From the NCBI RefSeq assembly GCF_020177375.1, contig NZ_JAIWHV010000022.1, positions 1-62,689 on the forward strand: a stretch of DNA of 62,689 bases, written 5' to 3'. Origin of the DNA: Saliphagus infecundisoli (lineage in GTDB: Archaea > Halobacteriota > Halobacteria > Halobacteriales > Natrialbaceae). Both the position numbers and the translations under genes were made by a program. Positions 1 to 62,689 of the stretch are shown one piece after another (within the stretch, counting starts at the first letter, position 1; the number at the start of each line of letters is the position of its first letter). The notes beneath the pieces were generated by a model that saw nothing but the letters and a program-made list of their open reading frames with translations, was not told the origin of the DNA and did no database searches.

Positions 1-1
1 C

Positions 2-256
2 CATGCTCATCTCACCCAACAGCGGGCCGACGAACTCGGCATCGAGTTCGTCTTCATCCCGCCGTACTCGCCGACGCTGAACGCGATCGAACCGCTCTGG
101 AAAGATCTCAAACGCGAAATCTCACCAAAGATTTTCGCGGACAAAGAGCACTTCCGCGAATTCCTCACCGAGACGTTTCTCCGATTGAGCCACCGCCTAA
201 GCTTCGCTAGTGACTGGATTGAAACTTTCCTCCCGGATATTCAGGTGTTACAGTGA
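2..256 (+). pseudogene. IS630-family transposase, C-terminal fragment
   Basis: The frame is open from the window edge to a TGA at 254-256. The translation contains IPPYSPTLNAIEPLWKDLK, the hallmark of the IS630/Tc1-mariner DDE transposase C-terminus; the E of NAIEPLW would be the last catalytic acidic residue. The preceding catalytic domain lies outside the window, so it is not possible to say whether this is an intact element cut by the window edge or a fragment. An IS5-type transposase tail follows within 10 nt, so the region downstream of this gene is not a normal IS flank. A decayed copy of the same 3' end occurs near 1351-1455. Confidence 0.85.
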
Positions 257-264
257 TCACTCTC

Positions 265-386
265 GCCGTGCGAGCGCGTTCCTGGTTCCGTGAGTTCCGC
301 GAGATTGCGCTGATGTGTGTCGTCTATAACATCAAGCGAGCTGTGAAACAGTGAATTCCACCGCCCTATGGCGATTCAACAGAGCC
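265..386 (+). mobile_element. IS5-type element 3' remnant with terminal repeat
   Basis: The frame ending at TGA 352-354 encodes a 29-residue tail (RARSWFREFREIALMCVVYN then IKRAVKQ) typical of haloarchaeal IS5/IS4-superfamily transposase C-termini. It is followed by about 30 nt of non-coding sequence that reads, on the minus strand from 386 inward, ggctctgttgaatcgccata, which looks like the terminal inverted repeat of such an element. At 387 the multicopper oxidase reading frame begins abruptly, so 386/387 is the probable element boundary. The 5' part of the element is missing: the IS630-type gene ends just 9 nt before this fragment. Family assignment is from recalled motif, not a database search. 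Confidence 0.7.
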
Positions 387-1312
387 GGGCGAAGGGATCG
401 AGTTCCGTGCGCGACGGTGATATACTGACGGTATCCTTCGCCCATGCCGAGATTCTGGGAGTCGAGCGTCGCGCTCTCGCCGTTGAGGGGAATCTGGTCC
501 CATCGGTGCTCGTGGAGGTGATGGACGTGGTTCTCCTCGGGGTTCGCACCGACGACGGCGAACTTGAGCGGGTCGCCCTGGTAGGCCTCGAAGACGTTGT
601 CGCCGCCACCGGGATCGCCGTGGAGCCACGAGCTGTAGAACGTCCGGCCTTCCGCGCCGGTCTCGCCGATCCGCTCGCTCGTTCGATCGGCCCGATAGTT
701 GATCGCGTGAAGCATCTGCTCGATGTCCGTCCCGGGGACGGTCAGTCCCTCCGGCCTGGTTCGGCCGTGATCGTGGTAGATCGGAACGAACTCGCGGTGA
801 TCGGGGAACTCCGGATGGTGGATGTCGACACGAGTTCCGCTTCGCAGCGGAGCGCCCGTACAGGGGTCGGTCCAGGTCGATCCTGCGGGCTCGACCATGA
901 GCGCGCCGAACAGCCCTCGAGCCATCGAGTTGATCTCCTCGTTGTTGCCGTCCTCGGGGATACTATCCCACGCCTGGTAGGCACCGTCCTGGAAGAAATA
1001 GGCTCCCTGGCTGTCGGCATGCCACGTGTAGGTGGTCGACTCTCCCGGATCGACGGCCGTGTTCTCGTTGTAGCCGACGGCCATCCCGTCGCTCTCGTCG
1101 ACCTCGTAGGCGATCCCGGTCGGATGGATCGAAGCCGGTCGTTTCTCGAAGTCGTCTCGTTCGGGATGGCAACCGAGACTGTTGACGAACTCGATCTCGA
1201 CCGTGTCGCCCTCGTTGGCCCGCAAGACGAGCGGCTCGATCACCGACGTGTCGACCCCCGTCGTCCCCGGGTCGACGCCCTCGGCCTCGCGAACCGCCTC
1301 GAGGTTGAGTGA
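387..1312 (-). pseudogene. Multicopper oxidase fragment, truncated at both ends
   Basis: The minus-strand frame is open from 1312 (preceded by an in-frame TAA at 1313-1315) to 387, where the IS5-type terminal repeat begins. About 309 codons remain. Cupredoxin copper-site motifs are visible: WHADSQGAYFF, the YHDHG pair and HVHHLHEHRW near the C-terminus, resembling large MnxG/hephaestin-like multicopper oxidases rather than short laccases. No signal peptide is present and the predicted C-terminus past ITVAHG is IS sequence, so both ends are lost. Without its start the fragment is presumably not expressed as a working oxidase. Its position between two IS630-type 3' ends suggests it was carried in or cut off by IS activity. 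Confidence 0.75.
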
Positions 1313-1350
1313 TTAGCGCAATGGATGAATACGCATCACAGGCTCCGGCT

Positions 1351-1455
1351 CAAAGCGCTTCTCACCACGAGTGGATTTCCCGATTAAACAAGCGTCCGAG
1401 CGTCGCTGAGAACTAGATCGCCACGTTCCTTCTGGATATTCAGGTGTTGCAGTGA
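1351..1455 (+). pseudogene. Decayed IS630-type transposase 3' end
   Basis: From 1393 to 1455 this sequence aligns without gaps to 194-256 (the intact 3' end of the first fragment) at roughly three quarters identity, ending in the same gatattcaggtgttRcagtga block. The codon for the conserved Trp of the first copy is TAG here, and upstream of about 1366 the frame is lost, so it is a relic. Only the last 30 or so codons are recognisable. It lies in the same orientation as the copy at 2-256. Confidence 0.7.
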
Positions 1456-2244
1456 CCACTCGAGGGGTCGATCGGATTCGTTGTTTCCGTTAGTCATTGT
1501 GTGGATCGCTCCATGTGTAAGGCTCTCATAACACGTCCGTGGGCCGACGTGTTCTGAGATCTCTTCGACGGATCCTCCCCGACCGATGACACGGCTCGTC
1601 GCCGATGCCGGGCTTGACGCACACCCTCGGTGAGCCGCGTTCGCGAGCGTCGAAGCCGAACTGACGACACCTCTCACGATATCGACAGGAAGACATCGAC
1701 GCGTAGCTCGTGCTAACATGGTGGTAAGCCCCGTTCCGCTGGTGTCGGTTCAGATCGCAATCACCTCGTCCGGGGTTACGATATTAAATATCCGGTGACT
1801 GTCAGCAAGTAGCGGGTATCTAACAGACACGGAATACTGACTTTCGGATCGTAGAAGCTCCCTACCGTCCAGAAAGCGTGCCTTAGATCGGGGTATGGAG
1901 TGCCAAACGCATAGGAAGCGATGGATCGACGAATCCAATGGTAACGGTGGTAGAGCTTCCACCCATGGATACACCCGTTGGATTTCGGCGGGACTTGCAA
2001 TACGTGGTCGCTGGTGGCGATCAACCGTCTGGCCAATCGATCCGAATATCTATTTCAAGACAGAGATAACTCATGGAGGACTGTAGCCGGATCTCGATTC
2101 GCTTGTCGATACCGATCTCGTCGGGAAGGGGCCCCTCGATCGCCGCTCCACGCGTCACGACCACAGCGAGCGAGTCACGAGTGGGAAGGCAAATACACCC
2201 ATACATAAGTAATTTTGTACTATAATTTATATTGAAATCACTCT
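1456..2244. other. AT-richer non-coding stretch, no supported gene
   Basis: Several short overlapping frames run through this stretch (for example a 111-codon minus frame at 1384-1719 and 60-90 codon frames at 1750-2206), but none matches a family I recognise. They lack the acidic composition and GC-rich third positions of neighbouring genes. Given the IS remnants on the left, decayed mobile DNA is the most likely content. Confidence 0.5.
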
Positions 2245-2325
2245 ATGGCAGAAAGTAATCGAGTATTACTACTGAGCAGCCGATCCTCACCACCTGTTCG
2301 ACCACGGAGCGGTGGTGTCGAGTGA
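2218..2325 (+). promoter_or_regulatory. Promoter-like AT block and 26-codon ORF
   Basis: A strongly AT-rich block (tataatttatatt, 2221-2233) is followed by ATG at 2245 opening a 26-codon frame that ends at TGA 2323-2325. The arrangement looks like a real promoter followed by the first codons of a gene. The frame stops quickly and faces the 3' end of the CBS-domain gene. It may be the leftover 5' end of a gene destroyed in this rearranged region, or a short leader. No product is proposed. Confidence 0.3.
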
Positions 2326-2348
2326 GTATCCGGCGTCGAGGGCCGGAT

Positions 2349-2798
2349 TCAGTCGCTCGCTCGCATCGGTTGGTTCATGGCCGAGTTGACACGAAGTGGT
2401 TCGTTCCGGCGCTCGAGATTGAGGCGCCGACGGGAGAGATACGGCGCGAGCGACTCGGCTGACAACACCCCCGAATAGACGCCGTCGGTGATGACGGGGA
2501 GGTGCTCGACACCGGCCGACCGCATCGTGGCGGCGGCTTCGCCGAGCGTCGTGAACGGCGAGATCGTAGTCGCCGGTGCGGACATGATCGATCGTACCGT
2601 CGGCCGGTCGTCGGGTTCCGTGACGAGTGCGGCAAAGTCGGACTCCGTAACCATCCCGACTACGGTGTCGCCCTCGAGCACCGGAAGTGCAGGGACCCGG
2701 ATCCCGCGGAGGTACTCGGCCGCTTCGGAGACCGGCGTCTCGGGGGTGACCGTCGGCGGCAGACCGACGGTGACGTTCTCGACCGTCTGTTCGTACAT
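2349..2798 (-). CDS. CBS-domain pair protein
   Basis: 149 aa. Two tandem CBS motifs fill the protein: residues about 8-60 (contains PALPVLEGDTVVGMVTESDF) and about 70-125 (contains HLPVITDGVYSGVLSAESLA). Paired CBS modules bind adenine nucleotides such as AMP, ATP or SAM and act as energy or ligand sensors. No catalytic or DNA-binding domain is attached, so it probably acts by binding a partner protein. A TATA-like box at 2825-2832 lies about 30 nt upstream of the ATG, fitting a leaderless transcript. The gene is the first intact one after the IS-rich left end. The partner is unknown. Confidence 0.9.
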   Translation of the reverse strand: MYEQTVENVTVGLPPTVTPETPVSEAAEYLRGIRVPALPVLEGDTVVGMVTESDFAALVTEPDDRPTVRSIMSAPATTISPFTTLGEAAATMRSAGVEHLPVITDGVYSGVLSAESLAPYLSRRRLNLERRNEPLRVNSAMNQPMRASD

Positions 2799-2822
2799 GA
2801 GTGGCTCGTGATACCGGCAAAT

Positions 2823-2833
2823 CGTATATAAGG
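2823..2833 (-). promoter_or_regulatory. TATA box for CBS-domain gene
   Basis: The minus strand reads CCTTATATACG, centred about 30 nt before the ATG at 2798. This is the spacing expected of an archaeal TATA box driving a leaderless or nearly leaderless mRNA. Confidence 0.65.
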
Positions 2834-2951
2834 TTAGTGGGCATACACCACCGACGTGCTAGTATTCCTAGTAGGATAACAACCGGAGGGTGGGGAATAG
2901 ACACGGACGTTCGTGGGATTCCCGCCGCGACCGACGGATCGAGAGATCGCC

Positions 2952-4004
2952 TCACGCCGAGCGGAGCGTGACCGCGATGCCTTCGTAGTCCTCCAGAAAG
3001 GTGCCGCTGCCGCCGATGCTGACCTCTCCCTCTTCGGTTTCGAGAAAGAGGCTGTTCTCGAGGGCGAACTCGCTCGTGGCCGGTTCGACGAACGGCTGTC
3101 TGATCCGACTCACGCGTCCCGAAACGCGCTCCCCGTCGACGGTTTCGACGTCCGCCCACAGCTCTCGTCCGTTTCGATCGTGGAGGAACGCGTGTAAGAC
3201 GGCCGTCCGGAACCAGTCGTAGTGGTTCGGGAGCGGGTCGGGGTCGGTGACGTACCGCTCGGTCGACGCCGGCCAGTAGGTGCCCAGATACAGCCCGAAG
3301 ACCGCCCCCGCCAGGTTGCTCTCCGAGACGAACACCGCGTTCTCCCCGGCCTCGTGGGTTCCCCTGGGCAGTCCCGAGTCGCCGATCATCGAGACCTCGT
3401 CGTCGACCGCATAGAGGAAGGGGAGGTCCGCGCCCCACTGTCTGACCACGTCCGCCGCGTCCGCAAACGTCCGTTGGCTCGCTTCGGCGTCGTCGAGTTC
3501 CCCGACGAGCAAGAAGACGAGGGTCCCGTCCTCGTGGGCGGCCCGGAGTTCGGATTCGATCTCGGGATACACGTCGTGGGGGATCGCGACCACGATCTCG
3601 TGGTCGGCGTCGGCGATCGCGTTTCGAAACCGTTTGAGCACCGTCTCGCGGGATTTCACGATCTGGATCTCCGGTGCCTTGGGCGCGGTCTCGGTGTACC
3701 GGGCCTCGAGCACCGGCCGGATCGACTCGAGCCGCTTCGAGAGCGTGGCGATGGCTTCGTCCGGCGGGACCGCACGGATCGTCGTCGGCGATGCGTGATC
3801 GTTGACGCGCACGAGGCCCCGGTTCTCGAGGCGTTCGGCGATGCTGTAGACCGCACGCTGGGTGACGTCGGACTCCTCGGAAACCTCCCGCGTCGTCGTC
3901 TCGCCGGTCGAGAGAATGGTGAGGTAGGCGTCGATCTCCGTGTCCGAGAGGCCGAAGGCGCCCAGCTCCTCGCGCAGGTCGTCCGCTCGACTCGGTTCCG
4001 TCAT
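2952..4004 (-). CDS. TrmB-family transcriptional regulator
   Basis: 350 aa. The N-terminal winged helix-turn-helix (residues about 10-75, with LSDTEIDAYLTILSTGETT and RAVYSIAERLENRGLV) is followed by a helical linker and a C-terminal ligand domain of about 240 residues, the layout of archaeal TrmB sugar-responsive regulators. TrmB proteins bind sugars and control sugar transporters and central carbon genes. It is encoded on the same strand as and downstream of the oligopeptide-type ABC operon and near two alpha-glucosidases, so local control of that locus is a reasonable inference. The effector sugar cannot be read from sequence. Confidence 0.9.
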   Translation of the reverse strand: MTEPSRADDLREELGAFGLSDTEIDAYLTILSTGETTTREVSEESDVTQRAVYSIAERLENRGLVRVNDHASPTTIRAVPPDEAIATLSKRLESIRPVLEARYTETAPKAPEIQIVKSRETVLKRFRNAIADADHEIVVAIPHDVYPEIESELRAAHEDGTLVFLLVGELDDAEASQRTFADAADVVRQWGADLPFLYAVDDEVSMIGDSGLPRGTHEAGENAVFVSESNLAGAVFGLYLGTYWPASTERYVTDPDPLPNHYDWFRTAVLHAFLHDRNGRELWADVETVDGERVSGRVSRIRQPFVEPATSEFALENSLFLETEEGEVSIGGSGTFLEDYEGIAVTLRSA

Positions 4005-4169
4005 CTATCCCTCATAGGACCGGGTGCGTAGTTGTGTCATTCGGTTAGTGCGTATCGCCGGGCCGGCGAGACGTCGGGAGCCGACGTTCGGTCGATCGGT
4101 ATGACCGAGTACTGCGGTCGCGCGCACGCGTCGATTACCGTTCGTCGACCTTCTCCGTCCTGGGGTTCG

Positions 4170-4370
4170 TCATCGAAGGAGGTCCTCAAACGGGTCCCAG
4201 TCGAGGTAGATGAACGTCGCGGAACTGACCAGAATCACCAGGAGCATCGCAGTGCTCACGACCGCGATGACGTAGGACCCGGTGCCCCGTTCGACGAAGG
4301 GAACCGACAGCGCGAGGAAGGCGAGCAGGACGACGCTACACCCGAAGAAGACGCGCCACACGGCCGTCAC
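4170..4370 (-). CDS. Small two-helix membrane protein (66 aa)
   Basis: I place the start at GTG 4370 because a GGAGGA Shine-Dalgarno stretch lies about 8 nt upstream. A longer frame to 4646 would overlap the upstream ATPase gene with arginine-rich sequence unlike a haloarchaeal protein. The protein is almost entirely two hydrophobic segments (residues about 5-25 and 32-55) and ends in a short acidic tail, LDWDPFEDLLR. It sits on the same strand, 175 nt after the ABC ATPase stop, and before the TrmB gene. Function unknown; a small accessory membrane protein is all that can be said. Confidence 0.6.
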   Translation of the reverse strand: MTAVWRVFFGCSVVLLAFLALSVPFVERGTGSYVIAVVSTAMLLVILVSSATFIYLDWDPFEDLLR

Positions 4371-4545
4371 GGGACCGTCCTCCGGCCCGAAGCGGCCCCC
4401 ATCGCCGACGGAGAGCGGTCCCTCGGCGATTCCTTCGGTATCCGACCACGAGCCGGTGCGCGTGGAATCATGGCGAGCGTCGGTGGCCTTCCGCTCCGAA
4501 CGACCCCGATCGGCGGTTCGTATCGGAGGCGTACACCACCGTCGA

Positions 4546-6831
4546 TCACCCGTCGGTCGCCGGCGTCGAAGACTCTTCAACTCCCTCGAGGGGCTCGCTC
4601 TCCCAGTACTCGTGGTCCTCGTCGGACCGGTGACAGGCCACCGCACGGCCCGTCGACCCGTCGTCCCCGAGAGCGGGGGCGGTTCGGGTACAGGCCTCGC
4701 GGGCTTCGGGACAGCGCGTGTGGAATCGACAGCCCGAGGGCGGGTCCACCGGGTCAGGGATGTCGATCGACCGCACCGGCGGGTCGGCGATCTCCTGGGC
4801 GCTCGGATCGAGGTCGGCGGTCGCCCACCGCAGGACCTTCGTGTAGGGGTGCTGGGGGTTCCCGAGGACCTCCTCAGGCGGCCCGATCTCGACGATCTCG
4901 CCGAGGTACATGATGCCGATGCGCCCGCCGGATTTCTCGGCCAGGTACCGGGCGTTCGACAGCGTATGAGAGATAAACACGAACGACGTGTCGAACTGCT
5001 CCTGGAGCTCTAACAGGAGATCCATCGTCTCGACGCGAAGCGAGACGTCGAGCGCCGAAACCGCCTCGTCGGCGAGGATCACGTCCGGGTTCATCAGCAG
5101 TGCCCGCACGAGCGCGACCCGCTGTTGTTCGCCCCCGCTCAGTTGGTGTGGGAAGCGGTTAGCGTAGTCCTGGGGCGGGGTCATCCCGACGCGCCCGAGA
5201 AGCGCGTAGATGCGGGCCTGCCGGTCCTCCGTCGACATGTCGGGCTCCCAGCGCTTCAGGGGTGCCTCGAGCGACGTCAGGACCTTCTTGTTGGGGTTGA
5301 GCGACGCGCCGGGGTCCTGGTGGATGATCTGGAGCGCCCGGCGGATCTCCCCATACTCGATGTCGACGTCACCCGTGTCGTCCTTGGCGTCCCAGACGTC
5401 CTGGCCGTGGTACGTGACGGAGCCCTCGGTCGGCCGCTGGACGCCGATGACGGTCTTGCCGAGCGTCGTCTTGCCACAGCCGGACTCGCCGACCAGTGCG
5501 ACCACGTCGTTTTCCGTGATATCCAGCGAGACGTCGTCGACGGCCCGGACCGTTTCGGGCTCGTCGAACAGCGAGTCGAACAGGCCCTGTTCCGTCTCGA
5601 AGTGGACCGAGACGTCCTCGAGCGACATGACGACGTCGTCGTCACTCTCCACGGTCGCGCCGGCGGTCGCAGGCCCGGACGTCTCGCCGTTCCCGTCCCC
5701 GTTCTCGTCGAACCCGTGGTCGCCGACGTCGGCGGCGAACTCCTCGCCGGGATCGAACGGGACGGCGTCGGCGGCCTCCTCGTGATGGAAACACGCGGTC
5801 CGCTGGTCGGGACCGGCCTCGAACCACGGCGGGACCGTGTCGAAACACTCCTGGGTCGCGAGCGGACACCGCGGGGCGTAGTGACAGCCGTCGGGCGTAT
5901 GAGCCGGGTTCGGGGCCGTCCCCTCGATGGGCGTCATCGTCGACAGCGGCGCGTCGAGGTTCGGGACCGCCGTGAGCAGCGCCCGCGTGTAGGGATGTGC
6001 CGACTCCCGAACGATCCGCTCGCTGGGCCCGACCTCCGCGAGTTCGAACGCATACAGGATGGCCAGCCGATCGGCCAGTCCCGCGACCAGCGGCAGGTCG
6101 TGGGTGATAAACAGGATCGAGAGCTCGTACTTCTCCTTTAGGTCGTCCAGCAGGCTGAGGATCGAACGCTGCATCAGCAGGTCGAGCGCCCCCGTCGGCT
6201 CGTCCATCAGCAACACTTTCGGCTTCAGAACCAGCGAGAGGGCGATCAGCGCGCGCTGGCTCATCCCGCCCGACAGCTCGTGGGGGTAGGAGTCGAGCAC
6301 CCGGTCGGGATCGAGATAGAGATCCGAAAGCAGCTGGTGGGCCCGATCCATCCCCGCCTCGGCGTCGTACTCGTGGGCGTCGAGCGTCTCCTCGAAGTGG
6401 CCCCGGATCGTCATCGTCGGGTTGAACGACGACAGTGCGCCCTGGAACACCATCGCGATCTCCTCCCAGCGGAACTTCTCGAGGTCGTCGCCGTCGAGAT
6501 CGAGGACGTGAACCGGGTCGGCCCCCTGTTCGGGGTAGTAGCGCACGTCGCCGGTCGTGATCCCGGGTTCCTCGACGGCGTCCATCATCGAGTTCGCGAG
6601 CATGGACTTGCCCGAACCCGATTCCCCGACGACGCCGAGGATTTCCTCGCGCTTGAGGTCGACGCTCACGTCGTCGAGGACCATCGCGTCTCGCCTCTCC
6701 AAGTCGTAGGTGACGCTGACGTTCCGGGCCTCGATGATCGGATCCGCCGAATCGGCCATGGTTTCGTCGCCGGCGCCGGCGGTCGATTCCTCCTGGGTGA
6801 GTGAATCGGAATCGTTCCGTGTGTGTGCCAT
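4546..6831 (-). CDS. Fused Opp/Dpp-type ABC transporter ATPase (two NBDs)
   Basis: 761 aa joining what are usually two proteins (OppD and OppF). The first nucleotide-binding domain has Walker A GESGSGKS (residues 69-76), signature LSGGMSQ and Walker B VLLMDEPTG. The second has GESGCGKT, LSGGEQQRV and VILADEA. Each is followed by the cysteine-containing oligopeptide-transporter tail (CHYAPRCPLATQEC and CRFHTRCPEAREAC). The ATG directly abuts the permease stop codon at 6832, so the genes are co-transcribed and probably translationally coupled. It powers import of the ligand bound by the lipoprotein encoded at 9044-10990. In the family the ligand is often a peptide, but here gene context suggests an oligosaccharide. 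Confidence 0.93.
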   Translation of the reverse strand: MAHTRNDSDSLTQEESTAGAGDETMADSADPIIEARNVSVTYDLERRDAMVLDDVSVDLKREEILGVVGESGSGKSMLANSMMDAVEEPGITTGDVRYYPEQGADPVHVLDLDGDDLEKFRWEEIAMVFQGALSSFNPTMTIRGHFEETLDAHEYDAEAGMDRAHQLLSDLYLDPDRVLDSYPHELSGGMSQRALIALSLVLKPKVLLMDEPTGALDLLMQRSILSLLDDLKEKYELSILFITHDLPLVAGLADRLAILYAFELAEVGPSERIVRESAHPYTRALLTAVPNLDAPLSTMTPIEGTAPNPAHTPDGCHYAPRCPLATQECFDTVPPWFEAGPDQRTACFHHEEAADAVPFDPGEEFAADVGDHGFDENGDGNGETSGPATAGATVESDDDVVMSLEDVSVHFETEQGLFDSLFDEPETVRAVDDVSLDITENDVVALVGESGCGKTTLGKTVIGVQRPTEGSVTYHGQDVWDAKDDTGDVDIEYGEIRRALQIIHQDPGASLNPNKKVLTSLEAPLKRWEPDMSTEDRQARIYALLGRVGMTPPQDYANRFPHQLSGGEQQRVALVRALLMNPDVILADEAVSALDVSLRVETMDLLLELQEQFDTSFVFISHTLSNARYLAEKSGGRIGIMYLGEIVEIGPPEEVLGNPQHPYTKVLRWATADLDPSAQEIADPPVRSIDIPDPVDPPSGCRFHTRCPEAREACTRTAPALGDDGSTGRAVACHRSDEDHEYWESEPLEGVEESSTPATDG

Positions 6832-7986
6832 TCAAACCCCTCCTGTAGCCGTTGCAGTGGTCGTCGTCGATCCGCCCTTGCCGCCCTCGTCCTCGTCGTC
6901 CTCGATGGTCTCGGCGTGGCGTGCGCGCACCCGTGGGTTGAACACCCGGTCGGTACCCTGTGCGAACAGCGTCAGCCCGAGCGCGAGGACGATGACCGTC
7001 ACCATCGGCACCACGAGCCAGTGGAGGGCCGCGGCCGAGGAGGTGGCCCCGGCTCGGTTGACCGCGGCGTCCATCATGACGCCCCAGTTCGTACTCGTAT
7101 AGGGGAGGACGCCGAGGAAGTAGAGCCCGACGGAGCCGAAGATGACGGCACGGGCCTGTTGGACGAAGTTCATCGTGATGTACGGCATCAGGTTCGGAAC
7201 GATGTCGCCGAGGACGATCCTCGGCGTTCCGATCCCCATGATCCGGGAGGCCTCGATGTACTCCGCGTCCCGGAGCGTGAGGACCTGCGAGCGGATCGCC
7301 CGCCCCAGTCCCGCCCACGCGTTGATCGTGATGAGGATCCCGATGACCGCCGGATTCCCCTCTATCTGGAGGACGGCGGCGAGGACGATCGTCAGCGGCA
7401 GTCCCGGGACCGTCATCACCATGTCGTTTATCGTCATCGCGACGCTGTCGAACCGTCCGCCCTTGTACCCGCTTACGGTGCCGACGGCGGTTCCGAGGAC
7501 GACCGTGAACACGGCGCCGCTCGAGAGCATGATCAACATCGCCGGCGTCGCGTGGACCGTCTGCGAGAGGATGTCGACGCCCGACGCGGTCGTTCCGAGC
7601 GGGTGTTCGAGCGTTCGGAACGCCCCACGGAGCCGTGGCCCCTGGTTCGTGCTCGGAGCGTCGACGAGCCGTGGGCCGACGATGCCCATGAACAGGTAGA
7701 ACGCGACGATGAGCGCGCCCGTCCGGGCACGCCAGTCGTCCCAGATGATCCGGGCGGGCGCGAGGACGCGCTCCTCGAGCCACTGGCGGCGTCGCTCCGA
7801 CTCGGTCATCGTGATCTCCGCGGTCTGCTCGAACTCCGAGACCGTAGAGCCGCCGTCGGCCGCGACTCGGCCACGGCGCCCGTGGCCGGTGATCGCCGCC
7901 CGTTCCGGCGCGTCCTCGTGGTCCCCGTCGTCGCCGAGTGCGTCGACGAGAGGATCGTTCCCGTCGTCGCCCTCAGTAGGACTCAC
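6832..7986 (-). CDS. ABC transporter permease (DppC/OppC type)
   Basis: 384 aa from GTG 7986. The region before this codon reads AAAGGAGGTGAATCAC, a near-perfect Shine-Dalgarno about 5 nt upstream; the alternative GTG at 7995 lies inside that site and is unlikely. An acidic cytoplasmic N-terminus of about 85 residues precedes the membrane domain with the permease EAA loop (around GLGRAIRSQVLTLRDAEYIEASR). The start overlaps the end of the upstream permease gene by 14 nt. The C-terminus carries an acidic, threonine-rich tail. It forms the transmembrane channel with the DppB-type partner. Confidence 0.92.
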   Translation of the reverse strand: MSPTEGDDGNDPLVDALGDDGDHEDAPERAAITGHGRRGRVAADGGSTVSEFEQTAEITMTESERRRQWLEERVLAPARIIWDDWRARTGALIVAFYLFMGIVGPRLVDAPSTNQGPRLRGAFRTLEHPLGTTASGVDILSQTVHATPAMLIMLSSGAVFTVVLGTAVGTVSGYKGGRFDSVAMTINDMVMTVPGLPLTIVLAAVLQIEGNPAVIGILITINAWAGLGRAIRSQVLTLRDAEYIEASRIMGIGTPRIVLGDIVPNLMPYITMNFVQQARAVIFGSVGLYFLGVLPYTSTNWGVMMDAAVNRAGATSSAAALHWLVVPMVTVIVLALGLTLFAQGTDRVFNPRVRARHAETIEDDEDEGGKGGSTTTTATATGGV

Positions 7987-8983
7987 GTGATTCACCTCCT
8001 TTCGCCCGGGGGTCGAGTCGCCCGTAGGTCAGATCGGCGACGGTGATTCCGATGACCATCGCGACGGTGATGAGGATGAACCCGCCCATCATCAGCGGGT
8101 AATCGCGGGCGTCGATGGCCCGGATCAGGTAGAACCCGATCCCGGGGTACGCGAAGATGTTCTCGATGATGACCGCCCCGCCGAAGACGGTGCCGATGGC
8201 GATCATCAGCCCCGTGTACATCGGCAGTATCGCGTTTCGTGCGACGTACCGGATCGCGATGCGACGCGTCGGCAGTCCGCGCAGGCGGGCCGCCCGGAGG
8301 TAGTCCTCCCCGAGGATGCGGATGGCGTTGCCCCGCATGTTCAGCGCCCACCCGCCGAACGCGACGACCGTCATCGAGAGGATGGGTAACGCGCCGTGGT
8401 GGAGCACGCTCGCCAGAAAGGGGAGGTTGAACCCGACGGTGACCTCGGAGGCGTACCGGCCGCCGGTCGGGAACAGACCCTGCTGATATCCGAGAAACGT
8501 CAACCCCAGCAGTCCGACGACGTAGCTGGGCGTCGAGTTCAGGACCAGTCCGATGCCGGTCGATCCCACGTCGAACGTCGACCCTTCGCGATACGCCATG
8601 AGCGCGCCGAGGCTCACGCCGATGACGAAGGCGAGAAACAGCGACGACCCCGTCAGGAAGACCGTCCACGGGATGGCCGGGCCGACGATATCCGCCACGG
8701 GTTCGCCGTACCAGACCGACCGTCCCAGATCGCCCTGCGCGAGCCCGATCATGTAGTCGACGTACTGGACGTACACCGGCCGGTCCGGGTCGATCCCCGA
8801 CTGGGCCTCGATGCGCATGTTGATCGCCTCGGGCGAGAGGTCGCTCCCTCCCTGCTGGATGATCTGGGCGCGCAGGTAGTCCATCGGCCCCCCCGGGAGG
8901 AGCCTGATGAGCGCGAAGCTAAACGACACCACCGCGAAGACGGTGAGGACGGATTGTGCGAGTCGTTTGACGATGTATTTCAT
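7973..8983 (-). CDS. ABC transporter permease (DppB/OppB type)
   Basis: 336 aa. It begins with the classic MKYIVKRLAQSVLTVFAVVS membrane helix, continues with LLPGGPMD, which is diagnostic for OppB/DppB permeases, and has the EAA loop near YLRAARLRGLPTRRIAIRYV. About six membrane spans are predicted. It is the second gene of the importer operon: 60 nt separate it from the lipoprotein gene, and its last 14 nt overlap the next permease start. It is the membrane partner of the OppC-type protein. Substrate is set by the binding protein, not by this subunit. Confidence 0.93.
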   Translation of the reverse strand: MKYIVKRLAQSVLTVFAVVSFSFALIRLLPGGPMDYLRAQIIQQGGSDLSPEAINMRIEAQSGIDPDRPVYVQYVDYMIGLAQGDLGRSVWYGEPVADIVGPAIPWTVFLTGSSLFLAFVIGVSLGALMAYREGSTFDVGSTGIGLVLNSTPSYVVGLLGLTFLGYQQGLFPTGGRYASEVTVGFNLPFLASVLHHGALPILSMTVVAFGGWALNMRGNAIRILGEDYLRAARLRGLPTRRIAIRYVARNAILPMYTGLMIAIGTVFGGAVIIENIFAYPGIGFYLIRAIDARDYPLMMGGFILITVAMVIGITVADLTYGRLDPRAKGGESRESY

Positions 8984-9043
8984 GAGCGGGTTCGGTGGTG
9001 GTGGAGCGTCGACGACTGGAGGGCGGTGGCCATCATCGGGACC

Positions 9044-10990
9044 CTACTCCTCGGGCGTTGCCAGCTCGGAGATGTAGTCGCCGGGGGCGATCGTTTCGGA
9101 GTCGCGCAGATCGTCGTGCAGTACGGGCGCCTCGAACTCCGAGGGGACGTTCCAGGAGTCGGTGGCGTCCCCGCTTTGGAAGATCCAGTCGAAGTGGAAG
9201 TACGGATGTGTGTGATCGTAGGAGGCCCACCCCTGGAGCGCGAGCTTGAAGTTGCCCTCGCTGTAGTCGCCGCCCCAGTAGGTCGCCGAGTCCTGCATGA
9301 CCGGCTCGGACTCGATGCCGAACTCCTGGAGCTGGGAGACGATCGTCTCGACGCCCGAGACCCAGTCGGAAAAGCCCGCGGGCCCCTTGATCGGGAGTTC
9401 GAGTGGCTCGCCGTCCATCTGCCAGGTGCCGTCCTGGCGCTCGTAACCCGCCTCCTGGAGCAGTTCGGCGGCTCGATCGGTCTGTTGTTCGGCACGACCG
9501 TAGGTCTCGAACTGGTCGACGACGCCCTCGAGCCAGTGGCCCTCGATCTGGTCGTCGAACTCGCCGGTCAGGCCGCTCGGGTACGTGACCGCAACCTTCG
9601 ACCCGGTGCCCGCGCCGGAGTTCTTCGCGGCGTCGTCCCGGTTGATGACGTGTGCGATCGCCTTCCTGACCCGCACGTCGTCGACCGGCTCCTGGTCGTG
9701 GTTGAACACGATCCCCATCCCCCAGTGACGGGAGACCAGCGCGGTCTGCATGTGATCGGGAAGCTGACTCGTCTGGTTCTGGGGCATGAACAGCGTCGCC
9801 GAGCCGTCGGTCTCGCCGTTTTTGAGCGAGTTCCACCGTCCGGAGTTCTCCGGCTTGTAGAGGTATTCGACCTCGGGAAAGTTGATGTTTCCCGCGTCCG
9901 GGTGGTCCTCGTACTTCGTGACGAGCGTCCGCTGGCTGTCTGCGTCCTCCCACTGGAAGGGGCCGTTTCCGACCGGTTCGGGATCGGTGAAGTCGGTGAG
10001 TTCGCCCAGAGCCGTCGAGCGCTCGTCCTCGCTCTCGGCGTCGTCGAGCGCTTGCACGAACTCGCCGTACGTACCGTCGTAGGCACGCAACTGCGTGGGT
10101 GCGAGCAGCGAGAGGAGGATGTCCTCGTTTATCTCCCGGTCGAGGGTTATCTCGGCGGTCGTCTCGTCGGCCCCCTGGACCCGGTCGGGGACGGCATTGA
10201 GGTCGCCGTCGGGCAGGACGTACGGGCCGATCCCGCCCGCGCCACCGCTGTTGTAGAGGTCGAGTTTGAGCTGGTTCGCGACGTCGGTCCCCGTTACGGG
10301 ATCGCCGTTGTGCCAGGTCTGTCCCTCCCGGACCTGCAGGGTCACGGTCGTCCCGTCCATCGTCCAGTCGCTGATGAGGTAGGGATGGTACTCCCTGGTG
10401 GAGACGTTGTACCGCATGAACCGGTCGAAGAGGGTCCGGCGTGCCTCGCCGTCGTTCGTCCCGTTCCAGGGGTTGTACTGGGAGTCGGCGGGGACCGCCC
10501 ACTGCGAGAGGGTCAGCCGGTCGTCCTCGGCGTCCTCCTTCAGCGTCCAGTCGCCCGTCCGCGGGAGCCAACTCGTCGGCCAGTAGACCTGCATCCGCTC
10601 GTCGTCGGCCGGCGGCACGTTCCAGTCGTCGGTGGCCTGGAACGACTGGGCGAGCTTCTCCATCACCGGCAACACCGGCAACGTCTGGTTCGTCACGTAC
10701 GCCAGCTCTTGGGTCATCGCCAGCGACGTGCTCTCGAACTGATCCGGGTTCGTCTCGTTGCCGCCGTCGCTGTCGTTTCCAGCGGTGTCGTTTCCGGCCT
10801 CGGTGTCGTTGCCGTTTCCGTTACCGTTGCCGTTGCCACCGCCGTTGCCGTCCCCGGTCGAGCCCGAATCGTCCGTCGCCTCCTGGCCTCCACAGCCGGC
10901 AAGGCCGGTCGCAAGCCCCGTCGTGCCGACTATCAGCATGTGGCGGCGCGATAGCGCCGGCGCGTTCGGCTGGTCAGCGTTCTCTGGCAT
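9044..10990 (-). CDS. Tat-exported lipoprotein, ABC solute-binding protein (SBP_bac_5 type)
   Basis: 648 aa. The N-terminus has a twin-arginine signal (SRRHMLIVGTTG) and a lipobox LAGC with Cys33 as the lipid anchor, then a low-complexity Gly/Asn/Asp/Ser linker to about residue 80, and a large oligopeptide/nickel-type binding domain. It would sit on the outer face of the membrane and hand its ligand to the two permeases. First gene of the operon: a TATA-like box precedes it by about 30 nt. The SBP_bac_5 family includes peptide and oligosaccharide binders. The divergent alpha-glucosidases and nearby TrmB regulator favour a glucoside here, but this is inference. Confidence 0.9.
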   Translation of the reverse strand: MPENADQPNAPALSRRHMLIVGTTGLATGLAGCGGQEATDDSGSTGDGNGGGNGNGNGNGNDTEAGNDTAGNDSDGGNETNPDQFESTSLAMTQELAYVTNQTLPVLPVMEKLAQSFQATDDWNVPPADDERMQVYWPTSWLPRTGDWTLKEDAEDDRLTLSQWAVPADSQYNPWNGTNDGEARRTLFDRFMRYNVSTREYHPYLISDWTMDGTTVTLQVREGQTWHNGDPVTGTDVANQLKLDLYNSGGAGGIGPYVLPDGDLNAVPDRVQGADETTAEITLDREINEDILLSLLAPTQLRAYDGTYGEFVQALDDAESEDERSTALGELTDFTDPEPVGNGPFQWEDADSQRTLVTKYEDHPDAGNINFPEVEYLYKPENSGRWNSLKNGETDGSATLFMPQNQTSQLPDHMQTALVSRHWGMGIVFNHDQEPVDDVRVRKAIAHVINRDDAAKNSGAGTGSKVAVTYPSGLTGEFDDQIEGHWLEGVVDQFETYGRAEQQTDRAAELLQEAGYERQDGTWQMDGEPLELPIKGPAGFSDWVSGVETIVSQLQEFGIESEPVMQDSATYWGGDYSEGNFKLALQGWASYDHTHPYFHFDWIFQSGDATDSWNVPSEFEAPVLHDDLRDSETIAPGDYISELATPEE

Positions 10991-11016
10991 CGTCCACTGT
11001 CATTATAGACCGGTGT

Positions 11017-11025
11017 ATTAAAACT
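11017..11025 (-). promoter_or_regulatory. TATA box for the importer operon
   Basis: The minus strand reads GTTTTAATA, centred about 31 nt before the ATG at 10990. It is the only strong AT block in this divergent intergenic region and fits a leaderless operon start. Confidence 0.6.
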
Positions 11026-11065
11026 TCTGGTAGAACCCGTTCTTCAAGATTTTAGCCAGCGTTAA

Positions 11066-11104
11066 GTCCTCGATCCGAGTGGACACGACTCGAATGAAGG
11101 ACTC
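11066..11104. promoter_or_regulatory. Interrupted dyad, candidate operator
   Basis: Two nested perfect inverted repeats share one centre at 11085: outer arms agtcct (11066-11071) and aggact (11099-11104), inner arms cgagt (11077-11081) and actcg (11089-11093), with 5-nt and 7-nt spacers. Eleven of the eleven arm positions pair. It lies between the divergent lipoprotein and GH13 genes, upstream of the lipoprotein TATA box. A dimeric regulator such as the neighbouring TrmB protein is the natural candidate to bind it, but this is not shown by the sequence. Confidence 0.45.
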
Positions 11105-11360
11105 ATCGACCGAGAACCTCACCGGATCGGCTCGTCGCCGGGACCGTCTCGAACGGTCGGAGAACCTCGACGTGAGCCGGCGTAGCTCCGATGGGCCGGC
11201 ACGTACGGCACCCCAGTCGTCTGCCCGTACTGCTGGCGTACGAGCCGGGAGTCGAACGAGTTCGTCACCGCCGTCCGAAGCCGGACCGTTCGCTCCGAGT
11301 GGCGGCCGTGACTGGCCGACCGGCGAGGTCGATGGGCGTCTCGCCCGTGGGGGCCAGTGA
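11094..11360 (+). other. Possible 88-codon leader ORF before GH13 pair
   Basis: An open frame starts at ATG 11094, about 30 nt after a weak TTAA element (11063-11066), and ends at TGA 11358-11360, overlapping the GTG start of the first alpha-glucosidase as GTGA. The arrangement suits translational coupling. Against it, the product is rich in Ser, Arg and Gly and not acidic, and matches no family I know. It may simply be a non-coding leader. The remaining intergenic sequence from 11105 to 11356 shows no TATA box. Confidence 0.25.
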
Positions 11361-13078
11361 GCCGACGAAACGCAGGCGGGGACGACGACCACCCCTGGTG
11401 GAAGGAAGCCGTCGTCTACCAGGTGTACCCGAAGAGTTTCAACGACAGCGACGGGGACGGGATCGGCGATCTCGCGGGACTGGCGCGGCGCGCCGACTAC
11501 CTCGACGACCTGGGGGTCGACGCCGTCTGGCTGTGTCCCGTCTACGGGTCGCCGATGGCGGACAACGGCTACGACATCAGCGACTACCGGTCGATCCATC
11601 CTGCCTACGGCGACATGGATGACTGGCGGCAAGTCCGCGACGTGCTCCACGAGCGGGACATCCGGCTGGTGATGGACCTCGTCGTCAATCACACCTCCGA
11701 CGAGCACGAGTGGTTCCGGCGTTCGCGGCGCGAAGAGGACGGCTACGCGGACTACTACCACTGGTGGGAGGGAGAGCCAGACGAGCCGCCGAACAACTGG
11801 GAGTCGATCTTTGGCGGTCCGGCCTGGTCGTACGACGAGGCCCGCGGCGAGTGGTATCTCCACCTCTTCGACGAGAAACAGCCCGATCTCAACTGGCGAA
11901 ATTCCGCGGTACGAGAGGACGTCCACGGGATGATGCAGTGGTGGCTCGACGAGGGAGTCGACGGCTTCCGGATGGACGTGATCAACCTCATCTCGAAGAC
12001 CGAGGGGCTCCCGGACGGAGACCCGGAGGCGGGACTGACCGGGGCCGAGCACTTCATGAACGGGCCGCGCGTCCACGACCGTCTCCGGGAGATGCACGAC
12101 CGGGTGCTCGACGACCGGGACCTCCTCGTCGTCGGCGAGACTCCCGGCGCCTCCGTCGCCGACGCCCGCGAGTACGTCGGGCCGAACGGCGACGGCCTCT
12201 CGATGGTGTTCCAGTTCGAGCACGTGACCGTCGACCACGGCGACGACAAGTGGACGACGGCGGACGTGCCCCTGGCCGAGTTCAAGGAGATCATCGCGAA
12301 ATGGCAGGCCGGGCTCGCCGACGAGGGGTGGAACAGCGTCTACCTCAGCAATCACGACCAGCCCCGGATGGTCTCCCGGTTCGGCGACGACGGCGAGTAT
12401 CGGCGCAAGTCCGCGAAGTTGCTCGGAACGCTCACGCACACGCTCCAGGGAACCCCGTTCGTCTATCAGGGCGAGGAGATCGGGATGACGAACGCCCCCT
12501 TCGAGTCGCCCGATGAGCTGCGGGACGTCGAGGCGAAAAACTACGTCGAACGGGCCGTAGAACACGGCGAGGCCGACTGCTACGAGGACGTCCGGGAAAC
12601 CGTCGAGGCAACGGCCCGGGACAACGCCCGGACGCCGATGCAGTGGTCGGACGATACCCACGCGGGCTTTACCGACGGCGAGCCGTGGATCGAGTGCAAT
12701 CCGAACTACGCGGAGGTCAACGTCGAGCGCGCGCGCTCGGACCCGGATTCGGTCTTGAGCTACTACCGGGAGCTGATCGCGCTCCGCCACGAGCGGGACC
12801 TGCTTGTCTACGGGGAGTTCGAACTGCTCGCTCCCGACGACCCCGACGTCTTCGCCTACTCGCGGCGCCTCGACGGCGAGCGCGGCCTGATCGTTCTCAA
12901 CGTCGCGGCCGACGCCACGAGCTTCGACGTACCCGCCGAGGTCGACCGCGACGGCCTCGAGCTAGTGATCGCCAACGCTGACGACGCGCCGGCGACGGTC
13001 CCAGCGACCCTCGACCTGGATCCCTACGAGGCACGGGTGTATCTGACGCCCTCGCAGGAGGGTGGTGTGGGCCGATGA
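11357..13078 (+). CDS. GH13 alpha-glucosidase (oligo-1,6-glucosidase type), copy 1
   Basis: 573 aa from GTG 11357. All conserved GH13 regions are present: DLVVNHTS (region I), GFRMDVIN with nucleophile Asp207, VVGETPG with acid/base Glu261, and SNHDQPR with Asp334. The N-terminal WWKEAVVYQVYPKSFNDSDG and the overall length match cytoplasmic exo-acting alpha-glucosidases of the GH13 oligo-1,6-glucosidase branch, which release glucose from short alpha-glucosides. No signal peptide is present, so the substrate must be imported, fitting the divergent ABC importer. Its stop overlaps the next GH13 start (ATGA). Residues around 112-181 are nearly identical at DNA level to copy 2. Confidence 0.93.
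   Translation: MSRRNAGGDDDHPWWKEAVVYQVYPKSFNDSDGDGIGDLAGLARRADYLDDLGVDAVWLCPVYGSPMADNGYDISDYRSIHPAYGDMDDWRQVRDVLHERDIRLVMDLVVNHTSDEHEWFRRSRREEDGYADYYHWWEGEPDEPPNNWESIFGGPAWSYDEARGEWYLHLFDEKQPDLNWRNSAVREDVHGMMQWWLDEGVDGFRMDVINLISKTEGLPDGDPEAGLTGAEHFMNGPRVHDRLREMHDRVLDDRDLLVVGETPGASVADAREYVGPNGDGLSMVFQFEHVTVDHGDDKWTTADVPLAEFKEIIAKWQAGLADEGWNSVYLSNHDQPRMVSRFGDDGEYRRKSAKLLGTLTHTLQGTPFVYQGEEIGMTNAPFESPDELRDVEAKNYVERAVEHGEADCYEDVRETVEATARDNARTPMQWSDDTHAGFTDGEPWIECNPNYAEVNVERARSDPDSVLSYYRELIALRHERDLLVYGEFELLAPDDPDVFAYSRRLDGERGLIVLNVAADATSFDVPAEVDRDGLELVIANADDAPATVPATLDLDPYEARVYLTPSQEGGVGR
11690..11900 (+). repeat. Near-identical tract shared by the two GH13 genes (copy 1)
   Basis: 211 nt that match 13408-13618 with only three differences (11765, 11857, 11887), two of them silent. 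Sequence on either side, for example around the nucleophile region, is much more diverged between the paralogues. The sharp contrast, including silent sites, points to recent gene conversion. Confidence 0.85.
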
Positions 13079-14799
13079 CCCCCCGAACCGCCGACGCCGC
13101 GTTCGACCGCCAGTGGTGGAAGGAAGCGATCGTCTATCAGATCTATCCGCGGAGCTTCAACGACAGCGACGGCGACGGGATCGGTGACCTCCGGGGGATC
13201 GTCGAGAAGGTCGACTATCTCGACGACCTGGGCGTCGACGTCGTCTGGCTGTGTCCCGTCTACGACTCCCCGATGGCGGACAACGGCTACGACATCCGGG
13301 ACTTCCGGTCGATCGCCGACACCTACGGCAGCGTCGACGACTGGGAGCGCCTGCGCGACGTGCTCCACGAGCGGGGCATCCGGCTGGTCATGGATCTCGT
13401 CCTCAACCACACCTCCGACGAGCACGAGTGGTTCCGGCGTTCGCGGCGCGAAGAGGACGGCTACGCGGACTACTACCACTGGCGGGAGGGAGAGCCAGAC
13501 GAGCCGCCGAACAACTGGGAGTCGATCTTTGGCGGTCCGGCCTGGTCGTACGACGAGGCCCGCGGCGAGTGGTACCTCCACCTCTTCGACGAGAAACAGC
13601 CCGACCTCAACTGGCGAACTCCCGCCGTGCGAGAGGAGATGAAGGCGGTCGTCGAGTGGTGGCTGGAACGGGGTATCGACGGGTTCCGCATGGACGCCGT
13701 GAGCCACATGTCCAAAACCGACGGGCTTCCCGACGGCGATCCGTCGAACTCGCCCGTCGGCGCCGAACATTACAGCCACGGCCCGCGCCTGGAGTCGTAC
13801 CTCGCGGAACTGAACGCGGACGTGCTCTCGGCGTACGACGCGATGACCGTCGCCGAGATGGGAATGACGACCGTCGACCAGGCCGCCGACTACGTCAACG
13901 CGGCCGACAACGGGATCCACATGGTGTTCCAGTTCGACCACCTTGACGTCGGCGGCCACACGGAGGACTGGGAGTTCGACGACGGGACCGACGGATCCGA
14001 CGGGGACGACGCCGGCAGCGACGCGGGCGGAATCGACCTCCCGGAGTTCAAACGGGTCGTCACCGAGAAACAGCGCGAACTCGACTGGGACGCGATCTTC
14101 CTCGGGAACCACGACGTGCCCCGGATCGTCTCGCAGTTCGGCACCGACTCCTACCGCGAGCGATCGGCGACGCTGCTCGGAACCTTCCTGCTGACGATGC
14201 GGGGAACGCCGTACATTTACCAGGGCGAGGAGATCGGGATGACCAACACGGAGTTCGAGAGCCTGGACGCGCTGGACGACCCGAAGACGGTCGGACGGGT
14301 CGAGGCGCTCCTCGAGGACGGCGTCGTCGACTCCTTCGAGGAGGTCGCCGGCGTCGTCAACGCCCGGAGCCGCGACCACGCCAGGACCCCCATGCAGTGG
14401 TCCGACGACCCCCATGCGGGCTTCACCGGCGGCGAGCCCTGGCTCCCCGCCAACGAGAACTATCCCGCGGTCAACGTCGGCGTCCAGCGGTCCGGCGAGG
14501 AGTCCGTCCTGGCGGGCTACCGGCGGCTGATCGACCTCCGGCAACGGTTCGATGTGCTCGTCTACGGCGACTACGAGCTGCTCGCGCCCGACCACGAGCA
14601 GGTGTACGCGTACGTCCGAACCGGTAACGCGGAAACGGTACTGGTCGTGCTCAACTGGTCGGCCAGTCCCGCCCACGTGCCCGATCTCGATGTCGCGACC
14701 GACGACGCCGACCTGCTGTTCGCGAACGCGGCGGACGCGCCGGCCGACCCGAGCGGGGCGACGCTGCAGCCCTACGGGGCAACCGTGTACCTGCTCTGA
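13075..14799 (+). CDS. GH13 alpha-glucosidase (oligo-1,6-glucosidase type), copy 2
   Basis: 574 aa, paralogue of the upstream gene and overlapping it by 4 nt (ATGA). Catalytic residues are conserved: DLVLNHTS, GFRMDAVS with Asp207, TVAEMG with Glu261, and GNHDVPR with Asp347. The 13-residue shift of the last Asp comes from an extra Asp/Gly/Ser-rich loop at about residues 302-319 (13978-14032), probably a surface salt-adaptation insertion. Region II reads AVS rather than VIN, and region III has AEMG rather than GETPG, so substrate preference probably differs from copy 1 (GH13 region II after the nucleophile influences linkage specificity). Cytoplasmic, no signal peptide. Confidence 0.93.
   Translation: MTPRTADAAFDRQWWKEAIVYQIYPRSFNDSDGDGIGDLRGIVEKVDYLDDLGVDVVWLCPVYDSPMADNGYDIRDFRSIADTYGSVDDWERLRDVLHERGIRLVMDLVLNHTSDEHEWFRRSRREEDGYADYYHWREGEPDEPPNNWESIFGGPAWSYDEARGEWYLHLFDEKQPDLNWRTPAVREEMKAVVEWWLERGIDGFRMDAVSHMSKTDGLPDGDPSNSPVGAEHYSHGPRLESYLAELNADVLSAYDAMTVAEMGMTTVDQAADYVNAADNGIHMVFQFDHLDVGGHTEDWEFDDGTDGSDGDDAGSDAGGIDLPEFKRVVTEKQRELDWDAIFLGNHDVPRIVSQFGTDSYRERSATLLGTFLLTMRGTPYIYQGEEIGMTNTEFESLDALDDPKTVGRVEALLEDGVVDSFEEVAGVVNARSRDHARTPMQWSDDPHAGFTGGEPWLPANENYPAVNVGVQRSGEESVLAGYRRLIDLRQRFDVLVYGDYELLAPDHEQVYAYVRTGNAETVLVVLNWSASPAHVPDLDVATDDADLLFANAADAPADPSGATLQPYGATVYLL
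13408..13618 (+). repeat. Near-identical tract shared by the two GH13 genes (copy 2)
   Basis: Partner of 11690-11900, at a constant offset of 1718 nt, with three mismatches in 211 nt. One mismatch changes Trp (TGG, copy 1) to Arg (CGG, copy 2). Confidence 0.85.
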
Positions 14800-14833
14800 A
14801 GTCATCGCCGTCCCGATCTCCCGGCTCGAACCG

Positions 14834-15574
14834 CTACTGATACATCCGCAGCGGCCGCGCCTGGGAACTCTCCTCGTCGCCGGCCTCCTGCATCCGCTGG
14901 GCGAGCCGTTCACGCTGGTTGCGGATCTCCTCGGCGCGCTCGACGAGCGCGTTCACATCGACGTCGATGTCGGCGATCGGGCCGATTCCGCTCTCGATCA
15001 GCACCCGGGCGGCCTCGGGGTCGGGGAACTGCGGGTTGGTCTCGACGACGAGGCCGACGCTCGTTCGGTCGTGCTGGGCGGCCAGATTGAGCAGCGCACC
15101 CGTGGGGCCGCTGACGGCACCGTCCTCGCGGGGGGTGTCGATTCCGGCGGAGTCGAGGACATCCCGGCCGTCGCCGGTCGCGATGCCGTACAGTGCCGGG
15201 ACGCCGTCTTTCTCGGCGGGAAAGCCGCTGAGGTAGATCGGCGTCACGCCCGCCTCGTCGAGCCACCCCGAGAGGCAGTCGGCGACGCTGCCCACCGCCT
15301 GCGAGGCGATCGGGGCGTCGCTCTGGAGGGCTAACAGATCCCGCTCGGCGTCGCGATAGAGTCTGACCGGCGGCCGGACGGTCGGATCGCCCTCGCGGTA
15401 GACGCCGATCCGGGGGAGTCCGTCACAGTGGACGCTCGCGTAGTGGTCCATCTCGAACGCCTCGATCAGGTGGTCGGTCGCGATCTTTCCGACGAGCCCG
15501 ATGCCCGGAAACCCCTCGACCAGCGTCGATTCCTCGAGGTCGGCTTCCTCGCCGTGGACGCGAATCTCTGCCAT
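14834..15574 (-). CDS. PAC2-family proteasome assembly chaperone (PbaB-like)
   Basis: 246 aa. The N-terminal STLVEGFPGIGLVGKIATDHL block and overall fold-length match the PAC2/PbaB family, which helps assemble the archaeal 20S proteasome and can dock on its alpha ring. The last residues, RPLRMYQ, end in hydrophobic-Tyr-X (Met-Tyr-Gln), the HbYX motif that proteasome activators and PbaB homologues use to insert into alpha-ring pockets. A coiled C-terminal segment (RNQRERLAQRMQEAGDEE) precedes it. A TATA-like TTTTAAGA lies about 28 nt upstream of the ATG. Convergent with the second GH13 gene, with only a short gap between. Confidence 0.88.
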   Translation of the reverse strand: MAEIRVHGEEADLEESTLVEGFPGIGLVGKIATDHLIEAFEMDHYASVHCDGLPRIGVYREGDPTVRPPVRLYRDAERDLLALQSDAPIASQAVGSVADCLSGWLDEAGVTPIYLSGFPAEKDGVPALYGIATGDGRDVLDSAGIDTPREDGAVSGPTGALLNLAAQHDRTSVGLVVETNPQFPDPEAARVLIESGIGPIADIDVDVNALVERAEEIRNQRERLAQRMQEAGDEESSQARPLRMYQ

Positions 15575-15596
15575 ACGCGAGTGGTTCGCGGGCTGG

Positions 15597-15607
15597 CTCT
15601 TAAAATC
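15597..15607 (-). promoter_or_regulatory. TATA box for the PAC2-family gene
   Basis: The minus strand reads GATTTTAAGAG about 28 nt before the ATG at 15574, the usual spacing for a leaderless haloarchaeal mRNA. Confidence 0.55.
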
Positions 15608-15623
15608 GAGGGCGGCAGGCGCG

Positions 15624-16316
15624 TCACCCCGATATCACGAGCTGGTCGGTCGAGCCCCGCTGGAACTCGAAGGGAGTGGGCCTGATCTCGGCGTCGTAGC
15701 CCTCCGCCCTGAGCTCCTCTATGAGGCCGTCGAGAAGCCCCGAGGGTTCGGCGTCGAGCCCCTGGAGGGGGTAGACCCTGACCTCGCGGGCGACCCGGGC
15801 GAGTTCCCGGAGGCTCGCGGCGTGAAACGCCCGGTCGAACCGGTCGTCGTACAGAAAGAGCAGGTGTGCAGAGAGCGCGAGCGAGAACGCGTCGTCGGCG
15901 AAGGGGAGGTCGGGGAGCGCCCCGGCGACGTACCGGCCGCCCGACGCCGCCCGGTAATCCCCCAGGAACGTCTCGCAGGCGCGCTCGAGCAGTTCGATCC
16001 GTCCCTCGACACTCCCGTAGTACTCCCAGTCGAAGAGCTCGCGCTTCTCGGGAAGCTGGTCGGCGACCGCGGCAGTGTCCGACCGACACCGGCGGGCGAG
16101 CTCCGCCGGGGGGCGGCGGTAGGCCCTATCGGCGCCGACGGCCGACACCCCTCGGTCGGCCGCCCCCGCGGCGAACGAGCCCGCCCCCGAGGGACAGTCC
16201 AGCACCCGCTCGCCCTCGAGGTCACGCGCCTCGAGGTCGAACATCGCCAGATACTCCTCGAAGGTCCGTCCGATGACGGCGACGTCGCGCACCTCGAAAG
16301 CGTCGGGGCCGTCCAT
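15624..16316 (-). CDS. Class I SAM-dependent methyltransferase
   Basis: 230 aa from ATG 16316. This start lies about 29 nt after a strong TATA box at 16341-16350; a longer frame to 16439 would run through the promoter. Motif I of class I methyltransferases is clear (VLDCPSGAGSFAAGAADRG, residues about 36-54), followed by an acidic motif II region and ALPDLPFADDAFSLALSAHLLF (post-I/motif IV). The target is unknown. It is divergent from the NSUN-type gene at 16427 and ends 49 nt before the PAC2-family promoter. Confidence 0.85.
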   Translation of the reverse strand: MDGPDAFEVRDVAVIGRTFEEYLAMFDLEARDLEGERVLDCPSGAGSFAAGAADRGVSAVGADRAYRRPPAELARRCRSDTAAVADQLPEKRELFDWEYYGSVEGRIELLERACETFLGDYRAASGGRYVAGALPDLPFADDAFSLALSAHLLFLYDDRFDRAFHAASLRELARVAREVRVYPLQGLDAEPSGLLDGLIEELRAEGYDAEIRPTPFEFQRGSTDQLVISG

Positions 16317-16340
16317 AACGAACTGTATAGTACACTGATG

Positions 16341-16350
16341 TATAAATATA
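16341..16350 (-). promoter_or_regulatory. TATA box for the methyltransferase gene
   Basis: A run of ten A/T bases (tataaatata on the plus strand) centred about 29 nt upstream of the methyltransferase ATG at 16316. It is the strongest TATA element of this divergent region. Confidence 0.65.
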
Positions 16351-16426
16351 TCCATCAGAGAGGGCAGATCGGCGGCGGTCCGGTCGCTTCGAAACCCCCA
16401 AACGCCCGCCCGCCGAACTCCGCCCG

Positions 16427-17353
16427 ATGGAGGCCCCACTGGACCCGCTCGAGCGCTACCGGCCGATCGTCGACGACTTCGAGGCCTTCCTCGCGGCGTG
16501 TCGACGGCCGCTTCCCCGTGCCGTCCGCGTGAACACGATCAAGGCCACCGTCGAGCGCGCGGCCGCGGTCCTCGAGAGAGAGGGGGTCGAGTTCGAGCGC
16601 CGCGGGTGGAACCCACAGCTGTTCACGCTCGCCGAGGAGGGCCCTGGTCCGGGCTCGACGTTGGCCTCGTTTCACGGCCTCACGTACGGCCAGGAGGAGG
16701 TCTCGACGGTGCCGCCGCTCGTTCTCGACCCCGAACCCGGCGAGCGGGTCTGGGACGCCTGTGCGGCTCCCGGGGGAAAGGCGACCCAGCTCGCGGCCCT
16801 GATGGACGACTCCGGCACAATTATCGCCAACGACGACAACCTCGGCCGGCTCTCGGCACTGCGATTCAACGCCGAGCGCCTCGGGGCGACCGCGCTCGCG
16901 GTCACCAACCAGGACGCCAGAAACTACTCGCTCAACCCCTTCGGATTCGACGAGTTCGACCGCGCGCTCGTGGACGTCCCCTGTTCCTGCGAGGGGACGA
17001 TCCGGAAGAATCCCGACACCCTCGAGGGATGGTCGATGGACCACGTCCACTCGGTGTCGGGGATCCAGCGCGACGTCCTCCGGCGGGCGGTCCAGGCAAC
17101 GAGAGAGGGCGGAACGGTCGTCTACTCGACGTGTACGTTCGCGCCCGAGGAGAACGAGGCGGTCGTCAACGAGGCTCTCGCCGCGGAGGACTGCCGGCTC
17201 CGGGAGGTCGATATCGAACTCGAGTACGCCCCCGGAGTCACGGAGTGGGAGGGCGACGAGTACGACCCGAGTCTCGAGCGCGCGGCCCGGATCTACCCCC
17301 ACCACAACAATACTGGCGGGTTCTTCGTCGCGAAGTTGGAGGTGGGCGCGTGA
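16427..17353 (+). CDS. NSUN/RsmB-family RNA (cytosine-5) methyltransferase
   Basis: 308 aa. The SAM-binding motif VWDACAAPGGKATQLAALM (residues about 109-127) and the two catalytic cysteines, in VDVPCSCEGTIRKNP and YSTCTFAPEENE, identify the NOL1/NOP2/Sun family, which makes m5C in tRNA or rRNA. The final ARIYPHHNNTGGFFVAKLE is the usual end of the catalytic domain. There is no PUA domain in this chain, but the next gene, overlapping by 4 nt (GTGA), encodes a PUA-like protein that probably supplies RNA binding. The exact RNA site is not readable. Confidence 0.93.
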   Translation: MEAPLDPLERYRPIVDDFEAFLAACRRPLPRAVRVNTIKATVERAAAVLEREGVEFERRGWNPQLFTLAEEGPGPGSTLASFHGLTYGQEEVSTVPPLVLDPEPGERVWDACAAPGGKATQLAALMDDSGTIIANDDNLGRLSALRFNAERLGATALAVTNQDARNYSLNPFGFDEFDRALVDVPCSCEGTIRKNPDTLEGWSMDHVHSVSGIQRDVLRRAVQATREGGTVVYSTCTFAPEENEAVVNEALAAEDCRLREVDIELEYAPGVTEWEGDEYDPSLERAARIYPHHNNTGGFFVAKLEVGA

Positions 17354-17853
17354 GCGAGAACATCGGGGATCGCTTCGACCGACTGCCGGAGACCGATGCC
17401 GACCGCGAGGTCGAGGGTCGCGTCAGCCGCGAGGGGGTCGTCGAATACTTCGAGGACCGGTTCGGAATCCCCCCGGAGACGTTCGAGGACTACACGTTCT
17501 GGGAGAAGGGTGCCGGAAAGATCTGGCTCTACCGAGGGGAGGCCCCCTCCCCCATCGAGGTCGAGGCGATCGGGATGACCTGCCTCCGGACGCGCCAGGA
17601 ACACTGGAAGCCGACGACGGACTTCGCCCAGCGATTCGGAAGCGAGGCAACCCGCTGTGTGATCGACCTGGAACCCGACGCCGCCCGACGGTTCGTCGCC
17701 GGCGAGGACGGGGAGATCGCGTGGGACGGCGACTGGGGATACCTGATCGCGGCCCACGATCTCGTCGGGCGTCGCGAGCCGATCGGCGTCGGTCTCTACG
17801 TCCACGGCGAGCTGCGGTCGATGGTGCCCAAGGGGCGCCAGCGCGACCTTTAG
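17350..17853 (+). CDS. PUA-like RNA-binding protein, partner of the NSUN methyltransferase
   Basis: 167 aa from GTG 17350, overlapping the upstream stop (GTGA). The second half has the layout of the C-terminal domain found fused to RsmF-type methyltransferases: a segment with GMTCLRTRQEHWKPTTDFAQ, a middle beta section, and the ending EPIGVGLYVHGELRSMVPKG RQRDL-like, comparable to the YPKGLR end of those domains. Haloarchaeal homologues are usually called DUF7122; I recall the name without having searched. Overlap and domain logic suggest a two-subunit methyltransferase. The stop overlaps the convergent hydrolase stop. Confidence 0.7.
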   Translation: MSENIGDRFDRLPETDADREVEGRVSREGVVEYFEDRFGIPPETFEDYTFWEKGAGKIWLYRGEAPSPIEVEAIGMTCLRTRQEHWKPTTDFAQRFGSEATRCVIDLEPDAARRFVAGEDGEIAWDGDWGYLIAAHDLVGRREPIGVGLYVHGELRSMVPKGRQRDL

Positions 17854-18689
17854 ACCTGATCGATCCGCGCCGTCTCGCCGGCCAGGAAGTCGAGCGTCCA
17901 GCCGTCGAACCCCTCGCTTCGCTCGAGGAGGGCGCCGTGGCGCCCGCCCCGAAAGAGCGCGAGCTGGGCGTCGGGAAGGTCCTCGTGGGTCTCTCTGAGG
18001 ATCGACTCGGGGAAGAAAGGGTCCTCGTCGCCGCCGATGACGAGCGTCCGGGGCTCGATCTCCCCCAGACGATCGCAGCCGTCGTAGGCGAGGGTGGCGT
18101 CGATCGAGGCGACGACGTCGCCCGGATCGGCGGGCTCGGGCGGTCGAAGCTTCCCGACGCTCCGGGCGAGCGCGGGGTAGAGCCGCCGACGCCGACCCGT
18201 ATACATCTCCTCGAACAGGGTCGCCCGGAGCTCGATCCAGTCCTCCTCGAGCGCATACCACCGGAGCCGCCGGCCGATCTCCCGGCTCCCGGGAGCGAGC
18301 CGACAGCCCGAGACCCCGAGCACGAGCCGGTCGACGAGGTCGGGCCGCTCGCGGGCGATCTCCTGGGCGATCAGTCCGCCCATCGAGATGCCCATGACAG
18401 GCGCGGGACCGAGCCGTTCCTCGAGCACCCGGACGTACTCTCGGGCCATCCCCTCGATCGAGGCGTCGGGATCGAGCCCGCGCGGGCGGCTGACGACGTA
18501 GACCGTGTACTCCTCGGCGAAGCGCCGGAGGGCCCACGCGGTCGTCCGCCTCTTGGCCCGACCGTAGCTTCCATCGAACAGCGCGTCGTCGAGCCCGGGA
18601 ACGACCAGGAGCGTCCCCGGCCCGTCGCCGACCCGGAGATACGGGTTCTCGCCGAACGATCCGGATTCCACCGCGGGCGAAGCGAGCAT
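17850..18689 (-). CDS. Alpha/beta hydrolase
   Basis: 279 aa from ATG 18689; upstream extension of the frame gives arginine-rich sequence and is rejected. The fold is indicated by GISMGGLIAQEIA (nucleophile elbow, Ser), VIGGDEDPFFP (acidic residue) and GGRHGALLE (His). These complete a Ser-Asp-His triad typical of esterase or peptidase-like hydrolases of the Abhydrolase_1 group. No signal peptide. The substrate is unknown. Its stop codon overlaps that of the convergent PUA-like gene by 4 nt. Confidence 0.85.
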   Translation of the reverse strand: MLASPAVESGSFGENPYLRVGDGPGTLLVVPGLDDALFDGSYGRAKRRTTAWALRRFAEEYTVYVVSRPRGLDPDASIEGMAREYVRVLEERLGPAPVMGISMGGLIAQEIARERPDLVDRLVLGVSGCRLAPGSREIGRRLRWYALEEDWIELRATLFEEMYTGRRRRLYPALARSVGKLRPPEPADPGDVVASIDATLAYDGCDRLGEIEPRTLVIGGDEDPFFPESILRETHEDLPDAQLALFRGGRHGALLERSEGFDGWTLDFLAGETARIDQV

Positions 18690-18762
18690 TCCCCCTATCC
18701 GAGGACGCTCGCGGTCAAAAGCGTGAGTCACGCGTGAGCAGACAGTCTCGACGCACCGATTC

Positions 18763-20265
18763 TCATTTCTCCCTGACAGTCCCGCCGTCCAGCCCTTCCC
18801 ACTCGACCCGGTAGCCCAACTCGGCGAGGACGGCGCTCGCGTCCGAGAGGCCGCGATCCGCCAGCGCCGCCTCGACCGCCGAGAGCGCCATCCCTGCCTC
18901 GATCTCGCCCTCCAGATCCGCAAGGACGGCCGGCCGGACCAGCGTTCGCCCGACCCGTTCGTGCTCGGGGAACTCGACGGCCTCGAGGGCGTCCTCGCCC
19001 ACCCCGTGGCGGTCGGCGACCGTCGAGAGGGGAATCGCGTCCTCCTCCGAGACGAGTTCGTCGGGAAGCGCGGCGGCGCTCTCTGCGACCAGATCGGTCT
19101 CGTACTCCCGGAGGACGCCCGCGACGTCCTTGAGTCGAACGCCGCCGGTGTAGGGAATCGCGCGGTGGTCGCGGGCGGCGATCTCCTCGCCGACGCCCAG
19201 GGATTCGTCCACGGCGACGAGCAGATCGACGTCCTCGACGCTCTCGAGTTGGGAGAGCTTCTTTGCGACGTACTCGGGGGTCCAGAACCCCATGATCTCG
19301 AAGTAGATCCGGAAGTCGGCGTGGCGATAGTCGAACGCGAAGTCGGGGATCATCACCCGAGTACCCGTCGCCAGCGGTTCGGGCTCCCGCAGGAGTTCCC
19401 AGTCGAGATTCAGGTTCGAGAAGCGGGCGGCGAAGTCGGCCTCGACGCCGCTGTCGAAGCTCACCTCGGCGATCGGCTCGTCCCCCGGCACCCGAACGGG
19501 GTCCTCGTGGGAGAGCGAAAGCGTGCGTTCGGTCCCGCGGTCGTCGATCGTCGCCTCGACGCGCCACTCCGCGCTCTTCGCGACGGTTCGAAGCAGGCGC
19601 GCAAAGCGGGTGCCGTAGCGCCGCGTCGCCCGGAACAGCCGCGTTGGACCCGTCACCACGAGTTCTCGGCCCTCGTCCGTTTTGTGGACCTCGTACATCA
19701 GTCGGAGGCGTTTGACCGCCGAGACGAGCGTCGCCGGCTCCGCCGAGCGCACCCGCATCTCGGTCGCGTCGAACAGCGCGGTCTGGGCCAGCGAGAGGTT
19801 GTAGCGGTCGATCAACTCGTCTGGACCCCACGGAACCTCGATCGAGGCGAGGGTCTGCCGTTCGTCCAGATCGGCGTACAGCGACTCCGCGACCTCGTCG
19901 GGGGCGGCCCCGAGCGACTCGCCCGCCCTAGTGAGGGCCTCTGTCCGGTCGTCGCCCGTCACGACCCCCACGTCCGCCGCGGCCTCGAACGCGGCCGTCC
20001 GGGCCGAGCGGGGCTCTACGGGCGCCCGCGTCTCGAGGACGACCTCGCGGTCGAGCAGCGCCGAGAACCCTCGGACGAGCTTGAAGTCCGAAGCGTCGGT
20101 CTCTAGGTCCGCCAGGGCCTCGTCCAGGCGCTTGCGGGGCTCGCCGACGTGGCCCTGGTAGGTGCCGATGACCCGTGCGGCCAGCGGCCGGTGCTCGCGG
20201 CCGGCGAACTGGGGGTGGTAGCCGCCACCGGCGCGCGAGACCCGGAGGTGCTCCTTGCGTAGCAC
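18763..20265 (-). CDS. Bax1-like nuclease (DUF790), XPB partner
   Basis: 500 aa from GTG 20265, chosen because the protein then begins VLRKEHLRVSRAGGGYHPQF, the usual start of DUF790 proteins. The family includes archaeal Bax1, a structure-specific nuclease that forms a complex with XPB helicase and cuts DNA bubbles. The conserved nuclease region is in the second half (PDFAFDYRHADFRIYFEIMG, with the acidic PD...E pattern), and the C-terminal region is helical. The XPB gene lies on the same strand 1.85 kb upstream, with two other genes between them. This is a probable nucleotide-excision-type repair nuclease. Confidence 0.85.
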   Translation of the reverse strand: MLRKEHLRVSRAGGGYHPQFAGREHRPLAARVIGTYQGHVGEPRKRLDEALADLETDASDFKLVRGFSALLDREVVLETRAPVEPRSARTAAFEAAADVGVVTGDDRTEALTRAGESLGAAPDEVAESLYADLDERQTLASIEVPWGPDELIDRYNLSLAQTALFDATEMRVRSAEPATLVSAVKRLRLMYEVHKTDEGRELVVTGPTRLFRATRRYGTRFARLLRTVAKSAEWRVEATIDDRGTERTLSLSHEDPVRVPGDEPIAEVSFDSGVEADFAARFSNLNLDWELLREPEPLATGTRVMIPDFAFDYRHADFRIYFEIMGFWTPEYVAKKLSQLESVEDVDLLVAVDESLGVGEEIAARDHRAIPYTGGVRLKDVAGVLREYETDLVAESAAALPDELVSEEDAIPLSTVADRHGVGEDALEAVEFPEHERVGRTLVRPAVLADLEGEIEAGMALSAVEAALADRGLSDASAVLAELGYRVEWEGLDGGTVREK

Positions 20266-20373
20266 TGGCTGGTCTCGGCACTCCACCGCCAAAAGCGGTC
20301 CGGGCCGGGAAGTGAAAAGGGGCTTTTGTGGGTAGGCCCCGATGCTTTCGCCCCTCGGTGTCTGGGTTCGGGT

Positions 20374-20601
20374 ATGATCGGTGCACTCACCGTCGGCAAG
20401 AAAGCGGCAAAGTTCGGCTACAAGAAGTACGGCGTCCCCGGCGCGATCCTCGCTGGCGCCGGCGGCGTCGCGGGCCTCGTCGTCGCGAAGAAGGGCTTCA
20501 AGCGTCTGACCCAGTCGGCCATCGAGGGCGACACGCCCCGTCTCGAGAGCGGCGAGAGCTCCAGTAGCTCCGGCGACGCGGACGCCGACTCCGACGCGTA
20601 G
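20374..20601 (+). CDS. Small conserved-looking protein with one hydrophobic segment (75 aa)
   Basis: 75 aa from ATG 20374. It starts MIGALTVGKKAAKFGYKKYG, then a Gly/Ala-rich hydrophobic stretch (GAILAGAGGVAGLVVAKKG, residues about 21-39) long enough for one membrane pass, and a Ser/Asp-rich acidic tail. The coding sense is supported by basic residues flanking the hydrophobic segment and an acidic tail typical of the proteome. It is on the opposite strand to its neighbours, between the Bax1-like and beta-propeller genes. Function unknown. Confidence 0.65.
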   Translation: MIGALTVGKKAAKFGYKKYGVPGAILAGAGGVAGLVVAKKGFKRLTQSAIEGDTPRLESGESSSSSGDADADSDA

Positions 20602-20619
20602 AGCCCGTTTTTCGCGAGC

Positions 20620-21993
20620 TCACTCCGAGGGCGCGAGCCGCTCGACGACCGTCCCGTTCTCGCCGACCGCGAGCGCGCGGTCAGTGCCGACCGCGACGGC
20701 CCGGAGCCCTTCGGCCCCGATCGGGTCAGCCCCCTCCCAGTCGGCGCCCGGATCGGCGCGCTCGAGGACCTCGCTTCCCGTACAGACGACGGTGCGCTCG
20801 CCGTCGCACGCCAGTCCCGCGAGCGAGTCGGCGACGCGCTCGGGCGTCCAGTTTTTCCCCTCCCGGCAGTGGAGGGCGCCGTCGTCGCTGCCGACGAACG
20901 GGCCTTCCGCCCCGATGGCGACGGCGACGAGCGTCCCGGAGGCACCGACCGGCCCGATCGCCTCGAAGCTCCCGCCCCCGTCCTCAGTCTCGAAGATCGC
21001 GTCGTTCGTATCACAGCAGTAGCCCGTTTCGCCCTCGAGTACGATGCCGCTCAGGCTCGAGCCGCTTCCCGGCGTGGCGGGACCCTCCCAGCGCGCATCC
21101 GTACCGTCGTAGCGCCCCCGGAGGACCCCCCCGGAGCCGTCGATCGCCAGAATCGTCTCCTCGCCCGCAGGGCCGGCGACGGCGATCCCAGCCAGGTTGT
21201 CCGTCCGGCCGCCCGGCGCGGTGTGATCGGTGTGACGCCCGGTTTCGGCGTCGATCCGGCCGATCGCACCGCTCTCCCCGGCGACCCACACCGCCTCGCC
21301 GTCGTCGGTCGCGTCGATCCCGTGGAGGTCGTTTCCGTCCGCGCCCGGACCGTCCTCGAGAACCGCCGACCACTCGTCGTCGCTCGCGAGGACGACGCCA
21401 CCCTCACCCGTTGCGTACGCCTTCCTCCCGGCGACGGCGGCGTCCCGGAGCGTCGCCTCCGTCGGTGCCTCCGTGAGCTCCCAGCCCGCCGGTTCGGGCT
21501 GTGGCTCGGGCTCCGTCCCCTCCTCCGGCGAATCGCCTGCGGATCCGGACTCGTCCTCGTCGATGTCGGGTCCGTCTCCGGAATCAGCCGCGGAACCCAG
21601 CTCGGGCTCGTCGGTGCCGGCGGCGGACGGCGATGCGGGTTCGTCGGCGGCGTCGCCGGAGGAAGCCGATGCCATCTCGTCGGTCGAGCTCGCTTCGAGG
21701 TCGGGATCGGGACGCTCCGTCTTCGCCGTCTCCCGTCCGGACCGATCGCCGTCCGTGTCCGTCCGCTCGGCGTCGGGCCTCTCGCTTCCCTCCGTCCGCC
21801 GACTGCGGGCGTAGAGGACGACAGGCGGGAGGAGATACGACGAGATGGCCGCCAGCGCGAACCAGCGGTTGATGAAGGTGAGCGTCCCGAACGCGGTGAG
21901 CCCGGCGGTCGCGACGGCGTGGATCCAGCTTCTGGTGTACTGCCGGAAGAAGGCGCCGAAACCGTCGGGGTCGGTCGGTAGTTCGGTGGTCAT
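20620..21993 (-). CDS. Membrane-anchored beta-propeller-like protein
   Basis: 457 aa. Two hydrophobic helices lie at residues about 20-60 (WIHAVATAGLTAFGTLTFIN and ALAAISSYLLPPVVLYA). They are followed by a strongly acidic, Ser/Glu/Pro-rich linker to about residue 185, and a C-terminal region of repeated short beta units such as AYATGEGGVVLASDDEWSAV and AVGTDRALAVGENGTVVERL. The repeats resemble Ycf48/BNR-type propeller blades. A soluble propeller tethered to the membrane is the likely form. It lies between the XPB and Bax1 genes on the same strand; whether that is functional or incidental is unknown. Confidence 0.75.
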   Translation of the reverse strand: MTTELPTDPDGFGAFFRQYTRSWIHAVATAGLTAFGTLTFINRWFALAAISSYLLPPVVLYARSRRTEGSERPDAERTDTDGDRSGRETAKTERPDPDLEASSTDEMASASSGDAADEPASPSAAGTDEPELGSAADSGDGPDIDEDESGSAGDSPEEGTEPEPQPEPAGWELTEAPTEATLRDAAVAGRKAYATGEGGVVLASDDEWSAVLEDGPGADGNDLHGIDATDDGEAVWVAGESGAIGRIDAETGRHTDHTAPGGRTDNLAGIAVAGPAGEETILAIDGSGGVLRGRYDGTDARWEGPATPGSGSSLSGIVLEGETGYCCDTNDAIFETEDGGGSFEAIGPVGASGTLVAVAIGAEGPFVGSDDGALHCREGKNWTPERVADSLAGLACDGERTVVCTGSEVLERADPGADWEGADPIGAEGLRAVAVGTDRALAVGENGTVVERLAPSE

Positions 21994-22117
21994 CGGGTGT
22001 GGGGTCGGCGGCGGAGTCGCCGCGGTTGTCGTCCGGACGGAGCGCCCGGAGCCCCAAAAGGGGTGGAGTTGCAGGCGGCGGACTCGGGGCCAGATCCAGG
22101 GATCGCCTGCCGGCGAT

Positions 22118-23497
22118 TCACTGCCGCTGGTCGGCGATCCGCGCCTCGTCCGTGTCCTCGCTCACGACCTCGTAGAGGGTCGCCCGCGAGCCGTCGCCGG
22201 TCGGCCGGAGGATCCGTCCTAGACGCTGGGTGAACTCGCGTTCGCTCGCCGACCCCGAGAGGACGACCGCGACCGACGCGTCGGGGACGTCCACCCCCTC
22301 GTCCAGCACGTTCGAGGTCACGACCCGGCCGTACGTCCCCTCCCGAAACCGCTCGAGTATCTCCCGGCGTTCCTCGGTTCCGGTCTGGTGGGTGATCGCC
22401 GGGAGCAGAAAGCGCTCGCTCGCGTCGTACGCGAGATCGTTGTGGGCGGTGAAGACGATGGTGCGCTCGTCGGGGTGCTCTTCCAAGATTCCCTCGAGAG
22501 CCTCGATCTTGGCGTCGCTCCCGAGCATGATCTCGCGGGCACGGCGATGGGCGAGCAAGGCCTCCCGCGCTTCGGGGTCGTTCCCGGAGCGCTTGACGAG
22601 TTCCTGGTAGTCCGAGCCCTGCCGGAACTCGATGTTCGAGCGGGCGAGGTAGCCGGTGTAGGTCTCGCGGTGGCGTTCGTATTCCTCGCGTTCTTCGGGG
22701 GAAAGCGAGACCTCGAGGCGTTTCAGGTCGTAGGCCGCGAGGTGGGTGCCCGCGAGTTCGTCCGGCGCGATACGGTGGACCAGCGGGCCGAGAACCTCCG
22801 AAACGACCTCGTGGGCGCCGTCGGGACGCTCGAACGTCGCCGTCAGCCCCAGTCGGGCGGGCGCCGCGAGCAGGCGGGCGATCTCTCGATACCCCTCCCC
22901 CCCGAGGTGGTGGACCTCGTCGAAGACGGCGAGGCCGAACCGGTCGCCGACCGCATCCGCCTTGAGGTAGGCCGAGTCGTACGTCGAGACGGTGATCGGC
23001 TCGCGGCGCTGGACGCCGCCGCCGAAGCGCCCGATCGGGCAGTCGAACTCGCGTTCGAGCTCCCGGACCCACTGGTCGAGCAGGTCGATCGTCGGCACGA
23101 CCACCAGCGTGGGCGTCCCGAGGGACTCGATCGCCTTCAACCCGATCACGGTCTTCCCGCTTCCGGTGGGGAGTTCGAGGACGCCCGCGGGTGCGGCGGG
23201 GACCGGCGGCTCCTCGACTTCGGCCCACCGATCGGTCGCGAGCCAGTCCTCTATGGCCTCCCGCTGGTAGGCCCGGAGCTCGTAGGCCGAGGCGAGTTCG
23301 GGGAGGGAGTCGAGCGCGAGGACGCGGTCCTCGACTGTGTACCGCTCCTCGAGGGTCGCCCGGAGCTCCGCGTACCGGAACGCGGGCGCACGGAGGGTTC
23401 CGGAGCGGGGGTCGGCTTCGAGGGCGTCGGGAGGGTCCTCGAGGGGGCCGTCTGCCCGGATCGTCCCCTCGTCGTACCGGAGTTCGATCGTCGCCAC
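22118..23497 (-). CDS. XPB/Rad25-type DNA helicase
   Basis: 459 aa. Superfamily 2 helicase motifs are complete: LPTGSGKTVIG (motif I), VVVPTIDLLDQW (Ia), DEVHHLGG (II, DEVH box), LGLTATFERPDG (III), and QRLGRILRPTG (VI). The short N-terminal region and overall size match archaeal XPB, a 3'-5' helicase/translocase that works with Bax1 in DNA repair. The Bax1-like gene is downstream on the same strand at 18763-20265. Start ATG 23497 lies 114 nt before the divergent grpE start. I cannot see a TATA box clearly. Confidence 0.93.
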   Translation of the reverse strand: MATIELRYDEGTIRADGPLEDPPDALEADPRSGTLRAPAFRYAELRATLEERYTVEDRVLALDSLPELASAYELRAYQREAIEDWLATDRWAEVEEPPVPAAPAGVLELPTGSGKTVIGLKAIESLGTPTLVVVPTIDLLDQWVRELEREFDCPIGRFGGGVQRREPITVSTYDSAYLKADAVGDRFGLAVFDEVHHLGGEGYREIARLLAAPARLGLTATFERPDGAHEVVSEVLGPLVHRIAPDELAGTHLAAYDLKRLEVSLSPEEREEYERHRETYTGYLARSNIEFRQGSDYQELVKRSGNDPEAREALLAHRRAREIMLGSDAKIEALEGILEEHPDERTIVFTAHNDLAYDASERFLLPAITHQTGTEERREILERFREGTYGRVVTSNVLDEGVDVPDASVAVVLSGSASEREFTQRLGRILRPTGDGSRATLYEVVSEDTDEARIADQRQ

Positions 23498-23611
23498 CCC
23501 GGGAGGTGGGCGGCGCTGGCATATAGGTGGTACGACCCCGTTCGCGGTACGGCTTCCGGCCGACGGCTCCGTATCTCAACCCTTTTGTCGCCGCTCGGCC
23601 TTGAAGGCGAT

Positions 23612-24292
23612 ATGAGCGACGACGAGGGGACGAACGCCGTCGAGGACGCCCCGTCCGACGAGACCCGCGACGCCGCCGGCGCCAGCGGGGACCCCGGCAT
23701 GAGGACCGACCGGGAGTCGGACCCCGAAGAGCTCGTCGAGCGGGCCGCCGACTACGACGAGGAACTCGCGGCCGACGTCGAGGCGGTCATCGGAGTCGAT
23801 CGGCGCGACGAGGAACTCGACTCCCTCCAGGAACGCCTGGAGGAGCGCGAGGCCGAGATCGAGGAGCTGGAAAGCAAGCTCAAGCGCAAGCAGGCGGACT
23901 TCCAGAACTACAAGAAACGCGCCGAGAAGCGCCGCAAGCAGGTCGAGGAGCGCGCGACCGAGGACCTCGTGGGGCGGCTCGTCGGGGTGCGAGACGACCT
24001 AAAGCGGGCCCTGGAGGAGGAAAGCGGCGACGTCGAGGCCCTCCGCGAGGGCGTCGAGATGACCGTCAGGGAGTTCGACCGGTTGCTGGAGGACGAGGGC
24101 GTAGCGGAGATCGACCCCGACCCCGGAAGCGACGTCGATCCACAGCGCCACCAGGTGATGGTCCGGGTCGAGAGCGACCGCCCCGAGGGGACGGTCGACG
24201 AGGTGTTCGCCGCCGGCTACGAGATGGGCGAGAAGGTGATCCGAGAGGCCCAAGTGACCGTCAGCGACGGGAGCGGCGACGGCGGCGACTGA
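23612..24292 (+). CDS. grpE: GrpE nucleotide exchange factor
   Basis: 226 aa from ATG 23612. An acidic, Asp/Glu-rich N-terminus is followed by a long coiled coil (residues about 68-115, with LDSLQERLEEREAEIEELES) and the GrpE signature region DFQNYKKRAEKRR, then the C-terminal beta domain (VMVRVESDRPEGTVDEVFAA and YEMGEKVIREAQVTV). GrpE dimers release ADP from DnaK so that client proteins can be freed. It is upstream of dnaK with 108 nt between, and dnaK has its own TATA box. First gene of the DnaK chaperone cluster. Confidence 0.95.
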   Translation: MSDDEGTNAVEDAPSDETRDAAGASGDPGMRTDRESDPEELVERAADYDEELAADVEAVIGVDRRDEELDSLQERLEEREAEIEELESKLKRKQADFQNYKKRAEKRRKQVEERATEDLVGRLVGVRDDLKRALEEESGDVEALREGVEMTVREFDRLLEDEGVAEIDPDPGSDVDPQRHQVMVRVESDRPEGTVDEVFAAGYEMGEKVIREAQVTVSDGSGDGGD

Positions 24293-24367
24293 GCCTCTGG
24301 GATCGGTTCCGGTCGCGGATCGGCCGACTCGAGCCAGTTGAACTCGTCGCTTCGGCGCGTGTAGTAG

Positions 24368-24377
24368 CCTTTAAAGG
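24368..24377 (+). promoter_or_regulatory. TATA box for dnaK
   Basis: The palindromic block cctttaaagg is centred about 28 nt before the dnaK ATG at 24401. It indicates that dnaK can be transcribed independently of grpE, as a leaderless message. Confidence 0.65.
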
Positions 24378-24400
24378 ATCGAGCCCACTAGGCGTCCCCA

Positions 24401-26353
24401 ATGACGAGTTCCAAGATCCTCGGTATCGACCTGGGGACGACCAACAGCGCCTTTGCGGTGATGGAGGGAGCCGACCCGGAGATCATCGTCAACTCCGAGG
24501 GCGACCGAACGACGCCGTCCGTCGTCGGCTTCACCGACGACGAGCGCCTCGTCGGGAAGCCGGCGAAGAACCAGGCGATCCAGAACCCCGAGCGGACCGT
24601 GGCCTCGATCAAGCGCCACATGGGCGAGGACGACTACACGGTCGAGGTAGACGGCGAGGAGTACACCCCCGAGGAGGTCTCGGCGATGATCCTCGGGAAG
24701 ATCAAGCGCGACGCAGAGGAGTACCTCGGCGACGACGTCGAGAAGGCCGTCATCACCGTCCCCGCCTACTTCTCGGACCGCCAGCGCCAGGCGACGAAGG
24801 ACGCCGGCGAGATCGCCGGCTTCGAGGTCGAGCGGATCATCAACGAGCCGACCGCAGCGTCGATGGCCTACGGTCTCGACGACGACTCCGACCAGACCGT
24901 CCTCGTCTACGACCTCGGTGGCGGGACGTTCGACGTCTCGGTGCTCGATCTGGGTGGCGGCGTCTACGAGGTCGTCGCGACGAACGGGGACAACGACCTC
25001 GGCGGCGACGACTGGGACCGCGCGATCATCGACTGGCTCGCCGACGAGTTCGAGTCCGATCACGGCTTCGACCTACGGGAGGACCGCCAGGCCCTCCAGC
25101 GGCTCAAGGACGCCGCCGAGGAGGCCAAGATCGAACTCTCGAGCCGAAAGGAGACGGAGATCAACCTCCCGTTCATCACCGCGACCGACCAGGGCCCGGT
25201 CCACTTGGAGAAGTCGCTGACCCGCGCGAAGTTCGAGTCGCTGACCGCCGACCTGATCGAGCGCACCGTCGGCCCGACCGAGCAGGCCCTCGAGGACGCG
25301 GGCTACGACGCCGACGACATCGACGAGGTCCTCCTCGTCGGCGGCTCGACCCGGATGCCCCAGGTCGAGGAGAAAGTCGAGGAGATCGTCGGCGAGGAGC
25401 CCCAGAAGAACGTCAACCCCGACGAGGCCGTCGCGCTGGGCGCGGCGATCCAGGGCGGCGTCCTCGGCGGCGACGTCGACGACATCGTCCTGCTCGACGT
25501 CACGCCCCTCTCGCTCGGTATCGAGGTCAAGGGCGGCCTCTTCGAGCGCCTGATCGAGAAGAACACGACGATTCCGACCGAAGAGTCGAAGGTGTTCACC
25601 ACCGCGGCGGACAACCAGACGTCGGTGCAGGTCCGGGTGTTCCAGGGCGAACGCGAGATCGCCGAGGAGAACGAACTGCTCGGCGAATTCATGCTCTCGG
25701 GGATCCCCCCCGCGCCGGCGGGCACGCCCCAGATCGAGGTCTCCTTTAACATCGACGAGAACGGGATCGTCAACGTCTCCGCCGAAGACCAGGGCACCGG
25801 CGAGAGCGAGGAGATCACGATCGAGGGCGGCGCCGGCCTTTCCGACGACGAGATCGACCGGCTCCAGGAGGAAGCTGAGGAACACGCAGAGGAAGACGAG
25901 AAGCGCCGCGAACGCATCGAGGCGCGAAACTCCGCGGAGGCGACGGCCCAGCGCGCCCGCACCCTCCTCGAGGAAAACGAGGAGGTAGACGACGAGCTCC
26001 GCGAGGAGATCGAAGCGGGTATCGAGGACCTGGAGGAGGTCGTCGAGGACGAGGACGCCTCGACGGAGGAGATCGAGGAGGCGACCGAGGAGCTCTCGAC
26101 GGAGCTCCAGGAGATCGGCAAGCAGATGTACCAGGACGCCGCGGGCGCCGAAGGTGCGGCCGGCGCCGGTGGGGCTGGCGCGGGTGCCGCCGGCGGCGCG
26201 GCGGGCGCGGGTCCGGGCGGTGCTGGCGGCCCCGGCGGTGCGGCCGGTCCGGGCGGCGCTGCCGGAGCGGGCGCAAGCGCCGAGGGCGAGGAGTACGTCG
26301 ATGCCGACTTCGAGGACGTCGAGGACGACGAGAGCGAGGACGAAGACGAGTAG
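24401..26353 (+). CDS. dnaK: Hsp70 chaperone DnaK
   Basis: 650 aa. The ATPase domain begins [16 protein letters not shown] and contains [19 protein letters not shown] and [11 protein letters not shown]. It is followed by the interdomain linker and substrate-binding domain ([25 protein letters not shown]), then a helical lid. The C-terminus is an Ala/Gly-rich stretch (about residues 584-630) followed by an acidic tail ending DESEDEDE, as in other haloarchaeal DnaK proteins. With GrpE and DnaJ it refolds client proteins. A TATA box 28 nt upstream supports the start. DnaJ is not adjacent: five genes-worth of sequence (26473-30998, four genes) intervene. Confidence 0.97.
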
Positions 26354-26472
26354 CTCTTCGACGTCCTCGGAGGACGCGGGCCTCCCGTGAAGTTCTCTGC
26401 CCCCACCGAGCAGTGGCTGCCGGGGCCGTGCGGGACGCTTTTGACGGTCGCCCCCGTACGTGATACGGTATC

Positions 26473-27210
26473 GTGGCACGCGAGTATCGAACCGGCGACC
26501 GGATCGAGGGATCGCGGCTCCAGCTCGACCTCTGGCATCCCGACTGCTTTACCCTCGAAATCACCGAACGGCTGCCCGGCGGATTGCTCGGCCACGGCGT
26601 CCATGCGATCGACGGGAAGGCGACCTGCCGGTTTACGGCCTACGGGCGGTCGGTCGCGGAGTTGGAGACGCTGGTCGAGGCCATCCGGGCCTCCTCCCGG
26701 ACCGACTCGGTCCGGGAGGTCGACCACCAGTACGCCACCGGCGTCGAGACGCCCGGCACCGAGACCGTCACCACGGGGCTGGTCGTCCAGTACGCCCTCG
26801 CCGACAGCATCAACGACGCGCTCGTTTCCCGGGGGTTCATCCCCGACGAGCCGGTCCGGATCACCGGCGGGCGCGAACACTGGACCGTCGTCATCCACGA
26901 GGACCGCGCGACGATCGAGGCGCGTCTCGAGGAGGTCCGCACGGAGAAGGACGCCGAGATCGGAGTCGAGTCGATGACCACCCTTCACGGTGGCGTCACG
27001 GCTGGAATGTTCCGGACCGACCGGCTTTCCGAGCGTCAGCGGGAGGTGTTCGAACTCGCCCGACGGCGCCACTACTACCGGTGGCCCCGGGCGGTGGCCG
27101 CCGCCGACCTCGCCGACGAACTGGGAATCGCCGAGGCGACCCTGCTCGAGCACCTCCGGAAGGCCGAATCCAAGCTTCTCGATCCCGACTCCCCCGAGCA
27201 CGATCGCTGA
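26473..27210 (+). CDS. Bat-type helix-turn-helix regulator (HTH_10)
   Basis: 245 aa from GTG 26473. The C-terminal domain has the bacterioopsin-activator type helix-turn-helix: LSERQREVFELARRRHYYRW followed by AADLADELGIAEATLLEHLR. The N-terminal ~170 residues form the usual two-part ligand/sensing region of such proteins without a recognisable PAS or GAF domain. These are widespread haloarchaeal transcription factors. It lies between dnaK and the amino-acid permease operon on the same strand, so it may regulate either. A second member of the family is at 54086-54763. Confidence 0.85.
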   Translation: MAREYRTGDRIEGSRLQLDLWHPDCFTLEITERLPGGLLGHGVHAIDGKATCRFTAYGRSVAELETLVEAIRASSRTDSVREVDHQYATGVETPGTETVTTGLVVQYALADSINDALVSRGFIPDEPVRITGGREHWTVVIHEDRATIEARLEEVRTEKDAEIGVESMTTLHGGVTAGMFRTDRLSERQREVFELARRRHYYRWPRAVAAADLADELGIAEATLLEHLRKAESKLLDPDSPEHDR

Positions 27211-27269
27211 CCCCCTGTGTACCTAGGGTGGGGAGTTAATCAGCCCCATGCGTTATGTTACCGCCACCC

Positions 27270-28688
27270 ATGTCTGGAACGGATACGAAGTCCGACCGGA
27301 GTCTCGCACGGGACATCGGGCCGTTCGGGGCGATCGCGACGGTCGTCGCCGGCACGCTCGGCGCCGGCCTGTTCGTCACGCTCGGGACGGCGAGTTCGAC
27401 GACCGGCCCGAGCGTGATCCTGATCATCGCGCTGTCGGGGATCATCGCGATGGCGGTCGCGATCAACTACAGCTGGCTCGCGACGATCTTTCCGGCCGCG
27501 GGCTCGACGTACTCCTACATCACCCGGGTGTTTCGCAACCGGCTGGCGGGGTTCGTCGCGACCTGGTCGCTATGGCTGGGATACATGGCGGCGGTCTCCG
27601 TGCTCGCACTCGGCTTCGGCAGCTACCTCCAGGTGTTCTACCCGGCCGTCGACGCCCGCTTTGCGGGGGTCGCGCTGATCACCGTCCTCTTCGTCGTCAA
27701 CATGCTCGGCGCCCGCCGGTACAGCATCTCACAGAACGCCATCTTCATCCTCCTGATGGTCTCGATCCTCGTGCTCGTGGTCCCCGGAACCTTCACCGTC
27801 GAGGCCGGCAACTACACTCCCTTCTTTACGGGCGGGTTCGACGGCGCGCTCGCGGCCGCCGTCCCGCTTTTCTACGCCTACATCGGGATCGCCGTCGCAG
27901 GCGAGATCGGCGCGGAGGTCAAGAACCCCTCGCGGAACCTGCCCCTGGCGATGGCTGGCGGGACGCTGATTCTCATCGTCCTCTACATGTGGACCGCGGC
28001 GGTCATCTACGGCGTCGTCGGCGACTACACCGTCCTCGCGAACTCCGACCGGCCGCTGTCGACGGCCGCCGAGACGTTCCTCCCGCTGAACGCGACCGCC
28101 GTCGTCGGCTTCGGCGGGTTGCTCGCGACCGCCTCGAGCGTCCACGCCGTAATGGCCGCGGGGATCAAGCTTCCGTACTGCTGGGCCTGGGACGAGGTGT
28201 TCTCGACGCGCTTCTCGGAGGTCAACGAGCGCTGGCGGACGCCCCACTGGTCGCTGTTCACCCTGTTTGCGGTCTCCTCGGGACTCACCTTCTGGACCGG
28301 CGGGCTCGATCAGGTGATCGCCATCGCGACGTTCAGCTACCTGATCGCCTACGCCGGGACCTCCTTTACCGCGATCTACCTCTATCTCAACCGGCCGACC
28401 CTGCGAGAGAAGGCCGCGTTCGACCCCGGCGCGTGGATCTTCGTCCCCGGCGTGCTCGGCCTCGGGGGCTGTCTTCTCTTGCTCTCGCAGGCCTACCAGG
28501 GGTCGATGACGATCTACGTCCCCTGGCTCGCGATCGGGCTCGTCGTCTTCGGGATCTACTGGTATCTGGGCCAGCGTGCCGAGACCGACGTCGACGCCAT
28601 CCTCGACACCCTTCCGGGAGTTCCGACCGACGAGTACAGCCCGCGGATCGCCGACGATCCGATCGCCGACGACGTCGCAGACGACTGA
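27270..28688 (+). CDS. APC-family amino-acid permease
   Basis: 472 aa from ATG 27270 (an in-frame ATG at 27255 would add MLPPP). The N-terminal helix contains GPFGAIATVVAGTLGAGLFV, the APC-superfamily glycine-rich first span, and about 12 spans follow. The C-terminal ~35 residues are acidic and cytoplasmic. It probably imports or exchanges an amino acid. The M20 peptidase gene starts 5 nt after its stop and the racemase 4 nt after that, so the three form one operon. Their joint role suggests uptake and processing of an unusual or acylated amino acid. Confidence 0.88.
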   Translation: MSGTDTKSDRSLARDIGPFGAIATVVAGTLGAGLFVTLGTASSTTGPSVILIIALSGIIAMAVAINYSWLATIFPAAGSTYSYITRVFRNRLAGFVATWSLWLGYMAAVSVLALGFGSYLQVFYPAVDARFAGVALITVLFVVNMLGARRYSISQNAIFILLMVSILVLVVPGTFTVEAGNYTPFFTGGFDGALAAAVPLFYAYIGIAVAGEIGAEVKNPSRNLPLAMAGGTLILIVLYMWTAAVIYGVVGDYTVLANSDRPLSTAAETFLPLNATAVVGFGGLLATASSVHAVMAAGIKLPYCWAWDEVFSTRFSEVNERWRTPHWSLFTLFAVSSGLTFWTGGLDQVIAIATFSYLIAYAGTSFTAIYLYLNRPTLREKAAFDPGAWIFVPGVLGLGGCLLLLSQAYQGSMTIYVPWLAIGLVVFGIYWYLGQRAETDVDAILDTLPGVPTDEYSPRIADDPIADDVADD

Positions 28689-28693
28689 GAGCC

Positions 28694-29908
28694 ATGTCCG
28701 ACCCATCACATTCCCCGACGACGGCGATCGACCACGACGAGACGATCGAGCTACTCCAAGAACTCGTCCGGATTCGAAGCCCCTACTTCGAGGAGGAGGA
28801 GATCGTCGAGTTCGTCCACGACTGGCTCGAGGAGGCGGGGCTCGAACCCGAGTATCAGGAGGTGAGCGAGCCCGAGATCACCGGCTTCGAGGGGCGAAAC
28901 GTCCTGGCGAGACTGGAGGGGAGCGACCCCGAGGCGCCGACGTTCCTGTTGAACGCCCACGTCGACACCGTGCAACTGGTCGAGGGCTGGGAGGAGGACC
29001 CGCTCTCGGGCCGGGTCGAGGACGGAAAGCTGTACGGCCAGGGCGCCTGCGACATGAAAGGCGGGCTCGCGGCGATCATGGTCGCCGTCCGGGAACTCGC
29101 GGATGCCGACCTCCGGGGCGACGTCGTCCTCTCGGCGGTCGTCGACGAGGAAGGTCCCTACGGACTGGGCGCCGACCGGATGATCCGGGAGGGGCTCACC
29201 GACGCCTACGACGCGGCGATCGTTACCGAGCCGGGACCGATCCTCGCCCAGTCCGAGATCGAGAACCCCGCGCTGATCCTCGGCGCCCGCGGGCGATTCC
29301 TCTACGATCTGGTCGTTCGGGGCCACGCGGCCCACGGCTCCCAGCCCGAGAAGGGGAAGAACGCCGTCGTGGACGCCGGCCGGCTGGCCGAGGCGCTCGC
29401 GGGAATGGACGTCGGAACCCATCCGCAACTCGGCGACGGCTCGGTCTGCCCGCTCTCGATCGAGGGCGGGAGCCAGACGCTCTCGGTCCCCGATCGCTGT
29501 CGGCTGCTGGTCGATCGCCACGTCGTCGTCGGCGAGGACGCGGAGAGCGTGCTGGCCGACGCAGAGCGAGTCGTCGAGGGTCTCGAACTCGACTGCGAGG
29601 TCGATGTCGGCTTCCGGGAGGCCCCCGAAGAGGACATGCGCTACGGACCGTACGTCACCGACGAGGACCATCCCCTCGTGGCGTCGCTCGCCTCGGCGAC
29701 CGAATCCGTCGCGGGTGTCGAGCCGGCGATCAGCTACTTCTCGAGCGTCGGCGACTTCAACTACTTCGGCCACCGCGCGGAGCTTCCGACCGTGATCCTC
29801 GGCCCCGACGGCGAGAACATCCACGGCACCGGCGAGTTCGTCTACACCGACGACGTGATCGAGGTCGCCGAGATCATCGTCGAAGCCGCGCGGTCGTACC
29901 TGGGGTGA
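28694..29908 (+). CDS. M20-family metallopeptidase/deacylase
   Basis: 404 aa. Metal and catalytic positions of the M20/ArgE/DapE family are visible: NAHVDTVQL (His and Asp), GQGACDMKGG (bridging Asp), VVDEEGPYG (catalytic and metal Glu), VTEPGP (Glu), and the C-terminal IHGTGEFV (His). The dimerisation domain contains RGHAAHGSQPEKGKNA. The family removes acyl groups from amino acids or cleaves dipeptides. It is the middle gene of the permease-M20-racemase operon, with 5-nt and 4-nt gaps. Substrate cannot be assigned: N-acyl amino acid or dipeptide hydrolysis are both possible. Confidence 0.88.
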   Translation: MSDPSHSPTTAIDHDETIELLQELVRIRSPYFEEEEIVEFVHDWLEEAGLEPEYQEVSEPEITGFEGRNVLARLEGSDPEAPTFLLNAHVDTVQLVEGWEEDPLSGRVEDGKLYGQGACDMKGGLAAIMVAVRELADADLRGDVVLSAVVDEEGPYGLGADRMIREGLTDAYDAAIVTEPGPILAQSEIENPALILGARGRFLYDLVVRGHAAHGSQPEKGKNAVVDAGRLAEALAGMDVGTHPQLGDGSVCPLSIEGGSQTLSVPDRCRLLVDRHVVVGEDAESVLADAERVVEGLELDCEVDVGFREAPEEDMRYGPYVTDEDHPLVASLASATESVAGVEPAISYFSSVGDFNYFGHRAELPTVILGPDGENIHGTGEFVYTDDVIEVAEIIVEAARSYLG

Positions 29909-29912
29909 GGCC

Positions 29913-30998
29913 GTGGCTCCCGTGGCCCTCGAGGGAAGCGGAGAGGCGGAGTTCCCAGTCCTGGGAATCGATTCGGGAGCCATCGAGCGAAACGCCGCAC
30001 GGATCGTCGATCGGGTCGATCCCGACGTCGTCGGCGTGACGAAAGGGGTCTGTGGCGATCCCCGGGTCGCGCGTGCGATGCTGGCCGGCGGCGCCGCCGG
30101 GATCGCCGACTCCCGGGTAGCGAATGTCGTGGGGCTCCGCGAGGCCCTCCAGTGTGACCTCCTCTTGCTCCGGGCGCCGATGGGCACCGAGTGCTCGGCG
30201 GTGGTCGAGAACGCGACGTGGTCGATGGAGTCCGAGGCCGCGACCCTGAGAGCGCTCTCGGCGATTTCGACCGACAGGGAGGTCGTCCACCGGGTACTGG
30301 TGGCGATTGACGTCGGCGACCGCCGGGAGGGCGTTCTGCCCGAGGAGTTCGACGAACTTCTCGAGGCCGCAATCGACCTCCCGGGGGTCGAGGTCTCGGG
30401 GCTAGCGACCCACGTCGGCTCGTTCGGTGGCGTCGTCCCGACGCGGGAGAACGTCGGGCGACTGGTCGAACTCGTCGAGCGAGCGGAGGAGCGCCTCGGC
30501 CGGCGCCTGGCGGTCGTCTCTGGCGGGAGCACGAACGCGCTCGGGCTTGCTTTCGAGGGCGACCTGCCCGGGCAGGTGACACAGCTTCGAGTCGGCGAGG
30601 GGATCCTGCTCGGGACCGATCCGGTCACCGGCGAGGCGATTCCGGGGCTCGAGACCGATGCGATCGAACTGGTCGCGGAGGTCATCGAGTGCAAGCGAAA
30701 GCCCTCCCTCCCGGAGGGAGAGCGGAGCCGTGACGCGTTCGGTCAGGAGCCCGCGTTCGCGGACCGCGGGGTTCGACGACGGGCGATCCTCGCGCTTGGG
30801 CGCCTGGACTGTGCGATCGGAGAGCTTACCCCGCTCCGGGAGGGCGTCGAGGTGATCGGGGCGAGCAGCGATCACACGGTGGTGGACGTCGCCGACGCGG
30901 GATCGGTCGAGGTCGGCGATACGCTCGCCTTTCGGCCGGGATACGCCGCGCTCGCGCGTGCCGCGGCCGCGCCGTCCGTCGCGGTTGCGGTCGGATAA
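29913..30998 (+). CDS. Ornithine/alanine racemase-family PLP enzyme
   Basis: 361 aa from GTG 29913. The alanine-racemase N-terminal barrel is indicated by DVVGVTKGVCGDPRVARAML with the PLP-binding Lys in VTKGV, by VLVAIDVGDRREGVLPEE and by SGGSTNALGL. DVGDRREG and the KGVCG form are typical of the ornithine racemase (Orr-like) branch rather than Alr. It would interconvert L- and D-forms of ornithine or a similar amino acid in the cytoplasm. It ends the permease-M20-racemase operon. Archaea generally lack peptidoglycan, so a D-amino acid here implies catabolism or another use. Confidence 0.8.
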   Translation: MAPVALEGSGEAEFPVLGIDSGAIERNAARIVDRVDPDVVGVTKGVCGDPRVARAMLAGGAAGIADSRVANVVGLREALQCDLLLLRAPMGTECSAVVENATWSMESEAATLRALSAISTDREVVHRVLVAIDVGDRREGVLPEEFDELLEAAIDLPGVEVSGLATHVGSFGGVVPTRENVGRLVELVERAEERLGRRLAVVSGGSTNALGLAFEGDLPGQVTQLRVGEGILLGTDPVTGEAIPGLETDAIELVAEVIECKRKPSLPEGERSRDAFGQEPAFADRGVRRRAILALGRLDCAIGELTPLREGVEVIGASSDHTVVDVADAGSVEVGDTLAFRPGYAALARAAAAPSVAVAVG

Positions 30999-31059
30999 CG
31001 GGCCGCCGGGCGTCGAGCGGGCGTTTCAAGTGGCTCAACGGATTATCGGTGGACAACTA

Positions 31060-32241
31060 ATGAGCGAGGACTTCTACGATGTGCTCGGCGTGGGGTCGAA
31101 CGCCTCCGCCGACGAGATCAAGCAGGCCTACCGGGAGAAGGCCACGGAGTACCATCCCGACGTCAGCGACGACCCCGACGCAGAGGAGAAGTTCAAGAAG
31201 ATCCAGAAGGCCAAACAGGTCCTGACCGACGACGAGAAGCGGGAGGCCTACGACCGGATGGGCCACGACCGCTACCAGCAGGCCGAGAAACACGGCTACG
31301 ACGCCGGCGACGCCGGCGGCGCCGGCGGTGGCGGGATGGGCGGGGACCCCTTCGGCGGGATGGGCGGTGGCGCCGGCGGGATGGGCGGCGGCCTCGGGGA
31401 CATCTTCGAGCAGGTCTTCGGCGGCGGCGGTGGCGGGCGCGGACGGGGGCGAAGCCGCCCCCAGAAGGGCCAGGACCTCCGGACCGGCCTCGAGATCGAC
31501 CTCGAGGAGGCGTACGCGGGGGCCGAAAAGGAGTTCTCCATCGCTCGGCCCGAGGAGTGTCCCGACTGTGGCGGGAGCGGCCACCCCCCCAGTGCCGACG
31601 TCCAGACCTGCCCGGAGTGTCAGGGCCAGGGCCAAGTCACGCAGGTCCAGCAGACGCCCCTGGGTCGGGTCCAGCAGACGACGGCCTGTCCCCGGTGTGA
31701 CGGCGAGGGAAGCCTCTACAGCGAGACCTGCGGGGAGTGTCGCGGCGAGGGCTACGTCCAGGGCGAGGCGACCCTTTCGGTCGAGGTCCCCGAGGGGATC
31801 CGCGACGGCCAGACTCTCAGGATGGACCGCGAGGGCGCGCCGAGCCCCGAGGGCGGTCCTCGTGGGGATCTCCTGATCGACGTCTCGGTCCGCGAACACG
31901 ACGAGTTCGAGCGCGAGGGCGACGACCTACGCTACCGGATGCCCGTCTCCTTCCCGCAGGCGACCTTCGGCGACACGGTCCAGGTCCCCACCCTCGAGGG
32001 CGACGTCGAGTTCGAGATCCCCGAGGCGACCCAGAGCGGCGAGACCTTCCGGTTACAGGGCAAGGGGATGCCCCGCCTCCAGCGCCGGGGCGAGGGCGAC
32101 CTCTACGTCCAGGTCCAGATCGTCACCCCCGACTCGATGAACGCCGAACAGCGCGAGGCTCTCGAGAACTTCGCCGAGGCCGGCGGCGAGGAGATCGACG
32201 TCAACGAGGGCTTCTTCGAGAAGATCAAGCGGTCCTTCTGA
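31060..32241 (+). CDS. dnaJ: Chaperone DnaJ (Hsp40)
   Basis: 393 aa from ATG 31060. The J domain (residues 1-70) contains [19 protein letters not shown] with the essential HPD. A Gly/Met-rich G/F-like segment follows (residues about 84-125), then four zinc repeats: [24 protein letters not shown] and CGECRGEG, and the C-terminal substrate domains. This is a full type I DnaJ. It activates DnaK ATP hydrolysis and delivers clients. It is separated from dnaK by a regulator and a three-gene amino-acid operon, so it probably has its own promoter. Confidence 0.97.
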
Positions 32242-32250
32242 CCCCCGTCC

Positions 32251-32260
32251 CCTTTATTAT
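32251..32260 (+). promoter_or_regulatory. TATA box for the DJ-1 family gene
   Basis: The block cctttattat sits about 45 nt before ATG 32299 and about 26 nt before GTG 32278/32281, which are in the same frame. If the mRNA is leaderless, the GTG start would be used and add six or seven residues; otherwise ATG 32299 is used with a short leader. Confidence 0.5.
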
Positions 32261-32298
32261 CGCTCGCCCCGTCTTCCGTGGTGGGTGTTTACAAACTC

Positions 32299-32889
32299 AT
32301 GACTGCCAAGCGTATCCTGCTGCTCGCGGGTGACTTCGTCGAGGACTACGAGATCATGGTGCCGTTCCAGGCCCTCCAGATGGTTGGCCACGAGGTCCAC
32401 GCGGTCTGTCCCGAGAAGGCCGCGGGCGACGTCTGCCCGACGGCGATACACGACTTCGAGGGCGACCAGACCTACACCGAGAAGCCCGGCCATGACTTCG
32501 AGTTGAACCACGACTTCGAGGCGGTCGACCCCGCCGACTACGACGCGCTCGTGGTCCCCGGCGGACGGGCGCCCGAGTACCTGCGGACCTACGACGAGGT
32601 ACTCGAGATCGTCCGGCACTTCTTCGAGGCGGACAAGCCGGTCGCGGCGCTCTGTCACGGCGCCCAGATCCTCGCGGCCGCGGACGTCATCGACGGCCGG
32701 GCGTGTACGGCCTACCCCGCTCTCGAGGCCGACGTCGTCGGCGCCGGCGGCGAGTGGCGCGACGAGGTCACCCGCGACGGTAACCTGGTGACCGGCCAGG
32801 CCTGGCCCGACCACCCCGCCTGGCTCGCCTCGTTCCTCGAGGTGCTCGGAACCGACCTCGAATCCGAGGCGCCGGTCGCGGCCGACTGA
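32299..32889 (+). CDS. DJ-1/PfpI family protein
   Basis: 196 aa from ATG 32299; the conserved region begins [19 protein letters not shown]. The family's reactive Cys is in [19 protein letters not shown] (nucleophile elbow), and the conserved Glu is in GDFVEDYE. Members act as deglycases, proteases or chaperone-like stress proteins. No signal peptide; cytoplasmic. It follows dnaJ by 57 nt and has its own TATA box, so a stress-linked role fits the neighbourhood but the exact activity is not set by sequence. Confidence 0.88.
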
Positions 32890-32940
32890 CCTCCCGTTCG
32901 ACCGGCGGCCTTTTGCTCGCCGCGTCGGAAGCTCCCTCCA

Positions 32941-33689
32941 TGACCGAGACGGCCGGAGAGCTGTTCGTCCGCGAGCGCCGGAGCGAGGCGCCCGCGCTCG
33001 TCGATCGCGAGGGCCGGACCTACGACTACGACTGGCTGTTCACCTCGACGTGGAAGGCGGGGAACTTCCTCCGGCACTCCGGCGTCCGCGAGGGAGTGAG
33101 CGTCGGCGTCGTCGGCGACGGCCCCATCGCCCTGCTCGCGGGGTTCGGGACCGCGCTGCTCTCGAGCACCGTGCGGTTCGCCCCTCCGGAAAAACTCGGC
33201 GAGGAGGTCCGGGCCCTGGTCGCGCCCGTCGCCACTCTTGAGGAGTACGACCTTCCACGGGGCGCCCAGCGGGTCGGTTACGGCGGCGAGGCCGACGACC
33301 CCGCGGTCCACGACCTCGAGGCCGGCCTCTGGAGCGAGAACCCCTCGTTTCCCCCCGTCGATCTCGACCCCGACACCCCCATGGTGGCCGACGGCGGGGC
33401 GACCTACAGCCACCGCGACCTGTTCGAGACGGCCCACGCGGTCGCCGCCGAACACGAGTTCGGAGAGGGGACGCGGGTCCGCCCGGCCGGCGGGTTCGCC
33501 GATCCCCGCGCGTTCGCGGCAGGCGTTCTCGCGCCGCTCGTGGCGGGGGGAACGGTCGTCCTCGACGGCGAGGCCGACGTCGCGATCGGTGGTGGAGACG
33601 ACGAGGATGGGCCGGATCGGGTTTCGCTCTCGAGAATCGAACTCGACTCGTGGCTCAGCGGTTCTCGAGGGAATCCGTACTGTCGGTAG
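32941..33689 (+). CDS. Degenerate, half-length AMP-binding (acyl-CoA synthetase-like) protein
   Basis: 248 aa. The first ~120 residues follow the N-terminal domain of acyl-CoA synthetases (ALVDREGRTYDYDWLFTSTW, then VGVVGDGPIALLAGFGTALL). The position of the ATP-binding motif (normally SGTTGxPKG) reads VADGGATYSHRDLFETAH, so the Ser/Thr/Gly/Lys residues needed for adenylation are absent. The rest of the enzyme is missing, although the reading frame looks intact and haloarchaeal in composition. It is therefore probably not an adenylating enzyme, but could be a binding or regulatory protein. The last 35 nt overlap the convergent MATE gene. Confidence 0.65.
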
Positions 33690-35205
33690 GTCCGGCGCCG
33701 CCCGCACCGCTTGCGGGTTCGAGGTCGGAACCCTCGTTGGGACCGCCGGGCCCGCGGTCGGCATCGACGACGCCCTCGGTCCAGGTCCCCCGGAGGAAGT
33801 AGGCGCCGGCGAGGACGACCATGCAGACGTTGGAGATCGCCTCGCCGTACCAGATGCCGGTGGCGCCCAATTCCAAGGGTTCGGCGAGCGCGTAGGCGAA
33901 CGTCGCCCGAAAGACGATGAAGCCGACGATCGCGAACGCCATCGCGACGCGGGTGCTTCCGCTGCCCCGGAACCCTCCCTGGACGATGTAGAAGACCCCC
34001 AAAAAGACGTAGGAGAGGCTGACGATCCGGAGGTAGTCGGCGCCGATCGCGGTCACGACGTCGGCGCCGCTGCCGGTGACGAAGACCGCGATGATCGGCG
34101 TCGAGAAGGTGTAGACGAACGCCGAGAAGAGCGCGAGCGAGCCCGCGATGATCGCGACCCCGGTGTAGACGCCGCGTTTGGCCCGCTCGACCTGACCGGC
34201 CCCGAGGTTCTGACCGACGACGGTCTCGACGCCACGGGCCAGTCCCAGGGCAGGAAGGACGACCATCGAGGTCACCCGGGTCCCGATCCCGTAGGCCGCG
34301 ACGGCCTCCGCGCCGACGAGGGCGACGAGCGCGGTCAGGACGGTGACGCTCGCGGCCTTCGTGCTGACCTCGACGCTCGCGGGCGCACCGATCGAAACGA
34401 TCTTTTTCACCGTCTCGCGCTCGAGCAGGAAGTCGGAGGGTCGAAGCTCGATCCCGACGCGCCCGGAGAGCAGAAGCCAGAGGCCGACCGCGGCGATCAG
34501 CGCCCGCGAGATGATGGTCGCGATCGCCGCACCCATCACGTCGAGGCCGTCGAAGCCGGTCGTCGCGAAGAGGGCGGCTTCGAGGCTCTCCGCGCCGACC
34601 CAAGCGAAGACCGGGTTGTTCTCGAAGCCGAGGATGAAGAAGGGGTCGATGACGACGTTGATCCCGACGCTCGCGGCCATCAGATAGAGCGGCGTGCGGG
34701 TGTCGCCCCAGCCCTGGAGCAGCGACTGGAAAATGAAGAACGCGAAGACGAAGGGCATCCCCAGGAACTCCATCCGGACGTACTCGAGGGCGTAGCGGTA
34801 TTCCAGAGAACCCGGATCGGCGCCGATCAGCTGGAGCAGTTGGGGCGCGAACAGGTAGCCGACGCCGCCGACGACTCCGGTGGCGAGCAGGGTGAAGGTG
34901 ACCGTCTGCCCCGCAACGCCGGCGACGCGATCGACGTTGCCGGCACCCTTGTTCTGGGCGACGAGGACGGTGCCCGCGACGGTAAAGCCGATCGCGAAGC
35001 TGATGATCAGGAAGACGATCGCCCAGGCGTAGGAGAGCGCCGAGACCCCTTCCTGGCCGAGCCGGCCGACCCAGAACGTGTCTGCGAGGTTGTAGCCGAC
35101 GTGGAGCAGGTTCGTCAGCACGATCGGAACCGAGAGGACGACCAGCGGCCGAACGAGACCGCCGTCGATGACGTTTACCGACCGGTCGCTCCCGGGACGG
35201 CTCAC
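33655..35205 (-). CDS. MATE-family multidrug/metabolite exporter
   Basis: 516 aa. The N-terminal region contains RPLVVLSVPIVLTNLLHVGYNLADTFWVGRLGQEGVSAL-type sequence typical of MATE/DinF transporters, and the two six-helix halves repeat it (second half near IGAPASVEVSTKAAS). Twelve spans are predicted. The C-terminal ~40 residues are cytoplasmic and acidic/Gly-rich. MATE proteins export cationic or other small molecules in exchange for Na+ or H+. Its 3' end overlaps the convergent AMP-binding-like gene by 35 nt. It lies 165 nt downstream of the acyl-CoA synthetase gene on the same strand. Confidence 0.9.
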   Translation of the reverse strand: MSRPGSDRSVNVIDGGLVRPLVVLSVPIVLTNLLHVGYNLADTFWVGRLGQEGVSALSYAWAIVFLIISFAIGFTVAGTVLVAQNKGAGNVDRVAGVAGQTVTFTLLATGVVGGVGYLFAPQLLQLIGADPGSLEYRYALEYVRMEFLGMPFVFAFFIFQSLLQGWGDTRTPLYLMAASVGINVVIDPFFILGFENNPVFAWVGAESLEAALFATTGFDGLDVMGAAIATIISRALIAAVGLWLLLSGRVGIELRPSDFLLERETVKKIVSIGAPASVEVSTKAASVTVLTALVALVGAEAVAAYGIGTRVTSMVVLPALGLARGVETVVGQNLGAGQVERAKRGVYTGVAIIAGSLALFSAFVYTFSTPIIAVFVTGSGADVVTAIGADYLRIVSLSYVFLGVFYIVQGGFRGSGSTRVAMAFAIVGFIVFRATFAYALAEPLELGATGIWYGEAISNVCMVVLAGAYFLRGTWTEGVVDADRGPGGPNEGSDLEPASGAGGAGPTDSTDSLENR

Positions 35206-35370
35206 GAACGTCCCTCCGGTCCGGTCGCGCCCCAGGGGGCGGCCTGGCGACCGCGAGCGACTGCCGGCGTCGTCGTCCGCTCGCGGCGGTCCTCTCGGAG
35301 CGTCTGGACCATTGTCGTCCGGACGGCGAGTTCGCGGGTAGGGGTTTCGGTTCCGGCACCGACCGCCCGG

Positions 35371-37422
35371 TCAGCGTGCCTCCCGGAGGTCGTCCAGGGA
35401 CTCGGGGTTCTCGATGCTGCTCATGTCGCCGGGGTCGGAGCCGGTGTAGGTCGCCCCGATCGCCCGGCGGACGATCTTGCCGCTCTGGGTCTTGGGGAAC
35501 TCCGTGACGAACAGGACCTCGCGGGGCCGGAACGGTTTGCCGAGCGCACCGGCGACCTGTGCGCGTAGTTCCTCCCGGAGGTCGTCGCTTTCTTCGACTC
35601 CCGCCTCGGTGATGACGTAGGCGACGACGGCGGTCCCCGTCGTCTCGTCGGGGACGCCGACGGCGGCGGCCTGATTCACCGCGGGGTGGTCGATCAGTGC
35701 GCCCTCGACTTCGGCGGGGCCGACCTTGCGGCCGGCGACGTTGAGCGCGTCGTCGGCCCGACCGTGGAGGAACCAGAACCCGTCCGAATCGACCTGGGCC
35801 CAGTCGCCGTGGTCCCACAGCGGCGGGTCCTCGAACGTAGACCAGTACTCCTCTATATAGCGCTCGTCGCCCGACCACAGGGATTTGGTCATCGAGGGAC
35901 AGGAGTCCCGAGCGACGAGAAAGCCCCGCTCGCCCTCGTCGGCCACGCTCTCGCCTGCGGAGTCGACAACGTCGGTCGCCATCCCCAGCCCGGGCCCGCC
36001 GAGCGTGCAGGGCTTCAGCGGCTGGTTCGGCATCGGCATCAGGAAACAGCCACAGATCTCGGTCCCCCCGGAGATGTTGATGATCGGCGCCTCGCTTCCC
36101 CCGACGTGTTCGTAGAACCACTGCCAGCTTTCTGCGTCCCAGGGTTCGCCCGTCGAACCCAGGATCCGCAGCGAGGAGAGATCGTGGCCCTCCAGGGGTT
36201 CGGTGCCGTGTTTGCGGAGCGCGCGGACCGCCGTCGGCGAGATCCCGAACTGGGTGATCCCGTGGCGGTCGATCATCTCCCAGAACCGGTCGGGCCCGGG
36301 GTGGTCGGGCGCGCCCTCGTACATGAACACCGTCCCGCCGAAGCTGTGGACCCCGATCAGTGTCCAGGGCCCCATCATCCAGCCGATATCCGAGACCCAG
36401 AAGAAGCGATCGGCGGGCTTGAGATCGAAGCCGAAGTGGAGTTCCTTGGGACACTGGGTCCCGACCCCGGCGTGGGTGTGAACAATTCCCTTCGGTGTAC
36501 CCGTCGTCCCCGAGGAGTAGAGCAACATCGACTCCTGGTCGGAGGGGAGCGATTTGGTGTCGTAAGCGTCGGCGGCGGCGCCGACGGTCTCCGCCCACCA
36601 CTCATCGCGTTCGTCGGTCCAGGGGATCTGGTCTCGATCGTCGTCTTTGGATCCGAGCCTGTCGAAGACGATCGTGTGCTCGACGTGGCCCGCCTGCTCG
36701 ATCGCGCCGTCGGCCGCGCCCTTCAGATAGACCGGATCGCCCCGGCGGTAGAAGCCGTCGCCCGTAAAGAGGACCGAGCACTCCGCGTCGGCGATCCGGG
36801 TCGCCGTGGCATCGACGCCGAAGCCCGAGAAGATCGGTACCGCGATCGCACCGACCTTCAGACAGCCATAGAGGATCGAGACGACCTCCGGCACCATCGG
36901 CATGTAGAGTCCGACGGTGTCGCCCGTCTCGATCCCGCGTTCCTCTAAGGCGTTCGCCACCCGGTTCGCCTCGCGGTGGAGTTCGTGGTAGGTCGTTTCC
37001 CGGACCGCGCCGTCCTCGCCCTCCCAGATCGTCGCGACCCGGTTTCTCGCCGGGTTTCCGACCTCGGCGTGGCGATCGACGGTGTTGTGGGCGACGTTGA
37101 GCTTTCCGCCGGGGTACCAGTCGGTGAACTGTGGGCCCCCGCGGCTCACGGCGTCGCCGTTCGCGTCCTCCGGGGCGCGTCGCGCCCCGCTGTCGTCCCG
37201 GACGGCGTCGTACTCCTCGTAGAACTCGATGCCCAGATACTCGACGAGTTCGTCCCAGAACCAGTCGATTCCGGCCTCGCCCTCCGCATCGACCGCGCAG
37301 GTCCGCTCGATCAGGTCGTCGTAGTCGTCGATCCCGTAGGTCTCCATGAACGCGGCGACGTTCGTCGACTCGGCGAACTCCCGGGAGGGCCGGTGGACGA
37401 TGTCGGCGGTGTCGTCTGGCAT
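35371..37422 (-). CDS. AMP-forming acyl-CoA synthetase (acetyl/propionyl-CoA synthetase type)
   Basis: 683 aa from ATG 37422; frame upstream is not conserved-looking. Adenylation motifs are complete: LLYSSGTTGTPKGIVHTHAG (ATP loop), INISGGTEICG, and GDWAQVDSDGFWFLHGRADD. The catalytic-lysine loop reads PKTQSGKIVRR with Lys649. The enzyme activates a carboxylic acid to acyl-AMP and then acyl-CoA. Neighbouring methylmalonyl-CoA mutase and epimerase genes favour propionate as a substrate, but acetate cannot be excluded. A GNAT acetyltransferase gene is divergent across a 106-nt gap; PK-x(2)-SGK is the known lysine acetylation site of acetyl-CoA synthetases. A TATA-like AATTTATC (37466-37473) precedes the start by about 47 nt. 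Confidence 0.9.
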   Translation of the reverse strand: MPDDTADIVHRPSREFAESTNVAAFMETYGIDDYDDLIERTCAVDAEGEAGIDWFWDELVEYLGIEFYEEYDAVRDDSGARRAPEDANGDAVSRGGPQFTDWYPGGKLNVAHNTVDRHAEVGNPARNRVATIWEGEDGAVRETTYHELHREANRVANALEERGIETGDTVGLYMPMVPEVVSILYGCLKVGAIAVPIFSGFGVDATATRIADAECSVLFTGDGFYRRGDPVYLKGAADGAIEQAGHVEHTIVFDRLGSKDDDRDQIPWTDERDEWWAETVGAAADAYDTKSLPSDQESMLLYSSGTTGTPKGIVHTHAGVGTQCPKELHFGFDLKPADRFFWVSDIGWMMGPWTLIGVHSFGGTVFMYEGAPDHPGPDRFWEMIDRHGITQFGISPTAVRALRKHGTEPLEGHDLSSLRILGSTGEPWDAESWQWFYEHVGGSEAPIINISGGTEICGCFLMPMPNQPLKPCTLGGPGLGMATDVVDSAGESVADEGERGFLVARDSCPSMTKSLWSGDERYIEEYWSTFEDPPLWDHGDWAQVDSDGFWFLHGRADDALNVAGRKVGPAEVEGALIDHPAVNQAAAVGVPDETTGTAVVAYVITEAGVEESDDLREELRAQVAGALGKPFRPREVLFVTEFPKTQSGKIVRRAIGATYTGSDPGDMSSIENPESLDDLREAR

Positions 37423-37528
37423 CCGTATATCACGAATTCTCACCTCGGGGGAAGTAGCTTGCCCCGATAAATTCCACGCCTCGCGCCGGCCCACAAACGC
37501 TTTTGGCGGCGAGGTTCTACCGCCGACC

Positions 37529-38122
37529 ATGTACGTACGGGACGCGAAAAACCGGGAGGAGGTCTGGCTTCTGGACCACATCGAGGGAATGGGCCTCGAC
37601 GACACCGCCTTTCGCTCCAGGGACTACGTCGTCGCCATCGACGAGGAGTCCGGCGAGAAGGCCGGGTTCGGCCGGATCCGCGTCCACACGGAGGCGACCG
37701 ACGACGGCGACGACGCCTGCGAGCTGACGAGCATCGGCGTCCTCTCGAGTTGGCGCGGCCAGGGCGTCGGCGCCCACGTCGTCGAACGCCTGCTCGAGTA
37801 CGCAGCCGACGACGGGTTCGACGCGGTGTACGCGCTGACCGGCGAGGCCGACTATCTCGAACGGCTGGGCTTCCGACGGATCGATCGGTCGGAGCTACCG
37901 GCGGCCGTAGACGAGCGCCTCGACGAGAAACGCGACCGCTCGGATCCCGAGGCGGTGCCGCTGCGGATCGACCCCGCCACGTTCCGGATGCCCGAGCGGC
38001 TCCGTGAGGCGTTCAAGGACGCGAGCGAGCAGGACGGAGAAGAGGAGGGAAGCGAGGAGACCCCCGAGGACTTCGGGATCGATCCCGACACGGCGACCTA
38101 CAAGTACGACACCGGTCGGTGA
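37529..38122 (+). CDS. GNAT-family N-acetyltransferase
   Basis: 197 aa. The acetyl-CoA binding motif is clear: LTSIGVLSSWRGQGVGAHVVERLLEYA (motif A with RGQGVG), followed by GEADYLERLGFRRID. The N-terminal ~65 residues provide the first strands of the fold and the C-terminal ~70 residues are acidic and helical. It transfers an acetyl group from acetyl-CoA to an amine. It is divergent from the acyl-CoA synthetase gene. In bacteria, GNAT enzymes (Pat, AcuA) acetylate and switch off such synthetases, so this synthetase is a plausible target. Confidence 0.85.
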   Translation: MYVRDAKNREEVWLLDHIEGMGLDDTAFRSRDYVVAIDEESGEKAGFGRIRVHTEATDDGDDACELTSIGVLSSWRGQGVGAHVVERLLEYAADDGFDAVYALTGEADYLERLGFRRIDRSELPAAVDERLDEKRDRSDPEAVPLRIDPATFRMPERLREAFKDASEQDGEEEGSEETPEDFGIDPDTATYKYDTGR

Positions 38123-38220
38123 AACTCTCGCGAGGCAGTTCCTCCCGGTCGGCGGCCGGCTCCCGGGCTTCCGGGTCCGTTTCTCAACCTTGAAGCCCCG
38201 CGCCGGCGAACACGTTCGGT

Positions 38221-39900
38221 ATGTTCGACGCCGACGACCTGGCGGAGATCCGCGAGGGCCGCGAGGAGTGGGAGGCCGAGACGGTCGAGCCCCTCCTCGA
38301 GCGCTTCGGCGAGCGCCGGGACAGCTTCCGGACGGATACTGGCGGCCAGGAGGTCGACCGGCTCTACACCCCCGAGGACGTCGCAGACCTCGACTACGGC
38401 GAGGATCTGGGGTTTCCCGGCGAGGAGCCGTACACCCGCGGCGTGTACGCCACCGGCTACCGGGGGCGGCTGTGGACGATGCGCCAGTACGCCGGGTTCT
38501 CGACGCCGGAAGACACCAACGAGCGGTTTCACTACCTGCTCGACGAGGGCCAGACCGGGCTCTCGATGGCGTTCGACCTCCCGACCCAGATGGGGTACGA
38601 CTCCGACGCCGGGTTGGCCGAGGGCGAGGTCGGGAAGGCGGGCGTCGCGATCGACTCGCTGGCGGACATGGAGACCGTCTTCGAGGAGATTCCCCTGGAC
38701 TCGGTCTCGACGAGCATGACGATCAACGCGCCCGCCTCGGTCCTGCTGGCGATGTACGTCGCCGTCGGCGACGAGCAGGGCGTCCCCCGCGAGGAGTTGC
38801 GGGGGACGATCCAGAACGACATTCTGAAGGAGTACATCGCCCGGAACACCTACATCTACCCGCCGGGGCCCTCGATGCGGATCATCACCGACGTCTTCGA
38901 GTTCTGTGCCGCCGAGGTCCCGAACTTCAACACCATCTCGATCTCGGGCTATCACGTCCGGGAGGCCGGTTCGACCGCGGCCCAGGAACTCGCCTTCACG
39001 CTGGGCAACGGGATCGAGTACGTCGAGCAGGCCGTCGAGGCGGGACTGGACGTCGACGACTTCGCACCCCAGCTCTCCTTTTTCTTCAACGCCCACAACG
39101 ACATCTTCGAGGAGGTCGCGAAGTTCCGTGCCGCCCGCCGGATGTGGCACGACATCGTCGAGGAACACTTCGACCCCCGGGATCCGAAATCCACGCAACT
39201 GAAGTTCCACACCCAGACCGCCGGCTCGATGCTCACCGCCCAGCAGATCGAGAACAACGTCGTTCGAGTGGCTTACCAGGCGCTGGCCGCGGTTCTGGGG
39301 GGAACCCAGAGCCTCCACACGAACGGGAAAGACGAGGCCCTCTCGCTGCCGACCGAGAAGTCCGTTCGAACCGCGCTGCGGACCCAGCAGATCCTCGCCC
39401 ACGAGTCCGGCGCCGCGGACACGATCGACCCGCTGGCCGGCAGCTACTACGTCGAGAGCCTCACCGACGAACTCGAGGCGGAGGCCTACGGGATCTTAGA
39501 GAACGTCGAGGACCGGGGCGGGATGCTCCCGGCCGTCGAGAGCGGCTGGGTCAAACGGCGGATCCAGGACACCGCCTTCGACCGCCAGCGCGAGATCGAC
39601 GAGGGCGAGCGGATCATCGTCGGCGTCAACGAGTTCGAGGTCGACGAGGAGTCGGAGATGGACGTCGAGGAGGTCACCGCGGAGGACCAGCGCCGCCAGC
39701 GAGAGCGCCTCGAGTCCGTCCGCGAGGACCGCGACGGGGAGGCCGTCGAGGCCCGCCTCGCCGACCTCGCCGACGCGGCGGCGGGCGGGGCGAACCTGAT
39801 GCCCCCGATCGTCGCCGCGGTGAAGGCGTACGCGACGGTCGGGGAGATCTGTGACGTTCTCCGCGGGGAGTTCGGGGAGTACCAGCCCGACGCCGTGTAG
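38221..39900 (+). CDS. Methylmalonyl-CoA mutase, large (catalytic) subunit
   Basis: 559 aa with only the acyl-CoA barrel domain; the cobalamin-binding domain is absent, as in the split archaeal enzymes whose small subunit is encoded elsewhere. Substrate-defining residues match methylmalonyl-CoA rather than isobutyryl-CoA mutase: Tyr90 in RQYAGFST and Arg208 in [15 protein letters not shown]. In family alignments these positions differ in isobutyryl-CoA mutases. The enzyme converts methylmalonyl-CoA to succinyl-CoA with adenosylcobalamin. The small subunit is not in this window. The epimerase gene lies 2.2 kb downstream. Confidence 0.92.
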
Positions 39901-39928
39901 GCGCCACGGCCGATCTCGCCCCGACCGG

Positions 39929-41884
39929 TCAGTCGTCGGCCTCGACGGGGCGCTGACGGTCGCGGTCGTCCTCGCCGACCCCCTCGCTCTCGCCGTCGCC
40001 GGTCTGGGACGCCCAGAGGTCGGCATAGGCGCCACCCTCCGCGACGAGTTCGCGGTGGGTGCCGGTCTCGATCACCTCGCCCTCGTCCATGACGACGATC
40101 CGGTCGGCATCCTGGATCGTCGAGAGCCGGTGGGCGATGATGAAGGCGGTCCGGTCGGCGGTGAGTTCGTCCAGGTTCTCCTGGATGAGCGTCTCGGTCT
40201 CGGTGTCGACGTCGCTGGTCGCCTCGTCGAGAACGATCGCGTCGGGGTCGTTCAGGATCGTCCGGGCGATCGAGACCCGCTGGCGCTGACCCCCTGACAG
40301 CTTCACGCCGCGTTCGCCGACCATCGTGTCGTACCCCTCGGGGAGGTCGGCGATGAACCGGTGGGCGCCGGCGGCCTTCGCGGCGTCGCGGATCCGGCCT
40401 TCGACCTCGTCGGGGACCGCCTCGCCATCGACGAGCGCCTCGAAGGCCTCCCGGTCGCCGTAGGCGACGTTCTCCCGGATCGTCCCCGAGAACATGTAGG
40501 GGTCCTGCTCGACGACCCCGATCCGGTCGCGAAGCGCCTGGAGATCGTACTCCCGGACGTCGGTGCCGTCGACGCTGACCGAGCCCTCGTCTACGTCGTA
40601 GAACCGGGGCGGGAGCTTCAGCAGGGTGGACTTCCCGGAGCCGCTCGTGCCCGCGAAGCCGACGGTCTCGCCGGCCTCGATCTCGAGGTCCACCCCGTGG
40701 AGGATCTCCTCGCCGTCGTCGGCGTAGCTGAAACGGACGTCCTCGAAGGCGACCTCGCCGTCGATCTCGTCGGGCTCGGTGCCGTCGTCGGGCGACTGAA
40801 CCTCGGAGTCGTGGGCGAGGACGCCGAAGACGCGCTCGGCGCTGGATTTGGCCTTCTGGTAGTTGTTCGCGGTCTTCCCGATCCGGGTCATCGGCCCGTC
40901 GAGTTCCCGGAGGTAGAGGAAGAAGGTGACGAACGTGCCGGCGGTGAGCCCGCCGGCGGTGATCGCCGACCGGCCGCCGACGACGAGGGTGATCACGAAC
41001 ATCGCGCCGACGATCAGGCGAAGCGAGGCGAAGAAGGCCTTCCTGACCGTGATCGCGCCGATCTTCTCGTCGCGGTAGCCCTCGCTTTGTTTCCCGACCC
41101 GGCGGTTCTCGACGTCGTAGCGGTCGAAGGACTTGACGATCGCTGCACCCCCGAGGTTGTTCGAGAGGCGGGTGTTCAGCCGGGCGACGAGCTCGCGGAT
41201 GCGCTTGTACTTGGGTTCGATCCAGATGATGAACTTCGCGGTGACGACGGCGATGATCGGCACCGGCGCGAGCACGAAGACGGCGAGCTCGGGCGCGGTG
41301 TACAGCATCCAGGCACCGACCAGCCCGAAGATCATCACGGCTTCGGTGATCTGGCGGAGCTCGTTGTTGAAGAAGTCCTCCAGCCGGTTGACGTCGCTGT
41401 TGAGAATCGCCATCATCCCGCCGGTCTGGTGGTCGTTGAAAAACGAAAGCGAGAGCCGTTGCATGTGGTCGTAGGTGTCGATCCGGAGGTCGTGCTGGAG
41501 GCGCTGGGCGGTCGTCTGGAAGAAGTAGCGGGAGGTGAAGTGGGTCACCGACTGGATCACGTAGGCCGCGATCGTCAGCCCGCCGAGGTAGTAAAGCAGG
41601 GAGAGGCGGTCGCCGACGGCCTCCTCGGCGAGCGGTTCGGTCGGGATCAGCCCCGTCGCCGCGAGCAACTCGTCGACGCCGCCGCCGGGTCGGACCGCCA
41701 GGTCGATCGCCGCGGCGAGCATCAGCGCCGGGAACAGCCGCGCCGCGCGGTTTACCATCGTCGAGACGAACCCGACGAGCAGCGGGAACCAGTAGGGGAT
41801 CGCGTACTCGAACGCTTTCAGTATCGGATCGCCGTCTATTCCGTCGCGTATGTCCTCGAAACTGCCGTGTGGGTCGGATGGCAT
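39929..41884 (-). CDS. ABC exporter, fused membrane and ATPase domains (MsbA/MDR type)
   Basis: 651 aa. Six membrane helices occupy residues about 28-330. The ATPase domain has Walker A FAGTSGSGKSTLL, signature VKLSGGQRQRVSIARTIL, Walker B AIVLDEATSDVD and the H-loop in FIIAHRLSTI. It is a half-transporter that would dimerise. The exported substrate is unknown. It is on the opposite strand, inserted between the mutase and epimerase genes. It ends in an acidic tail containing GEDDRDRQRPVEADD. Confidence 0.93.
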   Translation of the reverse strand: MPSDPHGSFEDIRDGIDGDPILKAFEYAIPYWFPLLVGFVSTMVNRAARLFPALMLAAAIDLAVRPGGGVDELLAATGLIPTEPLAEEAVGDRLSLLYYLGGLTIAAYVIQSVTHFTSRYFFQTTAQRLQHDLRIDTYDHMQRLSLSFFNDHQTGGMMAILNSDVNRLEDFFNNELRQITEAVMIFGLVGAWMLYTAPELAVFVLAPVPIIAVVTAKFIIWIEPKYKRIRELVARLNTRLSNNLGGAAIVKSFDRYDVENRRVGKQSEGYRDEKIGAITVRKAFFASLRLIVGAMFVITLVVGGRSAITAGGLTAGTFVTFFLYLRELDGPMTRIGKTANNYQKAKSSAERVFGVLAHDSEVQSPDDGTEPDEIDGEVAFEDVRFSYADDGEEILHGVDLEIEAGETVGFAGTSGSGKSTLLKLPPRFYDVDEGSVSVDGTDVREYDLQALRDRIGVVEQDPYMFSGTIRENVAYGDREAFEALVDGEAVPDEVEGRIRDAAKAAGAHRFIADLPEGYDTMVGERGVKLSGGQRQRVSIARTILNDPDAIVLDEATSDVDTETETLIQENLDELTADRTAFIIAHRLSTIQDADRIVVMDEGEVIETGTHRELVAEGGAYADLWASQTGDGESEGVGEDDRDRQRPVEADD

Positions 41885-42072
41885 CGGGTGGTGGACTCGG
41901 CGTTCACGACGGCTACTGATAAGGAGCCGCCAGCCGGAAACCCTCGCTGGCTCTCCGAAAACCGCATCATCAACCCGTACGAACTCCGTTTCGTGTCCTC
42001 GGCCGACCCGCCCTCGAGACCGGCCGACCGGGGAGCGTAACGCTCACCTCGCGGTCGGACAAAGGGGAGACG

Positions 42073-42468
42073 ATGCGCTTCGACCACGCCGGGATCGCAA
42101 CCGACGACGCCGCCTCCCTCGCCGGGCTCTACGCCGACCTGCTGGACTGTGCGGTCGTCCACGAGGAACGCTTCGACGGGATGGACGTCGTCTTTCTCGA
42201 TCTCGGAAACGGTTATTTCGAACTGCTCGAGCCCCACGGCGGAGGAGCGGTCGCCGACTACATAGCCGAGCGCGGCCCGGGGATCCACCATCTAGCCGTC
42301 CGCGTCGAGGACGGCGACGGAGGGATCGAAGGCGCAATGGAGCGCGCCCGAGAGCGCGGCGTCGAACTCGTCGACGAGGAGCCCCGGGAGGGAGCCTGGG
42401 GCCACCGGGTCGCCTTTTGTCACCCCGCCTCGACGGGGGGCGTGCTCCTTGAGTTCGTCGAGCACTGA
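42073..42468 (+). CDS. Methylmalonyl-CoA epimerase (VOC superfamily)
   Basis: 131 aa. The two betaalphabetabetabeta modules of the vicinal oxygen chelate fold supply the metal ligands: DHAGIATDD (His), FELLEPHG (Glu), GIHHLAVRVED (His) and LLEFVEH (Glu). The HAGIA start, GIHHLA and the short length are typical of methylmalonyl-CoA epimerase, which inverts the 2-methyl centre so that mutase can act. It follows the mutase gene, after the oppositely oriented ABC exporter. A purine-rich gggagac run just before the ATG may serve as a Shine-Dalgarno. Confidence 0.85.
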   Translation: MRFDHAGIATDDAASLAGLYADLLDCAVVHEERFDGMDVVFLDLGNGYFELLEPHGGGAVADYIAERGPGIHHLAVRVEDGDGGIEGAMERARERGVELVDEEPREGAWGHRVAFCHPASTGGVLLEFVEH

Positions 42469-42607
42469 TCGGGTCGGAAACGAGTCAGTGCGCCGTCGGT
42501 CGCGACACCGGTAGCGCAACCGAACGGCACATCGTCGTCTCCGCTCCTATGACTCCCGACCGGCCGGAACCGCGATCCATTTTTGTCTGCGCTCCCGGAG
42601 CACCAAC

Positions 42608-43762
42608 ATGGAGAGCGTAGAGGCCGCAGGAGTGGGAATCGGGGACGACCACCCCCCGCGGATCATGGGCGTGTTGAACGTGAGCGAGGAGTCGCCGTAC
42701 GATCCCAGCGTCCACGACGACCCCGACGAGGCCGCCGCCTACGTCGACGAGGAACTGATCGGGGAGGGGGCGGACATCGTCGACGTCGGGCTCGAGTCGG
42801 CGAACAAGCGATTCGAGGTCCTCTCCGAGGACGAGGAACTCGATCGGCTCGACGTCGCCTGCGAGACCGTCGAGGCGGTCTCGGGCGAGGCCGTCTTCTC
42901 GATCGAGACCCGGTACGGCGCGGTCGCCGACGAGGCCCTCTCGCGGGGGTTCGACATGGTCAACGACGTCTGTGGCTTCACGGACCCGGAGATGCCAGAC
43001 GTTTGCCGGGATCACGACGCCGCCGTCGTGAAGATGGCGAGCCCCGACGATCTACGGCGGCCGGGCGCCGTCGAGGAGATCGACTGGGCCGCCAGGAAGT
43101 CCCCGGAGTGGGCCGACTCGGCCGACTACGCCGACATGATATACGAGGCGTTGAAGCGAAACGGACTAACCGAGAAGACGATCGTCGATCCCGCCTTCGG
43201 GGGCTGGAGCGAGGCGAAGACCCTCGCGGACGACCGGGCAACCTTCCGCCGGCTGGCGGAGTTCCGTGCGCTCGGCCGCCCGCTGTTGGTCTCGATCAAC
43301 CGGAAGAACTTCCTGGGCGAGATCGCGGGCCGGGAGACCGACGAACGGCTGCCGGTCAGCCTCGCGGCGACCGCGCTCGCCGTCGAGCGAGGCGCCCACG
43401 TCCTCCGGACCCACGACGTCGCCGAAACCCGGGACGCGGCGGCGATCGGTCGCGAGTTCGCCGATCGGCGCTCGAGCGAGGACGGGGGGGTCAGCGTGAC
43501 CTCCATGGAACCCAGCGAGTTCGAGGCCCTGGTGGCCGACCACGCCGACGGCGCGATCGCGGACGCGAGCCCCCGGTTGGTCCGGATCGACGGGCTGGAC
43601 TCCGCCCAGCGGGGAGCCGTCGAGCGGGCGGCCTGGGAGACCGAAGCGACCGCCGTCTCCCTCGGGGGGACGGTTGCGCTCGCCGGACGCCGTTCGGACC
43701 TGCGCTCGATCGGAAGCCGCCTCGACGGGGTCGGGGAGGCGCTTCGGGACGTGCTCGAGTGA
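42608..43762 (+). CDS. Dihydropteroate synthase-like protein
   Basis: 384 aa. The order of motifs follows dihydropteroate synthase: RIMGVLNVSEESPYDPS near the start, DIVDVGLESANKRF, then FDMVNDVCGF, a DPAFGGW loop, LLVSINRKNFLG and VLRTHDVAET. Several differ from the textbook bacterial enzyme (for example GLESANKRF in place of GGESTRPG), as in archaeal homologues, so the pterin substrate may be a methanopterin or folate-type form. A C-terminal ~100 residues extend beyond the barrel. It is 50 nt upstream of mptE, so the two probably act in one pterin pathway. Confidence 0.8.
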   Translation: MESVEAAGVGIGDDHPPRIMGVLNVSEESPYDPSVHDDPDEAAAYVDEELIGEGADIVDVGLESANKRFEVLSEDEELDRLDVACETVEAVSGEAVFSIETRYGAVADEALSRGFDMVNDVCGFTDPEMPDVCRDHDAAVVKMASPDDLRRPGAVEEIDWAARKSPEWADSADYADMIYEALKRNGLTEKTIVDPAFGGWSEAKTLADDRATFRRLAEFRALGRPLLVSINRKNFLGEIAGRETDERLPVSLAATALAVERGAHVLRTHDVAETRDAAAIGREFADRRSSEDGGVSVTSMEPSEFEALVADHADGAIADASPRLVRIDGLDSAQRGAVERAAWETEATAVSLGGTVALAGRRSDLRSIGSRLDGVGEALRDVLE

Positions 43763-43812
43763 CGGCGGGGCACGGACCCCTTTTTGTGCCGTCGGCGTCA
43801 ACCGCCGGACGC

Positions 43813-44499
43813 ATGGAGTTCGAGACGTGGGAGCCGGTCTACCGGAAGATCCTCGCCGACTTCGGCTTCGACCGGCGAGCCGACGAGCGCGCCCGAGACG
43901 TCCTCGTCGGTCTCACGGACCCCTTCGATCGCGAGCGCCTGCCGGCGTTTTCGGGGGCGACCGTCGCGATCGCGGGTGCGGGTCCCTCGCTGACGGACCC
44001 GGATGCCCTCGAGCGCGCCCGCGGGGCCGACCTCGTCGTCGCGGCCTCGACGGCAGTCGATCGGCTCGAGGATGGCGGCGTCGGGGTCGATTGCATGGTC
44101 ACGGACCTCGACAAGAACCCCGACACCGTTCGCCGGCTCACCCGGCGAGGGACGCCCGTCGCGGTCCACGCCCACGGCGACAACGTCGACCTGGTTCGCG
44201 AGGTCGTCCCCGACTGCTCTCCGGGTTCCGTCCTGGCGACGACCCAGGCCGAACCCCGAGCTCCCGTCGAGAACTTCGGCGGGTTCACCGACGGCGATCG
44301 GGCCGCCTTCCTCGCGGATCACTTCGGCGCGTCTCGGTTGCTGTTCGTCGGCTGGGACCTCGACGACTCCTCGGTGGACCCGATGAAAGCGAAGAAACTC
44401 GAGTGGGCCGGGCGGCTGCTCGCCTGGCTCGAAACCCATCGGGAGGAGCGGTTTTCGGTTCTCGACGGCCGCCGCGAGCGCTACGAGCCGCCGATCTAA
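43813..44499 (+). CDS. mptE: 6-hydroxymethylpterin diphosphokinase (MptE, DUF115)
   Basis: 228 aa from ATG 43813. The family's features are visible: MEFETWEPVYRKILADFGFD at the start, the Gly-rich VAIAGAGPSLTDPDAL, and CMVTDLDKNPDTVRRL, followed by VHAHGDNVD and LLFVGWDLDDSS. MptE adds diphosphate to 6-hydroxymethyl-7,8-dihydropterin in archaea, replacing FolK. The dihydropteroate synthase-like gene is directly upstream, making a two-step pterin module. Its stop overlaps that of the convergent LLM-class gene by 4 nt. Confidence 0.88.
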   Translation: MEFETWEPVYRKILADFGFDRRADERARDVLVGLTDPFDRERLPAFSGATVAIAGAGPSLTDPDALERARGADLVVAASTAVDRLEDGGVGVDCMVTDLDKNPDTVRRLTRRGTPVAVHAHGDNVDLVREVVPDCSPGSVLATTQAEPRAPVENFGGFTDGDRAAFLADHFGASRLLFVGWDLDDSSVDPMKAKKLEWAGRLLAWLETHREERFSVLDGRRERYEPPI

Positions 44500-45491
44500 G
44501 GAGCGAGCGCCTCGATCGTCGCCTCGATCTCCGCTTCCGTCGCGCCCCGCGGGAAGCCGACGGCGACGTCGTCAACGCCGTCGATCGCCGCGAACCGCTC
44601 GAGCAGGTCGCGGGCGCGTTCCGGCCGGCCCGCCGCACACAGTTCGTCGAGGAGGTCCTCTGAGATCAGCGAGAGCGCCTCCTCCCGGTCGCCGCTGGCC
44701 CAGGCGGCCGCGACCGCCTCGGCGACGTCGCCGTGGCCCTGGCGGGCGAGGGAGTCGCGGTAGTAGGTCCCCATCGCACCGAGGTAGAAGGCCATGTGCC
44801 GGCGTGCGAGCTCGCGGGCGCGCTCGCCGTCTTCGAGGGCGCAGGCGGTCACGGAGATCGTGACCCGGACGTCCTCGGGATCCCTGTTCCGAGGTTCCGC
44901 ACCGCGGGCGAGATCTTTCAGCCGCTCCTCGATCCCCTCGGGCGTGAGCACGATCCCGTGCCAGCCGTCGGCGAAGCGGCCGGCGAGTTCGACCGCCTTC
45001 GGACCCATCGCGGCGACGTCGATCGGGACGGGTTCCTCGGGCGAGTCACAGCGCAAGCGGAGTCCGGCGAGGGTAAACGAGTCTCCGTCGTAGTTGACCG
45101 TCTCGCCCGAGAGCACATTCCGAACGATCTCGACGGTCTCGCGGGTCCGCCGGAGGGGCCGGTCGAACTCGACGCCGTGCCAGCCCTCGATGACCGCGGG
45201 GCCGCTCGGCCCGATTCCGAGCCGGAACCGCCCCGTCGAAACCTCCTGGAGGGTCGCGGCGGTCTGGCCGAGCAACGCGGGCGAGCGCGAGTAGATCGGG
45301 AGGACGCTCGAGCCGATCCCGATTTCATCGGTGGAGTGGGCGATCGTCGCTAGGATGGTGACGGCGTCCCGGCCCCACGTCTCGGGGAGCCAGACGCGGT
45401 CGTAGCCCTCGCGCTCGGACGAGCGGGCGAAGCCGACGACCGTTTCGACGTCCGGTTGGGCGGCGACGGGAAGGTGGACGGAGCGCTCCAT
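44496..45491 (-). CDS. LLM-class (probably F420-dependent) oxidoreductase
   Basis: 331 aa. Luciferase-like monooxygenase fold signatures: a barrel start at FARSSEREGYDRVWLPETWG, SVLPIYSRSPALLGQTAATL, and the RFRLGIGPSGPAVIEGWHG block. Haloarchaeal members mostly use coenzyme F420 (5,10-methylene-H4MPT reductase-like), so F420 rather than FMN is inferred. Substrate unknown. Its stop overlaps the convergent mptE stop. It is divergent from the 2-hydroxyacid dehydrogenase across 195 nt, where I see no further gene. Confidence 0.85.
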   Translation of the reverse strand: MERSVHLPVAAQPDVETVVGFARSSEREGYDRVWLPETWGRDAVTILATIAHSTDEIGIGSSVLPIYSRSPALLGQTAATLQEVSTGRFRLGIGPSGPAVIEGWHGVEFDRPLRRTRETVEIVRNVLSGETVNYDGDSFTLAGLRLRCDSPEEPVPIDVAAMGPKAVELAGRFADGWHGIVLTPEGIEERLKDLARGAEPRNRDPEDVRVTISVTACALEDGERARELARRHMAFYLGAMGTYYRDSLARQGHGDVAEAVAAAWASGDREEALSLISEDLLDELCAAGRPERARDLLERFAAIDGVDDVAVGFPRGATEAEIEATIEALAP

Positions 45492-45686
45492 ATCGCCGAT
45501 TCGGACGCCCTCGCCATAACGGTGGGTACCGATGGATGGCGTTCAAACGGATTCAACCCCTACCGGGTTTCCGTCGGTCGGCCGCCGGCGCGGTCGTCGA
45601 TCGCCCCGGCCGTCGTGACGCCCCCTCTTTCGGTCGGTACTGACGAACGAAGGGACCTTTTTGGCCCCACCCTCCATCGAAGGGGT

Positions 45687-46655
45687 ATGACGGCCCGACG
45701 CGACCTGCTCGTCCTCAGGACCGGCACCCACGGGACGCCGGTCGAGGAGTACGCCGAGGCGCTTCGCGAGCGGCTTCCCGACTACGACGTCCGGCTCGCC
45801 CGGACCCCGGCGGCCGAACGCGAGGAGATCCGCGATGCCGGGATCGTCACCGGAATGACGATCGACGAGGACCTCCTCTCCCGTGCCGAGAAAATGGCGG
45901 TCTTCGCGTGTGCGTACGCGGGCACCGGCCACCTCCCGATGGACGCCCTCGCAGAACGGGGCGTGACGGTCACCAACGCGTCGGGCGTGCACGGACCGAA
46001 CATCGGCGAACACGTCCTCGGGTCGATCCTCGCGTTCACTCGTCGGTTCCACGTCGGCGAGCGCAGACAGCGCCGCCGGGAGTGGCGCCACTATCAGGCC
46101 ACGGAGCTTCAGGGCTCGACGGTGACCGTCGTCGGGATGGGCGCGATCGGGGAAGCAGTGTTGGAGCGGCTTGAGCCCTTCGGCGTCGAGACCATCGGGG
46201 TTCGCTACACCGCCGAGAAGGGCGGGCCGGCCGACGAGGTCGTCGGTTTCGGCGAGGACGCTATCCACGAGGCGCTGGCCCGGACGGACTACCTCGTGCT
46301 CGCCTGTCCGCTGACCGACGAGACCCGGGGGTTGATCGGCCGCGAGGAACTCGTCACGATCGATCCCGACGCGGTGGTCGTAAACGTCGCCCGGGGGCCC
46401 GTCGTCGAGACCGACGCGCTGGTCTCGGCGTTGCGATCGAACCGGATCCGGGGGGCCGCCGTGGACGTCACCGATCCCGAACCCCTTCCCGAAGAGCACC
46501 CGCTGTGGGGGTTCGAGAACGTCCGGATCACGCCCCACAACGCCGGCCACACCCCCGCCTACTACGATCGCCTGGCCGACATCGTCGCGGGAAACGCCGA
46601 ACGGATCGCCGAGAACGGCTCGACGGAGGGATTGCGGAACCAGGTCCACCCGTGA
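45687..46655 (+). CDS. D-2-hydroxyacid dehydrogenase family protein
   Basis: 322 aa. The NAD-binding domain has TVTVVGMGAIGEAVLERL (residues about 147-164), and the catalytic residues of the family are in order: Arg in VVNVARGPVV, Glu in DVTDPEPLPEEHPLW and His in VRITPHNAGHTP. The cofactor loop after the second strand lacks the usual acidic residue (IGVRYTAEKGG), so NADP use is possible. Reaction on a 2-oxo acid such as glyoxylate or hydroxypyruvate is a family-level guess. It is followed on the same strand by the 50-aa zinc-ribbon gene. Confidence 0.88.
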   Translation: MTARRDLLVLRTGTHGTPVEEYAEALRERLPDYDVRLARTPAAEREEIRDAGIVTGMTIDEDLLSRAEKMAVFACAYAGTGHLPMDALAERGVTVTNASGVHGPNIGEHVLGSILAFTRRFHVGERRQRRREWRHYQATELQGSTVTVVGMGAIGEAVLERLEPFGVETIGVRYTAEKGGPADEVVGFGEDAIHEALARTDYLVLACPLTDETRGLIGREELVTIDPDAVVVNVARGPVVETDALVSALRSNRIRGAAVDVTDPEPLPEEHPLWGFENVRITPHNAGHTPAYYDRLADIVAGNAERIAENGSTEGLRNQVHP

Positions 46656-46682
46656 GACGAGTGGGCGTGTGAAGGAGTAACG

Positions 46683-46690
46683 CTTATACC
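46683..46690 (+). promoter_or_regulatory. TATA box for the 50-aa zinc-ribbon gene
   Basis: cttatacc is centred about 25 nt before the ATG at 46712, so the transcript would start at or next to the start codon. Confidence 0.6.
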
Positions 46691-46711
46691 AGTAGAACGA
46701 ACGTTATAGAT

Positions 46712-46864
46712 ATGCACCGCTACGGCGGGGTGACGAAGGTTCGCGGGGAGTGTACGAACTGCGCGTCCGAACTCGTCATGTACGTACTGGCCGACGGCGG
46801 CCCGATCCGGAACGGCCGCGACGAGTGCGACCGCTGCGAGGAATCGGCGTTCCGGCCCGCCTGA
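46712..46864 (+). CDS. Small zinc-ribbon protein (50 aa)
   Basis: 50 aa, ATG 46712 to TGA 46862-46864, too short for a routine gene caller. The sequence contains two Cys-x2-Cys pairs, CTNC (residues 15-18) and CDRC (residues 39-42), spaced to bind one zinc ion. It begins MHRYGGVTKVRGE and ends EESAFRPA. Such very short zinc proteins are common in haloarchaea and some act as regulators. A TATA box at leaderless spacing supports expression. No function can be assigned; the ZIP transporter gene starts 43 nt downstream, which may be coincidental. Confidence 0.75.
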   Translation: MHRYGGVTKVRGECTNCASELVMYVLADGGPIRNGRDECDRCEESAFRPA

Positions 46865-46906
46865 GAGCGAACGAGCCTTTAGGTACCCCTCTCCCGACTA
46901 GCCGGC

Positions 46907-47704
46907 GTGAGCCTCGCGGAGAACCTCGCGATCGTCTTCGTCGCCGGCCTCGTGACCGCGCTGGCGACCGGGATCGGCGCCCTCCCCTTTCTCTACTTCG
47001 ATACGATCAGCGACCGCCGCAACGTCGTCCTCTGGGGGATCGCCTCGGGCGTAATGGTCGCGGCCTCTACCTTCGGGCTGCTCGACGAGGGGTTGGCCGC
47101 GGGAACGCCCCTCGAGCTCGGGGCCGGGATCGTAGCGGGCGTGGTCCTCGTCGTCGTCGCTCGCCGGGCCCTATCGGGGGCGGACGTCGGTCCCCGGGCC
47201 TATGCGGAGGCCGACCGCCGGAAGCTCGCGCTCATCCTGGGCGTGCTGACCGTCCACAGCTTCCCCGAGGGCGTCGCGATCGGCGTCTCCTTCGCCGACC
47301 TCGGGCTTGAGGGCGGACTCCCCCTTCTCGGGATCACCGTCCCGTTGCTCGCGCTCTTCATGACCGTCGCGATCTCGATCCACAACGTCCCCGAGGGGAC
47401 GGCGATCGCGATCCCGCTGCGGTCGATGGGGATCGCCGACTGGCGGCTCGTCTGGTGGGCGATCTTCTCGAGTCTCCCCCAACCCGTCGGTGCGGTCCTC
47501 GCGTTCGCCTTCGTCCGACTCGCCCGGGACCTCCTGGCGGTCGGCTTCGGCTTTGCCGCGGGCGCGATGATCTACCTCGTGGCCAGCGAGTTCGTCCCCG
47601 AGGCCCGCGAGATCGGCGAGGGACTTCCCGGCGGCGGGCTCCGAGAACTCGCAGGCGGGTTCGCCCTCGGAGTCCTCGTCATGGTTCCCCTGCTCGCGAT
47701 CTAG
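46907..47704 (+). CDS. ZIP-family divalent metal transporter
   Basis: 265 aa from GTG 46907. About eight helices are predicted, with the two ZIP metal-site motifs: VHSFPEGVAIGVSFADLGLE (helix IV) and IHNVPEGTAIAIPLRSMG (helix V). The His and Glu of HSFPEG and HNVPEG form the binuclear metal centre. The family moves Zn2+, Fe2+ or Mn2+ into the cytoplasm. It precedes the siroheme-decarboxylase and tetrapyrrole genes by 41 nt, so metal supply to heme synthesis is a plausible but unproven link. Confidence 0.9.
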   Translation: MSLAENLAIVFVAGLVTALATGIGALPFLYFDTISDRRNVVLWGIASGVMVAASTFGLLDEGLAAGTPLELGAGIVAGVVLVVVARRALSGADVGPRAYAEADRRKLALILGVLTVHSFPEGVAIGVSFADLGLEGGLPLLGITVPLLALFMTVAISIHNVPEGTAIAIPLRSMGIADWRLVWWAIFSSLPQPVGAVLAFAFVRLARDLLAVGFGFAAGAMIYLVASEFVPEAREIGEGLPGGGLRELAGGFALGVLVMVPLLAI

Positions 47705-47745
47705 GGAACCGACAACGGTTAGGCTCGCCACCCCCCAGCCCGACC

Positions 47746-48861
47746 ATGGACAGCGTCGACCTCACCGAGCGCGAACGGGCCGTCGTCAATGCCTTCCAGG
47801 GCGGGTTCCCGGTCGCTTCCGACCCCTTCGCGGTCGCCGCCCGAGCGATGAACGAGCAGGGGGTCGAGATCGGTTCCGAGGAACTCCTCGAGACGATCCG
47901 GAACCTCGACGAGCGGGGCGTGCTCTCCCGGTTCGGCGCGCTCGTGGACGCGAGCGAGATCGGTGGAACCGCGACCCTGGTGGCGGCCCACGCGCCCGAG
48001 GAGCGCTTCGACGAGGTCGTCGGGGCGATCAACGACTTCCGGGAGGTCGCACACAACTACGAGCGCGAACACCCGTATCTCAACGTCTGGTTCGTCGTCA
48101 GCGTCGCGGACGAAGATCGCGTCGGCGAGGTTCTCGCAGAGATCGAAGCTGAGACCGGCCAGAAGGTCTACAACCTCCCCAAACGACGGGAGTTCCGCGT
48201 CGAGGCGAAGTTCTACGTCGATGGGCCACTCGAGGACGGGATCGACCTTTCGGATGAGGGGCCCGACGTCGAACCCACGGACCGGACGACGCTTTCGCCG
48301 GCCGAGCGCGATCTGGTCGTCGAGATTCAAGGGGGCCTTCCGCTCTCGCCGACGCCGTACGCCGACGTCGCGGCGGCGATCGGGCGGGACGCCGAGTGGG
48401 TCCGGGCGACGATCAAACGCTTCGACCGGGAGGGAAAGATCCGGCGGGTCGGCGTCGTCCCGAACCACTACGCGCTCGGCTACACGGAAAACGGGATGAC
48501 CGTCTGGGACGTCCCCGACGATCTGGTGGAGGAAGTCGGCCCCGCGATCGCCTCGCTTCCGTTCGTCACCCACTGCTACGAGCGCCCGCGCCACGAGGGC
48601 GTCTGGCCGTACAACTTCTTCGCGATGACCCACGGCCGGAGCGAGGGAGAGAGCGAGGAGCGCATCGAGGCGGTCCGCGAGCGGATGGCGGGGTTCTGGG
48701 ACGTCGCTGACGACGACTGGAACACCCTCTTTTCGACGGAGATCCTGAAGAAGACCGGGATTCGACTGGAAGAACGGGCGACGGCCAACACCGACGGCGA
48801 TCGCGGGGGCGAGGCGGAAGGGGCCGGGTCCGGCGCCGAGCGCGCTCCGGACGCGAACTGA
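47746..48861 (+). CDS. Fused siroheme decarboxylase AhbA-AhbB
   Basis: 371 aa with two related AsnC/Lrp-like modules. The first (residues about 1-165) has VVNAFQGGFPVASDPFAVAA and NYEREHPYLNVWFVVSV. The second (about 175-345) has VVEIQGGLPLSPTPYADVAA and HCYERPRHEGVWPYNFFAMT HG. Both are the module pattern of AhbA and AhbB (NirD/NirL-like), normally two proteins that together decarboxylate siroheme at C12 and C18. The following sirC and hemA genes, in a 4- to 5-nt-spaced run, place it in the siroheme-dependent heme pathway of archaea. Confidence 0.87.
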   Translation: MDSVDLTERERAVVNAFQGGFPVASDPFAVAARAMNEQGVEIGSEELLETIRNLDERGVLSRFGALVDASEIGGTATLVAAHAPEERFDEVVGAINDFREVAHNYEREHPYLNVWFVVSVADEDRVGEVLAEIEAETGQKVYNLPKRREFRVEAKFYVDGPLEDGIDLSDEGPDVEPTDRTTLSPAERDLVVEIQGGLPLSPTPYADVAAAIGRDAEWVRATIKRFDREGKIRRVGVVPNHYALGYTENGMTVWDVPDDLVEEVGPAIASLPFVTHCYERPRHEGVWPYNFFAMTHGRSEGESEERIEAVRERMAGFWDVADDDWNTLFSTEILKKTGIRLEERATANTDGDRGGEAEGAGSGAERAPDAN

Positions 48862-48865
48862 ACTC

Positions 48866-49522
48866 ATGATCCCGCTCTTTCACGACTTCAGCGAGTCGAC
48901 GGTGCTCGTCGTCGGCGGCGGGAGCGTCGGCGCCCGGAAGGCCCGGCGCTTCGCCCGCGAGGCCCGGACCGTCGTCGTGAGCCCCGAGTTCACCGATGCG
49001 TCGTTCGGCGACGCCGAACTGGTCCGGGGAGCACCGGATCGGGAAGCGATCGAGGACTGGCTCGAACGCGTCGAGCCGGCGCTGGTCGTCGCCGCGACCG
49101 ACGACGAGGAGCTGAACGGAGCGGTCGCCGATGCCGCCCGCGACCGGAGGATCCTCGTCAACCGCGCGGATCGGGCGGGAGGGGATCGAGGCGAGGGGAG
49201 CGTCGTCGTTCCCGCCACCGTCCGGGAGGACCCCATCGTCGTCGCGATCGCGACCGGCGGTGCCGCCCCCGCACTGAGCAAACACCTCCGGCGCGAACTC
49301 GAAGAGGAGATCGAGGGTGCGGGCGCGATGGCCGAGTTCCTGGGGGAGTTTCGGACGGAGCTCAAGGCACGAGGGGTGGCCCCCGACCGGCGCCGGAAAC
49401 TGGTCGGCGACGCGGTCGCCTCGCCCGCCGTTTGGACAGGTTTACGTACCGGAGCCCCCAACGACCGGCAAGTGATCGAGGACGTACTCGACCGGCTCGA
49501 GGGCGGGGGTGAGTCGGGGTGA
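48866..49522 (+). CDS. Precorrin-2 dehydrogenase/sirohydrochlorin synthase (SirC type)
   Basis: 218 aa. The N-terminal NAD-binding fold contains VLVVGGGSVGARKARRFAREA, followed by the DATD-like VVAATDDEELN region and an EGSVVVPATVREDPIVVAIATGG segment typical of the first part of CysG (SirC/Met8 family). The product oxidises precorrin-2 to sirohydrochlorin. It starts 4 nt after ahbAB and its stop overlaps the next start (GTGA) with hemA, giving a three-gene unit. Confidence 0.9.
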   Translation: MIPLFHDFSESTVLVVGGGSVGARKARRFAREARTVVVSPEFTDASFGDAELVRGAPDREAIEDWLERVEPALVVAATDDEELNGAVADAARDRRILVNRADRAGGDRGEGSVVVPATVREDPIVVAIATGGAAPALSKHLRRELEEEIEGAGAMAEFLGEFRTELKARGVAPDRRRKLVGDAVASPAVWTGLRTGAPNDRQVIEDVLDRLEGGGESG

Positions 49523-50835
49523 TCGACGCCGGCGTCGTGACCAGCGCCCGGGTGACCCACAAGGGCGCGAGCGTCGACGACATCGCCGCGGCGAGTCCCG
49601 ACAGCCAGCGGACCGCCGTCTCCGACCTGCTCGCCCACCCCGACGTCGAGGAGGCATACGTCCTCTCGACGTGCAACCGGATCGAGGCCTACGTCGTCGC
49701 CGCAGACGAGAGCGTCGGCCGGGCGGTGCTCGCGGAGTTCCTCGCGGGCGTTCCTGAGGCGGCGACGGTCTACGCCGGCCACGACGCGAGCTTGCGCCAC
49801 CTGCTGCGCGTTGCGTCGGGCCTCGAGTCGGTCGTCGTCGGCGAGGACCAGATCATCGGCCAGGTCCGGACCGCCTACGAGGACGCCCGCGGGGTCGGCG
49901 GGATCGGCGACCTGCTGGAGACGAGCGTGACGAAGGCGATCCACGTCGGCGAGCGCGCCCGCACTGAGACCGCGATCAACGAGGGCGTCGTCTCGCTTGG
50001 CTCGGCGGCGGTCTCGCTCGCCCGACGGGAGGCCGGCGACCTCGCGGGGGCGACCGCCCTCGTCGTCGGTGCCGGCGAGATGGCTCGCCTGGCGGCCGAA
50101 CGCCTCGCGGCGGCCGGGGTCGGGGAGCTGATCGTCGCCAACCGGACCCTGCCCCACGCCGAACACGTCGTCTCCGAGCTCGAGGTTCCCGGCGAGGCCG
50201 TCGCCCTGCCCGCCGTCGGGAGCGTCGCGCCCCGCGCGGACGTCGTCGTCGCCGCCACCGGAAGCCCCGACCCGGTCGTCGAGCCCGACGACCTCGAGTC
50301 GGGGGGAGAGGCGGTCGTCGTCGACCTCGGCCAGCCCAGGGACGTCCGGCCCGCCGCGGGCGACCTGCCCGGCGTCGCGGTCTACGACCTGGACGACATC
50401 GAGTCCGTCACGGAGAACACCCGCAGCCGGCGGGTCGAGGCGGCCCGCGAGGTCGAGGCGATGATCGACGCGGAGTTCGACCGCCTCGTCGAGCAGTACA
50501 AGCGCGCCCGGGCCGACGAGGTCATCGCCGCGATGTACGAGAGCGCCGAACGGACCAAGCGCCGGGAGGTCGAGACGGCGATCGCCCGGCTCGAGGAGAA
50601 CGGAGAGGTGACCGACGCCCACCGGGAGGTCCTCAAGGCGATGGCCGACTCGCTCGTGGGCCAGTTACTCGCGGCACCGACGAAGAGCCTCCGGGAGGCC
50701 GCCGCCGAGGACGACTGGGCCACGATCAGCACGGCCCTCCAGCTGTTCGACCCCGAGTTCGGGGCCGACTCCCCGGCCTCCACGTTCGAGGACTCCGGCT
50801 CCGAGCGTCCCCTCGAGGCAGTCGACGACGACTGA
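49519..50835 (+). CDS. hemA: Glutamyl-tRNA reductase HemA
   Basis: 438 aa from GTG 49519, overlapping sirC by 4 nt. The catalytic-Cys motif is VLSTCNRIEAYVV, followed by GEDQIIGQVRTAYEDARG, the NADPH-binding ATALVVGAGEMARLAAERLA and the C-terminal dimerisation helices. It reduces glutamyl-tRNA(Glu) to glutamate-1-semialdehyde, the first committed step of tetrapyrrole synthesis. With SirC and AhbAB it covers early and late steps of siroheme and heme formation. It ends with an acidic C-terminal tail. Confidence 0.95.
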   Translation: MIDAGVVTSARVTHKGASVDDIAAASPDSQRTAVSDLLAHPDVEEAYVLSTCNRIEAYVVAADESVGRAVLAEFLAGVPEAATVYAGHDASLRHLLRVASGLESVVVGEDQIIGQVRTAYEDARGVGGIGDLLETSVTKAIHVGERARTETAINEGVVSLGSAAVSLARREAGDLAGATALVVGAGEMARLAAERLAAAGVGELIVANRTLPHAEHVVSELEVPGEAVALPAVGSVAPRADVVVAATGSPDPVVEPDDLESGGEAVVVDLGQPRDVRPAAGDLPGVAVYDLDDIESVTENTRSRRVEAAREVEAMIDAEFDRLVEQYKRARADEVIAAMYESAERTKRREVETAIARLEENGEVTDAHREVLKAMADSLVGQLLAAPTKSLREAAAEDDWATISTALQLFDPEFGADSPASTFEDSGSERPLEAVDDD

Positions 50836-50907
50836 GACGGTCGTCGCCCCTGGCGGGCCGACGCGGCCGGCACAACCGTTATCCGCGTGGCCGGCGAGCG
50901 ATCGGAC

Positions 50908-51192
50908 ATGGCAGAACTCCTTTCCGATGACGAGATCGAGGAGCAGGCTCCCGACGAGTGGCACCGCGAGGACGACGAGATCGTCCGGAGCTACGGGTTC
51001 GACGACTACCTCGCGGGCGTCGACTTCGCGAGCGAGGTCGGCGAGATCGCCGAGGAGGAGTTCCACCACCCCGAGATCCGGATCGAGTACGAGGAGGTCG
51101 AGGTCCGATTTACGAGCCACGAGGAGGGCGGGATCACCGATGCCGACGTCGAGATGGCGGAACTGGTCGAAGGCGCCTACGACGGCGACTGA
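50908..51192 (+). CDS. Pterin-4a-carbinolamine dehydratase
   Basis: 94 aa from ATG 50908; an in-frame GTG at 50887 would add a non-conserved extension. The signature FHHPEIRIEYEEVEVRFTSH followed by EEGGITDADVEMAELVE fits the PCD/DCoH fold, with the paired histidines of the active site. The enzyme dehydrates 4a-hydroxytetrahydrobiopterin. In archaea its pterin partner is unclear, though molybdopterin-linked roles have been proposed. The LWR-salt gene follows after 1 nt. Confidence 0.88.
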   Translation: MAELLSDDEIEEQAPDEWHREDDEIVRSYGFDDYLAGVDFASEVGEIAEEEFHHPEIRIEYEEVEVRFTSHEEGGITDADVEMAELVEGAYDGD

Positions 51193-51193
51193 G

Positions 51194-51565
51194 ATGGGAA
51201 TTCGGTACGCCTTCGGCGTCCGACTGCGTCCCGAGACTCCCCCGGAAATCTCGCTGGAGCCGCCGACGATCGAACGCCGGTGTCTGCTCTCGGCGCCGGA
51301 ACCTGGGAGCGAGGGCTGGCTCGAGTTTCGAGAACTCGTCTGGCGCGGGGAGGTTTCCGATCGGGAGCACGTCCGGCGCTTGCTGGCCGAAAAGATCGGA
51401 ATCGAAGTCGAGTCCGTCGACTTCCGGGCCCTGGAGGCCGACCCCGACTCCTTCGAGCGGTTCAAGGAAGCGGTCGCCGACGACTTGGAAGCGTTCAACG
51501 CGGAGAACGTCTCGGAGGTGCTGACCAAGTATTTCGGCTCGAGCCTCGAGATCCGGGAGCCATAG
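51194..51565 (+). CDS. LWR-salt-type haloarchaeal protein
   Basis: 123 aa, starting one nt after the upstream stop. It resembles the haloarchaea-restricted LWR-salt proteins: a beta-rich start (YAFGVRLRPETPP), a GWLEFRELVWRGEVSDREHV segment (the LWR region) and the ending LTKYFGSSLEIREP. Family recognition is from recall. Function is unknown; the tight spacing suggests co-expression with the carbinolamine dehydratase. Confidence 0.65.
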   Translation: MGIRYAFGVRLRPETPPEISLEPPTIERRCLLSAPEPGSEGWLEFRELVWRGEVSDREHVRRLLAEKIGIEVESVDFRALEADPDSFERFKEAVADDLEAFNAENVSEVLTKYFGSSLEIREP

Positions 51566-51670
51566 ATTGGGTCGGTAGTGGACCGTCGTGGGGGGCGACG
51601 ACCGACGTCGCCGTTCGTGTCACTGGAATGTGAGCACAGGAGATAAGTAGGTAGTCTGAAATCATCGAGT

Positions 51671-53302
51671 ATGCGGAAACTCGATCGGCGAACACTGATG
51701 GCGGCGGGGACGACGCTGGCGGCGGGTGGACTGCTCGGGTCGACGGCGACCGCCCAGAAGGGCGACGACGGCGAGGGCGGAGCGGAAGGCGGCGGTTCCG
51801 GCAATGGGGACTTCGGGCGGCCGGACGGGGTCGCCTGGCGATACAACGGATCGTACCGGATCGATACGACCGTCGCGACCGGCGACCGGGTCCACACTCA
51901 GGAGAACGGGAGCATCTCGACGCTCGACGCCGAGGACGGGTCGCTCGAGTGGGAGACGGACGACATCGGGGCCAGCGGAGCACCCGTGGTCGAGGGCGAC
52001 GCCGTGTACACTGCCGGGGAGTCGATTCGGGCGTTCGATGCCGAAACGGGAGAAGAGCGATGGGAAAGCGAGGTCGGCGGGAACGGGATCGCGGTCGCAC
52101 ACGGAACGGTCTACACCTCCGCCGAGGGAACCCTCTACGCCCTTGATGCCGACGACGGCTCGATCCGGTGGGAACGCGACAGCTTCGAGGTCAGTTGGGA
52201 GCTCGGTGAGGACGAATTCGAGAAGACCGGCGAGGAAGTGACGCTCGGGGACGCAGATGAAGAGGGCGTCTACGCCAGTTCACCGCTTCCCGATAGCGGC
52301 AATTCGGGAATCGCAGCGTTCGATCCGGAAACGGGCGAGACCGAATGGTCGCTGAGCCATTTCATGGACATAGAGACGCTCACTGCAGGGTCGGGTCACG
52401 TCGCCGTCTGGTCGGGCGGCGACCAGATTGCGTATCTCTATCCGATGGGTGCCCAGGAACGGGTCGTGTCGGACCTTGCAGAAGACATACTAATCACGGA
52501 TGGGGTTTTCTTCACCAACGGACCCTACGAGTTCACGGCGTACGATCTTTCCGACGGCGTTGAGCAAACGTGGCAGTACGAGGGTGATGCCATCTTCCCG
52601 TACAGCGTCCCGGTGGTCGTCGGCGACACCGGAGTAACGGCACATGCTACCCCGAAGGTCGGAGGGGAAGGAACGGATGAGCGGATCGTGGCCTACGACC
52701 TCTCGACCGGCGAGGAACGGTGGCAGTACGCGTTCGACGGCTCCGAATGGTCCCACGGCGGGTTCACTTGGGTCGCTGCCGACGAGGACACAGTCTACGT
52801 CAGCCGCAATGACGAACTGCTCGCACTTCGGTCCGGTCTCGACGACGGCGATGGCTCCGAAGACGACGAGTCCGGGGACTCGGAGGACGAACCCGAGGAG
52901 GAGCCCGAAGATGAGGACCCCGCCGACGAAGACTCGGGGAACGAGGAGCCGGCGAGAGACGAGCCCGAAGGGGACGAAGACGGAGGAGGCGACGAGCCCG
53001 AGGACGGCCAGGACGAGGACCCGTCCCTCGAGCTCTCGGTGTCGGCTCCCGACTCGATCGCTCGCGGCGAGTCTGCGAGCGTCGATATCAGGGTCTGGAA
53101 CCACGGCGAGGACGCCGCCGACGTCACGATCACCCTCGAGGCCGGCGACGTCTCCGAGTCGGTGACCGTGGAGGTCGTGCCCGGCGACTGCTATGCGAGC
53201 TTCCACGCCGTCCCGTGTGGCGAGCTCTCGGTCGGCGACAACGAGTGGACCGTGACCGCCGGCGACTGCGCCGAGAGCGGAATGCTGACACTCGCCGAGT
53301 AG
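51671..53302 (+). CDS. Tat-exported PQQ-like beta-propeller protein with CARDB-like domain
   Basis: 543 aa. Twin-arginine signal LDRRTLMAAGTTLAAGGLLG (residues about 4-23) with cleavage expected near TATAQ. A PQQ-type propeller follows (residues about 50-400), with repeated STLDAEDGSLEWET, RAFDAETGEERWES and ALDADDGSIRWERD blades. Next comes a long Asp/Glu-rich low-complexity hinge (about residues 395-450), and a C-terminal beta-sandwich (SVSAPDSIARGESASVDIRV) like CARDB adhesion domains. It would be located outside the cell, possibly surface-bound; cofactor binding is uncertain because blades of this type occur without PQQ. Confidence 0.85.
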   Translation: MRKLDRRTLMAAGTTLAAGGLLGSTATAQKGDDGEGGAEGGGSGNGDFGRPDGVAWRYNGSYRIDTTVATGDRVHTQENGSISTLDAEDGSLEWETDDIGASGAPVVEGDAVYTAGESIRAFDAETGEERWESEVGGNGIAVAHGTVYTSAEGTLYALDADDGSIRWERDSFEVSWELGEDEFEKTGEEVTLGDADEEGVYASSPLPDSGNSGIAAFDPETGETEWSLSHFMDIETLTAGSGHVAVWSGGDQIAYLYPMGAQERVVSDLAEDILITDGVFFTNGPYEFTAYDLSDGVEQTWQYEGDAIFPYSVPVVVGDTGVTAHATPKVGGEGTDERIVAYDLSTGEERWQYAFDGSEWSHGGFTWVAADEDTVYVSRNDELLALRSGLDDGDGSEDDESGDSEDEPEEEPEDEDPADEDSGNEEPARDEPEGDEDGGGDEPEDGQDEDPSLELSVSAPDSIARGESASVDIRVWNHGEDAADVTITLEAGDVSESVTVEVVPGDCYASFHAVPCGELSVGDNEWTVTAGDCAESGMLTLAE

Positions 53303-53408
53303 CCGCCCGACACACCCGTCGGTATCCGGAAAGTAGTCGGGCGGACGGTCCGTTCCCGGCGACAATTTCTTACGTTCGGGGACCCAATTCCCGTGTCCTG
53401 CATACAGC

Positions 53409-54041
53409 ATGGTCCCCGCCTACGACTTCTGGCTGCTCGACCTGGACGGCACGCTGATCGACGTCGAGTGGGCCTACACCCGCGAGGTGTTCGACGCGGT
53501 CGGCGACCGGCTGGGCCGGCCCTTCTCGGATCGGGAGGCCGAGGTGCTCTGGCACGGCCTGAGCGGCTCGCGGGACCGCCAGCTCGAGGCCTGGGGGATC
53601 GAGCCGACCGCGTTCTGGAAGGCGTTTCACGCCGAGGAGGACCCCCTCGTCCGGGCCGAACAGACCTACCTCCATCCCGACGCCGCCTTCGTCGCCGATC
53701 TCGACGGGCCGGTGGGCCTGGTAACCCACTGTCAGCGCTTTCTCGCGGAGCCGGTCATCGACGGTCTCGACATCGGCGACTGGTTCGACACGGTCGTCTG
53801 CTGTACCGAGGAGACCGGCTGGAAGCCCGATCCGGCACCCGTCGAGAGCGCGATGGCCGACCTCGGGGTCGCCGACGGGAGCCGGGGCGTGCTCGCGGGC
53901 GACGGCTCGAACGACGTCGGCGCGGCCTGGAACGCCGGCCTCGATGCGATCCACGTCGAGCGGGTCGGCCACGACCGGCGCGGGCGGTGCGTGCTCGGGG
54001 ACTACCGCGTCGAGAGCTTCGACGAGCTGGCCGCGGACTAA
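53409..54041 (+). CDS. HAD-superfamily hydrolase
   Basis: 210 aa. HAD motifs I-IV are present: DLDGTLIDVEWAY (nucleophile Asp), GLVTHC (Thr), TGWKPDPAP (Lys) and AGDGSNDVGAAWNAG (acidic pair). The insertion after motif I is a helical cap of the phosphoglycolate phosphatase type. The natural substrate is unknown; phosphoglycolate-type or general phosphomonoesters are the likely group. It is convergent with the Bat-type regulator gene at 54086. Confidence 0.87.
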   Translation: MVPAYDFWLLDLDGTLIDVEWAYTREVFDAVGDRLGRPFSDREAEVLWHGLSGSRDRQLEAWGIEPTAFWKAFHAEEDPLVRAEQTYLHPDAAFVADLDGPVGLVTHCQRFLAEPVIDGLDIGDWFDTVVCCTEETGWKPDPAPVESAMADLGVADGSRGVLAGDGSNDVGAAWNAGLDAIHVERVGHDRRGRCVLGDYRVESFDELAAD

Positions 54042-54085
54042 TAGGGCTGCCGTAGGGCGATTTCGGGACGACGTCTCCGAGCGTC

Positions 54086-54763
54086 TCAGCCGGGCGCTCC
54101 CAGGCTCGGTCTCTCCCCGGCGGCGGTCCGGAACTCGGCCTCGACGAGCGTGCCGTAGGCCCGCCGGAGCCGCTCGGAGAGCGCCTGGTGGGAGATCCCC
54201 AGGCGGGCGGCGAGGTCCTCCATCGAGATCGCCCGAGGGATCTCGAAGTAGCCGTGTTCGAACGCCGCCGACAGCGCCTCCTCCTGTTCGGGCGTCAGCC
54301 GGCTCTCCGTGCCGGCCCGGCCGGCCCCCGAGCCGTCGGTCACGTTCGCGATCCGCCCGATCGTCGCCTCCATCCCGCGCTCGGCGAGGCGGTCGTGGCT
54401 CCGGGAGAGGGTTTCGCGGTCGGGGAATCGCAGCTCGAGGTGCCACCGTCCTCCTGCGGCGGTCGCCTCGAGGACGGTCCCCTCGCCCGCGAGCACCGCC
54501 TCGAGGCGGTCCCGGGCGGGCGGGTCAAAGGCGACGTCGTAGAGGGTTTGGTCGCTCCGGGAGCGGCGCTCGAAGGAGTCGACCGAGCCGTCGGCCGCGA
54601 GCGCCGCGTCGATCGTCTCGAGGGCGCTCCCCGAGACGAGTACCGCGGGGAACCCGATCGAGACCGACCGCTCGAGGCGGATCGTCGCTCCCGGCGCTCG
54701 GTCGAGGGTGGTCTCGAGGGCGACGTCGGCCGCCGGCAGCCGGAACTCCGTGATCGCTGGCAT
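54086..54763 (-). CDS. Bat-type helix-turn-helix regulator (HTH_10)
   Basis: 225 aa. The C-terminal helix-turn-helix is seen at LTPEQEEALSAAFEHGYFEI followed by SMEDLAARLGISHQALSERL RRA. The N-terminal ~140 residues form a ligand or dimerisation domain without a recognised fold name. It belongs to the same family as the protein at 26473-27210. It is encoded between the HAD gene (convergent) and the two moeA genes, on the same strand as them, and 67 nt upstream of the MoeA fusion's 3' end, so local control of the molybdopterin genes is possible. Confidence 0.85.
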   Translation of the reverse strand: MPAITEFRLPAADVALETTLDRAPGATIRLERSVSIGFPAVLVSGSALETIDAALAADGSVDSFERRSRSDQTLYDVAFDPPARDRLEAVLAGEGTVLEATAAGGRWHLELRFPDRETLSRSHDRLAERGMEATIGRIANVTDGSGAGRAGTESRLTPEQEEALSAAFEHGYFEIPRAISMEDLAARLGISHQALSERLRRAYGTLVEAEFRTAAGERPSLGAPG

Positions 54764-54829
54764 CGCGCCACCTATACCGTCCGCCGGTAAATAGCGCGCC
54801 CCCGCTCCCGGAGACTGTCCGCGGGGCTG

Positions 54830-56695
54830 TCAGGCGGGCTCGATCGGGAGGTCGCTCTCCCGGATCGTTGCCTCGAGTTCCGCCACTCCCGACTTCGCCC
54901 GCCGGTCGGGGTCGGCGACGAGTCGGAGGCGTTCGTGGCCCAGCGAGACGAACCCGCAGTCGAGTCGGGCCGCGGTGTCGGAAAGCCCGAGCCCGGCGTC
55001 GGCCTCGCCCGCGAGAACCCGCCGGGCCGGGCTCTCGACGCCGGCCAGGCCGAGCCCGTAGCCCGCGATCGACTCGCGGAGCTCCCGCGGATCGGCCCCG
55101 CGCTCGTCGGCGACCGCCTCGAGACGGTCGTCGAGGGCGGCCCGGAGCGAGGCGTCGGTCGATCGGGTCGCGAGCCGGAGGTCGCGCTCGACGAGATCCG
55201 AGAGGCCCTCGAGCTCGTCGGGGTTTCCGGGCGGAACGACCAGCCCCCACTCGCGGTCCCAACTTGCCAGGCGGTCGCCGTCGGCCTCGCGGGCATCGGC
55301 CTCGCTGAGGACGGCGACGTCGGGGACTCTCTCGCGAAAGCGCCGGCGGGCGGGCCGGGAGCCGACGGGGAGATATCGGGGGTTCTCGAGGCGATCGAGC
55401 AGCCGGTTCCAGGTCGGGTCGGCCTCGCCGACGCCGAGGAGCGCGGGCGGACGCGTCGAGGGCGAGAACAGCTCTACGGAGACGTCCTCGCCCGCCCCCA
55501 GGTAGGCCGTCTCGGGGGGGACGCGGACGACGCCGTCGGCGTCGGCGAGGCTCGTCGTCGCGCCGCTTCCCTTGTCGACGGGGTAGACCAGCCGATCGCC
55601 GTCGCCGCCCTCGACGAGTCCCACGGAGACGAGCCGGAGCCGGCCCTCCTCGGAGCGCTCCTCGACGGCCATCCGTCCCTCGACGGTCGCCGTCGCGGGT
55701 TCGGGGAGACCGGCGGCCTCGCGGAGTTTCGGGGCGACGAACACGCGAAAGATCGTCATCGCCGACACCGGGTAGCCGGGGAGGCCGACGTAGGCCGCGC
55801 CGCCGAGTTCGCCGACCAGCATCGGCTTGCCGGGTTTGATCGCCGCGCCGTGGAGCAGGAGCTCTCCCCGCTCCTCGATCACGCGGTAGACGACGTCGAC
55901 CGCGCTCGCGCTGGTCGACCCCGACGAAAGCACGAGGTCACACTCCCCGGCCGCCTCCCGGAGGACGCCCTCGAGTTCCTCGGGGTCGTCGCCGGCGTGG
56001 CGATAGAGGACCGGGTCGCCGCCGGCCTCGGAGACGCCCGCGGCGATCGTGTAGCTGTTGACGTCGTAGATCTCGCCCCGGGAACTGTCCACCTCCCCGC
56101 CGGGCCGGACGAGTTCCTCGCCCGTCGAGACGATGCCCACCCGAGGACGCGCCCGAACGGGGACCTCGCTCTCCCCGATCGCCGACAGCAGGCCGACCTC
56201 GCGGGCCGAAAGGCGGGTGCCGGGGCCGAGCGCCCGGTCACCCGCGGCGACGTCCGCGCCCGCAACCATCACGTTGTCCCCGGGCGCGACTGCGGTCCGG
56301 ACCAACACCCGCCCCTGGCCGGGATCGGTGCGCTCGACTGGTACCATCGCGTCCGCGCCGGAGGGCATCACCGCGCCCGTCGAGATTTCGATCGCTTCCC
56401 GTTCGCCGACCTCGACGTCGGGTTCCTCCCCTGCATGGACCTCGCCGACGACCGCGAGATCGGCGGGATCCGCTTCGTCGGCCCCGAACGTGTCCCGCGC
56501 TCGCAGCGCGTAGCCGTCGAGGCTCGCCCGGTCGAACCCGGGGACGTCGAGGTCCGACTCGATCCGCGAGACCAGCACGCGTCCCTGTGCCTCCTCTATG
56601 GAGACCCGGTCGACCCCTCCCTCCAGCGCGAGGGAATTGATCGTCTCCCGGACCTCCGCCGGGGAGGCGAGGTCGCGAAACTCCGTTCTGTCCAT
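54830..56695 (-). CDS. MoeA-like molybdopterin protein fused to periplasmic-binding-like domain
   Basis: 621 aa. The N-terminal ~410 residues follow MoeA: VPGFDRASLDGYALRARDTF, EISTGAVMPSGADAMVPVER, VGIVSTGEELVRPGGEVDSS and LVLSSGSTSASAVDVVYRVI with AAIKPGKPMLVGEL. The C-terminal ~200 residues resemble the LysR/periplasmic-binding-like module (PBP_like, as in MoeA-associated proteins) that binds small anions. The family inserts molybdate into adenylylated molybdopterin; the extra module could sense molybdate or tungstate. Its start lies 34 nt after the second moeA stop on the same strand. Paralogue of the upstream gene. Confidence 0.88.
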   Translation of the reverse strand: MDRTEFRDLASPAEVRETINSLALEGGVDRVSIEEAQGRVLVSRIESDLDVPGFDRASLDGYALRARDTFGADEADPADLAVVGEVHAGEEPDVEVGEREAIEISTGAVMPSGADAMVPVERTDPGQGRVLVRTAVAPGDNVMVAGADVAAGDRALGPGTRLSAREVGLLSAIGESEVPVRARPRVGIVSTGEELVRPGGEVDSSRGEIYDVNSYTIAAGVSEAGGDPVLYRHAGDDPEELEGVLREAAGECDLVLSSGSTSASAVDVVYRVIEERGELLLHGAAIKPGKPMLVGELGGAAYVGLPGYPVSAMTIFRVFVAPKLREAAGLPEPATATVEGRMAVEERSEEGRLRLVSVGLVEGGDGDRLVYPVDKGSGATTSLADADGVVRVPPETAYLGAGEDVSVELFSPSTRPPALLGVGEADPTWNRLLDRLENPRYLPVGSRPARRRFRERVPDVAVLSEADAREADGDRLASWDREWGLVVPPGNPDELEGLSDLVERDLRLATRSTDASLRAALDDRLEAVADERGADPRELRESIAGYGLGLAGVESPARRVLAGEADAGLGLSDTAARLDCGFVSLGHERLRLVADPDRRAKSGVAELEATIRESDLPIEPA

Positions 56696-56729
56696 GGCGG
56701 CCGTTGGCGGCCGATCGACAAAAACGTCC

Positions 56730-57971
56730 TTACGGCTCCCAGTCCTCGACCTCGACGGTCTCGCCCGCCGGGATCCCCTCGCTCGCCTCGCTCACGACCA
56801 CCCAGCCGTCGGCCAGCGCCGCGCTCGAGAGCACGCCCGCGCCGCCGGCCCGGATCGGGGTCGCGACCCGCTCGTTGCTCCCGCCGTCTTCGTCCTCGCT
56901 CCCGGCGAGTTCCACTCGCGCGTACGTCCTGATCCCCGGCTCGCTCGGGATCTTGCGCTCGAGCCTGGCCGTCCTCGCGGGATGGGTCTCGACTGTGGTT
57001 CCCTGGAGCCACGCGAGCAGGGGCCGGAGAACGGCGTTTGCGGCGACGATGGCGGCGACCGGGTAGCCAGGAAGCGCGATCACGGGCGTTCCCTCGACGA
57101 CTCCGAGAGCGACCGGGTAGCCGGGTTTGATCCCGACGCCGTGGACGACCACCTCGCCCAACCCCTCGATGGTCTCGGGGAGGAGGTCCCGTTCACCAAC
57201 GGAGGACCCCCCGGTGGTGACGACGACGTCCTTCGTGAGGTCGCGCTGGATCGCGACCCGCAGCGCCTCGGGGTCGTCGTCGACGATGTTCCGATGTGTT
57301 GCCCGCCCGCCCCAGCGCTCGACGAACCGGGAGACGGTCAGCCCGTTGGTCTCGATGATCTCGCCGGGCGCGGGGTCGGCCCGGACGAGTTCCTCTCCGG
57401 TGGGGACGACGCCGACGGTCGGTCGGGGAGCCACGGGAACCCGTTCGACGCCCACCGACCGCAGCAGTCCGAGCGCGGAGGGCCCGAGGCGACGGCCCGC
57501 CTCGAAGAGAGGGTCGCCGCGGGCGACGTCCTCGCCGACCGGTGCGACGTTCTCGCCGACGGTCACCCGATCGGTGATCTCGACGTCGCCCCCGAAAGGC
57601 TCTGCGTACTCGATCCGGACGACGGCGTCGGCGCCCTCGGGGAGTTCGGTTCCGGTGTCGACCCGCCGTGCGGTCCCGGGCTCGACGGTCTCCTCCACCT
57701 CGCGGAGGACGGCCGGCGAGCGCGCGCCCGCGTCGAAGGTGTCCTCGGCTCTGACGGCGTAGCCGTCCATTGCGACCCGCGCGTAGTCGGGAACGTTCCG
57801 GGCGGCAGACCGGGCCGTAGCGAGCACCCGACCGTCGGCCGCTGCGAGTTCGAGGCGAACGGGGTCGAAGTCGGGGTCGGGTACGGCCGCCCGGAACCGC
57901 TCGCGGGCCTCGGAAAGGGGCGTCCGCGACCTGAACCCCGATTCGGAGCGATCGTCGTCGAGCCCGTCCAT
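56730..57971 (-). CDS. moeA: Molybdopterin molybdotransferase MoeA
   Basis: 413 aa from ATG 57971; an upstream in-frame start at 57998 would add nine non-conserved residues. MoeA signatures: VAMDGYAVRAEDTF, VDTGTELPEGADAVVRIEYA, VGVVPTGEELVRADPAPG and VVTTGGSSVGERDLLPETI with VGIKPGYPVALGVV. It transfers molybdate to adenylylated molybdopterin in the final step of cofactor synthesis. A second, longer MoeA-like gene lies downstream on the same strand, 34 nt away. The two may handle Mo and W, or one may be specialised. Confidence 0.92.
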   Translation of the reverse strand: MDGLDDDRSESGFRSRTPLSEARERFRAAVPDPDFDPVRLELAAADGRVLATARSAARNVPDYARVAMDGYAVRAEDTFDAGARSPAVLREVEETVEPGTARRVDTGTELPEGADAVVRIEYAEPFGGDVEITDRVTVGENVAPVGEDVARGDPLFEAGRRLGPSALGLLRSVGVERVPVAPRPTVGVVPTGEELVRADPAPGEIIETNGLTVSRFVERWGGRATHRNIVDDDPEALRVAIQRDLTKDVVVTTGGSSVGERDLLPETIEGLGEVVVHGVGIKPGYPVALGVVEGTPVIALPGYPVAAIVAANAVLRPLLAWLQGTTVETHPARTARLERKIPSEPGIRTYARVELAGSEDEDGGSNERVATPIRAGGAGVLSSAALADGWVVVSEASEGIPAGETVEVEDWEP

Positions 57972-58054
57972 GTCCCGACAGGGGCGGGTAAGAGTCAAAA
58001 ACGTGCCGGGAGGCGACCGGGACAGTTATCCTTCCGTTCTCTCACACGTTCCGT

Positions 58055-58873
58055 ATGGTCCCGACGGATCCGGTCCCCGTGGCCGTCGTCCTGATCGTGG
58101 CCGTCCCCGCCGCGTTCGTCGTCGCCTACGGCGCGAGCGAGCTCCGCCTCGCTTCCCACCTCCTCCGGTCGCGACCCGACTCCGTCCTCGAGACGACCGA
58201 GGGCGGCCCCGTCGAACTCCGGGGCGAGGCGCGGCCGGTCCGCGGAACGGTGGAGGCACCGTTTTCGGGAGCCGACTGCCTGGCCTGCGTCTACGAGGTC
58301 GAGGAGTACCGGAGTTCGGGCAAGTCGAGCAGTTGGCAAACCATCGATTCCGGCGAGGAGTACGTCCCCTTCCTCGTGGACGACGGCTCGGCGAGCGTCC
58401 TGGTCGAGCCGCCGGGCGCGGACTTCCGGCTCTCCCGGGACGGCAGGGTCGAAGTCGAGGGCGGAACCCGCCCGCCCGAACGGATCGCCCGCTACATCGA
58501 CAGCGACGACGACATCGACTCCCAGGACACGTCGATCGATCTCCGGGTGTTCGAGCTCAAGACGGGCAACGACCGGCGCTTCGCCGAGTACCGGCTCGAC
58601 CCCGGCAGCGAGGTCCACGTGCTCGGTATCGCCCGCCACGACACGACGGTCGCGACCCGGTCGGGCCAGGTCAACGCCGCCGTCGGTGTGGGAGAGGCCA
58701 TCCTCGATCCGAACCGCTGGGTCCGGCTGCGCCACCGCTTCGTCGGCTACCCCTTCCTGATCTCGGATCGAAACGAGCGCCGGCTGGGGCTCAAGGCGGC
58801 GCTCGTCGGCACTGCGTCGGTCCTCGCCGGGGTCGGCGTCGTCGCCGCCGTCCTCGTTTTCCTCCGGTTGTAG
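58055..58873 (+). CDS. GIDE-domain (MUL1-like) membrane protein
   Basis: 272 aa. A membrane helix lies near the N-terminus (VPVAVVLIVAVPAAFVVAYG) and another hydrophobic pair at the C-terminus (AALVGTASVLAGVGVVAAVL). The middle ~170 residues read like the GIDE domain found in MUL1-type ubiquitin ligases and in prokaryotic membrane proteins (LLRSRPDSVLETTEGGPVEL, then VEEYRSSGKSSSWQTIDSGE). There is no RING finger here, so ligase activity is not expected. It is 53 nt upstream of the hsp20 gene. Confidence 0.75.
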   Translation: MVPTDPVPVAVVLIVAVPAAFVVAYGASELRLASHLLRSRPDSVLETTEGGPVELRGEARPVRGTVEAPFSGADCLACVYEVEEYRSSGKSSSWQTIDSGEEYVPFLVDDGSASVLVEPPGADFRLSRDGRVEVEGGTRPPERIARYIDSDDDIDSQDTSIDLRVFELKTGNDRRFAEYRLDPGSEVHVLGIARHDTTVATRSGQVNAAVGVGEAILDPNRWVRLRHRFVGYPFLISDRNERRLGLKAALVGTASVLAGVGVVAAVLVFLRL

Positions 58874-58926
58874 CCGGCCCGCCGGGGACCGCGGCCTTTT
58901 TCGTAGCGGCGTTCGAACCCGTAGCC

Positions 58927-59376
58927 ATGTCACCGCTCCGCGACGCGTTGCGGGACCTCCCCGACGGAGTGTTCTTCGACCTCCTCGAGAGCGAGGCGGC
59001 GTACCTGGTCGTCCTCGACGTTCCCGGCGTCTCCGCGGAGACGGTGGACGTCGCCGTCGAGGACGGAACGGTCCGGGTCGAGGCCAGACGTGAGAAGGAC
59101 CTTCCCGAGGAGTACCGCTACGTCGAGGAGAACCGGTCGCTCTTTTTCGACGCCTCCCTCCCGCTCCCTCGGGACGCCGCCGGCGACCCCGAGGCGACGG
59201 TCACCGATGGCGTCCTGGAGATCCGCCTACCCAAAGACCGGGGCCGGCGGAGCGCCGGTGACGCCGACGGTGCCGACGGCTCCACGGAGGCGGCGGCCTC
59301 CAACACGGACGCCGGCTCCCTCGAGTCCTCGACGACGCCCGACGGCGAGGACGGAACCGACGGCGACCGGGCGTAA
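58927..59376 (+). CDS. Hsp20-family small heat-shock protein
   Basis: 149 aa. The alpha-crystallin core is short: AYLVVLDVPGVSAETVDVAV, EARREKDLPEEYRYVEENRS and the GVLEIRLPKD ending (residues about 25-105). The N-terminal region is only about 20 residues, and the C-terminal ~45 residues are a disordered acidic/Ser/Thr/Gly tail lacking the usual I-x-I motif. Such a protein may form small oligomers only. It holds unfolded clients. The TAA stop is followed 15 nt later by the likely UbiB start. Confidence 0.85.
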   Translation: MSPLRDALRDLPDGVFFDLLESEAAYLVVLDVPGVSAETVDVAVEDGTVRVEARREKDLPEEYRYVEENRSLFFDASLPLPRDAAGDPEATVTDGVLEIRLPKDRGRRSAGDADGADGSTEAAASNTDAGSLESSTTPDGEDGTDGDRA

Positions 59377-59391
59377 TCGGGGTGGAAACGC

Positions 59392-61059
59392 CTGGGCACC
59401 CTCCGCGCGTACCGACGGTTCGTCCTCGTCGCCGGACGATTCCTTCCCCTCCTGCTCGCCTACGCCCGCGACCGCCGGCGCTTCCTGTTGTTCGGCCGGC
59501 CGCGCCGGGTCGGGGGCGAGGTCCGCCGCGAGCGCGCGACCCGCCTGCTCGACTCGCTGCTGACCCTCGGGCCGACGTTCATCAAACTCGGCCAGTTGCT
59601 CTCGACCCGCCCCGACGTCCTCCCGCCCCAGTACATCGAGGTGCTCTCGGCGCTCCAGGACGAGGTTCCCCCCGCCGACTGGGCCGACGCGAAGCCGGTC
59701 GTCGAGGCCGAACTCGGGCCCGTCGAGGAACGCTTCGAGACCTTCGACACCGACCCGATCAGCGGGGCGAGCCTGGGCCAGGTCTACCGCGCGGCGGTCG
59801 ACGGGCGGGAGGTCGCGGTGAAGGTCCGCCGGCCCGAGGTCGAGGAGTTAGTCGAGGCCGACCTCCGGGTGATCCGGTGGTCGCTTCCGATCCTGATGTA
59901 CTTCGTGGACGACTCCCGGGCGTTCTCCCTGGAGAACCTGGCCGACGAGTTCGCCCGGACGATCCGCGAGGAGATGGACTACGAGCGCGAGGCGACGATG
60001 CTCGCCGAGATCCGGTCGAACTTCGCGGGCGACGACCGCTTTGCCGTTCCGGCCGTAATCGAGAGCCACTCGGGCCCCCGCGTGCTGACGATGGAGTACG
60101 TCGGGGGAACGAAGATCAACGACGTCGAGGAGCTCGAGCGACGCGGGATCGACCGGAGCCGCATCGCCGAGAACTTGGAGCGGGCGTATCTCCGGATGAT
60201 CATCGACGACGGCGTCTTCCACGCCGATCCCCACCCCGGGAACCTCGCGGTCGACGACGAGGGCCGGATCGTCTTCTACGACTTCGGGATGTCCGGCCGG
60301 GTCGACGAGTTCGTCCAGGGGAAGATCGTCGAGTTCTACGTCGCCGTCGCCAACCGCGACACCGACGCCATCCTCGACGTCCTCATCGACATCGGCACGC
60401 TCTCGCCGGAAGCCGACCGCCAGGTGATGGCGGAGGTGATGGAACTCGCCATCGAGGACGCCCGCGGCGAGCACGTCGAGCAGTACCGCGTCCAGCAGAT
60501 CATCGGCCGGATCGAGGACTCGATCTACGAGTTCCCGTTCCGGCTTCCGGCGAACCTCGCTCTGGTACTGCGGGTCGCGACCGTCGTCGAAGGGGTCTGT
60601 GTCACGCTCGATCCCGACTTCGACTTCATCGACACCGCGACCGACTACCTCACCGAGCAGGGCTATCGCGAGGAGTCTGTCCGCCGGTATCTCGAGGAGG
60701 GCGGCGAACGGGTTCGGGAGTCGGCGGAGTCGGCGACCCGGATCCTCCCCAAGAGCGAGCGGGCCCTGGATCGCCTCGACCGGGACGACCTCTTCGTCCG
60801 GGTCGGCGTCGAGGACGCCGACCGGGCCTTCGAGAAACTGGCCAAGCGGCTCGTCTACGGCATGTTGCTGACGATGGGGCTGTTCTCGATCGGCGTCCTC
60901 TACGCGCTGGAGGTCCCCCTGGCGGCGATCGTCGCGGCGGTGTTTACCGCGGCCATCGGGATCCAGCTCTACCGATCGTTCCGCCAGCCCCGCCGGTCGC
61001 TCGGGTCGGCGCCCCAGTTCACCCGCCAGAACCTCCGCCAGCGCCGCGAGGACGACTGA
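59392..61059 (+). CDS. UbiB/ABC1-family atypical kinase, uncertain 5' end
   Basis: About 555 aa. Kinase-like motifs of the UbiB family: FIKLGQLLSTRPDVLP (KxGQ), SGASLGQVYRAAV (Ala-rich loop), VAVKVRRP (Lys), HADPHPGNLAVDDE and FYDFGMSGR. Two membrane helices end the protein (LVYGMLLTMGLFSIGVLYAL, IVAAVFTAAIGIQLY). The family works in isoprenoid quinone or lipid metabolism. Conserved N-terminal sequence (LRAYRRFVLVAGRFLPLLLA) begins at 59401, but no ATG, GTG or TTG lies in frame between the hsp20 stop (59376) and it. I chose CTG 59392, preceded by ggggtgg. A one-base deletion near 59391 would instead open a GTG start at 59382. TTG 59488 would lose the conserved region. Confidence 0.8.
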   Translation: MGTLRAYRRFVLVAGRFLPLLLAYARDRRRFLLFGRPRRVGGEVRRERATRLLDSLLTLGPTFIKLGQLLSTRPDVLPPQYIEVLSALQDEVPPADWADAKPVVEAELGPVEERFETFDTDPISGASLGQVYRAAVDGREVAVKVRRPEVEELVEADLRVIRWSLPILMYFVDDSRAFSLENLADEFARTIREEMDYEREATMLAEIRSNFAGDDRFAVPAVIESHSGPRVLTMEYVGGTKINDVEELERRGIDRSRIAENLERAYLRMIIDDGVFHADPHPGNLAVDDEGRIVFYDFGMSGRVDEFVQGKIVEFYVAVANRDTDAILDVLIDIGTLSPEADRQVMAEVMELAIEDARGEHVEQYRVQQIIGRIEDSIYEFPFRLPANLALVLRVATVVEGVCVTLDPDFDFIDTATDYLTEQGYREESVRRYLEEGGERVRESAESATRILPKSERALDRLDRDDLFVRVGVEDADRAFEKLAKRLVYGMLLTMGLFSIGVLYALEVPLAAIVAAVFTAAIGIQLYRSFRQPRRSLGSAPQFTRQNLRQRREDD

Positions 61060-61194
61060 GAGGCCCGGAGACGGCGATGTACCGGTCGATCGAAGCGAGG
61101 TAGTGCGATCGACGGTGCACCGACTCGTCTCCGACCCGAGGAGAGGGCCGACGGAAGCCGAAAACCGTTTTCCTCCCGCCGTCGAGAAAGGGGT

Positions 61195-62256
61195 ATGGCA
61201 TCCGATTACGAGGACCTCGCCGATCTCCCGGTGCGGATCGACGCCGTCTCGAGCCAGCGACGCGAGCGCGAGACCTCGAGTGGCTTCACCCGCGTGACCA
61301 CCGAGTTCGCGCTGACCGGCGGCGACGGGGAAGCCCACACCGGCCGCGGCGAGGACGTCACCTACGAGACCGCAGACCACGACGCCCTCGCCGAAAAGGG
61401 GCTCCCCGACCTCACGGGCGAGTTCACCGTCGACTCCTTCTCGGCCCGCCTCGACGACCTCGACCTGTTTCCCGAGCCGCCCGACCGCGAGGAGTTCCGG
61501 AACTACCGGCGGTGGGGCGTAGAGAGCGCGGCGCTCGACCTCGCGCTCCGTCAGGCCGATACCGACCTCGCCTCGGCGGTCGGCCGGAGCGCCGACCCGG
61601 TCCGGTTCGTCGCGAGCACGCGCCTGGGCGAGCCTCCGCGGATCGACCGGGTCGAGGAACTGCGCGAGCGGGTTCCCGGCCTCGAGTTCAAACTCGATCC
61701 CACCGCCGACTGGGACCGAGACCTCGTCGCCGCGCTCGCCGAGACCGGCGCCGTCCGGATCGCGGACCTGAAGGGGGCCTACGAGGGAACCGAAGTCGAC
61801 AACCCCGCCGACCCCGACCTCTACGAACTCGTCATCGAGGGCTTTCCGGAGGCGATCGTCGAGGACCCCGGGTTGACCGACGAGACCCGCGAGCTGTTCG
61901 AGGAGAACGAGGTCCGCTCGCGAACCTCCTGGGACGCCCCGATCCACGGGATCGACGACGTCCGCGCTCTCCCCTGGGAACCCGACTGGCTCAACATCAA
62001 GCCCTCCCGGTTCGGCTCGATCGAATCGCTCCTCGAAACGATCGACCACTGCGAGGAGCGCGGGATCTCCATGTACGGCGGCGGCCAGTTCGAACTCGGC
62101 GTCGGCCGCGGCCAGATCCAGACGCTGGCGGCGATCTACTACCCCGATACCCCGAACGACGTCGCGCCCCGGCGCTACAACGATCCCGCGGTCGCCGACG
62201 AACTGCCGGCGAGTCCCCTGGAGCCGCCGGCGGAGTCCGTCGGGTTCGGCCGATAG
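61195..62256 (+). CDS. Enolase-superfamily-like protein
   Basis: 353 aa. The barrel and spacing resemble mandelate racemase/muconate lactonising or o-succinylbenzoate synthase-like enzymes: RRWGVESAALDLALRQADTD, LEFKLDPTADWDRDLVAALA, AVRIADLKGAY (an ADLKGAY strand), EAIVEDPGL and WLNIKPSRFGSIESLL followed by MYGGGQFELGVGRGQIQ. The conserved metal-binding Asp/Glu positions plausibly include the acidic residues of ADLKG and VEDPG. Exact reaction unknown. It is the last gene before the AT-rich right end. Confidence 0.75.
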   Translation: MASDYEDLADLPVRIDAVSSQRRERETSSGFTRVTTEFALTGGDGEAHTGRGEDVTYETADHDALAEKGLPDLTGEFTVDSFSARLDDLDLFPEPPDREEFRNYRRWGVESAALDLALRQADTDLASAVGRSADPVRFVASTRLGEPPRIDRVEELRERVPGLEFKLDPTADWDRDLVAALAETGAVRIADLKGAYEGTEVDNPADPDLYELVIEGFPEAIVEDPGLTDETRELFEENEVRSRTSWDAPIHGIDDVRALPWEPDWLNIKPSRFGSIESLLETIDHCEERGISMYGGGQFELGVGRGQIQTLAAIYYPDTPNDVAPRRYNDPAVADELPASPLEPPAESVGFGR

Positions 62257-62689
62257 AGAACCCGGTACTGGATTCCGGACGTCGTTCGTCAGTACTCGAC
62301 ATCGCTCGGTAGAGCAGGTAGGTGTGACCTTAGTAGAGTACAGAGCGACGGCAGAATCGCGCGCAGTTTCAGCGTCGCGGTAGAGTGGTCTGATTGCCTA
62401 CGACTGGAGGGAAATGTATATGAGTTGCGACGAAAGAACGGCATATGTGTACGTGCCCTGCGAAGTCCGTCAGCCGTTTCAAAACGGACTCTTTCACTTT
62501 GCCAAATCCCACCACACGGTGATGAAGTAGAATGGGTGACGATGGCCTCTCAATTAACGGCCGACCCTACCAAGTCTCGTGTTGTTGAGTGCTGAGACAG
62601 GATTGGTACAGACAGATAGATAATACGTTTGCAGTCGAGCGGGGTGTTTTTAGCAGATTTATTAGATAATTAGAACAGTCTATGTTTAA
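62257..62689. other. AT-rich terminal stretch, no supported gene
   Basis: About 430 nt with lower GC than the genes on its left and no convincing frame; only a 25-codon frame at 62445-62522 is present. Two mutually exclusive hairpins overlap here: arms 62464-62470/62484-62490 (agtccgt with acggact) and 62474-62479/62482-62487 (ccgttt with aaacgg). No T-run follows, so they do not form an obvious terminator. The base composition matches the IS-rich left edge, suggesting another variable boundary. Confidence 0.5.

Follow-up and report, generated by a model that had tools for sequence, protein, structure and literature searches.

We analysed positions 1 to 62,689 of contig NZ_JAIWHV010000022.1 (Saliphagus infecundisoli, assembly GCF_020177375.1), a stretch of 62,689 nucleotides that we refer to as the window. 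Four genes on its forward strand lie between dnaK (24401-26353) and dnaJ (start at 31060). They encode a regulator of the HTH_10 (Bat) type (26473-27210, GTG start), an APC-superfamily amino-acid permease (27255-28688), an M20 metallo-hydrolase of the ArgE/DapE type (28694-29908, with its ATG start at 28694), and an Orr-family PLP-dependent enzyme with an alanine-racemase fold (29913-30998, GTG start). A conserved intergenic motif of 20 nt, CCCTGTGTACCTAGGGTGGG (27213-27232, forward strand), lies between the regulator and permease genes. The gap between permease and M20 genes is 5 nt (28689-28693) and that between M20 and racemase genes 4 nt (29909-29912), which bears out an earlier sequence-only reading that had taken these three genes as one unit with 4- to 5-nt gaps. 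That reading had also located the unit inside a DnaK-DnaJ cluster, and this is correct for the S. infecundisoli genome. Among 29 relatives examined, the end of dnaK was at most 1.5 kb from dnaJ in 20, and none of the 29 had the regulator, permease, M20 or racemase gene in the dnaK-dnaJ flank. Since relatives carry the cassette elsewhere, the position was rejected as a functional link; the placement is an insertion, with no functional tie to dnaK and dnaJ. Flanking repeats were rejected as marks of this insertion, only short imperfect ones being present, and so was carriage of the M20 gene on plasmids (no match at 1e-60).

The permease scored 125.1 bits against PF13520 (cut-off 27), in agreement with the APC permease that had been claimed, and its top NCBIfam model was TIGR00909 (200 of 556.8 bits). 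Its start may lie at an in-frame ATG at 27270, which agrees better with the sequences of relatives than 27255. In an alignment with the cationic-amino-acid transporter GkApcT, E115, K191 and D237 of that transporter correspond to G, a hydrophobic residue and A in the permease. Without these residues it may not transport free cationic amino acids, an observation that counts against a basic amino acid as substrate.

The M20 protein exceeded the cut-offs of PF01546 (110.9 bits, cut-off 24.6) and PF07687 (47.6 bits). Its top NCBIfam model, the ArgE/DapE deacylase TIGR01910, was matched over profile positions 1-373 of 373 with 206.8 bits, 10.8 bits short of the cut-off of 217.6. Residues H89, D91, D120, E152, E153, E179 and H377, which we take to be the metal-ligand positions, were invariant in 19 of 19 homologues, and with every ligand position present the earlier description as a metallo-deacylase held. 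The structural model gave Z scores of 40.3 with 3pfo and 40.1 with DapE 5vo3, and it matched carnosinase and tripeptidase structures as well. From sequence and model, the M20 protein is probably an N-acyl-amino-acid deacylase. ArgE/DapE enzymes, such as acetylornithine deacetylase, act on N-acyl diamino acids. The M20 protein is like them in that they are its best family, in its retained metal ligands and in its fold (Z of about 40 to DapE and to a putative acetylornithine deacetylase), but it scores below the curated cut-off and is partnered by a permease and a racemase instead of biosynthetic genes.

The racemase passed the PF01168 cut-off with 92.4 bits. Its top NCBIfam model was ornithine racemase Orr, NF040742 (311.1 bits, below the cut-off of 480), whereas alanine racemase TIGR00492 gave 25.7 bits, far under its cut-off of 168; the earlier assignment as Orr-like was thus sound, and the protein does not score as an alanine racemase. 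K44 and Y344 were invariant in 19 of 19 homologues. In the structural model (pLDDT 91.7) the top match was alanine racemase 5fag (Z 29.8, rmsd 3.0, 332 residues), so that the PLP lysine (K44) and the alanine-racemase fold, both expected of Orr, are present. Z was 28 with D-threonine aldolases and 26.9 with D-serine dehydratase, and that the fold taken alone also fits these enzymes speaks against the reading that we come to favour. Sequence and model together make the protein a probable amino-acid racemase. The other PF01168 match in the genome looked diaminopimelate-decarboxylase-like by eye and was rejected as a second racemase.

We then placed the genes of the unit in relatives by tblastn and distinguished loci with the order regulator-permease-M20 (type A, n=12) from those in which a racemase-M20 pair has other partners (type B, n=5). 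Other genera show the same gene order, which is therefore not due to chance. All 12 type A loci contained the regulator-permease-M20 core, and 5 of them had the racemase in addition. Since the racemase is optional, import and deacylation would be independent of it. The Orr-family racemase is rare in haloarchaea (8 of 125 genomes of the family; 9 of 391 in the class), and in each of the 10 haloarchaeal loci found it directly followed the same M20 gene, with the same regulator upstream. In type B loci the pair is accompanied by a class III aminotransferase, a D-amino-acid-dehydrogenase-like flavoprotein and a putative ABC transporter. A dehydrogenase of this kind was rejected for S. infecundisoli itself, where the best match reached 30% identity and 43.5 bits. 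Judging from dN/dS values of 0.08-0.45, all four genes are under purifying selection. The racemase is the fastest-evolving of them (0.32-0.45), and this, like its absence from 7 of 12 type A loci, runs against our favoured reading.

The regulator scored above the cut-off for the HTH_10 DNA-binding domain PF04967 (60.1 bits), and no other Pfam domain was matched up to an E value of 0.001. The sensory part of Bat consists of PAS/GAF domains; of the Bat-type regulator claimed earlier, the DNA-binding domain is hence supported, while the sensory domains had no Pfam match. All 17 loci (12 of type A, 5 of type B) had an orthologue of the regulator ahead of the unit, and the protein is likely the unit's dedicated regulator. 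The intergenic motif was conserved in 11 of the 12 type A loci, in which the C of CTAGGG stands 42-48 nt ahead of the permease start; conservation was 1.66 bits per column, compared with 0.33 and 0.44 in the flanks. Across 125 genomes the motif had 10 matches, every one in a regulator-permease gap, against 12 for a reversed-motif control; because this count does not exceed chance, it is the placement that carries weight. From its sequence conservation, the motif is likely an operator or upstream activator site beside the permease promoter. A genome-wide regulon was rejected: with up to 2 mismatches, the S. infecundisoli genome had 26 matches and the reversed control 56, and we accordingly credit the local site alone.

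Bacterial homologues of the racemase occur in several contexts. The L017 homologue, 43% identical to the window racemase, sits in a D-ornithine aminomutase operon, and since it scores 315 bits against the Orr model, the cut-off of 480 is strict. The window racemase shares with the clostridial Orr of ornithine degradation (NF040742) its family, the invariant lysine and tyrosine and this degree of identity to a homologue within an ornithine-degradation operon, but it is partnered by an M20 hydrolase and scores below 480. A Stickland-type ornithine route was rejected, as no D-ornithine 4,5-aminomutase OraE above the cut-off was found in the S. infecundisoli genome (best match 20.6 bits, cut-off 800). 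In Salmonella, a homologue near argT-hisJQMP follows an APC permease and a decarboxylase-like gene with a full-length match to a solved D-ornithine/D-lysine decarboxylase (1076.8 bits). Here too an Orr-family racemase adjoins an APC permease, but the decarboxylase takes the place of M20, the regulator is different, and identities are low (racemase 34%, permeases about 20%). Homologues on Roseateles and Shinella plasmids (43-44% identical) neighbour 5-guanidino-2-oxopentanoate decarboxylase, D-amino-acid dehydrogenase (471.8 bits in the Roseateles scan, cut-off 383) and RidA. These loci resemble haloarchaeal type B in combining the racemase with the dehydrogenase and in having an N-acyl-hydrolase-like C45 gene, whereas the window cassette has no dehydrogenase and C45 is unrelated to M20. 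In one search set, 8 of 10 bacterial homologues paired with DUF1611/DgcN-like genes; this pairing, like the scores below the Orr and ArgE/DapE cut-offs, tells against the reading set out next.

We tentatively interpret the cassette, with slightly less than even confidence, as a means to salvage basic amino acids that are N-acylated, in the D form or both. The HTH_10 protein would bind the motif upstream of the permease promoter and turn on a permease-M20-racemase transcript; the permease would bring in an amino acid, either free or N-acylated; and the M20 enzyme, by analogy with ArgE/DapE, would remove the acyl group from the alpha-nitrogen to yield the free amino acid. The Orr-family racemase would turn the D form into the L form and back, giving both access to metabolism. 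The likeliest substrates would be ornithine, lysine or arginine, free or N-acylated, basic amino acids being favoured over alanine because of the family scores and the bacterial gene neighbourhoods. The core would function without the racemase, which may broaden the substrate range or steer the product to the D form, and in type B the D-amino-acid-dehydrogenase-like flavoprotein and the aminotransferase would complete the pathway.

The same cassette logic might instead serve amino acids that are acidic or neutral, chiefly D-glutamate, with the M20 enzyme deacetylating N-acetyl-L-glutamate or a similar compound and the racemase offering a PLP-dependent substitute for the DgcN-DgcA route, a D-glutamate pathway reportedly described by Yu in 2023 for marine bacteria and halophilic archaea. 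That pathway likewise uses a D-amino acid via N-acyl chemistry, and dgcN-like genes occur beside bacterial Orr-like genes, in the 8 of 10 homologues coupled to DUF1611, and near one haloarchaeal relative (locus L084, genome G282). There, a regulator-permease-M20 unit that lacks the racemase is divergent from two genes, one DUF1611/DgcN-like (203 bits) and the other of the enolase superfamily (281 bits to L-Ala-D/L-Glu epimerase, 164 bits to DgcA), an arrangement that points to D-glutamate rather than a basic amino acid. It was seen in a single one of the 12 type A loci, however, and the Orr-family contexts with assigned chemistry concern basic amino acids. The window cassette differs in having neither dgcN nor dgcA (the L084 proteins had no match in the 62.7-kb window) and a racemase of the PLP rather than the enolase type. 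DgcN homologues, all below the curated cut-off, occur in 120 of 125 family genomes, with two in S. infecundisoli; being near universal, the route needs no replacement, and we consider a D-glutamate cassette unlikely. Slightly less probable is a cassette that salvages small peptides, with the M20 protein acting as a dipeptidase or carboxypeptidase; some of the peptides would carry D residues from bacterial walls, which the racemase would convert once freed. The M20 family includes many peptidases, the model matched carnosinase and tripeptidase structures, and the TIGR01910 cut-off was missed by about 11 bits, but ArgE/DapE deacylases come out best in both sequence and structure, and peptide import is unusual for an APC permease.

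A further, improbable reading has no common pathway: permease and M20 would function together, and the racemase would be a passenger, weakly selected and loosely attached to them. Its absence from 7 type A loci and its fast evolution would fit, as would the G295/G304 pair, where racemase dS (0.124), far below that of the neighbours (0.373-0.562), suggests a separate exchange of the racemase gene; yet it directly follows M20 in all 10 haloarchaeal occurrences across both types, dN/dS is well under 1, and only 3-4 nt separate it from M20 in the type A loci inspected. Very improbable, finally, is another D-amino-acid enzyme of the alanine-racemase fold (a lyase, aldolase or dehydratase), since despite Z scores for D-threonine aldolases and D-serine dehydratase near that of alanine racemase, the sequence groups with Orr, including the member in the D-ornithine aminomutase operon, and K44 and Y344 are invariant across the family.

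Salvage of basic amino acids thus remains our preferred reading. Each enzyme type is already known, and the combination appears to be undescribed in archaea within the open-licence PMC literature searched: no paper linking D-ornithine with haloarchaea was found there, nor, among the matches listed for alanine racemase and going by titles and the starts of abstracts, one on a haloarchaeal racemase. To our knowledge archaea have no murein, and dedicated D-amino-acid racemases are therefore unexpected in them. Possible, but doubtful, is the wider view of a mobile haloarchaeal cassette for N-acylated and D-configured basic amino acids, regulated from a single promoter and with the Orr-type racemase as an exchangeable module. 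If true, an Orr-type racemase pathway would thereby be described in archaea for the first time, and HTH_10 regulators would gain a new role. Bacterial debris probably supplies brines with D- and N-acyl-amino acids, and a conserved cassette that carries both regulator and operator would offer a concrete route for their salvage. For the HTH_10 family, which is large but little studied, it would also provide a regulator together with its motif.

The sequence-only reading had claimed three genes with short gaps plus an adjacent regulator, and genes and spacing were borne out: an HTH_10 regulator (26473-27210), an APC-superfamily permease (27255-28688), an M20 hydrolase of the ArgE/DapE type (28694-29908) and a probable PLP-dependent racemase of the Orr (ornithine racemase) family (29913-30998). 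Gaps of 5 and 4 nt precede M20 (ATG 28694) and the racemase (GTG 29913), respectively. Between the end of the regulator and the permease lie 44 nt if the listed start is used, or 59 nt with an alternative ATG (27270), which is favoured by relatives. The cassette is flanked by dnaK upstream and by dnaJ, which starts at 31060. A 258-aa ORF at 32913-33689 resembles, by eye, the N-terminal part of an AMP-binding acyl-CoA synthetase; it had no NCBIfam match at 1e-15 and may be truncated or diverged.

Close M20 homologues (E up to 1e-100) were found at 18 places in 17 of the 125 genomes of the family Natrialbaceae, and the gene neighbourhoods of M20 loci were determined by tblastn. In type A (regulator-permease-M20; 12 loci), the racemase follows M20 at five loci (the window, G295, G304, G299 and G300) and is missing from seven. 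The proposal of a unit that imports and processes acylated or D-configured amino acids was right in kind, but too strong in making the racemase an integral step. At one racemase-less type A locus (L084, on G282:C1), a DUF1611/DgcN-like gene is divergent from the regulator-permease-M20 cassette, accompanied by an enolase-superfamily gene that is L-Ala-D/L-Glu epimerase or DgcA-like (the two genes at L084:3674-5802). Type B comprises five loci, three within the family (G285, G273, G297) and two outside (G165, G407), in which a regulator is followed by M20 and the racemase. A class III aminotransferase precedes M20 in three of these, and a D-amino-acid-dehydrogenase-like flavoprotein follows the racemase in four, the G165 locus being cut by a contig end; putative spermidine/putrescine-type ABC transporter genes, recognized by eye, adjoin those of G285, G297 and G407. 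Type C combines M20 with two class III aminotransferases, without regulator or racemase, at three loci (a second copy in G295, and G335 and G347). These loci (L085, L087, L088) possibly serve a related diamine or amino-acid pathway; two (L085 and L087) also hold a flavoprotein, a family scan found an aldehyde dehydrogenase in L085, and an ABC transporter and an Lrp-like regulator were seen by eye.

Few haloarchaea have the racemase, and where it occurs it accompanies M20. It was detected in 4/293 genomes of the order (one query), 8/125 of the family (profile search) and 9/391 of the class (wider profile); these samples overlap, and their union is 10 loci, in all of which the racemase lies directly 3' of M20 with the regulator upstream of the unit. 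Phylogenetically, the racemases of haloarchaea cluster together (89/92), and types A and B each form a group within that cluster (100/99 for both). Type A M20 proteins, with or without racemase, separate from those of type B; several forks of the tree are weak. An ancestral M20-racemase pair followed by losses would explain this most simply. Separate exchange of the racemase gene is possible for G295 and G304 (L074:9202-10245, L076:9181-10233), because dS between the two is much lower for it (0.124) than for three neighbouring genes (0.373-0.562). Across four pairs, all four genes were under purifying selection, weakest on the racemase (dN/dS 0.32-0.45, versus 0.08-0.27 for the others).

The regulator-permease gap holds a conserved motif, CCCTGTGTACCTAGGGTGGG (27213-27232), that is kept in 11 of the 12 type A loci, with three mismatches to the scanned core in G344, and absent in G282. 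Information per column was 1.66 bits in the motif and 0.33 and 0.44 in its flanks, and its CTAGGG begins 42-48 nt 5' of a permease start codon. Scanning 125 genomes with up to two mismatches gave 10 copies, each in a different genome and all in this gap; since the reversed motif yielded 12 matches, the evidence lies in placement, not number. The motif was not found in the scanned stretches of type B or C loci (at least four mismatches). AT-rich letters 3' of it, around -30 from the permease start, could be the TATA box from which a leaderless archaeal transcript starts; the motif would then be a putative upstream activator site.

Seven M20 positions, which we take to be catalytic and metal-binding, were invariant in 19/19 homologues, and the M20 model (pLDDT 84.1) matched 3pfo (Z 40.3, rmsd 2.8, 384 residues) and product-bound DapE, 5vo3 (Z 40.1, rmsd 2.8, 369 residues). 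The racemase model (pLDDT 91.7) matched alanine racemase 5fag (Z 29.8, rmsd 3.0, 332 residues), but the fold does not settle the reaction because D-threonine aldolase and D-serine dehydratase rank close behind. K44 and Y344 were invariant in 19/19 racemase homologues, including the bacterial enzyme L017. The host genome yielded neither another Orr or alanine racemase nor a close counterpart of the type B flavoprotein, and no D-ornithine aminomutase component OraE above cut-off; its other PF01168 match reads as diaminopimelate-decarboxylase-like. It does hold two DgcN homologues, and the type B aminotransferase has a homologue there (65%) that stands alone (G000:C11:594497-595819).

Ornithine, lysine or arginine featured in all bacterial racemase contexts with assigned chemistry. 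Among ten bacterial homologues, L017 lies within an ord-ortA-ortB-oraE operon, and L021 has uninformative neighbours by eye. Neighbourhoods were examined in six of 18 plasmid records. On a Salmonella plasmid, the racemase is preceded by an APC permease and a full-length match to a solved D-ornithine/D-lysine decarboxylase. This Salmonella enzyme is described in PMC13294871 as active on D-ornithine and D-lysine, and slowly on D-arginine. Two plasmids (Roseateles, Shinella) carry 5-guanidino-2-oxopentanoate decarboxylase, aldehyde dehydrogenase, a C45 gene, D-amino-acid dehydrogenase and RidA; at 595 aa, the racemase of this putative D-arginine locus (L126:5992-7776) is greatly extended at its C-terminus. 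A Ruegeria plasmid has a DUF1611 gene, and of the remaining two records one had uninformative neighbours and one was unannotated.

Three observations count against basic amino acids: the permease lacks three charged residues of the cationic-amino-acid transporter GkApcT, a dgcN/dgcA-like pair adjoins the racemase-less G282 cassette, and the bacterial homologues have DUF1611/DgcN partners, a DUF1611 gene being upstream of the racemase in 8/10 (genome scan). This recurring, directly adjacent pair (L015, L016, L018-L020, L022-L024) occurs in cyanobacteria, Myxococcota and one alphaproteobacterium. Marine bacteria and halophilic archaea reportedly use D-glutamate. Passages of PMC12363236 and PMC10845958 cite such use (Yu 2023), and those of PMC7857480 held no additional Orr data. 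Our search of open-licence PMC papers found none on the regulator-permease-M20-racemase cassette. Altogether, the cassette is best placed as a variant among amino-acid salvage modules of known kinds; its likeliest, though putative, substrates are basic amino acids.
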